IMG/VR virus record: IMGVR_UViG_3300047328_000009
Span: 1 to 30,084 of that record
Source: a virus
Direction: 5' to 3' (one strand)
Length of the DNA: 30,084 nucleotides
Position 1 is the stretch's first letter; every line of letters starts with the position of its first letter. A program made the position numbers and the translations under genes. A model generated the notes under the pieces. It was not told where the DNA came from. It saw only the letters and a list, made by a program, of their open reading frames with translations, and searched no databases. This document shows positions 1-30,084 of the stretch, one piece after another.

Positions 1-1
1 C

Positions 2-367
2 ATGACGAACAAGATCCTCAAGACCGAAAACGAAACCTGGGGCTTTTACGGCACCATGAGCACCGCCGGCGAGGACGCCGACCAGGCCTGGGAGATCGCC
101 ATGCAGCTGATCGCCCACGAAACCGGCTGCAGCAACGAAGCGGTCCGCCGCTTCCTCGACAGCCGCGACGGCCGCCATTTCGCCGACCAGGTCAGCAGCC
201 GCCGAGGGCACCTAGCCGACCGGATCGGCGCCACGATCGTCGACTACCGCGCCTGGAAGATCTCGCCGAAGATGCAGCGCGAGTGCGGGATCCCGGCCGG
301 GATGCCCTACCTCGACGGCTGGTGCGGCCATTACGAGATCGAACTCGACGAAGAAGCAAACGCCTGA
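2..367 (+). CDS. hypothetical phage protein (121 aa)
   Basis: The reading frame opens with ATG two bases into the window, so its ribosome binding site and promoter are not visible. An upstream start cannot be excluded. The product is 121 aa, acidic at both ends, soluble, with no membrane segment or signal. It has a WGFYGTM stretch near residue 13 and a C-terminal part with two cysteines and a WCGHYE motif. I do not recognise the family. It heads a + strand run of eight closely spaced small genes, which is typical of phage early or accessory operons. The next gene follows after 14 bases, with an AAAGGA ribosome site in the gap. It is real on codon use and operon position; the function is unknown. 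Confidence 0.75.
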   Translation: MTNKILKTENETWGFYGTMSTAGEDADQAWEIAMQLIAHETGCSNEAVRRFLDSRDGRHFADQVSSRRGHLADRIGATIVDYRAWKISPKMQRECGIPAGMPYLDGWCGHYEIELDEEANA

Positions 368-381
368 AAGGACCCGCGACC

Positions 382-624
382 ATGACGAATGACCAGATGA
401 AGCCCGAGCGGTACCTCAAGTGGCACAACTACCGCCGCCGGCTCGCCAGGATCCAGGCGACTCTCGCCGCCGGCGGGGTCGTCCAGGTCGTCGGATACGG
501 CAAGGTCCTCGAGGCCGACCGCCGGCACGCCGCGATGTTCAAGGCGACGCGGACCGGCGTCTACCTGCAGCGCGGCAAGGCCTGGGACTGCCTGAATTTC
601 AGCCTCATCCGCCACACCAGGTAG
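382..624 (+). CDS. small basic hypothetical protein (80 aa)
   Basis: I chose the ATG at 382 because GAAAGGA lies about 9 bases upstream, just after the stop of the preceding gene. A longer in-frame opening at 283 would overlap that gene by 85 bases. The 80-aa product is rich in Arg and Lys (RRRLARI near residue 18) and has a short hydrophobic strand GGVVQVVGYG, followed by a C-terminal half containing a single cysteine. No known domain is evident. The small size, basic charge and place among early genes would suit a nucleic-acid-binding or host-takeover protein, but that is only inference. Confidence 0.7.
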   Translation: MTNDQMKPERYLKWHNYRRRLARIQATLAAGGVVQVVGYGKVLEADRRHAAMFKATRTGVYLQRGKAWDCLNFSLIRHTR

Positions 625-646
625 CCGAGCAATAAGGTTGCTATCT

Positions 647-692
647 GCGCAAACTTGCGCGGTTTCGATAGCCTTTTCGCGCAAATTCGCGC
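647..692. promoter_or_regulatory. two inverted-repeat boxes, putative operator pair
   Basis: The 97-base gap between two small + strand genes holds a perfect dyad GCGCAAACTTGCGC at 647-660 and a near-copy GCGCAAATTCGCGC at 679-692. Their centres are 32 bp apart, about three helical turns, so two dimers would bind the same DNA face. The gap also carries a good ribosome site (GGAG) just before the ATG at 722. No convincing -10 box was found. The arrangement suggests a regulated internal promoter for the genes from 722 onward. Confidence 0.45.
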
Positions 693-721
693 ATAAAGGA
701 TCAACGAAACGGAGAACAACG

Positions 722-961
722 ATGCCCTTCAAGATCCTCGACAGCCAGAACGACCGCCAGGTGGCCGCCACCGCCCGCAGCACCGCCGAAGCAAACCGCA
801 AGGTCGGCGAACTTAACCGCGCCTGCGGCTCGACCAGCCGGTACGGATGGGTTTTCGACCGCTTCGCCGAGGCGCCGCGCGACACCCTGCGCAACGCCGA
901 GCGCCTGACCGCCTTCAACAGCCGCGGCCGCCAGGTCACGGTCACCATCCCCCAGGACTAA
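722..961 (+). CDS. small hypothetical protein (79 aa)
   Basis: The start is set at ATG 722, preceded by ACGGAGAACAAC. The same frame is open back to 638, but that extension would translate the twin dyads and lacks a ribosome site. The 79-aa product starts MPFKILDSQN and is rich in Arg and Ala with no cysteine. A helix-rich middle (STAEANRKVGEL) is followed by a segment ending in a beta-like RQVTVTIPQD. No family recognised. It is the first gene after the operator-like gap, so it may begin a separately controlled transcript. Confidence 0.7.
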   Translation: MPFKILDSQNDRQVAATARSTAEANRKVGELNRACGSTSRYGWVFDRFAEAPRDTLRNAERLTAFNSRGRQVTVTIPQD

Positions 962-972
962 GGAACACCGCC

Positions 973-1200
973 ATGACCGCCACCAGCCACGCCAAGATGC
1001 AAGCCGAACTCAGGATCCTCAAGGTCCTCGAGCCGATCGCAAAGCAGCACTTCCACAACATCGAGACGCTCGAAACCCGCAACAGCGACAGCCTCGACTT
1101 TCACGATGTCGCAATCTGGGCCATCCGCGCCGCACTCCGCGAGGCTTACCTCGCCGGTGCCGCCGACGCCGCCCGCCGCTTCACCTGCCAAACCCGATAG
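973..1200 (+). CDS. DUF6900-like protein (75 aa)
   Basis: The 75-aa product contains TLETRNSDSLDFHDVAIWA followed by a helix EAYLAGAADAAR. To me this matches the short DUF6900 family seen on phages, plasmids and integrative elements; its function is unknown. An AAGGAA ribosome site overlaps the stop of the previous gene and the ATG lies 11 bases after that stop. The conserved Asp, Ser, His and Trp cluster is intact, so the gene looks complete. The family assignment is from memory of the motif and was not searched. Confidence 0.75.
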   Translation: MTATSHAKMQAELRILKVLEPIAKQHFHNIETLETRNSDSLDFHDVAIWAIRAALREAYLAGAADAARRFTCQTR

Positions 1201-1211
1201 GAGAGACGACC

Positions 1212-1427
1212 ATGAGACTGATCAGAATTACGCAAGAGGCCCACAACGCCATCCGCGCCAGCGCGCTCGGCGAATTCCAGGGAGGCACCCGGCTGCCAAA
1301 CGGGCTCTACCAGGTGCGCATCGAGGCCGACACGCTCGAGCGGGTCGAAGGCCTGCGCGGCGAAGGCGAAACGGTCAGCGACGTGATCGTCCGCATCTGC
1401 ACCATGGCCGGCCGCAAGCCCAGCTGA
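1212..1427 (+). CDS. small hypothetical protein (71 aa)
   Basis: ATG at 1212 is preceded by TAGGAGAGACG, a strong ribosome site overlapping the upstream stop. The 71-aa product has an amphipathic start (MRLIRITQEAHNAI), a beta-rich centre (GLYQVRIEADTLERV) and a C-terminal helix SDVIVRICTMAG. The layout loosely recalls short ribbon-helix-helix or antitoxin-like proteins, but no signature is convincing. Co-directional and tightly packed with its neighbours, so it is probably co-transcribed with them. Confidence 0.7.
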   Translation: MRLIRITQEAHNAIRASALGEFQGGTRLPNGLYQVRIEADTLERVEGLRGEGETVSDVIVRICTMAGRKPS

Positions 1428-1441
1428 AAGGAACCAGGACA

Positions 1442-1654
1442 ATGACCACGCTAAAGGTCTCAGGATTTGCGCCGGCGGTCCTTCGAATCCCCAGCTACCT
1501 TCTGAATGACGACGAAATCAGAAGCCTGATGTCCAGGCTGCTCGAGATCGACATGGAAACCGGTGGCGCCGACCACCGATCCGTCGACGCGATGGAGGAC
1601 CTCGAGACGGAACTGATCAAGCGCAACGGCACCATCACCCTCAAGAAGGAATAG
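1442..1654 (+). CDS. small acidic hypothetical protein (70 aa)
   Basis: ATG at 1442 follows GAAAGGAACCAGGA, a clear ribosome site. The frame is open back to 1106, but that longer form would overlap the previous two genes and is not supported. The 70-aa product is acidic in the middle (LNDDEIRSLMSRLLEIDMETG) and ends basic (TLKKE). It is predicted mostly helical, with no membrane segment. No family recognised. Only four bases separate it from the next gene. Confidence 0.65.
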   Translation: MTTLKVSGFAPAVLRIPSYLLNDDEIRSLMSRLLEIDMETGGADHRSVDAMEDLETELIKRNGTITLKKE

Positions 1655-1658
1655 GACC

Positions 1659-1856
1659 ATGACCGGAACCGACATGACAAACTGGCGCCAGCGCTTCACC
1701 TGGTCCCGCGCCGAGGCGTCCAGGCAGCTGGGCTGCTCGAGAAACTCGATCATCGCCTGGGAAAACGGCACCGCCAAGATCCCGAGGTACATCGCGCTCG
1801 CCTGCTCGGCGCTGGCACTCAACGCGCCGCCCTATGGCCAGGAGACAGCAGCATGA
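1659..1856 (+). CDS. small helix-turn-helix DNA-binding protein (65 aa)
   Basis: The 65-aa product has an XRE/Cro-type helix-turn-helix around residues 14-45: FTWSRAEASRQLGCS, then the recognition helix RNSIIAWENGTAKIP, where the WENG turn is typical of lambda-repressor-like folds. It has no extra effector or oligomerisation domain, so it would act as a small Cro-like regulator or an adaptor. The ribosome site is the AAGGA at the end of the previous gene. It overlaps the next gene by four bases (ATGA), implying coupled translation. It is a candidate binder of the twin dyads at 647-692, but this is untested. Confidence 0.7.
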   Translation: MTGTDMTNWRQRFTWSRAEASRQLGCSRNSIIAWENGTAKIPRYIALACSALALNAPPYGQETAA

Positions 1857-2539
1857 GCCGCTTCGCAGTCGCCCGGCCGGTGCCGGCACGCAAGAGGATC
1901 CGCGCATTCAACGGGGAGGGCGCACTCACCGCCCTCCGGGATGCCGGGTTCGGGCCAGGCCTCGAGGTCTTCGGTTTCAACAAAGGCCAGTTCAGCTTCA
2001 TCGACCTGATCGAGGCCTGCCTCGAGTTTACAGGACCCGCCGAGGCGGTGATCGCCACCTGGACGGCAGCCGATGCGGACCTGCGACGGGCCGCCGAGTT
2101 CCTGAAAAGGGGTCGAATTACCAAGGCAACATGGATCGTCGACTATAGCTTTGAGACGCGACAGCCGACCTTCTGCGCCTTGCTCCGCGAGCTCTTCGGC
2201 GACGATGCAATCCGGACCCTGGCCAGCCATGCCAAGTTCGTCACCCTCGGCAACGCCAGCTGGAACCTGGTGCTGCAGTCGAGCATGAACCTCAACCAGA
2301 ACCGCCGAATTGAAAACTTCTGGATCGCCGACGATCGGCAGCTTTTCGAGGATTACTCCGCACTGGTCGCCGACGTCTTCGCCCTGCAGGCCGACACCGC
2401 CAGCTTCGGACATCCGCCGAAAACCCGCCGCGCCGAACTCGCCAGGATGGGCAAAACCACCACCGCCGATCCCTTCGCCGACATCGGGTCGGTGGCGGAC
2501 ATGCTGCCCAGCCTCACCCCTGTCGACAAGATCCGCTGA
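1853..2539 (+). CDS. PLD-like protein with one HKD-type motif (228 aa)
   Basis: The 228-aa product resembles half of a phospholipase-D-superfamily nuclease. H126 and K128 in SHAKFVTLG form an HxK pair, followed by QSSMNLNQNRRIENFW, which looks like the (G/S)S..N and N.E parts of PLD active sites. The Asp usually found six residues after the first His is not obvious. One motif per chain would require a dimer, as in Nuc-type endonucleases. The N-terminal part (GALTALRDAGFGPGLEVFGFNKGQFSF) has no clear match. It overlaps the preceding gene by ATGA and ends exactly where the opposing methylase gene ends (TGATCA, no spacer). Nuclease activity is an inference. Confidence 0.65.
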   Translation: MSRFAVARPVPARKRIRAFNGEGALTALRDAGFGPGLEVFGFNKGQFSFIDLIEACLEFTGPAEAVIATWTAADADLRRAAEFLKRGRITKATWIVDYSFETRQPTFCALLRELFGDDAIRTLASHAKFVTLGNASWNLVLQSSMNLNQNRRIENFWIADDRQLFEDYSALVADVFALQADTASFGHPPKTRRAELARMGKTTTADPFADIGSVADMLPSLTPVDKIR

Positions 2540-3991
2540 TCAGGCGGCCTTGCCCTTCTTGCGGGCCGCCAGTTCCGCCCGCTTCGCTTCGAGCCAGACC
2601 TCATAGCCGTCGAAGCCGTCCTTGCGGAAATCATACCGGGCATCCGCGACGTCCTCGAAGGACTGACCACTGCCCTCCAGGTTCGCCGAACGTCCGGTGA
2701 ACGCCTGCCAGCGGCGGACGATCACATCGACGAATTTAGGATCGAGCTCCACCAGCCGCGCCTGCCGGCCCAGGGTCTCGCATGCGATCAGGGTCGAGCC
2801 CGAGCCGCCAAACGGGTCCAGGACCACCGCGCCGATCTGCGTCGAATTCTCGAGCATCCGCTGGATGAGCTCGACCGGCTTCATCGTCGGATGGTCAACC
2901 GACCGCTTCGGCTTTTCGACCCGGATCACGCTGGGCACCACGCCCTCGATCTCCATGCCCTTCCCGGTGATGACGAAGGACTCGGCGCCGATGCGCACCA
3001 CGATTGCCCCGTCATCGTTGACGACGATCGCCGGCGAACCGAGGTCCTGAACCGTGGTCTTCTTGCGGCCGCCGAACCAAGCGTGCGAGGCGCCAGGCTT
3101 CCACCCGTAAAGGATCGGCTCATGCTGCCACTGATAGTCCGAGCGGCCGAGCACCAGGCTCTCCTTCACCCAGACCAGGCAGCCCGACAGCTTGAAGCCG
3201 GCCTCGGCATAGGCAGCCCGAAAATTCAGGCCTTCGGTGTCGGCATGCGCGACGTAGCAGGCACCACCAGGCTGCAGGAACGCGAACACGGAACCGAAGG
3301 CGTCCCGCAGGAAGGACCGGAACTGGCCATCGCCCATGTGGTCGTTCTGGATCTTGCCCGCCAGCTTCGACTCGTAGTTGACGTTGTAGGGCGGATCGGT
3401 CCAGCAGGCGTCCGCCAGGCGGCCGGCCATCACCCGCTCGAGGTCGCCGACCGCGGTGGCGTCCCCGCAGGTCACGCGATGCGAGCCGAGGATCCACACG
3501 TCGCCAGGCTTTGACACCGGATTAGCCCAGGCCGGCGGTGCCTCGTCGGGATCCGTAAGGCCTCCACCGGAGCCGGCCATGCGCGCAAGCTCGTCGACGG
3601 AAAACCCGGTCAGCCCGACAGCGAAACCAGACGCGGCAAGGTCGTTAAGCTCGACCGCCAGCTTCGCCAGATCCCAGCCGGCATTGAGCGCCAGCTTGTT
3701 GTCGGCGATGACGTAGGCCCGCTTCTGATCCTCGGTCCAGCCGCGGCAGACCATGACAGGCGCCTCGGCGATGCCAAGTTTCTGAGCGGCCATGACGCGG
3801 CCGTGGCCGGCGATAATGGTCCCGGCTTCATCGACCAGGACCGGGTTGGTCCAGCCCCACTCGCGCATCGACGCCGCGATCTGCTCGACCTGCTCCGCAG
3901 AGTGGGTGCGGGAGTTTCGAGCGTAGAACACCAGGTCGGTCAGCGCCCGCATTTCGACCTGGGCGGCCGGCCATTCACTCGGCAGTTTCAT
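2540..3991 (-). CDS. ParB-like domain fused to a beta-class DNA methyltransferase (483 aa)
   Basis: This is predicted to transfer methyl groups from SAM to adenine-N6 or cytosine-N4 in DNA. Residues 15-75 look like a ParB/Srx-type domain (ARNSRTHSAEQVEQIAASM, then AGHGRVMAAQKLG). The catalytic motif DPPY is at 199-202 and the SAM-binding FGGSGST at 394-400. Motif IV before motif I is the beta-class order seen in CcrM-like enzymes. About 480 aa is normal for this phage and plasmid fusion family. No restriction enzyme partner is adjacent; the next gene upstream is an HNH nuclease. It overlaps that gene by 17 bases and is the last gene of the - strand operon. Likely roles are protecting phage DNA from host restriction or controlling phage genes. 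Confidence 0.9.
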   Translation of the reverse strand: MKLPSEWPAAQVEMRALTDLVFYARNSRTHSAEQVEQIAASMREWGWTNPVLVDEAGTIIAGHGRVMAAQKLGIAEAPVMVCRGWTEDQKRAYVIADNKLALNAGWDLAKLAVELNDLAASGFAVGLTGFSVDELARMAGSGGGLTDPDEAPPAWANPVSKPGDVWILGSHRVTCGDATAVGDLERVMAGRLADACWTDPPYNVNYESKLAGKIQNDHMGDGQFRSFLRDAFGSVFAFLQPGGACYVAHADTEGLNFRAAYAEAGFKLSGCLVWVKESLVLGRSDYQWQHEPILYGWKPGASHAWFGGRKKTTVQDLGSPAIVVNDDGAIVVRIGAESFVITGKGMEIEGVVPSVIRVEKPKRSVDHPTMKPVELIQRMLENSTQIGAVVLDPFGGSGSTLIACETLGRQARLVELDPKFVDVIVRRWQAFTGRSANLEGSGQSFEDVADARYDFRKDGFDGYEVWLEAKRAELAARKKGKAA

Positions 3992-4907
3992 CGATCACCC
4001 TTGTAGGTTGAACCCCCACCCCTAATTTCGGCTTATTGCGTGCGAGTGCCCCACCCCCGGTGGGCGAGGGCTTGCCTTCCAGAGATCTCGACCCCCCCCC
4101 TGGGAGGCTCGGACCATCGAAGGCATCGAACCATCGAGCGATGGCCTGCGCCTGCATTTTCGCCGTTGCCTTGCGACCAGGATCGCCAGCCATCTGCTCG
4201 AGGCAGCGCTCCCTTCCAGGGTTGACGATGACCTCAGTCGTCCAGCCCAGGGCATCGGCCCAGGCCTTGCGCTCTGCCTTGGTGGGCGCCATCACCACCA
4301 GCCATGCGGTGCCCCAGCGCTTCGAGGCAAGGCCGCGGATCATCTTGTCCCGATAGGCGAAGGCCCGACGATTGACGCCCTCGTCGAAGTCCCAGCTTGT
4401 GCCGCCGACCTTGTGCCTGATGAGGTCGAAGTCGATGAGGATATCCCCCTTGCGCGCATGCTCCCGCACATAGGTCGTCTTGCCAGCTGCAGGCGGACCA
4501 CACACCAGCATCACCGGGATCCCGCTGGGCTGCAGGCCATCCGGAATAGACCACCCGATCCGCCGATTAGGCCTGCCCCCATTGGCTGGGTGCCGAGGGT
4601 CGGTAGGGAAGCCGTCATCGCCGACAGCGATCGAGTAGCCGAGGGCTTCCTCGTCTTGCTTCGACTTGTCGTGGTGGAAATCGCAGAGGCTTTGCAGGTT
4701 CGCCGGATCGAAGAACAGCGCCCGATCGCCCCGATGCGGAGTGACGTGGTCGCAGACGGTCGCCGGAATGCTGGGGTTTCCATCCTCGGCACACATCCGA
4801 CAGAAGGGCTCGGCCTGGAATTGGTCCCTTCGAAGGATCTGCCAGGCGCGCAGCCCGTACCACCGGCGGTACTCCAGCGCCTGTTCGCTTCGACTATCGC
4901 TTCGCAT
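3975..4907 (-). CDS. HNH endonuclease fused to a P-loop kinase-like domain (310 aa)
   Basis: I start at ATG 4907; the open frame continues to 5111, but that part would translate a tRNA-like element. Residues 10-90 form an HNH nuclease: C36 and C39 (FCRMC), D53-H54 (CDHVTPH), N70 and C75-H78-H79 (CDFHHDKS). Residues 130-250 form a P-loop domain with GPPAAGKTTYV at 137-147 and DFDLIRHKVGG, resembling polynucleotide-kinase-like AAA_33 proteins. The two halves suggest cleavage plus end processing of DNA or RNA; this is inference. The C-terminal tail is low-complexity and carries a run of nine G on the coding strand (4092-4100) that could slip. Context: - strand operon, overlapping the methylase by 17 bases. 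Confidence 0.8.
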   Translation of the reverse strand: MRSDSRSEQALEYRRWYGLRAWQILRRDQFQAEPFCRMCAEDGNPSIPATVCDHVTPHRGDRALFFDPANLQSLCDFHHDKSKQDEEALGYSIAVGDDGFPTDPRHPANGGRPNRRIGWSIPDGLQPSGIPVMLVCGPPAAGKTTYVREHARKGDILIDFDLIRHKVGGTSWDFDEGVNRRAFAYRDKMIRGLASKRWGTAWLVVMAPTKAERKAWADALGWTTEVIVNPGRERCLEQMAGDPGRKATAKMQAQAIARWFDAFDGPSLPGGGSRSLEGKPSPTGGGALARNKPKLGVGVQPTRVIDETAE

Positions 4908-4952
4908 GGTCCTCGGTGGGGTTCGGTCGGGCGATTGCAATTGCAGCGAGGG

Positions 4953-5053
4953 TGCATTCCGCCGGGAGTCGAACCCGTCATGACCCTGCCTTGCGACAGT
5001 GCGTTGACCGTCTGCGCGTATCGGTCCTTCTCGCCGCCGCCCGACCGAAATGC
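4953..5053 (-). ncRNA. tRNA-like RNA element lacking an anticodon loop
   Basis: In the gap between two - strand genes, the - strand reads CGGGTTCGACTCCCG (4977-4963), a near-ideal tRNA T-arm. Sequences GCATTTCG (5053-5046) and CGGAATGC (4961-4954) can pair over 8 bp with one G-U, like an acceptor stem, followed by ACCC. A D-arm-like segment (GCGCAGACGGTCAACGC) and a CTGTC-GCAA-GGCAG hairpin at 4999-4986 lie between. That hairpin has a tetraloop, so there is no anticodon loop. A second hairpin (GGTC/GACC) sits after the 5' strand. Total length is about 100 nt. It is not a decodable tRNA; it could be a tRNA mimic, a processing signal or a decayed tRNA. Confidence 0.4.
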
Positions 5054-5073
5054 AAAACCCGCGGCGAAGCGGG
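5054..5073 (-). terminator. weak Rho-independent terminator
   Basis: On the - strand CCCGC TTCGCC GCGGG forms a five-base-pair GC stem followed by TTTT. It lies 38 bases after the stop of the 238-aa gene and directly before the tRNA-like element. The stem is short, so partial termination is likely. It may separate the replication genes from the downstream HNH and methylase genes. Confidence 0.45.
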
Positions 5074-5110
5074 CTGTCCTTAGTGGCAATTCTGGGGATA
5101 GCGCGAATCA

Positions 5111-5827
5111 TTAAAACTCGGGGTCCCGTTTGTCAATGGCCCGGGCTTGAGCCTCACTGATCGGCCCCAGGGAAGCGGACCTCGTCGGGTTGCGACGCTG
5201 GCCATGGTAGTGCCAGTCCAGGGACTGCAGCGCATCGACAAGGGCGGTGTTTGCCGCCAACTTCGCACCCTTCGCCTGGGTCCGGCGATAGGTCCTGCGG
5301 CCGTAGGACAGAGCCGACTCCTCGAGGATCAGCATGCAGATCAGCACCCGCGAATGGATCGGCCCGACGGCTTGCACCGCTCGCTTCCACCGGAACAGCG
5401 CGTCCAGCTGCCGATCGTTCATGGGCTTGTGGGTGCCGCCATCGACGATCTCCCGGGTCGGATCCACAACGCCGTTCGCCTCGAGGCCGGAAAAGTAGTG
5501 GTCCTCGCAGAAGGCCCAGCCGGCGACGTACTGGTCGCCCGACAGCATGCCGCGATTGTTCATCCGCTCGAGAGGGTGACCGTCGAGCAACCGCTTTGTG
5601 AGGCGGCCGGCACTGGTGACGAAATCCTCGACGTCATCGCCCGCCATGGCCAGGCGTTGAGGGGTCGGACCATCGCCAGTGTCGACGGGCCCGCGGACCG
5701 GCTCCGAGGGAGCGTCCGGCATGGGCACGCGACCCTTCGGCTCGAACCGTTGCTGGAACAGCACGCCCTGCATCAGGTCGTTGAGCATCGCATAGTAGGC
5801 GCGGTGCCGATCCTCGAATTCGCTCAA
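5111..5827 (-). CDS. DUF6456-like conserved phage protein (238 aa)
   Basis: The start is TTG at 5827, supported by a textbook AAGGAGG seven bases upstream. The first internal ATG is at 5788. The start overlaps the stop of the 48-aa gene, so translation is probably coupled. The 238-aa product has a C-terminal part (GDQYVAGWAFCEDHYFSGL, then YGRRTYRRTQAKGAKLAANT) that recalls DUF6456, a helical domain in alphaproteobacterial phage and GTA-related proteins. Its fold is probably DNA-binding, but the similarity is from memory and weak. It lies directly after the replication genes, a position often taken by regulators or antiterminators. Alternative: an unrelated replication accessory protein. Confidence 0.6.
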   Translation of the reverse strand: MSEFEDRHRAYYAMLNDLMQGVLFQQRFEPKGRVPMPDAPSEPVRGPVDTGDGPTPQRLAMAGDDVEDFVTSAGRLTKRLLDGHPLERMNNRGMLSGDQYVAGWAFCEDHYFSGLEANGVVDPTREIVDGGTHKPMNDRQLDALFRWKRAVQAVGPIHSRVLICMLILEESALSYGRRTYRRTQAKGAKLAANTALVDALQSLDWHYHGQRRNPTRSASLGPISEAQARAIDKRDPEF

Positions 5828-5970
5828 GTGCGGACCTCCTTTGCGACCTGGCGCAGCTGCGCAGCGATCTCTGACTTTTCCTCGTGGAACGCATCGGGAT
5901 CCCGGCGCAGCGGAATGAGCCGATCGACCCGGCGCGCCAGTTCCTCAAGGCGGTCAGCGATCCTCACCAT
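5824..5970 (-). CDS. 48-aa coiled-coil protein
   Basis: This ORF fills the gap between two real genes. The product begins MVRIADRLEELARRVDRLIP and continues with charged helix (EEKSEIAAQLRQVAKEVRT). It is a short amphipathic, probably coiled-coil peptide. It overlaps the upstream gene by seven bases and ends in the TTGA that starts the downstream gene. Its last codons contain the AAGGAGG used by that gene. Without it there would be an unexplained gap in an otherwise fully overlapped operon. Function unknown. Confidence 0.6.
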   Translation of the reverse strand: MVRIADRLEELARRVDRLIPLRRDPDAFHEEKSEIAAQLRQVAKEVRT

Positions 5971-6554
5971 ACGGACTTCGCCTTTGCTGCGATTTCCTCG
6001 CGCAGCCCGCCGAGCATCTGCTGCACCTGCTCGCGCCGCTTCTCGAGCGACGGGCGATTGCGCTCAAACTCTGCCTCCTTCGCACGCTCTTCATCCCGGC
6101 GCTCCTTCTCGCGCATGTGCCAGACAGCGTTGGCGCGGATCAAAGCGCGGCGCTTCACCTCTGCCTCGAGCGCTTCCTTCACGTCGGCGATCTTGGGTGT
6201 GAACTTGAGGCGGCTGGGTAGGCCGGAGACAGGATCGACGATCCTCGAGCCGATCGACCGAGGATAGGCGGCGAAGAGGTCGAACAGCGCCAGGGCGTAT
6301 CCCTTTGCGTCATGCGCCTTGAAGTCCGGGTAGCACCGCAGCAACGCGGCCACGAAGTCGGTGGCGTCGGATCGATCGCAGCGCGCAGGCTCGACGTCGA
6401 TCCTCTCGATTACCCGCTTGCAGACCTCGGCCGGCAGCAGCTGGGTGCGCGGACCGATTGGTGCCTCGTTTTCGAGGATCTGGGCTGCGCGCTTAAACCC
6501 CTCGACGGAGATCGTCGATAGCGCCCTGGATGCCGTTTGCGGACTTCCGGTCAT
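5964..6554 (-). CDS. replication-module partner protein (196 aa), function unknown
   Basis: ATG at 6554 has a strong GGAGGG eight bases upstream, inside the end of the replication-protein gene, and the two genes overlap by 62 bases. The 196-aa product has a globular N-terminal half (ALLRCYPDFKAHDAKGYALALFDLFAAYP), a conserved-looking IVDPVSGLPSRLKFTPKIADV, and a long charged C-terminal helix (MREKERRDEERAKEAEFERN) that is probably coiled coil. Its place after an O-type protein is where phages often encode a helicase loader. There is no P-loop, so it is not a DnaC-type ATPase. A replisome accessory role is inferred from context only. Confidence 0.7.
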   Translation of the reverse strand: MTGSPQTASRALSTISVEGFKRAAQILENEAPIGPRTQLLPAEVCKRVIERIDVEPARCDRSDATDFVAALLRCYPDFKAHDAKGYALALFDLFAAYPRSIGSRIVDPVSGLPSRLKFTPKIADVKEALEAEVKRRALIRANAVWHMREKERRDEERAKEAEFERNRPSLEKRREQVQQMLGGLREEIAAKAKSVW

Positions 6555-7293
6555 CGTAGTTGCCCTCCATGATTTTCGTGAGGTTTGCAGGCTTCAGCAC
6601 CCAGTCGAAATCACAGCGCCAGCCCTGCTGATTGCCGCCTCGAAGGAAAGGGCTGGCGCGGATCTTGCCCATCAGCACCCGCCAACCATCGAGGCCGCCG
6701 ACGTCCTTCAGGCGCAGGACGATAGCCTTCCGGCGCTTGTCGGTGACGTGCTGGGCTCGAGGAAGCCCGCAGGCGATGGCGGTTTCGTTCCAGGCTTCGA
6801 CGGCAAGAGGGACTTGGGGGTTTGGGGGTTCTTCCTTCCTACCTCCTCCATCCTCCCTCCTTCCTCCTCCATCCTCCATCTGTGGAGCGTTTCTGGACTT
6901 TTGCTGAACTGGCTCGCCTTCATCATCGTCCAGTTCCGTACTGGCGGCGTCTAAAGCGGCGTAGGATCGGAACTCGACCGGCATAGGGTGAGTGTTTTTC
7001 GGCTTCCGCGGCCTTTGAAACCGCCCAAAGTTCCGCAGAACGCCATACTTACGCCCCTCGCAGTCGTAGCTTTTGATGCAGTTGGCGCCTTCCAGTTCCA
7101 CCAGCAGCGCCTCTACAGAGCCGTCCTTAGCGGGCCTCAAGCGCATGCGGAGCGTGATAGGCTTCCATTCAAAGACGCCTTGGTCGTCCGCCTCTGTCCA
7201 CAGGCCAATGTAGAAGATCTGCGCCGCGTCACTGAGCGAGACGAATGCCTCGTCGGTGAAGAGCCCTGGGTGAACGCTACGGATTCTAGCCAT
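6493..7293 (-). CDS. O-type phage replication protein (266 aa)
   Basis: The N-terminal domain (MARIRSVHPGLFTDEAFVSL ... GLWTEADDQGVFEWKP ... YGVLRNFGRFQRPRKP, residues 1-100) is typical of phage replication initiators with a winged-helix fold. The C-terminal end (GWRCDFDWVLKPANLTKIME, 225-244) is a motif widely seen in such proteins and DnaT/DnaD-like primosome proteins. The linker at 139-155 is a tandem heptapeptide EDGGGR(R/K), encoded by 15-bp direct repeats at 6842-6856 and 6863-6877. In lambda-type phages the origin lies in the equivalent place. It overlaps the upstream nuclease gene by eight bases. Expected role: binding the origin and recruiting host helicase. Confidence 0.85.
   Translation of the reverse strand: MARIRSVHPGLFTDEAFVSLSDAAQIFYIGLWTEADDQGVFEWKPITLRMRLRPAKDGSVEALLVELEGANCIKSYDCEGRKYGVLRNFGRFQRPRKPKNTHPMPVEFRSYAALDAASTELDDDEGEPVQQKSRNAPQMEDGGGRREDGGGRKEEPPNPQVPLAVEAWNETAIACGLPRAQHVTDKRRKAIVLRLKDVGGLDGWRVLMGKIRASPFLRGGNQQGWRCDFDWVLKPANLTKIMEGNYDDRKSANGIQGAIDDLRRGV
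6829..6880. repeat. polypyrimidine tract with 15-bp iterons, candidate replication origin
   Basis: The + strand is almost pure C/T for 52 bases (four A). CCTCCTCCATCCTCC occurs at 6842-6856 and again at 6863-6877, a 21-bp period. Two runs of five G sit just before it on the same strand (6816-6820 and 6824-6828). The tract is inside the replication-protein gene, as the lambda origin is inside gene O. Polypurine/polypyrimidine DNA can unwind or form a triplex. An alternative is that it only encodes a flexible linker. Confidence 0.4.
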
Positions 7294-7786
7294 TGATGGT
7301 GTTCCTGTGTTTGAAAATGGAAGTGGCCAGCTTCATGTCGAGCAGATGGTCCCACGTTTGACCCGCGCAGGACCAAGCATCGCGCACGATTTCCGCGCCC
7401 GTGAATCGCAGCACGCGCCGCCCCTCTAGCTGACAGAAACGATCCCTCTCCCGATCGCGTGCGGCCTGCTCCTTCGTGCGCTCATGGAAGTCGTGCCCGT
7501 CGCACTCCACAAAAAGAAGATCATTGATCGAGAAATCGATGCGATACGAGCCGAACTGCCGCTGAGGCCAGACAATCAAGCCGTCGTGCGGAGGATTGGT
7601 GACGGGGTTTTGCTCCGCCACGACGGCCCAGGTGCCATGCCACAGACGGCTGTAGAGCAGAAGGTGCAGCAAGTATTCTGTCTCAATTGGGCTTTGACAA
7701 AACCTCAACTCCTTGTGCGGGTTCTTATCCTTGTCGGTCCGCGCAAAGTATGTGATTGCCGCGACTATTGGGCTCGGATAGTTCAT
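7286..7786 (-). CDS. DUF559/Vsr-like PD-(D/E)XK endonuclease (166 aa)
   Basis: The 166-aa product has the core of a Vsr-like or DUF559 nuclease: E35 in PIETEYLL, D84 in SYRIDF, then E94-C-D96 in LFVECDGHDFHERT, followed by a helix of Arg and Asp (QAARDRERDRFCQLEGRRVLRF). These match the restriction-endonuclease-like fold, with metal bound by Asp and Glu. Vsr enzymes nick DNA at T:G mismatches; many DUF559 proteins have no known substrate. It overlaps both neighbours in the replication operon (8 bp downstream, ATGA upstream). A role in phage DNA repair or host DNA breakdown is inferred. Confidence 0.75.
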   Translation of the reverse strand: MNYPSPIVAAITYFARTDKDKNPHKELRFCQSPIETEYLLHLLLYSRLWHGTWAVVAEQNPVTNPPHDGLIVWPQRQFGSYRIDFSINDLLFVECDGHDFHERTKEQAARDRERDRFCQLEGRRVLRFTGAEIVRDAWSCAGQTWDHLLDMKLATSIFKHRNTING

Positions 7787-8151
7787 GCGTGGCGACCCGT
7801 CATGCGGGAGAGGATTTTGCTGCGCAGCATGGACAGCTCGGGCTCGAAATTCTTGGGGCGATCAACAACCTGACGGGCGCCATAGACCGCCGTCGAATGG
7901 TCACGGTTGCCGCAGTAGTAGGCGATCTGGGGGAAACTCTTGGACGTCAACTCACGCGCCAGGCCGTAGTAGATTTGCCTAGCCCTGCCAGCTTTTACCG
8001 CGCGGCGATGGCTCAGAAACTCGTTCATCGGCACGTCGCAGGCTTCGGCGGTGAGCTGCATGATCTCATGCAGGGAAGGTTCGGCCGGCCTGTAGGGCGC
8101 CATCGACATAATGGCGGTGGCGTGCTTCGGCAGGCGTTCGATGCTCAACAT
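7783..8151 (-). CDS. DnaA domain IV-like protein (122 aa)
   Basis: ATG at 8151 follows CAGGGAGTAAGTAGT; longer in-frame starts overlap the upstream gene. Residues 56-95 contain ARQIYYGLARELTSKSFPQI and then CGNRDHSTAVYGARQV. This is the DnaA signature that reads DnaA boxes through its helix-turn-helix. No AAA+ ATPase domain (domain III) is present, and 122 aa is far shorter than the 450-500 aa of a full initiator. The protein could bind DnaA boxes in phage or host DNA and compete with or recruit the host initiator. Such stand-alone domains occur in phages of alphaproteobacteria. Context: replication operon, ATGA overlap with the nuclease. Confidence 0.85.
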   Translation of the reverse strand: MLSIERLPKHATAIMSMAPYRPAEPSLHEIMQLTAEACDVPMNEFLSHRRAVKAGRARQIYYGLARELTSKSFPQIAYYCGNRDHSTAVYGARQVVDRPKNFEPELSMLRSKILSRMTGRHA

Positions 8152-8152
8152 A

Positions 8153-8383
8153 CTACTTACTCCCTGGGTTGAAATTCCGGGCTTCTGGGCCGCACTGGTC
8201 GCCCTTGACCCGGTAATCGAGAGGGGATTGCGGCAGCCTCTCGATCGCGGCTTCCCAGCCGTTGCGCGGCGGCGATAACGTCTTGCCATCGGGCAGGCTG
8301 CGAGCCCGCATGCAGCCGACACGCTGGCGGCCGGTGCTGTGCTCGGTGCTACTGTGGAAGCACTCTTCGCAGATGCGCCTCAT
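8153..8383 (-). CDS. small cysteine-containing hypothetical protein (76 aa)
   Basis: I start at ATG 8383, since the product then begins MRRICEECFHSS with a CxxC knuckle at residues 5-8. A third cysteine (VGCM) follows, then one near the C-terminus (GDQCGP). Four cysteines could bind one zinc, but their spacing is irregular. The open frame extends to 8443 without a clear ribosome site. The start overlaps the stop of the 56-aa ORF by ATGA, and the stop is two bases from the DnaA-like gene start. Function unknown. Confidence 0.6.
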   Translation of the reverse strand: MRRICEECFHSSTEHSTGRQRVGCMRARSLPDGKTLSPPRNGWEAAIERLPQSPLDYRVKGDQCGPEARNFNPGSK

Positions 8384-8550
8384 GGATTGAGCCTCTGGAT
8401 CAGGACGACGAAGGACACGCCCAACTTCGGCGCTCGTAGCCAAGTGATCGCATGCGGCCCCGACGGTGATGGCGGCCGGCCTGGCGCGGTCGCACCGCTC
8501 AGGTTCACGGCCTGAACCCAGGCTTCTGGGAAGGCCGGCATTTCAGCCAT
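8380..8550 (-). CDS. small ORF filling an operon gap (56 aa)
   Basis: This short ORF begins MAEMPAFPEAWVQAVN and ends LGVSFVVLIQRLNP. Without it the operon would have a 159-base hole. It overlaps the upstream methylase by eight bases and the downstream gene by ATGA, the same coupling seen throughout this operon. The middle is Pro, Gly and Ser rich and not conserved-looking, so it may be partly degenerate or a linker peptide. No family recognised. Confidence 0.45.
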   Translation of the reverse strand: MAEMPAFPEAWVQAVNLSGATAPGRPPSPSGPHAITWLRAPKLGVSFVVLIQRLNP

Positions 8551-9208
8551 GGTCCGCCTCCGGTGGATAGATCGCCGACGTCACCTCCGCGCCCTTGTGG
8601 CCGCGTTCCCAGACGTACCAGGCGTGGCTCGTAGGCACGCCGCCGAGGCAGCGCACACACCCCTGCGTCTCGAGTTTCTTGCCGCGGCGCTTCAGGTTCG
8701 GGCAGTCGCTCGATGCGTCGGCGTGCTGGCACTCGAGCAGATCGAACCGCCAACATGTGGCCCGGGCCCCGCAGACCCAGACGCGGGCCGGCGGGTTCGC
8801 TTCCCACCAGGCGCGGCGGCCGATGGACTCGCGCCAGGCTTGGCGCTGGAAACAGATGATCTTGCGGGCGCCGAGATCCCGAGCGCGATCGACGAAGGCC
8901 TCTGCCAGCGAGAACGGCGGGTTCATAACCACGGTGCTGCCGACGGGCAGGCACTCGACGTCCATGAAGTCGATAACATTGCAGACCGGATAACGCACGC
9001 GCCCAGGCAGATGCTCGTTCCAGTCCACGACGTCATAGGTTTCGACAAAAAGGCCGTGCGCATTGCAGACGTCGGCGATCATGCCAAGCCCGGAACACGG
9101 CTCGACCACCCTCGAAGTGGTGACCTCGCAGCCAAGGATCGCCTCGACGGCCCACCGCGGCGTCTCGAAGGCTTCCATGTCCCTGCAGAGTTGCGAGAGG
9201 TCTTTCAC
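8543..9208 (-). CDS. phage DNA N6-adenine methyltransferase-like protein (221 aa)
   Basis: The start is GTG at 9208 in a GTGA overlap with the resolvase gene. SAM-binding motif I appears as VVEPCSGLGMIADV near residue 35 and catalytic motif IV as NPPF at 95-98 (VVMNPPFSLAEAF). Motif I before motif IV gives the gamma-like order of N6-adenine enzymes. The C-terminal half has several cysteines (CGARATC, CPN, CVRC) that might bind zinc. At 221 aa it is compact, with no separate target-recognition domain visible. It is the second methylase in the window and of a different class from the ParB fusion, which suggests layered DNA modification. The target is unknown. Confidence 0.75.
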   Translation of the reverse strand: MKDLSQLCRDMEAFETPRWAVEAILGCEVTTSRVVEPCSGLGMIADVCNAHGLFVETYDVVDWNEHLPGRVRYPVCNVIDFMDVECLPVGSTVVMNPPFSLAEAFVDRARDLGARKIICFQRQAWRESIGRRAWWEANPPARVWVCGARATCWRFDLLECQHADASSDCPNLKRRGKKLETQGCVRCLGGVPTSHAWYVWERGHKGAEVTSAIYPPEADHG

Positions 9209-9780
9209 AGCGCTGCCCTCCGTGCTTCGTCCGCCTCATGTTCCGCCCGGCGCTTCGCCCGCTTGGCGCGCTGCCGATAGATGTTGTCCTCGCACTTGCA
9301 ACCGTAGTCCCAGATCCCGCACGCCTCGGCGACGTTGTGGTTCTCGGTCCACCAGCCGCGGACGGCGCACTCTTTCACCGCCATCATTTTCCAGGCGTCG
9401 GACTCGTCGCCGGCACCCTTCTGCGGACGCAGGCCATGATGAAACTCGGTGCGCCAGTCCGAGATCATCACCTCGTAGGCGTGGTCCTCGAGGCCTATCA
9501 TTTCCGCCGCAGTCTCGATCGCGCAGGCGACCTTCAGCTGCTTTTGCAGCGTCGGCATGTGAAGGCCGAACTTGCGGACGATCACCTGCTCGAAGAATAC
9601 GCGCTCGGCGCCGGTCGATTTCAGGAACTGGATCGCCCACTCGCGCACATACTTGCCAAGACGGGCGGTGTTGTTGCCGTAGTCTGGAAGCTCCTGCCAG
9701 CCGCGCGTCGGCACCGACCCGGGCTCACCGTATGCCCAGCCGATGCCGACGACCGCCTGATCGAAGCCCGCGATGATCAC
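9205..9780 (-). CDS. RuvC-like Holliday junction resolvase (191 aa)
   Basis: The start is GTG at 9780, overlapping the previous stop as GTGA. The fold looks like RNase H/RuvC: D7 in MIIAGFDQAVVGIGWAYG on the first strand, E64 in RVFFEQVIVRK after a long insert, and acidic residues in the last helix (NVAEACGIWDYG, E152 and D158). Phage RuvC-like resolvases clear branched DNA before packaging or during recombination. The C-terminal tail is very rich in Arg, Lys and Ala. The acidic pattern at the end differs from E. coli RuvC (two Asp), so catalysis should be checked. Context in a replication and modification operon fits. Confidence 0.75.
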   Translation of the reverse strand: MIIAGFDQAVVGIGWAYGEPGSVPTRGWQELPDYGNNTARLGKYVREWAIQFLKSTGAERVFFEQVIVRKFGLHMPTLQKQLKVACAIETAAEMIGLEDHAYEVMISDWRTEFHHGLRPQKGAGDESDAWKMMAVKECAVRGWWTENHNVAEACGIWDYGCKCEDNIYRQRAKRAKRRAEHEADEARRAAL

Positions 9781-10169
9781 GCCGCCTCGCGCTCTTCCTG
9801 CTCCTGCCGGTCGGCAAAGGAGAAGAGGTCGCCAAGCTTCTTGGAGATCTCATCAACGATGTCGCGCTGATCTTCGGACAGGCTTTCCCGGCAAGCGTCA
9901 GCTCTGCGGCGCAGACTGCGCTCGCGCAGCTTAGCGGACAGCGGCTTCTTCGGAATCCCCGCCTCTGCGGCTTCCTTCATTAAAGCCTTTACTTCATCGC
10001 GGAGGGGCTGACACGCAATCTGCGCGTTCCGCATGATTTCGGCTATTGCAGCCTTCTTTTCTTCGATCTCAGACACAAAGCCCTTCAGCTTGTCGGCGTT
10101 AATGCCGTTGGTCCTGGTCTGGTCGGCGAGGACCTGGCCCTCGTCCTTCATTTTCGCGCGTCGTGGCAC
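9777..10169 (-). CDS. helical protein with GapR (DUF2312)-like N-terminal part (130 aa)
   Basis: GTG at 10169 has AGGAGAG just upstream; an ATG six codons on is an alternative. The 130-aa product is almost entirely helical and charged. The segment NADKLKGFVSEIEEKKAAIAE resembles the start of GapR/DUF2312, nucleoid proteins of alphaproteobacteria that clamp overtwisted DNA. The rest (MRNAQIACQPLRDEVKALMK and on) departs from it and is longer than GapR, so a true relation is uncertain. Ends in GTGA overlap with the resolvase gene. A structural DNA-binding or replication-assisting role would fit the operon. Confidence 0.6.
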   Translation of the reverse strand: MPRRAKMKDEGQVLADQTRTNGINADKLKGFVSEIEEKKAAIAEIMRNAQIACQPLRDEVKALMKEAAEAGIPKKPLSAKLRERSLRRRADACRESLSEDQRDIVDEISKKLGDLFSFADRQEQEEREAA

Positions 10170-10196
10170 TTGCTCTCTCCTGTGTTGAAATTGGAA

Positions 10197-10239
10197 CCGG
10201 CGAGCGACGTCGCAGGGGGATGGGATCGCCGCTCGCCGG
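10197..10239. other. 10-bp perfect inverted repeat in an intergenic gap
   Basis: CCGGCGAGCG (10197-10206) and CGCTCGCCGG (10230-10239) pair perfectly around a 23-base loop, in the 97-base gap between two - strand genes. No T-run follows on either strand, so it is not a simple terminator. It could be a protein site or an RNA stem controlling the 130-aa gene. The gap otherwise shows only the ribosome site of that gene. Confidence 0.4.
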
Positions 10240-10266
10240 CCGCCGACCGATGGCTTGCGCCGTCAG

Positions 10267-10647
10267 TCATCCTTGCTTTTCGATGATGTGACGAATGCGA
10301 TCCGCCAGAGCGTCAGCTTCATCACGCAAATCTTCCAGTGGACGCGTAGTAGCTCCCAGAGCGTCGACACGCCGTAGCTCGGCCTCGATGCGCGAGAGCT
10401 CGCGGCGAAGGCTGCGAGCGTAGGCATCGACAAGGCGGCACCAGACGTCGACCGCGATCTGCTTCGGTCTGCGGCTGGCTTGCGTGAGGCGTTGGAATGC
10501 GTGCCGGTCGATCCCGGCTCTTTGCGATGCGACAATGTGGCCCCCTGTAAGTTTCGTGAAGTCTGTGGCGATGGCTGCGGCCATTTCGACCGATCTGGCG
10601 GCATTCAGGATTGGCGGCGGCGTATGCAGGATTCGGAAGCGTTCCAT
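10267..10647 (-). CDS. helical hypothetical protein (126 aa)
   Basis: ATG at 10647 was chosen; the frame is open further but crosses a strong terminator. The 126-aa product has an N-terminal region (MERFRILHTPPPIL, then AAAIATDFTKLTGGHIVASQ) with some resemblance to helix-turn-helix proteins, and a C-terminal coiled coil (SLRRELSRIEAELRRVDALG, DEADALADRIRHIIEKQ). A regulator is possible, but no signature is decisive. It is the first gene after the terminator that follows the Cro-like gene. Confidence 0.65.
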   Translation of the reverse strand: MERFRILHTPPPILNAARSVEMAAAIATDFTKLTGGHIVASQRAGIDRHAFQRLTQASRRPKQIAVDVWCRLVDAYARSLRRELSRIEAELRRVDALGATTRPLEDLRDEADALADRIRHIIEKQG

Positions 10648-10680
10648 GGCTACAACTCCACTCCATGAGGTACAGACTGA

Positions 10681-10711
10681 AAGAAAAGGGCGGACGCCGA
10701 AGCGCCCGCCG
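10681..10711 (-). terminator. strong Rho-independent terminator after the Cro-like gene
   Basis: The - strand has GGCGGGCGC-TTCG-GCGTCCGCC, a nine-base-pair stem (one G-U) closed by a stable UUCG tetraloop, followed by CTTTTCTTT. It lies about 85 bases after the stop of the Cro-like gene and before the replication operon. Those genes would therefore need read-through, antitermination or their own promoter. Confidence 0.8.
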
Positions 10712-10795
10712 AGGTAAGGGAGGAAACGCCCAGGAAGGGCACAACGGTGGGTTCGCCGTTGCCACGATCGCCCGCGTGATAAGCGCGGGAATTGG

Positions 10796-11008
10796 TCATG
10801 CGGCGCTCTCCGTTGCCTGTGGCGCTGGGCCAAAGACATCGGGGCGCAGAGTATAGCGGGAAATGCCTGTTACTTCCTCGACCTTGAGGACATGTTCCGC
10901 CGGAACCTGACGCCATTGCGTCACGGCACCGGGCGACAGACCCAAGGCGCGGACAACCTCAATCCGGCGTCCGTGCTTTGCGTCAAACCATTTGGTGAGT
11001 TCTTCCAT
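10796..11008 (-). CDS. Cro/YdaS-like repressor (70 aa)
   Basis: ATG at 11008 is preferred; TTG at 11035 is possible but falls before the predicted transcription start. The 70-aa product (MEELTKWFDAKHGRRIEVVR, ALGLSPGAVTQWRQVPAEHV, then VEEVTGISRYTLRPDVFG) closely follows the YdaS/Cro family, a DNA-binding fold with the helix-turn-helix around residues 17-37 and a typical LRPDVF ending. It is divergent to the + strand early genes across a repeat-bearing control region, so it probably represses its own promoter and the opposite one. The predicted start site lies at or next to the ATG, so the mRNA may be leaderless like lambda cI. Confidence 0.85.
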   Translation of the reverse strand: MEELTKWFDAKHGRRIEVVRALGLSPGAVTQWRQVPAEHVLKVEEVTGISRYTLRPDVFGPAPQATESAA

Positions 11009-11016
11009 GCCTTCGG

Positions 11017-11045
11017 CCAATAGCAGACGCGCCAATTTAGGTCAA
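11017..11045 (-). promoter_or_regulatory. promoter of the Cro-like gene
   Basis: On the - strand TTGACC (11045-11040) and TATTGG (11022-11017) are separated by exactly 17 bases. TGC just before the -10 gives an extended -10 element. The expected start of transcription is near 11010, two bases from the ATG at 11008, so the transcript would have almost no leader. Confidence 0.55.
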
Positions 11046-11089
11046 GCGCATTTTTTAGGTTGACGGCGTGTTTTAGATGGGCTACAAGC
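11036..11089. promoter_or_regulatory. three operator-like repeats with 18-bp spacing
   Basis: TTTAGGTCAAG (11036), TTTAGGTTGAC (11054) and TTTAGATGGG (11072) are spaced 18 bp apart. The first covers the -35 box of the leftward promoter and the second that of the rightward promoter. Occupancy could therefore set the choice between the two transcripts. The third copy matches less well. Confidence 0.5.
11060..11088 (+). promoter_or_regulatory. early rightward promoter
   Basis: TTGACG (11060-11065) and TACAAG (11083-11088) have a 17-base spacer, with 5 of 6 and 4 of 6 matches to sigma70 consensus. Transcription would begin near 11095, giving a short leader with AGGAG at 11102-11106 before the ATG at 11115. 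Confidence 0.6.
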
Positions 11090-11114
11090 GGCCATCAACT
11101 CAGGAGATGCGCCG

Positions 11115-11246
11115 ATGAACTGCCGCCGGACAAAGCAAGACCCCTCCAAGATTTACGAAGCCGCGTTTTACAGCGCCCTGGCACACGGCATGAGCGAGGC
11201 CAAGGCTGACGCCTATGCAACGCGCAAAGCCGAGGCTGCGCGATGA
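11115..11246 (+). CDS. 43-aa early protein
   Basis: This is the first gene after the rightward promoter. It has AGGAG eight bases before the ATG. The product (MNCRRTKQDPSKIYEAAFYS and then ALAHGMSEAKADAYATRKAE) is a helical, mostly charged peptide of 43 aa with no known motif. Its stop overlaps the next start by ATGA. A Cro partner, antirepressor or excision-type role is possible from its position only. Confidence 0.6.
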   Translation: MNCRRTKQDPSKIYEAAFYSALAHGMSEAKADAYATRKAEAAR

Positions 11247-11329
11247 CGCGGGCTTACCTCGTCCAATCCCAGCTCGCCCTCTACCTCGCGCTGGCGATCG
11301 CCGCCGCGCTGACTGTGATGGTGGCGTGA
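11243..11329 (+). CDS. 28-aa single-pass membrane peptide
   Basis: The peptide MTRAYLVQSQLALYLALAIA plus AAALTVMVA is almost entirely one hydrophobic helix. It starts in an ATGA overlap with the gene before it. Such tiny membrane peptides are common in phage early regions but hard to prove. It could be a membrane-acting effector. Codons are normal for the window. Confidence 0.45.
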   Translation: MTRAYLVQSQLALYLALAIAAALTVMVA

Positions 11330-11516
11330 TGCGTTGGCACATCCTGATCGTTGCAAAAAATTCTGCATTCCCGCGATTGAGCGGTGAAGCCCACACAGCG
11401 AGGGCATGTTCGCTGACCCTAAGGAGTGGCCGGACAGAAACTGCAAATCCTAGCTCAGAGCCCAGAGGCGGCCGGCTTCCCCAGTCTCGGCCGGCCGCCG
11501 ACCTCGGAGGCCCGCG
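11330..11516 (+). other. leader region with a 10-bp stem-loop
   Basis: GGCGGCCGGC (11467-11476) and GCCGGCCGCC (11490-11499) form a perfect stem, ending 18 bases before the GTG start at 11517; the ribosome site GGAGG is in between. No T-run follows. A weak 63-aa ORF (11329-11520) crosses this stretch but has poor coding character. The stem may affect translation of the 79-aa gene or mark an RNA processing site. Confidence 0.4.
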
Positions 11517-11756
11517 GTGAAGAACAAACTTGCAGACCTGAACGATCACCTCTTCGCGCAGCTGGAGCGCCTGTCGGACGAGAACCTGACGGCTGAGCAG
11601 ATCGAGAAGGAGGTCGTCCGCGCCGAAGCCGTCGTCTCGGTCGCCGACACGATCGTTGCGAATGCCAACGTGCAGCTCAAGGCGATCGAGCTCATGGCCA
11701 GCCACGGCGGCCGGGTAAAGGTTCCCTTCGTCGCGATCGAGGACAGGACGAAATGA
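11517..11756 (+). CDS. conserved small phage protein (79 aa)
   Basis: GTG start with CGGAGG upstream. The 79-aa product (MKNKLADLNDHLFAQLERLS, EQIEKEVVRAEAVVSVAD) is a helical protein of a type I recall as common in proteobacterial prophages, where it is often encoded beside an HNH endonuclease, as it is here. Its molecular role is unknown. It overlaps the HNH gene by ATGA, so the two are translationally coupled. Confidence 0.75.
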   Translation: MKNKLADLNDHLFAQLERLSDENLTAEQIEKEVVRAEAVVSVADTIVANANVQLKAIELMASHGGRVKVPFVAIEDRTK

Positions 11757-12379
11757 AGGGCCACCACATCACCTATAGCGAGGCTGAACTTGCATGGATC
11801 AAGGCGCATGCTCAGGGGCTGCGCCGCGTCGTGCACGCCCAGTTCCAGGAGGCGTTTGGCCGATACGATGTGAACCTCTCGAACTATGCCTCGATCTGCA
11901 AGCGCATGGGTTGGCTGACGGGCCGCACCGGGCGTTACGAGAAAGGCGCGGTGCCGTTGAACAAGGGCCAGAAGATGCCCTTCCACCCGAACAGTGCCCG
12001 CACCCGGTTCCAGAAGGGACAGTCCCCACGCAACACCAAGTGGCTCGGCCACGAGCGTGTCTCGAAGGATGGTTACGTCGAGATCAGCATTGCTGAGACG
12101 AACCCGCATACGGGCTACGAGCGGCGCTACGTGTTGAAGCACCTGCATCTGTGGAAGCAGGCAAACGGACCGCTCCCGAAGGGCCACTGCCTCAAATGCC
12201 TGGACGGCAACAAGCAGAACACCGATCCATCGAATTGGGAAGCGGTGCCCCGCGCGCTGCTGCCGAAGCTCGCTGGCCGCTGGGGCCACAGCTATGACGC
12301 CGCTCCTGCCGAGTTGAAACCCACGCTCCTCGCCGTCGCGAAGCTCCAGCACAAGGTGCGGGAGATCAGGAAGAGATGA
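11753..12379 (+). CDS. HNH endonuclease (208 aa)
   Basis: The C-terminal half carries a phage-type HNH fold: RRYVLKHLHLWKQANGPLPK, GHCLKCLDGNKQNTDPSNW, with His in LKHLHLW, the central GHCLKCLDGN, and the final N and W of the motif. The N-terminal part (YSEAELAWIKAHAQGLRRVV) is a helix-turn-helix-like region followed by a basic linker with RFQKGQSPRNTKW. Proteins with this layout act as free-standing homing-type nucleases or phage HNH nucleases. It shares ATGA overlaps on both sides. No intron or disrupted gene is seen nearby, so it is an operon member and not obviously a mobile invader. Confidence 0.8.
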   Translation: MKGHHITYSEAELAWIKAHAQGLRRVVHAQFQEAFGRYDVNLSNYASICKRMGWLTGRTGRYEKGAVPLNKGQKMPFHPNSARTRFQKGQSPRNTKWLGHERVSKDGYVEISIAETNPHTGYERRYVLKHLHLWKQANGPLPKGHCLKCLDGNKQNTDPSNWEAVPRALLPKLAGRWGHSYDAAPAELKPTLLAVAKLQHKVREIRKR

Positions 12380-12606
12380 GACGCCCCACCCCCACCGCCG
12401 AGGCCTACGCTTGGAAGTGCCTTGCCCAATGCAAGAGCATGACCGTCCGCCTGACCGACACGCGGCGCGAGGGCTTCTATCGCTGGGCTTGCGACATGGA
12501 AGGCCTGCCCGGCTGGGAGGGCAACGGCGCGACCTGGCTTGAGGCTTTGCAGAACTTCACCGAGCAGATGACCGACGCCCATGCAGACGGCGTGGTGCTG
12601 CGATGA
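12376..12606 (+). CDS. hypothetical protein (76 aa)
   Basis: The product has a beta-type segment (SMTVRLTDTRREGFYRWACD), then a helix (TWLEALQNFTEQMTDAHADG). The size and two-part fold resemble the HicB-like or phage Lar-like small proteins, but no motif is convincing. ATGA overlaps join it to the HNH gene and the next gene. Function unknown. Confidence 0.65.
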   Translation: MRRPTPTAEAYAWKCLAQCKSMTVRLTDTRREGFYRWACDMEGLPGWEGNGATWLEALQNFTEQMTDAHADGVVLR

Positions 12607-12920
12607 GCGACGCCTGGCGCTACTGGCGCGAAGCACTGGAAGGGCGGTTTGGCCCGGTCCACACCGACGATCCGAGGCCGGGCTTTTACCGGATGAAGGT
12701 TGTCTCGGACAAGGCATGGACGCCGGTTGCGATCTTCCCCGGCGACGACGGCCAACTCGTCGCGCTCAAACATCACTTCGTCATCGAGCAGCCGCTGATC
12801 TGCGACGCAGCGGAGACGTGGAACTTTTGTTGCTCAGATCCAATTACCGAGGCCGCATATCGCGCGGTCGCGGAACAGAAACAGCCTTGGCCCGATGGAA
12901 TTTACAGGAGAGCGAAATGA
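12603..12920 (+). CDS. hypothetical protein (105 aa)
   Basis: The 105-aa product (MSDAWRYWREALEGRFGPVH, TDDPRPGFYRMKVVSDKAWT) contains a PGFYR turn and a long beta-rich centre, with Trp and Cys residues in AAETWNFCCSD. It reads as a compact alpha/beta protein. A family of phage proteins with PRPGFYR and a DGxxxAL segment exists in my memory, but its function is not known. Overlaps both neighbours by four bases. Confidence 0.65.
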   Translation: MSDAWRYWREALEGRFGPVHTDDPRPGFYRMKVVSDKAWTPVAIFPGDDGQLVALKHHFVIEQPLICDAAETWNFCCSDPITEAAYRAVAEQKQPWPDGIYRRAK

Positions 12921-13915
12921 ACAAACTTGCAGTGACGACAGACGGCGAAATCATCGACGGTCTGCCGGAAGGATACGGAGGGGCGACCACCAGCCTTGCG
13001 GTGAGCCTTGCAAGGGCGGAGGTGGATCAGCAGATCGCTACCGCCCGCGCCATGCCGCGATCAATCCAGAAGGCGGTCCAGAACATCACGACGCTGGCAA
13101 CGCTGGACGATCAAAGCGCCGCCGAGTGCGTCTATGCCCTGCCGCGCGGCGAGAAGCCGATCAAGGGCCCGTCGATTCGGCTGGCCGAGATCATCGCGAG
13201 TCAGTGGGGCAATTGTCGGGTCGGGGCCCGCGTGGTGCATGTTGATCGCACCGAGAAGTTCGTCGAGGCGGAGGGCGTGTTTCACGACCTTGAGACGAAC
13301 ACCGCCACCACCGCCCGCGTGCGCCGCCGCCTTAGCACGAAGGCCGGCAAGCTGTTCGACGACGACATGATCGTGGTCACCGGCAACGCCGCCTGCTCGA
13401 TCGCCAAGCGCAATGCCATCCTTGGCGCGGTCCCGAAGGCGGTCTGGCGCAAGGCTTACGAGAGCGTCGAGCGGGTGATTGCTGGCGACGTCAAGACCCT
13501 GGCCGAGCGCCGCGAGGTGATGCTGAAAGCCTTTGCAGCCTTCGGGATCAAGCCCGAGCAGATATTCACTGCGCTTGGGGTTGCCGGCTTGGGCGATGTG
13601 AACCTCGATCACATCGTGACACTGACCGGCATGTATTCCGCCCTCAAGAGCGGCGAGGAATCGCCTGAGACGATCTTCTCGAAAGGCGAGCAGATCACCG
13701 CGCCGGCCGCACCGCCGCCGCCCGAGACGAAGCCCGCCGAAACCGGCGAGATCACCGAGGTCGGCGTGCCCGAGGCGATGGAATTGGGCCGCCAGCGGCG
13801 CCGTGACAACCTGCCCAGGCGCCCGGTTGACGGCCTGACCGAAGCCGAGGCCTCGGCGTTCCTGCAGGGCTGGGACAGCGAAGACGATCTCATGCAGCAG
13901 GCCGCGAAACGTTGA
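12917..13915 (+). CDS. conserved phage protein of the recombination region (332 aa)
   Basis: ATG at 12917 follows CAGGAGAGCGAA. Residues 40-190 form a conserved-looking core: CVYALPRGEKPIKGPSIRLA, QWGNCRVGARVV, then NAACSIAKRNAILGAVPKAV. A Pro-rich linker (TAPAAPPPPETKP, 261-273) leads to a short C-terminal helical tail. I recall this family from many proteobacterial phages, usually near genes for ssDNA annealing or exonucleases, without a firm function. It is paired with the RAMP-like 250-aa gene, 32 bases downstream. A nucleic-acid-binding role is plausible but not proven by sequence. Confidence 0.8.
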   Translation: MNKLAVTTDGEIIDGLPEGYGGATTSLAVSLARAEVDQQIATARAMPRSIQKAVQNITTLATLDDQSAAECVYALPRGEKPIKGPSIRLAEIIASQWGNCRVGARVVHVDRTEKFVEAEGVFHDLETNTATTARVRRRLSTKAGKLFDDDMIVVTGNAACSIAKRNAILGAVPKAVWRKAYESVERVIAGDVKTLAERREVMLKAFAAFGIKPEQIFTALGVAGLGDVNLDHIVTLTGMYSALKSGEESPETIFSKGEQITAPAAPPPPETKPAETGEITEVGVPEAMELGRQRRRDNLPRRPVDGLTEAEASAFLQGWDSEDDLMQQAAKR

Positions 13916-13947
13916 ACGTGCATAAGCAAACCAGACAGGAGAACGAA

Positions 13948-14700
13948 ATGGCTAAGAACGAAATGACTGCGACACTCCACATCGATCCGCTCAAGCAGGG
14001 CCGCGTCAAGATGCGGATCATCGGCTCCACGCCGATGTTCTTCAACGCGATGAGCGCCAAGGCGAAGCGATCGCTGCTGCTCGGCGGCGGCAAGAAAACG
14101 GCAGCCGAGAAGAAGGAGATCAAGCACGATCCCGAGGCCGAGTTCCGCGACAGCACATATCGGTCGCAGTCAGGCCCGACGCTGCTGGTGTTTCCGGCGC
14201 CCGGCATCAAGAACGCGATGGCCACCGCCGCACTTGTCACCGACGGCGTGAAGAAAACCGACGTGCAGCGGCTGATCTTCCTGCCGCAGGAAAAGGTCTC
14301 GATCTGGGGTCGGCCGTACCTGCGGATGGACGTGGTTCGCAGCGCCGACATGAACAAGACCCCTGACGTTCGGACTCGCGCATTCCTGCCGCGCTGGTGC
14401 GCCGAGGTGGACTTCGCATTCGTCACGCCGAGCCTGTCGGTTCACTCGATCGCCTCGCTGCTGGCGAACGCCGGGCTGGTGTCGGGGATCGGCGACTTCC
14501 GGCAGGAAAAGGGCAAAGGCAGCTATGGAACCTTCCGCATCGTCTCGGACGAGGATGACGAGCGGCTCTGGACAGAACTGACGAGCACCGAGGCCCGCGA
14601 GTGCCAGGAGGCAGCAATGGCGGACCCGCAGGCATTCGATGAAGAAACGCGCGAACTGTGGGCGATGCTGCGCCAAGAGCGCATCCGGCGCGCAGCGTGA
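13948..14700 (+). CDS. putative RAMP/Cas7-like nucleic-acid-binding protein (250 aa)
   Basis: ATG at 13948 is preceded by CAGGAGAACGAA. The 250-aa product starts with a beta strand (RVKMRIIGSTPMFFNAMSAK), then a basic loop (LLLGGGKKTAAEKKEIKHD). LLVFPAPGIKNAMATAALVT at 79-98 recalls the helix entry of RAMP folds (P-x-S-x-KGALR). GIGDFRQEKGKGSYGTF at 180-196 recalls their glycine-rich loop. These two features together suggest a Cas7-like ferredoxin-type RNA-binding fold. There is no Cas gene or CRISPR array here. The likeness is by eye and unverified. The gene ends exactly where the GG-periodic array begins. Confidence 0.65.
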   Translation: MAKNEMTATLHIDPLKQGRVKMRIIGSTPMFFNAMSAKAKRSLLLGGGKKTAAEKKEIKHDPEAEFRDSTYRSQSGPTLLVFPAPGIKNAMATAALVTDGVKKTDVQRLIFLPQEKVSIWGRPYLRMDVVRSADMNKTPDVRTRAFLPRWCAEVDFAFVTPSLSVHSIASLLANAGLVSGIGDFRQEKGKGSYGTFRIVSDEDDERLWTELTSTEARECQEAAMADPQAFDEETRELWAMLRQERIRRAA

Positions 14701-15117
14701 TGAGGTTGGTCGCGGAACGTCATGGGCCGGCAAGGCAAGATCGGCAAGGCGAGGCGAGTCATGGACAGGCGGTCGCGGTTTGGCTTCGCACGTCGGGGCT
14801 GGGTGAGTTGAGGCGCGTTGAGGTGCGGCGAGGTCTGGCGGTCCTGGTCGGGCCGGGCCTGCAGCGGAGAGGCACGACATGGCGAGTCGCGTTCAGTTCC
14901 GGCTGGGCGGTCAAGGTACGTCGTGGCTTTGCTTGGCGTGGTGGCGAATGGTCTGGCGACGCAGGGCGGTCATGGTTCGCAACGGCAAGGCGCGGATGGG
15001 TGCGGCTAGGCATGGGCTGGCGGTCTTGGCGCAATGTGCGGTGGAAAGGTGAGTTGCGGCCTGCTGCGTCTAGGCGGTCTAGGAATGGCTGGTTGAGATC
15101 TGGAGAGGAAAGGCAAG
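14701..15117 (+). repeat. array of 5-nt periodic GG with six GGCGGTCNNGG motifs
   Basis: The 417 bases between two genes are filled by a degenerate repeat in which G or GG occurs every five bases (for example GG at 14984, 14989, 14994, 14999, 15004, 15009, 15014 and 15019). GGCGGTCNNGG occurs at 14768, 14837, 14906, 14965, 15019 and 15073, spaced 69, 69, 59, 54 and 54. In each motif the first and last GG are nine bases apart, so the 5-nt phase moves back by one. The three bases between GG pairs vary. A possible reading frame through it has no other sign of coding. Confidence 0.9.
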
Positions 15118-15645
15118 ATGGCTAAGTTTGACAGAACTTACCGACAGAAAGTCATCGACGAATACTTGAACGCAACGGGCGAAAACACCTTTGTCCCGGC
15201 CGCTTTCATCGACTGGCTGCGCGATCAGCCAGATCACCGGGTCTATCCGGTTTTCTTCGGCAAGTCCGACGAGGATGCGGCGGCAGAATACCGGATCAAC
15301 CTGGCTCGGCAGTTCGTCAGCGGATTGCGGGTGAAGATCCGCTTGACCGCCACGACGATCGACGAGAGTGGGCGCGAGGTGAAGGTGACGGAAAGTGCGG
15401 TGACCGCGGTGCGGGTGCCAGCCTTCTATTCACCACTGAGCGAGCGAAAGGGCGGCGGCGGTTATCACGCTTTCGACTCCGAGGATCCCGCGGCATTGCG
15501 CGAGCTGCGCCGGCAGGCGGCGACCGACTTGCGCCGGTTCATCCACCGGCACGAAGGCATCGCCAAGTTGAGCGGGATCTCGCTCGAAGCAATCAAAGCC
15601 ATCGCCGCGTCGTTCGACGCGCTCGATGTCAGCGAGGCGGCGTGA
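15118..15645 (+). CDS. conserved phage protein next to the repeat array (175 aa)
   Basis: ATG at 15118 has GGAGAGGAAAGG upstream, the ribosome site being part of the array's end. The 175-aa product (DEYLNATGENTFVPAAFIDW, YPVFFGKSDEDAAAEYRINL) has an alpha/beta character with a glycine loop (ERKGGGGYHAF) and a helical C-terminal region (RELRRQAATDLRRFIHRHEG). No catalytic motif is clear. I associate this type with the same conserved phage gene neighbourhood as the two preceding genes. The stop overlaps the next ATG. Confidence 0.7.
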   Translation: MAKFDRTYRQKVIDEYLNATGENTFVPAAFIDWLRDQPDHRVYPVFFGKSDEDAAAEYRINLARQFVSGLRVKIRLTATTIDESGREVKVTESAVTAVRVPAFYSPLSERKGGGGYHAFDSEDPAALRELRRQAATDLRRFIHRHEGIAKLSGISLEAIKAIAASFDALDVSEAA

Positions 15646-15833
15646 TGATCCAGGGCGCGCTGATCTTCATGTGCGGTGTGTGGACGGGCGTGATTGTCGG
15701 CTTCTTCCTCGCGGGCGCCGCCATGCTGAGCAAGCGCGCCGATGAGGACATGGAGCGAGAACTCACCGAGCTCGACAACACCGAACCGTTAGTCAGCGTC
15801 GAAAGCGTCAACAGCAACAGGAGAGAACCATGA
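15645..15833 (+). CDS. small membrane protein (62 aa)
   Basis: The N-terminus MIQGALIFMCGVWTGVIVGF followed by FLAGAAML is a single membrane helix; the C-terminal half is acidic and soluble (DEDMERELTELDNTEPL). TGATG overlap with the preceding stop indicates coupling; a GTG three bases earlier is an alternative start. Topology N-out/C-in or the reverse cannot be told. It could be a superinfection or membrane-anchoring protein, but nothing shows it. Confidence 0.65.
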   Translation: MIQGALIFMCGVWTGVIVGFFLAGAAMLSKRADEDMERELTELDNTEPLVSVESVNSNRREP

Positions 15834-16165
15834 AGAACGTCATAGACCAGGCCCTTGAGGCCGCCCGCGCCGCAGTTGCACAGCAGTCTCAGCAGATGGT
15901 CGCGGAACTGAATGCCGACTATGACCACCGGAACGCAGCGCAGGCAGCGTTTTCCGAGGCGATGGACAAGGTTCGCCGCCTGCGCTCAGAGGCCGACGAG
16001 CTGCAGGCCCAGGCAATCACGGCGCTGAACACGGCGCTGGTGGACTCGGGCTCGATCTCGCTGGCCCTGATCAACCAGATCCAAGCCGGCGAAATCGTCA
16101 GCGGAACACCGACGCCCGCGCGCCGGCCGAAGCTGGTGGCGAAGGCCGCCCAGGCTGCGGAGTAA
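15830..16165 (+). CDS. coiled-coil hypothetical protein (111 aa)
   Basis: GAGAGAACC precedes the ATG. Residues 5-75 are a long Ala, Gln and Glu-rich helix (QALEAARAAVAQQSQQMVAE, SEAMDKVRRLRSEADELQAQ), likely a coiled coil. The C-terminus is basic (PARRPKLVAKAAQ). A structural or scaffolding partner is possible. Overlaps the membrane protein gene by four bases. Confidence 0.65.
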   Translation: MKNVIDQALEAARAAVAQQSQQMVAELNADYDHRNAAQAAFSEAMDKVRRLRSEADELQAQAITALNTALVDSGSISLALINQIQAGEIVSGTPTPARRPKLVAKAAQAAE

Positions 16166-16170
16166 GGCGC

Positions 16171-16443
16171 ATGGCGGACCGGTTGAACAAGATGGCAAGC
16201 CGCCGAGAGCGCGGCGAAGTGGTGGGCGGCGGCTTCGTCGTCTTGCGCCGGTACCGGGACTCGGGCCGTGTCGCCGCCCCTCACGACGGGTTGCCTTTCG
16301 AGCATCCGAGCATCGAGGCGGCAACGATGGAAGCGGCACGCCTGGCTGACAGGTTCCCCGGCCGCCGGTTCTGCGTTTTCAAGCAGGTGGCCGACGCCAT
16401 CTGCGAGATCGAGGAAACCCAGCAACAGAAGGTGGAGGCCTGA
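16171..16443 (+). CDS. hypothetical protein (90 aa)
   Basis: The product begins basic (MADRLNKMASRRERGEVVGG), continues with a beta hairpin (GGFVVLRRYRDSGRVAAPHD) and a helix containing EAARLADRFPGRRFCVFKQV. The pattern, a variable sheet followed by a helix and FCVFK strand, matches small phage proteins of unknown role. It is separated from the previous gene by five bases. Confidence 0.65.
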   Translation: MADRLNKMASRRERGEVVGGGFVVLRRYRDSGRVAAPHDGLPFEHPSIEAATMEAARLADRFPGRRFCVFKQVADAICEIEETQQQKVEA

Positions 16444-16445
16444 CC

Positions 16446-16817
16446 ATGCGGACGATCTACGTCATCCTGGCCGAGAAACAGTACAGCTCGTCGAAGGTGC
16501 TGGCCGCCTTCGACAGCGAGGACGCGGCGAACAAGCTGAAGGAGACGATCGAGGCCGTCGAGCCGCGATGGACGCTTGCAGTGCAGCCGATCGATCTGCA
16601 AGTTGCGCCGTCGCAACCTAACCCCATTCGGTTCGACTTAGCGACGAGCAAACCAGACGTGGTGTGGAACGGCCACCCGTCGACGCTCGACCACGCGCTT
16701 GATGGGTCCAGCGTTCGCATCTACGGCGACGGCGGGCCGGTCAAGGGTGAGCCGCACGCAGCCGATCCTCCCGAGATTCTGATTGCGTCGAACCCCTTGC
16801 CGCCGACCGCAATATGA
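16446..16817 (+). CDS. hypothetical protein (123 aa)
   Basis: GGAGG at 16434-16438 serves the ATG. The first 55 residues (MRTIYVILAEKQYSSSKVLA, FDSEDAANKLKETIEAVEPR) look like a ferredoxin-like alpha/beta unit seen in small phage proteins (strand, helix after 'A-F-D-S-E-D-A', strand). The second half is Pro, Asp and Gly-rich and probably disordered. No function assigned. Stop overlaps the next start by ATGA. Confidence 0.65.
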   Translation: MRTIYVILAEKQYSSSKVLAAFDSEDAANKLKETIEAVEPRWTLAVQPIDLQVAPSQPNPIRFDLATSKPDVVWNGHPSTLDHALDGSSVRIYGDGGPVKGEPHAADPPEILIASNPLPPTAI

Positions 16818-16960
16818 ACATCAACCTGATCACGCTGCTCGTCTGGCTGCTGGGGTCCGCCCCGGCAGCCGACCCCTATGCTGCCTGCCCTGCGAAGGTG
16901 ATGACCTTCGAAGCCGCGCGGCTGACCTATGTCGAAATGGAGAGAGGGTGCAATGGCTGA
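16814..16960 (+). CDS. 48-aa putative secreted or membrane peptide
   Basis: The ATGA overlap with the previous gene and the eight-base overlap with the next gene indicate a real small gene. The product MNINLITLLVWLLGSAPAAD starts with a signal-like hydrophobic stretch and an A-P-A-A-D end that could be cleaved. A short tail with two cysteines (YAACPAK, ERGCNG) follows and could form a disulfide in the periplasm. A periplasmic or envelope role is inferred. Confidence 0.55.
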   Translation: MNINLITLLVWLLGSAPAADPYAACPAKVMTFEAARLTYVEMERGCNG

Positions 16961-17174
16961 CCACCCCTTTTATGAGGCGCCGTGGTGCGCCCGCAGCATG
17001 AAGGGCGATGGCCTGGACGCGCTTCGTTACAGGGTCCTGCAGAGCATTGTTCGCACCTGTGACAGCAACGGACAGGACCATGACTACCTCGCCGCGATCG
17101 AGGAAATGATCGACCGGAAGGTCGACCGCCGGATTCGCGAGCTGGGCCTGATCACAGTGGTAGAGCCGGATTGA
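16953..17174 (+). CDS. hypothetical protein (73 aa)
   Basis: I prefer ATG 16953 because GAGAGAGGG lies just upstream; the ATG at 16929 lacks one. The product has a Cys-containing start (MADHPFYEAPWCARSM), then a helical charged region (AIEEMIDRKVDRRIRELGLI). No family recognised. It ends in a TTGATG overlap with the following gene. Confidence 0.6.
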   Translation: MADHPFYEAPWCARSMKGDGLDALRYRVLQSIVRTCDSNGQDHDYLAAIEEMIDRKVDRRIRELGLITVVEPD

Positions 17175-17353
17175 TGAACGACCGCAAGACCGAGCGCGTT
17201 GCCCGCGCCATCTGCGCCGTCGCAGGGATGGAGCACAACCCCGACCAGTGCCGGATTTGTGAAGGCAAGGACTGGAAGGGGTCGCGCTGCACCCTGTGGC
17301 CGCAGTTTGCCGCGGAAGCGCAGGCCGCAATTCGAGCGATGAAAGGTGCGTGA
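17174..17353 (+). CDS. small cysteine-rich hypothetical protein (59 aa)
   Basis: Start at ATG 17174 sharing the A of the preceding TGA. The product has cysteines in EQ-type spacing: CAV, QCRICEG and SRCTLW. The CxxC plus a downstream Cys could form a small zinc site. The rest is helical (ERVARAICAVAGMEHNPDQC, AAEAQAAIRAMKGA). Function unknown; common type in phage accessory blocks. Confidence 0.55.
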   Translation: MNDRKTERVARAICAVAGMEHNPDQCRICEGKDWKGSRCTLWPQFAAEAQAAIRAMKGA

Positions 17354-17511
17354 TGACCCACACCTGGCGATGGAAGAAGATCCTCGGCGAGCGGTTCGGG
17401 CAGCCGTGCCGCGTCGTCTGCGTCGGCAAACTGAATTCCGCCCTGGTCGAGTTTGCCGACGGCTTCAGGGTCGTGACCAGCCGATATGCGGTGCGGAAGG
17501 TGAAGGCCTGA
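17353..17511 (+). CDS. small beta-rich protein (52 aa)
   Basis: ATG at 17353 overlaps the previous stop; the longer frame from 17296 would overlap more and lacks a ribosome site. The 52-aa product (CRVVCVGKLNSALVEFADGF, RVVTSRYAVRKVKA) looks like a single small beta barrel, similar in size to phage SH3-like or KOW-like small proteins. No assigned function. Confidence 0.6.
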   Translation: MTHTWRWKKILGERFGQPCRVVCVGKLNSALVEFADGFRVVTSRYAVRKVKA

Positions 17512-17512
17512 C

Positions 17513-17698
17513 ATGCCAGGAGCCCCGGCCAAGCTGACGCAGGCGGACGTTGCCCGGGCAATCCGAGCGGCGCAGTCAGCCGGCATGACGGTCCGGATCC
17601 TCACCGATGGAAGCCTGCTGGTCGTCCCGATGCCAGAGACGCCCGCGACGCCCGCGCCAGCCCCCCAGGTTGACTACCGCCGCAGAAAGCGCCTGTGA
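17513..17698 (+). CDS. conserved integrase-neighbour protein (61 aa)
   Basis: The product has LTQADVARAIRAAQSAGMTV then RILTDGSLLVVP, a short helix plus beta hairpin. I recall small proteins of this pattern directly before integrase genes in alphaproteobacterial prophages. Their role is unclear, possibly a recombination directionality factor, although there is no classic excisionase winged helix. It overlaps the integrase by one base (TGATG), so they are co-expressed. Confidence 0.65.
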   Translation: MPGAPAKLTQADVARAIRAAQSAGMTVRILTDGSLLVVPMPETPATPAPAPQVDYRRRKRL

Positions 17699-18786
17699 TG
17701 CCGGCCATGCCGCGCCCGCTGCCGCCCTATGTCCAGGTTCACCGCCGCCAGAACCAGACGGTGGTCTACTATTTCCGCCGCAACCGCGGAAAGCGCCAGC
17801 CGCTCCCGCCACCAGGATCCCCAGGCTTTGAGGCCGCCTACGCCGCATGCCTCGCGGGATCCGCGCCGGCGCAACAGCCGGCCGGCAGCAAGGCCAAGCA
17901 CGGCACGCTCCGATGGCTGGTCGAGCAATGGAAGCAATCCTCCGACTGGATGACCACATCGGCCGCGACAAAGCGCCAGCGCGATAACATTCTCGCCCAT
18001 GTGCTCGAGGATGACGACGCCGGCAGCGACCCATTCGACAGCTTCACCACCGCCGACATCCGCGACGGCCGCGAGCGCCGGATGGCAACGCCCTTCGCCG
18101 CTGACAATTTCCTGAAAACCATGCGCGCGCTCTTCCGGTGGGCCAAGGAAGCAGACCATGTCGACCATAACCCGGCGGCCGCGGTCAGCTTCATCAACAG
18201 CAAGACCGACGGCTTCACGCCCTGGACCGAGAATGATGTCGCGCGATACCGCAAGCGGTGGCCCCTGGGAACGCGCCAGAGGCTCGCCCTCGAGATCCTA
18301 CGGAACACTGGCCTGCGCCGCGGCGACGCCGTCAGGCTGGGCCGCCAGCACGTCCAGGACGGCATCCATTGCATCAAGGCGGAAAAGACCGGGGTCGACC
18401 TGTTCATCCCGATCCTTCCCGAGCTCGCGGCCGCGATCGCGGCGGGTCCGACCGGCGATCTTGCCTACCTGTCGACCGAGGACGGCCGGCCGATGGGCAA
18501 GGAGCACTTCGGCAACCTCTTTCGCAGATGGTGCAAGGCGGCCGGCGTGAAGGCCTCGGCGCACGGAATCCGGAAGCTGGCCGCGACGACGGTAGCCGAG
18601 GCCGGAGGGAGCGAAATGCAGATGCAATCGCTCTTCGGCTGGCAGACAAATGCCCAATCGGCGGTCTATACAAAGGCCGCCAGGCGGAAGGCTCTGGCCA
18701 TAGAAGCGGCACACAAGATGAACGCCGCACGCCCACAACCAGAACCGGCGACGCCCACACGCTTTGAAATCAAAGGGGAAAAGTAG
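17698..18786 (+). CDS. int: tyrosine-type phage integrase (362 aa)
   Basis: It joins and excises the phage genome at att sites through a 3'-phosphotyrosine intermediate. Catalytic residues are visible: Arg in NTGLRRGDAV (207/208), Lys near 230 (KAEKTG), H289 and R292 in AHGIRKLAAT, Trp 315 in FGWQ, and Tyr 324 in SAVYTKAA. The N-terminal part (residues 1-170) contains the core-binding helical domain. 362 aa is normal. ATG at 17698 shares a base with the previous stop; ATG 17707 (MPRPLPPYVQ) is also a plausible start. The end of the gene overlaps a cluster of GACGCCCACA repeats that look like arm sites. Confidence 0.92.
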   Translation: MPAMPRPLPPYVQVHRRQNQTVVYYFRRNRGKRQPLPPPGSPGFEAAYAACLAGSAPAQQPAGSKAKHGTLRWLVEQWKQSSDWMTTSAATKRQRDNILAHVLEDDDAGSDPFDSFTTADIRDGRERRMATPFAADNFLKTMRALFRWAKEADHVDHNPAAAVSFINSKTDGFTPWTENDVARYRKRWPLGTRQRLALEILRNTGLRRGDAVRLGRQHVQDGIHCIKAEKTGVDLFIPILPELAAAIAAGPTGDLAYLSTEDGRPMGKEHFGNLFRRWCKAAGVKASAHGIRKLAATTVAEAGGSEMQMQSLFGWQTNAQSAVYTKAARRKALAIEAAHKMNAARPQPEPATPTRFEIKGEK

Positions 18787-18902
18787 GGTTCTGGTGGGCG
18801 ATACTGGAGTCGCAGTTCCCAGCGATATCAGTAGGGTTAGACGCCCACACGCCTCATAGCCCCCCCTTTGAATAGCTTCAGCAATTCCAGGCGACGCCCA
18901 CA
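18727..18902. other. probable integrase arm-site cluster (attP region)
   Basis: ACGCCCACA occurs at 18729-18737 and within GACGCCCACACGC at 18750-18762. The same 13-mer recurs at 18840-18852, GCGACGCCCACA at 18891-18902, and an inverted partial copy TGGGCG at 18795-18800. GTAGGGTT appears twice (18783 and 18831). Clustered short repeats beside an integrase gene are typical of attP arm sites. The core crossover sequence was not identified. Between 18787 and 18907 there is no ORF. Confidence 0.55.
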
Positions 18903-18907
18903 AACGG

Positions 18908-18940
18908 AAAAAGGCCCGCGACCCTTTCGGGCAGCGGGCC
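18908..18940 (-). terminator. Rho-independent terminator of the late operon
   Basis: On the - strand GGCCCGC pairs with GCGGGCC (18940-18934 with 18919-18913), an inner CCC-GAAA-GGG stem extends it, and TTTTT follows. It lies 58 bases after the stop of the last late gene, so it ends the tail and lysis transcript. No T-run exists on the + strand, so it does not act on the integrase transcript. Confidence 0.85.
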
Positions 18941-18997
18941 AAGTTCCAACAGGGAGAAACGTCCAAGAAGGCCGGAAGCGCCGGCACGCACCGCCCG

Positions 18998-19300
18998 CTA
19001 GGGCGATCTCTGAGACGGCCGCTTCGTGGCGGCCGGCTGCTTAATCACTTTTCCGGTCGTGACACCGGTCCCCTTCGGGACAGCGCCGCCAGGGTTTCGA
19101 GCCGCCTCCTTAGTGCGGCGATCGACCTCCGGATCGGCCATGTCCCGAGCGATCTGAGCCTTAATCGACGGCAACAGGTGCGACCAGGCCAGCCGGCCCA
19201 TGCCCCACCAGAACGCCGGCGACTGCCCAGCAATGGCCGCCGAGCCTAGCAGCACGGCAACCATCATGCCGCCGAGGATCCATAGCGGCCAGGTGCTCAC
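18998..19300 (-). CDS. membrane protein of the lysis region (100 aa)
   Basis: GTG at 19300 overlaps the previous stop as GTGA. Residues 1-30 (TWPLWILGGMMVAVLLGSAA) form one membrane helix, followed by an amphipathic part (WWGMGRLAWSHLLPSIKAQI) and a disordered basic tail with many Lys, Pro and Thr. The position at the end of the lysis cassette fits a second holin-like or anti-holin protein. No family motif is seen. Confidence 0.65.
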   Translation of the reverse strand: MSTWPLWILGGMMVAVLLGSAAIAGQSPAFWWGMGRLAWSHLLPSIKAQIARDMADPEVDRRTKEAARNPGGAVPKGTGVTTGKVIKQPAATKRPSQRSP

Positions 19301-19800
19301 TTGATGACCGTCGGATCATGCGGCGAGATCGAGGCCGACGGGTCGAGATCAATTCGAGCGATGATCTTCTGCTTGATGCCATCGACGCCGCCCATCCAGT
19401 TAATCAGCACCACCGGGCCATTATCGACCACATACTGCAGCGCCTTCTCGACAACCTCGCTCCCGACATCGATGCTCAACGGCTTGCCCTTCATCGCGCC
19501 GGCGGTCGCGTTGATGGCGTACCCGATCGCCTTCTCGAGCAGCTGGTCGACTCGCATCGTTGCAAGAATGGACGCCAGCTGCCCCGGAAGCTTTCGACAC
19601 AACCAGCCGAACGCCAGGACCACCAGCGGCATGACGAATTCGCCGATCGCCTTGATCCATTCGCCGATCGGGATCTCGACAGTTGTGTCGCTCTTCTCGA
19701 TGACGGTCTGCGCAAAGGCAGCCGCGATCGGCAGCAAGCCGGAAAAGAACAGTGCCGAGGCGAGCAACAGCACGCCCGCGGCAAGACGCAGGATCTTCAT
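19297..19800 (-). CDS. holin-like membrane protein (167 aa)
   Basis: ATG at 19800 has AAGGAAA upstream. The product has a signal-like hydrophobic start (LAAGVLLLASALFFSGLLPI), a second membrane helix (GEFVMPLVVLAFGWLCRKLP), then a long helical domain (EKAIGYAINATAGAMKGKPL). The layout of membrane helices plus an amphipathic domain recalls phage holins of the LLH type. It would permeabilise the inner membrane to release the endolysin encoded next to it. The holin label rests on layout and position, not on a strict motif. Confidence 0.6.
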   Translation of the reverse strand: MKILRLAAGVLLLASALFFSGLLPIAAAFAQTVIEKSDTTVEIPIGEWIKAIGEFVMPLVVLAFGWLCRKLPGQLASILATMRVDQLLEKAIGYAINATAGAMKGKPLSIDVGSEVVEKALQYVVDNGPVVLINWMGGVDGIKQKIIARIDLDPSASISPHDPTVIK

Positions 19801-19847
19801 ATCAGGGTTTCCTTATGTGGAAGCCGGGAACCGCCCGGCGCGGCAAT

Positions 19848-20375
19848 TCAGGCCTCGTTGACGGACAGGCCGCCGGTCGCCTTCAGGTGAATGCGACGGA
19901 CCTGCTCGGGCTCCGACATGCGCCAAGGGCAGCGCCTGGCGCCGAGTAGGCGAGACTTGGCAATGCGCTTCACCTTGACCGCATCGTCCTGGTTCGCGCC
20001 GAGCACATGAAAGGCGGTGGCGTCCTCGCCGACATAGACGCCGACATGCCCGCCCTTGCCCCGGGAAAAGACCAGGACGTCGCCGAGCATCGGGACCTTC
20101 GCCGGATTGCCCCAGGTCAGCCATGACCGAGCCCAGAGCGGGTTTGAGGGAATCTCCCAACCTGCCTGCAGGGCCACATAGCCCATGCCGAGCCCGCACC
20201 AGGGAATGCTGTCGGACCGGTAGACCTTCGCCATGCCGGTGCGCTCTGCCCAGGCCAGCAAGACCGGGTTGGACCTGGGCCCCGGGGTTTCGACAGTGCC
20301 GTAGATCTTCACGAACTCGACAAGGATCCTCGGCCCGGCCTCTTTGCCAAGCCAGGCGTACTGCTTCGGAAGCAT
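19848..20375 (-). CDS. endolysin of the TIGR02594/NlpC-CHAP type (175 aa)
   Basis: ATG at 20375 has AGGAGATATCA upstream. The sequence YRSDSIPWCGLGMGYVALQA contains the catalytic Cys, and KGGHVGVYVGED carries the catalytic His, as in cysteine peptidoglycan hydrolases of the TIGR02594 family. FHVLGANQDD and the C-terminal LGARRCPW are also typical. It should cut the peptide part of peptidoglycan at lysis. There is no signal peptide, so it needs a holin, which fits its neighbours. Confidence 0.85.
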   Translation of the reverse strand: MLPKQYAWLGKEAGPRILVEFVKIYGTVETPGPRSNPVLLAWAERTGMAKVYRSDSIPWCGLGMGYVALQAGWEIPSNPLWARSWLTWGNPAKVPMLGDVLVFSRGKGGHVGVYVGEDATAFHVLGANQDDAVKVKRIAKSRLLGARRCPWRMSEPEQVRRIHLKATGGLSVNEA

Positions 20376-20384
20376 TGATATCTC

Positions 20385-20756
20385 CTAGCTGCTTCGCCGC
20401 TTCGGCGGCTGCTGTTGCTCGACCAGGGTCGTCAGAACCTTGTCGATCCGCGAATTCATCGCGTGAATTTCGGACGTCAGCTTGCCCATGCTTTCAGTGA
20501 GCCGGCTCTCAACATCCCGAATGTAACCGGTGCGGGCGTACTCCTGCGCGACCTGCAGCTTGAACGCCGAAAGCTCGCCAGTTGCCGCCTGCAGGTCTTC
20601 CTCGAGAGCGGCGACCGCCTTAGCCGCATCAATCCGGATTGCCTCCATGCGGCCGGCGACAATCTTCCAGATGCCGATAAGAAGGCTCGCGACCACAGCA
20701 ATCTCAGCCGCGAACCATTGCACCTGTTCATAGGTGATTGCGCCGGTCATTAACAT
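20385..20756 (-). CDS. membrane-anchored coiled-coil protein (123 aa)
   Basis: GGAG four bases upstream supports ATG 20756; ATG 20750 is equally possible. One membrane helix (WFAAEIAVVASLLIGIWKIV) near the N-terminus is followed by a long coiled coil (ALEEDLQAATGELSAFKLQV, VESRLTESMGKLTSEIHAMN). The layout suits an i-spanin-like or holin-associated protein of the lysis module. No outer-membrane spanin partner with a lipobox is visible in the window. Confidence 0.6.
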   Translation of the reverse strand: MLMTGAITYEQVQWFAAEIAVVASLLIGIWKIVAGRMEAIRIDAAKAVAALEEDLQAATGELSAFKLQVAQEYARTGYIRDVESRLTESMGKLTSEIHAMNSRIDKVLTTLVEQQQPPKRRSS

Positions 20757-20768
20757 TTCGCTCCAGGC

Positions 20769-23700
20769 TCAAGGGGTGAGAGTGATGACGATCAAGCCGT
20801 TGCCGGCGGACTCGGTCGAGCCAATGTCCAGCGACGACGCGCCGTAGCCGACCCGTGCATGGGTGCGCCAGCAATGGCGGTTCGCGTTGTAGTCACTGTC
20901 GCCAGTGTTCGGCGGAACGCGCGAATTCGCGTAGCCATTCGAATCGGTCGCGGTGAAGGAAATCGTATGGGACACATAGCCGGGAAACGCCGTGTCGACG
21001 TACCCGGTGCCGCCGCGGCCGCCACGATCGCCGGCCACTGTGAAGGTGAGATTGGTGCCGCCGGTGTGGCCGCCGCCGCCGGCCGCCCTCGACACGGAAC
21101 TGGTATAGTTCCAATCGATGCCCGTCATTAGCGCGATGCCCGACCCCGACTGCCCGCCGGCCCAGGTCGTATGGTTTCCCGGGCTGCCGTCTGCGTCTTG
21201 GTGACCGGCACCACCACCGCCGGCGATACAAAGGGCCGTAGCGCGGGAGATCAGACCTCGAAACACGCCAGTCAGTCCGCCGCCGCTCCACCGGTTCGAG
21301 TCCGCCTGACCGGCGCCGCCGAAGCCGATGGTCTTGCTCGGATTGTACCGCTCGCCGCCGTCCCCGATGATGATCCAAAGCAGGTCGCCGACCTTCAGCT
21401 TACCGCTGGTTGAGTCTGCCGGGTCGACATCAAAGGTCGCGATCGTGTAGCCGCCCGGCCCTCCGAACGTGCCGCCCGCCAGGGAGTGCCCGCCGCCTGC
21501 GCCCCACATCTTGAACTCGATCTGCGAACAAGCAGGGATCACAAATGGGTAGTGCAGCCGGTTCATGCCGGCGCCGCCGATGATCTTGCTCAGGCCCCGA
21601 GTGTTGAGCGGGTCCATTTCGAGATCGTACATCCACCGCATTGTCGAGAATGCGGTTTCAATGCCGTAGGTGTTGGTCACCACGCCATTTCCGTCGCGCA
21701 GCACCTGGTAGATTTTGCCGTCGTCACGATACTCGATCTGGTTCGCGTTGCCGTCCTGGAAGGAGATCAGCTTCTCAGGAAGCAACTGCCCGGGTGCGAT
21801 CGGCGCCTGCCCCTGCTGGTACCAGGACGTCGAGCCGTTCCACCAGTTCGCATACATATACATCGAGGTCGGAGTCCGAACGTGGAACTGGCTGACGGCG
21901 GTCATGCGTAGGTTGTTGGCAGTGGTCCTGACCTCTTCGACCGATCCACGCCCCTGGTTGACAGCAAGCGCCAGCGGAATGCCGCCGATGAAGATCGGGG
22001 TATCTGACAGAATGGGCCGCTTGACGAAGGTTGCACCGCGACCCTGCAGGTCGGTGAACCTGCCGGCGTAAGCCTTGACCTCGCCGGCAGCATTAAGGCG
22101 CCAGCCGGCGACGGGCTCGCCGTCTGCATCCTCGGCAAAGTTGCCAGACCGGATCAGGTTGTTGGTGACGTCGATCAGCATCCCGCCAGGCGACGTGATC
22201 GTGCCCGCCGTGATCGAGCCGATATTTGCCGAGATCGCAGACAGGCTCGCCGCCACGATCCGCGCAGCGACCACCAGGTCGTCGGCCGGAACCCAGACGC
22301 CGCCGGCAACATAATAGACCTTCTTATCGGTCGTCAGCAGGACCACGAAGCCGTCATCGGCGACCGTCACGGCCGGCAGCGACGTCACCACCAGCGGACC
22401 AGCCGCACCAGGCGCAAGATCACCAGGCGCAACAGTCACCGAACTGCCCATGATGCCGCCGGTAGCACTCGCCGGATAGAACGCCGACTCGACGCCCTCC
22501 GCATTCATCGCCTTGATCCAATAGTACCGGTTCGCAGGCGCGGGCAGATCGGTGTGGATGAAGTAAGTCGAGCGCGCGATCGCAAGCAGGGAAGCGCCTG
22601 CGCGATCGTTGGTGTTCGCCACCCACACCTGCATCTGATCGAAATCCTCGGCCGGCGGGGTCCACGACAGCCGAATGGCCTTGAACACGGACGTGGTGGC
22701 AGACAGCGAGGTCGGCGGATCCGGAGCCTGGGTCGCATCGACGATCGTCGGCACCGGCGGAACCGTGAAAGTGCCGCCAGGCGCAGTGAAGGTCGAGGCA
22801 GCAGCCTGCCGCAGGACAAGCTCCCACTGATTGATGCCCACAAGCCGCTTCGTGACGATCGACATCACCATCGAGCCGGCGCCGCCGATGCTGTCCCGGT
22901 TGAACACACGAGTGATCCAGTCCCCAGGCTCGAGCCGGGTCGCCTTCGTCCCATAGACGCCGGTGTGGACCGCTTGCATGCGGCTCTGCTCCTGCACGAT
23001 TTTTCCGATGCGCCGCGCCTGATAGGGCTTCGTCACCATCGGCAGGTCGAGGTCTCGAGCAATGCGCTGATTTCCGTCCTGCGCCTCATACCCGGCATCG
23101 GTAAGAGGGGTGAGGACATCGCTCGACCAGGGCTGGTTCGGGTTCAGCCAAGAGACATGGACCGCATTGTAGATTTCGGCGAAAGGCTTCTTCTGCTTGA
23201 ACGCGAAAGGAGCGCCGGCGATCATGTCGTCATCGGTCAGGGTTGCGACAGACGAATAGGCCGCGCCGGCGATCACGCCGAATTGACCGACCCTCTCGAG
23301 ATCCTCGCCGGCCATCGCAGCATTGCACGCATCGAGCGCGATCCGGTGCTCGGCGTCATCATTCGAAATGAAGGACAGCCGATAGCGGGTCTCGGAGCCG
23401 CCGCCTTCGCTGACAACCTCATCGCAGATATTCGCCGCGGTCGTGTACTCCGCATGCAGCAGGTCATAGACCGGCACTCCGATGCCATGGATGCGGATCC
23501 CGTTGCGGTAGAAGCCGCGGCGGAAATTGTACGACGCCACGGCCGGATTGTCGGAGAACTCCCAGGTGGTCGGGTCGTTCCACCGATGCGCGCCGGTGCC
23601 GCCGTTGGTGGAGTCCTTGCGCCAGTCGTAGAGCTTCGCCCCCTCGATCTCCCAAAGCAGGTTCGGCACCTGGGTCGTGTTCTCGGAATCCGAATAGGCA

Positions 23701-24347
23701 TACCACCAGGACACATAGCAGACGCCCGCGCCGCGGTGGTTCGACGTCCAGGCGCCGATGCGCGCGCCGTTGCCATCCGACTCGGCCGCGATCAATTCGG
23801 TGTCGGCCGCCTGGGTCATCGTTCCGCGAAAGAACTTCACGCGGAACTTGCCGCCGAAGCCGTCAACCTCGTAGCGGGCCGCCTCGGTGCCGACGATCGC
23901 GATCGGAGTAAGGGTAGTGCGCACGCCGTCTACCCAAACCGCCTTCAGAGCATTGCACTCCCAATCCGCCAGCTGGTCGACGATCCACAGCTGCTTGTTC
24001 TTCTTGCTGTTGCCGCGCCAGTAAACCCGGCGACCGGCGACCGCCACAGTGCCGAAGGGAATGGTGCGATAGGCATCCGCCGTGAACCGCATTTCAGTGA
24101 CCGAGCCGCCCGACATTTTCGGCTTCTGGGTCAGCGCCTGCCCAAGCAAAGACAGGCCGACCGACGCAACGGTGCCGATCACGAAGTTGGTCACCGCCAC
24201 CGCCGTGGCGAAGTAGGCCGAGGTCTGGGCGATGCCGAGCCCGATCACGATCGTGGCCGAGATCGGATCAGCCGACGCGGCCGTCGACATGGCAAAGACG
24301 CCGGCGCAGGACAGCAGCGCCAGCTTCGTCAGCTTGATGAGCTTCAT
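20769..24347 (-). CDS. phage tail tip / host specificity protein (1192 aa)
   Basis: This is the central tail fibre protein of the GTA gp15/lambda gpJ-like group, forming the tail tip and contacting the host. The N-terminus (MKLIKLTKLALLSCAGVFAM, STAASA) looks like a Sec signal followed by hydrophobic helices at about 30-70, which is unusual for a virion protein. A central beta-rich tip domain follows. A fibronectin III-like domain lies around 541-640 (PPTSLSATTSVFKAIRLSWT). The C-terminus is glycine-rich (about 954-1115: GAGGGHSLAGGTFGGPGGY, GGGGAGH), perhaps a receptor-binding part. It overlaps the NlpC-like gene by ATGA. Confidence 0.85.
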   Translation of the reverse strand: MKLIKLTKLALLSCAGVFAMSTAASADPISATIVIGLGIAQTSAYFATAVAVTNFVIGTVASVGLSLLGQALTQKPKMSGGSVTEMRFTADAYRTIPFGTVAVAGRRVYWRGNSKKNKQLWIVDQLADWECNALKAVWVDGVRTTLTPIAIVGTEAARYEVDGFGGKFRVKFFRGTMTQAADTELIAAESDGNGARIGAWTSNHRGAGVCYVSWWYAYSDSENTTQVPNLLWEIEGAKLYDWRKDSTNGGTGAHRWNDPTTWEFSDNPAVASYNFRRGFYRNGIRIHGIGVPVYDLLHAEYTTAANICDEVVSEGGGSETRYRLSFISNDDAEHRIALDACNAAMAGEDLERVGQFGVIAGAAYSSVATLTDDDMIAGAPFAFKQKKPFAEIYNAVHVSWLNPNQPWSSDVLTPLTDAGYEAQDGNQRIARDLDLPMVTKPYQARRIGKIVQEQSRMQAVHTGVYGTKATRLEPGDWITRVFNRDSIGGAGSMVMSIVTKRLVGINQWELVLRQAAASTFTAPGGTFTVPPVPTIVDATQAPDPPTSLSATTSVFKAIRLSWTPPAEDFDQMQVWVANTNDRAGASLLAIARSTYFIHTDLPAPANRYYWIKAMNAEGVESAFYPASATGGIMGSSVTVAPGDLAPGAAGPLVVTSLPAVTVADDGFVVLLTTDKKVYYVAGGVWVPADDLVVAARIVAASLSAISANIGSITAGTITSPGGMLIDVTNNLIRSGNFAEDADGEPVAGWRLNAAGEVKAYAGRFTDLQGRGATFVKRPILSDTPIFIGGIPLALAVNQGRGSVEEVRTTANNLRMTAVSQFHVRTPTSMYMYANWWNGSTSWYQQGQAPIAPGQLLPEKLISFQDGNANQIEYRDDGKIYQVLRDGNGVVTNTYGIETAFSTMRWMYDLEMDPLNTRGLSKIIGGAGMNRLHYPFVIPACSQIEFKMWGAGGGHSLAGGTFGGPGGYTIATFDVDPADSTSGKLKVGDLLWIIIGDGGERYNPSKTIGFGGAGQADSNRWSGGGLTGVFRGLISRATALCIAGGGGAGHQDADGSPGNHTTWAGGQSGSGIALMTGIDWNYTSSVSRAAGGGGHTGGTNLTFTVAGDRGGRGGTGYVDTAFPGYVSHTISFTATDSNGYANSRVPPNTGDSDYNANRHCWRTHARVGYGASSLDIGSTESAGNGLIVITLTP

Positions 24348-24748
24348 ACCCGGAAGGCCCTCGATACTTGCGCCGGCGCGATATGCACCAGGCCGTCCTC
24401 AGTTTTGCCGGCCCAGGTCGGGCCGACACACACAACCGCGCTCTGGATCCCGCCGGGCTGCACCAGGATGCCGACGTCGCCCCGCTGCGCCAGGGACACC
24501 GGCACCGGGTCGAGGTACATCATGAACGCATTCTCAAGCTCGCGAGCGCCGAGGTCGCGCAGAACCCGCCGCGCCTCTTTCGCATCGGCATAAGCAGGAA
24601 GATCGGAGACGATCGGAGATCCGCGAACCGCCTTGATGCACGCCAGCGCGAAGCCCAGGCAATCGGTGCGACCCCAGGCAAAGGGGAGAGCATCCCAGAA
24701 CGCAACCGTCGACAGCAGCCGCTCTGGCCAATCCACCACGCGCCTCAT
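24344..24748 (-). CDS. DUF6950/NlpC-like tail-tip peptidase protein (134 aa)
   Basis: The product has PFAWGRTDCLGFALACI near residue 22, the Cys helix of NlpC/P60 folds, QRGDVGILV with a beta turn before the usual His position, and a terminal SRAFRV. It resembles DUF6950 proteins placed just before the tip protein in GTA-like tails. It probably helps cell-wall penetration during infection. The expected His is not obvious (only VHIAP near 120), so activity is uncertain. Four-base overlaps join it to both neighbours. Confidence 0.75.
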   Translation of the reverse strand: MRRVVDWPERLLSTVAFWDALPFAWGRTDCLGFALACIKAVRGSPIVSDLPAYADAKEARRVLRDLGARELENAFMMYLDPVPVSLAQRGDVGILVQPGGIQSAVVCVGPTWAGKTEDGLVHIAPAQVSRAFRV

Positions 24749-25365
24749 AGCGCAGGCCTCGAGCCGCCGCCCGGCGAGTAGCGATTGTCCAGCTTCGCTC
24801 CGAAGGGCATCTGGACGGTGCCGACGATGCCGGTGAACTCAAAGAACCTGTCGTTTGCCGACACCAGGCGCTGCTCGGCATCGCAGGACTTAGCCCAGCC
24901 GCGCCGAGTGTGGTTGACCGACCAAGACTCGGCGGTGCCGCGGAGATACCGGTCTCCGCCTTCGCCATAGAGCCCGACATCGGACATGAGGCCGCGACGG
25001 AAGGGCACCGGATTCCCAGCCATTGCCCTGGTCTCCGGGTCGAACCACGCCATGTACACGGTGATCGGCCGAAGATGGTAGCCCTCCGCAAAGAAGGTCG
25101 CCAGGACGTCAGCCGTCAAGCCGGCGTCAGGATTGGTCCGGAGAGTGACGGTAAAGGGATTGCTCTCGGTGCCGGTGCTTTCCTGGCCGAAGTCGAACTC
25201 CAGGAACTGCGCGCCGCCGTTGAAGGTGATCGAATTCCAGGTCAGCGGACCGTTGCCCTGCCAGAAGCCATAGAGCCCCGACACCAGGTCGAATAGCACC
25301 ATGAGCCGTTGCACCTGACTCTCGGCCGCGATCTGGGTCGCGGTGGCTGCGTCGACGGATTTCAT
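24745..25365 (-). CDS. DUF2163-like tail protein (206 aa)
   Basis: ATG at 25365 is chosen because the product then starts MKSVDAATATQIAAESQVQR; upstream sequence belongs to the next gene. It includes LVSGLYGFWQGNGPLTWNSI, a beta-rich centre, and CDAEQRLVSANDRFFEFTG. These features and the position fit the DUF2163 or related hub protein of siphovirus and GTA tails, linking the distal tail to the tip. No enzymatic motif. Two bases separate it from the upstream stop. Confidence 0.7.
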   Translation of the reverse strand: MKSVDAATATQIAAESQVQRLMVLFDLVSGLYGFWQGNGPLTWNSITFNGGAQFLEFDFGQESTGTESNPFTVTLRTNPDAGLTADVLATFFAEGYHLRPITVYMAWFDPETRAMAGNPVPFRRGLMSDVGLYGEGGDRYLRGTAESWSVNHTRRGWAKSCDAEQRLVSANDRFFEFTGIVGTVQMPFGAKLDNRYSPGGGSRPAL

Positions 25366-25367
25366 GG

Positions 25368-26048
25368 TCAGACCTTCGAAGCGCCGCCGAAGGACGCGGC
25401 GGTGGGGTTGAGCGAATGCGACGCGGACCACCGGTCCTTGTCCGGAACGAACTCGCCGAGCCCCCTGATGAAGTTTGCGACGCCGCCGGCGAACACGGTC
25501 GTGTTGATAAAGGGCTCGACCAGTAGCGCGAGGATCTGCCCGGTGCCGTCGGCGGTCGCGGACTCGGTGACGCGGTGCAGCGAGTAGCGATTAGGGCTGC
25601 CCGCCTTGAACAAGCCCACCATGTCGCCGACCAGGACCTGGAAGCCGACAGGGAGCCGCGACGCGCCAGCCGAGGACATGGCGATCGTCCGCACATCCGG
25701 AAAGGACGTGATCGAGGCGGTGCCGTTGAACGCGCCACCACCGGCCCGGGTCAGCGCCAGGACCTGCGACTCGAGGGCATAAGCGCCAGGCCAGAACGCC
25801 TTCGGGTGATGAGCAAGGAACGTCCGGCCGCCGCCGCGCATCGACTCCCACCAGGCGGACAGTTCGTTCTTTTCCGCGAGCGTGAGAGCGCCGGTCTGCC
25901 AGGTCAGGTCCCAGAAAGGATCGGCGACATCGGTGACGGTCATGGCGCCGCCGCGGGTTCGGGATCCCGAGGTCTGCCAACTGAGGACCAGGTCGCCGTC
26001 GGCCGCCTGCGCGAAGGCCGGCAGCGATCGAGGGTAGGTGATCGGCAT
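25368..26048 (-). CDS. distal tail protein-like (226 aa)
   Basis: The 226-aa product begins MPITYPRSLPAFAQAADGDL and has beta-rich sequence with RGGGRTFLAHHPKAFWPGAY, then LPVGFQVLVGDMVGLFKAGS. Its size, all-beta look and place just after the tape measure match the DUF2460/Dit-type proteins that form the first ring of the distal tail. I do not see a decisive motif. It may instead be a second hub protein. Confidence 0.6.
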   Translation of the reverse strand: MPITYPRSLPAFAQAADGDLVLSWQTSGSRTRGGAMTVTDVADPFWDLTWQTGALTLAEKNELSAWWESMRGGGRTFLAHHPKAFWPGAYALESQVLALTRAGGGAFNGTASITSFPDVRTIAMSSAGASRLPVGFQVLVGDMVGLFKAGSPNRYSLHRVTESATADGTGQILALLVEPFINTTVFAGGVANFIRGLGEFVPDKDRWSASHSLNPTAASFGGASKV

Positions 26049-26049
26049 G

Positions 26050-27558
26050 TTAGATTTTTCCTCCCACGCGAGCCTGCCGGATCATGCCCGGCAGCTTGCG
26101 ATTGAACTCCGCATCCCGACGGTCGAGCTCCGAGCGCAGCCGCTGCTCGACGCCGGCGTCCGCGCCTCGAGCGTCGATCTGGTAGACCGGAGAAAACACC
26201 ATCGCCCCGCCGCCGCTGACTGGCTCGATGCTGGCCGGACCCTTGACGATCTCGAGGCCCGCCTCGCCGGCGATGCCCCATTCGCCAGCGCCAAGATGGC
26301 CGCCCTCGGCATAGAAACCGCCAAAGCCGCCGAGCCCCATCGCCCCGCCAAAGCTGGTGCCGGCCTGACCGAGCAAGCTGATAAGGCCGCTCTTCAGCAG
26401 CTGCGCAGCAATATCCGCAAGATCAGCGATGATCGAGCCGGCCATGTTGTGCCAAGCATCCTTGAAGGACATCGTGCCAGCCGCCAGACCGGCAACGGAT
26501 TCGGCAAGGCTGTCGGCAATGGTGTTCGCCAGATCGACCGCGGCGGTGTTCGCCTCCTGGAGCTCCACGGTCAGATCCGAGACGTCGAGCCCATTCCCGC
26601 GCAGATCGTAGCCGGTGACGTCGCTGCCCTCTTGCAGAGGGTTTTCACTGGTGCCGGACATCCAAGACGGCGGCTTCGTTCCACTGCTGCTGCCGCCGGT
26701 CTTGCCCGCCTTCTTTTCCTCCTCCGGCATCTTGGTAACGACAACCGGAACAGACTTTGTGTTGGCCGGGGTCCTGATGCCGCTCAACGGATCGAAGCCG
26801 AGCTCTTCATCGGTGGTGCCGTAGATAAACTCCTGACCCTTGCGGCGGAGCTCCATGAAGGCACTGCCCAGGGTGTCGACGCCCTGGACCGTGCCGACGA
26901 TCATCTTCTGCCAGTAAGCAGCGATGCGGTCCGCCACGATGTTGTACTGCGTCTCGAGCTCTTGGAGCCGAGCGACCTCGGCATCGGACATGCGCTCGCC
27001 GGCTGCCACCATGTCGGTGCTCATGTCGTCGAACGCCTGGCTGCCGCCGCGCAGAGCCTCTACCAATTCGCGGCCGATGCGATCGCCGAGGACCTTGGTC
27101 GCAATCGACAGCTGCTCGGCCGGGTTCTTCGCGTTTTTCAGAAGGTCCATGAAGGTCTGAATGACCGCATTGACCTCCATGCCCTGCGCCTTCAGCCCAT
27201 TGGCTGCAAAGAGCTTAGACAGGTTAGAACCGGCTTCGACCGACTGCTCGGCGATCGACTGCAGGCCGCGGGCCATCGCCTCCGAGGTCGAGCCCGACGC
27301 GACTGACAGCTTGTTGTAGACCTGGATCTGCTCGGCCGTGACGCCGATCGCCTCGGCGAGGTCGCCCATCGCCGCAACCTGCTTGATCGCCTGCACGCCG
27401 AGGTTCGCCAGCATGCCGACGCCGATGCCGCCGGCAAAGCCCTTCAGGGAATTCGACAGACCAACCAGGCCTGACTGCGCGCGGGCGATGCCGGCAGAAA
27501 ACTCGGCCGTGTCGAGCCCGAGCCGAGCATTCAGGTTGCCAATGGTAGCTGCGGTCAA
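26050..27558 (-). CDS. tail tape measure protein (502 aa)
   Basis: TTG at 27558 is supported by AGAGAGG upstream and a TTGA overlap with the chaperone frame. The product has a helical N-terminal domain (NLNARLGLDTAEFSAGIARA), hydrophobic segments (SLKGFAGGIGVGMLANLGVQ) and a Gly-rich C-terminal domain, as in tape-measure proteins. The 502 residues would correspond to a short tail of roughly 75 nm at 0.15 nm per residue. It is placed after the chaperone genes, the usual order. Confidence 0.85.
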   Translation of the reverse strand: MTAATIGNLNARLGLDTAEFSAGIARAQSGLVGLSNSLKGFAGGIGVGMLANLGVQAIKQVAAMGDLAEAIGVTAEQIQVYNKLSVASGSTSEAMARGLQSIAEQSVEAGSNLSKLFAANGLKAQGMEVNAVIQTFMDLLKNAKNPAEQLSIATKVLGDRIGRELVEALRGGSQAFDDMSTDMVAAGERMSDAEVARLQELETQYNIVADRIAAYWQKMIVGTVQGVDTLGSAFMELRRKGQEFIYGTTDEELGFDPLSGIRTPANTKSVPVVVTKMPEEEKKAGKTGGSSSGTKPPSWMSGTSENPLQEGSDVTGYDLRGNGLDVSDLTVELQEANTAAVDLANTIADSLAESVAGLAAGTMSFKDAWHNMAGSIIADLADIAAQLLKSGLISLLGQAGTSFGGAMGLGGFGGFYAEGGHLGAGEWGIAGEAGLEIVKGPASIEPVSGGGAMVFSPVYQIDARGADAGVEQRLRSELDRRDAEFNRKLPGMIRQARVGGKI

Positions 27559-27905
27559 TGGAGCCTCTCTAGCTGTTCAGGATCCCCGCCGAAGGCGAGA
27601 AACATGCATTTCATGATCGCCAACTGCTCTTCGGCCGTCTGCGGCTTCGCCGGAGGCTTGGCAGCGTCCTTCAGAAGATCCTTGTGGGTCTTCGGAAACG
27701 ACTTCGCCTCGACCCGACCAAGGTAGGCGATCGTCCAGGCGTGCCAGGCCAGGTCGCCGTGCCCGCGCTTGAGACGCTTCACCATGGCGGTCATTTCGTG
27801 CTTCAGGGCTGCAGGGGTGATCTCCCAGAAGCGGTCAGGATCGCCGCCAACCTCAATCCATCGGGACTGAAGGCCGAGCCAGTCCCAGCCCGGCGCGGCG
27901 TCTAA
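27555..27905 (-). CDS. tail assembly chaperone extension made by -1 frameshift (116 aa)
   Basis: This frame continues the 109-aa chaperone. From 27905 the -1 frame reads LDAAPGWDWLGLQSRWIEVG, then GDPDRFWEITPAALKHEMTA and to the stop at 27555. The FWEITP segment matches the second part of known tail chaperones. The frame has an ATG at 27794 only in the middle of this conserved sequence, so starting there would lose it. The fused product would be 225 aa, like lambda gpG-T. It helps tape-measure folding and is absent from the virion. Confidence 0.75.
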   Translation of the reverse strand, partial: LDAAPGWDWLGLQSRWIEVGGDPDRFWEITPAALKHEMTAMVKRLKRGHGDLAWHAWTIAYLGRVEAKSFPKTHKDLLKDAAKPPAKPQTAEEQLAIMKCMFLAFGGDPEQLERLH

Positions 27906-28231
27906 GGGTTTTGCGGCGCGCCCTCGGCCTTCTGTTCCGGCTTGGGAATCGCCAGGTTGAGCGCCTCGATGACGATGCCAAAGGCGTTCTTGTGCCCCAG
28001 AAGGTCCATCAAATCGCCGGCCTCATCATAGGTCAGCCCGGGGTGCTTGCGCAGCAAGCCGGCCCAGAACAGATGCAGCATCACATCCAGGGAATCGAGG
28101 TTGAGCAGCATGCGCTCGATCTTCATCCCGGTCCCGCGCTCGGCCCGGGCAAGAGGCCCAGAACCGAGGCGGAGAGTGTAGCTCTTCCCGGCGACCTCGA
28201 AGGAGACGTCGCCAACTAGCGGATTGCCCAT
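27902..28231 (-). CDS. tail assembly chaperone (109 aa)
   Basis: ATG at 28231. The product (FEVAGKSYTLRLGSGPLARA, LDSLDVMLHLFWAGLLRKHP, then MDLLGHKNAFGIVIEALNLA) is a GTA-type tail assembly chaperone (TAC). It acts together with the frameshift extension to guide the tape measure and tube. It ends at TAG 27902, one base after a slippery AAACCCT. Adjacent to the tail tube gene. Confidence 0.85.
   Translation of the reverse strand: MGNPLVGDVSFEVAGKSYTLRLGSGPLARAERGTGMKIERMLLNLDSLDVMLHLFWAGLLRKHPGLTYDEAGDLMDLLGHKNAFGIVIEALNLAIPKPEQKAEGAPQNP
27905..27911 (-). promoter_or_regulatory. -1 ribosomal frameshift heptamer
   Basis: AAACCCT (X XXY YYZ in the zero frame: A AAC CCT) lies directly before the TAG stop. 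A slip to AAA CCC continues in the -1 frame without a stop for 116 codons. The site is in the same position as the G/GT shift in lambda-type phages. No downstream pseudoknot was worked out by eye. Confidence 0.75.
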
Positions 28232-28238
28232 GGCGCTA

Positions 28239-28643
28239 TCAGAGCGTCAGAACAGGGCGGCCGCTGACCTGGAAGGTCGGGCTGGCGGTCATCTTGCCGT
28301 CGACCGGCAGCGAAGGCTGATAGTTCGTCACCACCGCGAAGAACTGCAGCTTGACGCCGTTCTTGTGCTGGATCTGGAACTGGCCCAGACCCGCGACCAT
28401 TGCAGCGACCATGCGGTCGGCGACGGCCGGAACGAAGTTGAGCTCGATCGTCGCAACACCGCCGGCCATCATGCCGGCAATGTATTCGCGGAACTGGTTA
28501 GGAGACGCCATGTCGGTCGACTCCACCGCATCGCGGGAATAGCCAGGCCAGGTGATCGAGGTCACATCCGCGACCGCGACATAGGCCGAACCGTTCCAGA
28601 TCGAGAAGATCGAGTTATAGCCGATATCAGCATTCTGAGACAT
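28239..28643 (-). CDS. major tail tube protein (134 aa)
   Basis: ATG at 28643 with AAAGGAGCC upstream, stronger than its neighbours, as expected for an abundant product. The sequence (SIFSIWNGSAYVAVADVTSI, ESTDMASPNQFREYIAGMMA, PTFQVSGRPVLTL) matches the beta-sandwich tube subunit of the GTA/lambda gpV type. It makes the hexameric rings of the non-contractile tail. Position between tail completion and chaperone genes fits. Confidence 0.85.
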   Translation of the reverse strand: MSQNADIGYNSIFSIWNGSAYVAVADVTSITWPGYSRDAVESTDMASPNQFREYIAGMMAGGVATIELNFVPAVADRMVAAMVAGLGQFQIQHKNGVKLQFFAVVTNYQPSLPVDGKMTASPTFQVSGRPVLTL

Positions 28644-28645
28644 TT

Positions 28646-29041
28646 TTAGGCTCCTTTGTAATGGATGATGAAGTCAAGAGAGACGCCGAACACATCGTCG
28701 GGCGCCGGCGTTTCTTCCTCGACGTCGCGCTCGCTCTCGACGAAACAGCCGTAGAAGATCTGGCCCGCATGGGTGCCACGGAAATTGCGCAGTCGAGCCT
28801 CGACGGCCCTGGCAACGCTTTTCGCGGACAGATAGGTGAGCCCCCAGCAATCGACCTGCACCCGGGCAGTGATCAGGCCGGCAAAGCCGTCCATGTCGCT
28901 CTCGCGCAGACCGTCGATCTTGTGGAGCACAACGTAAGGGTTGACCTTGCCCTGGGTTGCCTTCTTCCAGGTGATGCGGTCGCCGACCAGGGCGGTCAGC
29001 CCGACATCGGCTGCGAGGTAGGAAACGAGCGCCTCTTCCAT
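28646..29041 (-). CDS. tail completion protein, DUF3168-like (131 aa)
   Basis: The product (EEALVSYLAADVGLTALVGD, NPYVVLHKIDGLRESDMDGF, RVQVDCWGLTYLSAKSVARA) matches DUF3168, the tail-terminator family (lambda gpU-like). It caps the tail tube and joins it to the head. Start overlaps the upstream stop by one base (TAATG). Three bases separate it from the tube gene's stop-start region. Confidence 0.85.
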   Translation of the reverse strand: MEEALVSYLAADVGLTALVGDRITWKKATQGKVNPYVVLHKIDGLRESDMDGFAGLITARVQVDCWGLTYLSAKSVARAVEARLRNFRGTHAGQIFYGCFVESERDVEEETPAPDDVFGVSLDFIIHYKGA

Positions 29042-29616
29042 TAGCCGACAACCTCATGTGCCAAGAGCGCCGCGTAGGACGCCCGCAGTTTGACCTCGCT
29101 CGTGCGGCGCGATGAGCGGCCGATGCGCTTTGCAGATGCGATGATTTCGTGCCCAAGCTCCTGCCTGATGATACGCAGGGCATTGTCCTTCTCGGCGTCC
29201 CAGGCTGGCCGCATGAAGGGCTGCGGACCGTGCCTCGAGGTCCCGAACTCGAGAAAGTGCGCATGCGGCGCCTGAGTGCTCGGACCGACGAAGATCTCCG
29301 CAAAGGTCTGCCCAGTAGCAGCACGCCGAGCATTGCGCAGCGCGGTCCGAGCGGCCGACACGCCGAGGCCGGCTCGCAGCGCCGCACTGAACTCTGCCTT
29401 GCCGACCGCATTCTTCAGCTTCGTCGAAACAGAGATCGACCGCTTCAGGTTGCCGCTGCCAGGGCGGACCGGCGCCATCTGGCGAGCCTTCTCGGCGACC
29501 GGCTCTGCCGCCTTCTTCAGAACCCGCACCAGGGTTGCCTTTGCAACGCTCTTCGGCAGCTGCCCGAGTGCCAGGTCGAGCTCGCGGAAGCCCGAGATCG
29601 AGACGACGGTCTTCAT
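29041..29616 (-). CDS. HK97 gp10-like head-tail protein (191 aa)
   Basis: ATG at 29616 chosen; the frame is open further, but upstream sequence belongs to the neighbour. The product (AAEPVAEKARQMAPVRPGSG, AEIFVGPSTQAPHAHFLEFG, TSRHGPQPFMRPAWDAEKDN) has the gp10 signature 'HFLEFGT...P.PFMRPAW'. It is a neck or tail-completion component. The region RTALRNARRAATGQTFAE is an insert compared with shorter members. Overlaps its neighbours by 4 and 1 bases. Confidence 0.88.
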   Translation of the reverse strand: MKTVVSISGFRELDLALGQLPKSVAKATLVRVLKKAAEPVAEKARQMAPVRPGSGNLKRSISVSTKLKNAVGKAEFSAALRAGLGVSAARTALRNARRAATGQTFAEIFVGPSTQAPHAHFLEFGTSRHGPQPFMRPAWDAEKDNALRIIRQELGHEIIASAKRIGRSSRRTSEVKLRASYAALLAHEVVG

Positions 29617-29948
29617 TCCGCCCGCGCAGTCGCCGTGATCTCGAGGCCGGCGCGAAAGCCGACCTCCTTCACGCCGTTGATGTCGTAGGTTCTGCCCTCG
29701 AACACCACGCGATCGAGCGGGCCGACGGTAACCACATCCGCCGAATACCGGATCAGAAAGCGGATCTGCTTGCTGCCCATGTTCTCGCCGGCGCGCATGC
29801 GCTCGCCATCGAGGACCGGGGTCGCCTTCGCATAGACGGTCTGGAAGGTCGACCAGGTCTCGATCTGCTGGTTCATGGCATCGGGAGCCCGGCTCGACCG
29901 CTGGATGACAATCCGGCGATCGAGCTCTCCCGCATCGATCATGAACAT
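29613..29948 (-). CDS. head closure/head-tail joining protein (111 aa)
   Basis: The product (DAGELDRRIVIQRSSRAPDA, GSKQIRFLIRYSADVVTVGP, VFEGRTYDINGVKEVG) has the typical pattern of the SPP1 gp16-like head-tail joining family. It closes the portal and docks the tail. ATG 29948 overlaps the previous stop by one base. All core parts are present, so it looks complete. Confidence 0.85.
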   Translation of the reverse strand: MFMIDAGELDRRIVIQRSSRAPDAMNQQIETWSTFQTVYAKATPVLDGERMRAGENMGSKQIRFLIRYSADVVTVGPLDRVVFEGRTYDINGVKEVGFRAGLEITATARAE

Positions 29949-30084
29949 TAGGTGCCGATGACCGAGATCGAGTAGTTGGCGGTAGCACCCGCCGCGTTTG
30001 CGACGCGGAGAATGTCGCCGGTGCCGGCGACGACAGCCCAGCCGGTCTGCGGCGCGACCATGACCAGCGCGCCACCCGGGCGAA
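29948..30084 (-). CDS. partial protein at the window edge, capsid-region (at least 44 aa)
   Basis: Only the C-terminal end is in the window: RPGGALVMVAPQTGWAVVAG, then TGDILRVANAAGATANYSIS and VIGT before TAA at 29948. The beta-rich ending with 'DILRV.N..G...NYSISVIG' is of a type found in small proteins encoded near phage capsid genes. Identity cannot be decided. It overlaps the head-closure gene by one base, so it belongs to the late operon, whose start is beyond the right edge. Confidence 0.65.
   Translation of the reverse strand, partial: RPGGALVMVAPQTGWAVVAGTGDILRVANAAGATANYSISVIGT

Follow-up and report, generated by a model that had tools for sequence, protein, structure and literature searches.

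A GG-periodic array beside a Cas7-like gene very probably encodes VIPR guide RNAs in a phage genome

The DNA analysed here, a stretch of 30,084 nucleotides from a viral record of IMG/VR (the window), carries between two genes an array of G-rich pentamers (14708–15117, plus strand) which very probably codes for vrRNAs, the guide RNAs of a VIPR system, and the Vipr-RNA complex would bind genes of rival phages and probably repress them. The array grammar, the link to a RAMP gene, the homology of that gene to the Vipr of Escherichia phage SUSP1 and one-nucleotide-skip targeting at the level of the clade were all observed directly. VIPR (Viral Interference Programmable Repeat) is known from one 2026 preprint, with experiments mainly on type II, which describes it as a CRISPR-like phage weapon silencing rival phages and composed of the protein Vipr and vrRNAs of alternating GGY and NN (PMC13142463). 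According to that source, vrRNAs recognise double-stranded DNA through a code that is noncontiguous, two bases being read and one skipped; Vipr is a RAMP homolog with an RRM core, a G-loop and a thumb, and guides have about 9–16 repeats (PMC13142463).

Structure of the array

An earlier note, made from the sequence alone, had described the gap between the two genes (14701–15117) as DNA in which G returns every five bases. Autocorrelation bore this out: 118 G-G pairs were found at lag 5, against a mean of 81.6 (sd 5.1, maximum 97; z = 7.2) in 1000 dinucleotide-preserving shuffles, none of which reached 118, and G-G pairs were also above expectation at lags 10, 15 and 20. The motif GGCGGTCNNGG starts at 14768, 14837, 14906, 14965, 15019 and 15073, with spacings of 69, 69, 59, 54 and 54, all of the form 5n-1, and with a different NN in each of the six copies, exactly as the note had it. 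One extra copy of GGCGGTCNNGG in the window, at 25551, apparently arose by chance. The true unit is an NNGGY pentamer, with a tetramer GGTC interposed every 10–13 pentamers (at 14771, 14840, 14909, 14968, 15022 and 15076); the phase drops by one at each motif, as had been noticed, because the inserted tetramer is four bases long. The first GGTC (14708–14711) was assigned by comparison with the related locus L001, and some pentamers of the window have a single G (NNGTC, NNGTT). An additional step of nine bases, reported at 14734–14743, is indeed present; here the 4-nt unit is AAGA rather than GGTC and probably reflects an indel.

Arrays were parsed with a simple state model of NNGGY pentamers and an inserted tetramer GGTC or GGTT. 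Across the clade, the third base of the unit is G in 96% and the fifth is C or T in 93%. The window's array begins with an irregular module 0 (14712–14770), which contains the AAGA unit, followed on the same plus strand by five regular modules of 13, 13, 11, 10 and 10 pentamers, where the mode of the clade is 8–10. Their predicted guides are GC.TT.TT.AC.GG.TG.GA.GA.GC.GA.GC.GA.CT (module 1, 14775–14839), CT.CG.CG.CT.GC.GA.AC.AT.GA.GC.CA.CC.TG (module 2, 14844–14908), AA.AC.GT.TT.TT.GT.GG.AT.CT.GA.AG (module 3, 14913–14967), AT.TC.AC.AA.GC.TG.GC.TA.AT.CT (module 4, 14972–15021) and TT.GC.GT.GT.AA.GA.GC.CT.GC.TA (module 5, 15026–15075). Module 6 (15080–15117) is truncated or degenerate, has no closing GGTC, and reaches into the next gene's ribosome-binding region.

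Many arrays open with the tetramer and have only a few bases after the last one, and we infer that GGCGGTC ends one guide and begins the next, with GGTC as boundary or handle. In relatives from other clades, GGCAGGC or GGCTGGC apparently replaces the GGTC punctuation. Array length and content vary among relatives while the grammar is kept, and the loci L051, L053 and L058 have common modules in different order. A very long array, of 2470 bp and with 45 punctuation units, lies at 2032–4501 of L099. A 4-nt clade-specific punctuation was not found in the main text of PMC13142463.

The RNA of the window's array is predicted to fold no more stably than shuffled sequences (z = 0.87); no structured 3′ tail was found between its modules, nor any consensus promoter or terminator within it. 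An Rfam search found no hammerhead or other known RNA there. A CRISPR array was also considered and rejected: near-identical repeats of 20–50 bp with spacers are absent, and only an element of 4–7 bp is constant between modules.

The Vipr protein and its linkage to the array

The gene immediately upstream (13912–14700, plus strand, 262 aa) encodes, as judged from its predicted fold and profile matches, a Vipr protein, a Cas7-like RAMP. It was called with a TTG start, and a downstream ATG (that of MAKNEM) is a possible alternative. An AlphaFold2 model built from 52 relatives reached a pLDDT of 87.4; Foldseek returned Csm3/Cas7 RAMP proteins throughout the top of its list, with 46 chains at E ≤ 1e-3, and realignment to Csm3/Cas7 gave Z 9.1 and an rmsd of 3.4 over about 150–155 residues. 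When the family profile was compared with the PDB, a single chain had E < 1e-3, namely 36pp_D, "SUSP1 Vipr protein" (E 3e-6), and hhalign against the SUSP1 vipr gene gave E 2.4e-9. The part aligned with SUSP1 Vipr is the glycine-rich NAG..GxGDxR loop, corresponding to the G-loop region. Cas7-like RAMP proteins oligomerise on their guide RNA; for this reason the suggestion that the array is a scaffold for a polymer-forming protein was nearly right, and the note's alternative suggestion of a guide-like RNA is well supported.

A search of IMG/VR with the upstream gene yielded 237 candidate stretches, of which 80 were kept; a second set of loci was fetched by the array pattern alone, and most of these also carry vipr and the 175-aa downstream gene. 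Relatives of vipr occur in 150 loci, and 149 of these also hold an array, the sole exception (L004) being cut by the contig end inside the array; tracts of this type, which the earlier note mentioned for other phages, do exist. The array lies on the strand of vipr in all 199 arrays. Its position varies: it is found between vipr and the 175-aa gene, after the second gene, or both. A GC-rich terminator-like hairpin just after the vipr stop codon and before the array was seen in L013, L035, L051, L064 and L072; such a hairpin is common in relatives and was not seen between vipr and the array in the window.

The 175-aa gene (15118–15645 in the window, plus strand) adjoins vipr or the array in 140 loci of the clade. 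The AF2 model of its protein has a pLDDT of 88.6, and a fold search against the PDB found nothing better than E 0.6. Comparison with the second (accessory) gene of SUSP1 detected no relation. By its location, the gene is a candidate vap (VIPR accessory protein).

Distant vipr relatives were also found in well-studied actinophages, where they are annotated as hypothetical (gp39 and gp45 of Gordonia phage UmaThurman and Mycobacterium phage Brocalys). VIPR-like arrays with GGCAGGC lie beside them, at 6650–6975 in UmaThurman (L205) and at about 2660–2890 in Brocalys (L232).

Targeting code

Targets were searched with 855 distinct modules on both strands of 3.36 Mb of fetched phage DNA, arrays being masked. 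Skips of 0 to 3 bases between dinucleotides were compared, with reversed dinucleotide order as control and -log10 of a binomial probability as score. A score of at least 9 was reached by 23 modules with a skip of 1 (control 4), against 4 (control 3), 2 (control 3) and 4 (control 3) for skips of 0, 2 and 3; the 23 modules are partly non-independent, as several arrays carry versions of one guide. At a score of at least 10, nine modules remained with a skip of 1 (control 0) and none with the other skips, for which the control gave one hit each at skips 2 and 3. When the longest frame was read, the skipped base fell on the wobble base of the codon in 20 of the 23 best skip-1 matches, against 0 of 4 in the control. 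Targets include genes for the large and small terminase subunits, the major head protein and the major tail protein, and for none of the 23 modules did a target lie within a locus carrying the same module. Homologous targets vary mainly at the skipped bases, and the best matches usually start with the dinucleotide that directly follows GGTC, many of them ending one or two dinucleotides early. One-nucleotide-skip targeting is thus shown at clade level.

Between closely related modules (104 non-independent pairs), the rates of difference are 5.5% and 4.2% at the two N positions, 1.1% at the first G, 6.8% at the second G and 9.9% at Y. The NN thus vary widely between guides but change little along one guide lineage, which is what positions bearing information should do. 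This slower drift of NN, compared with the fourth and fifth bases of the scaffold, was not found in the main text of PMC13142463.

In the proposed mechanism, the GGY of each pentamer would hold one Vipr subunit, the NN would pair with target DNA so that two bases are read and one skipped, and GGTC would form the border between neighbouring guides. The complex would then bind genes of rival phages, in this clade those for terminase, capsid and tail proteins as well as other vipr genes, and probably repress them. Transcription into small RNA, formation of the ribonucleoprotein and repression of the target would proceed by analogy with the account in PMC13142463.

Alternative explanations

The strong five-base period would also suit a DNA platform, that is, an origin, recombination or packaging site bound by a DNA-polymerising protein, in which the bases between the Gs would be uninformative. 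The NN match genes of other phages when read by one particular rule, and close relatives keep them better than the scaffold, which makes such a platform very improbable; the origin or recombination site proposed in the earlier note found no support. Still less probable, to the point of being nearly negligible, is a protein-coding gene in the gap, to which an open frame from 14700 to 15125 could point, with about 141 open codons and an ATG at the vipr stop codon. This frame overlaps both neighbours. Against it, the period of five crosses all three frames, and relatives hold to the grammar although their arrays differ in length and content. Chance alone sometimes leaves G-rich arrays open, with at least 135 open codons in 17 of 264 array frames, and on this count the coding gene was rejected.

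A VIPR array could instead serve mainly in autoregulation or in control of host genes rather than in conflict between phages. For the guides of the window itself, targets are tentative, and the target searches were confined to phage DNA, which leaves some room for this; the clear targets in the clade are however phage structural, packaging or vipr genes, with none in a locus that itself carries the module, and we regard this function as improbable. Guides directed at rival phages are the preferred reading.

A guide matching a rival vipr gene

The Vipr of L001, the closest relative, is 96% identical to that of the window. The first guide of L001 (its module 1), GA.GA.AC.CG.GA.CT.TG.GC, matches the window's vipr gene by the one-nucleotide-skip rule in 16 of 16 bases, in codon phase, at 14641–14663 (plus strand), and matches vipr equally well, again in codon phase, in L003, L005, L008 and L009. 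Its best site in the whole L001 record is the phage's own vipr, where three bases fail to match, two of these belonging to the first dinucleotide. The sequences fit a guide aimed at rivals, with self-escape of its carrier. They are unlikely to have arisen by chance, the expectation after all modules tested being, by our rough estimate, a few per cent. A self-sparing anti-VIPR guide was not found in the main text of PMC13142463.

Guides of the window

Target scans covered the regular modules 1–5 of the window. In L216 and L218, module 1 matches 18 of 20 bases in the 3′-terminal part of a phage gene of AAA type (AFLAGWDEAD), and the L001 version of this guide matches the site in 20 of 20, in codon phase. 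Module 4 matches 18 of 18 bases over its first nine dinucleotides in one gene of L228 and L229, antisense and with the skip at the wobble position. Both are tentative targets, near chance level for so large a collection of sequences. For modules 2–5, no match with up to three mismatches was found in 48 related phage records, and modules 2, 3 and 5 gave no convincing target. Exact searches gave candidates that were set aside: matches of module 2 to LRRLADAIEA-like peptides fall in unrelated proteins and were judged chance, the one match of module 3, in L215, is out of phase, and the single match of module 5 is in a doubtful frame.

Comparison with known systems

The window's locus resembles the VIPR of SUSP1 in being phage-borne, in having a RAMP protein akin to SUSP1 Vipr in sequence and fold, in GGY/NN pentamers, in a one-nucleotide-skip code with the skip at the wobble base (here at clade level), and in rival-phage targets that include vipr genes. 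Four vrRNAs are reported for SUSP1 (PMC13142463); our scan of SUSP1 for YNNGG runs found four tracts, between 27613 and 27968 and at 29164–29228 on the minus strand, equal in number. In SUSP1, of type II, the vrRNAs are separate and every one ends in a structured 3′ tail, whereas the guides of the window lie head to tail, split only by GGTC (GGCGGTC), and its accessory gene has no detectable relation to that of SUSP1. A form with "staggered arrays with overlapping vrRNAs" is named in the preprint (PMC13142463), and this staggered form, as far as its mention allows comparison, may be the array form of the window.

Type III CRISPR Csm3/Cas7 is similar in predicted protein fold and, if the model holds, in RNA-guided recognition with regularly interrupted pairing. 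In class 1 CRISPR the pairing breaks at every sixth position; here two bases are read and one skipped.

The VIPR code is thus independently supported on a different clade, with about 850 guide modules. New points are the proposed role of the punctuation as guide boundary, the arrays in Gordonia and Mycobacterium phages and the apparent anti-vipr guide with self-escape, and guide borders, guide acquisition and phage-phage conflict become directly testable. More speculatively, and with rather less than even confidence, these loci might form a VIPR subtype with shared 4-base punctuation (GGTC, or AGGC and TGGC in other clades) that ends and starts guides, cassette-like gain and loss of modules, and combat of VIPR against VIPR in which the attacker's vipr has diverged at the targeted bases.

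Elsewhere in the window, Rfam matched the suhB/mmgR small RNA family (RF00519, 45.5 bits) at 10674–10747 on the minus strand, and a gene at 2540–3991, also on the minus strand, encodes a ParB-like nuclease domain fused to a DNA methyltransferase.
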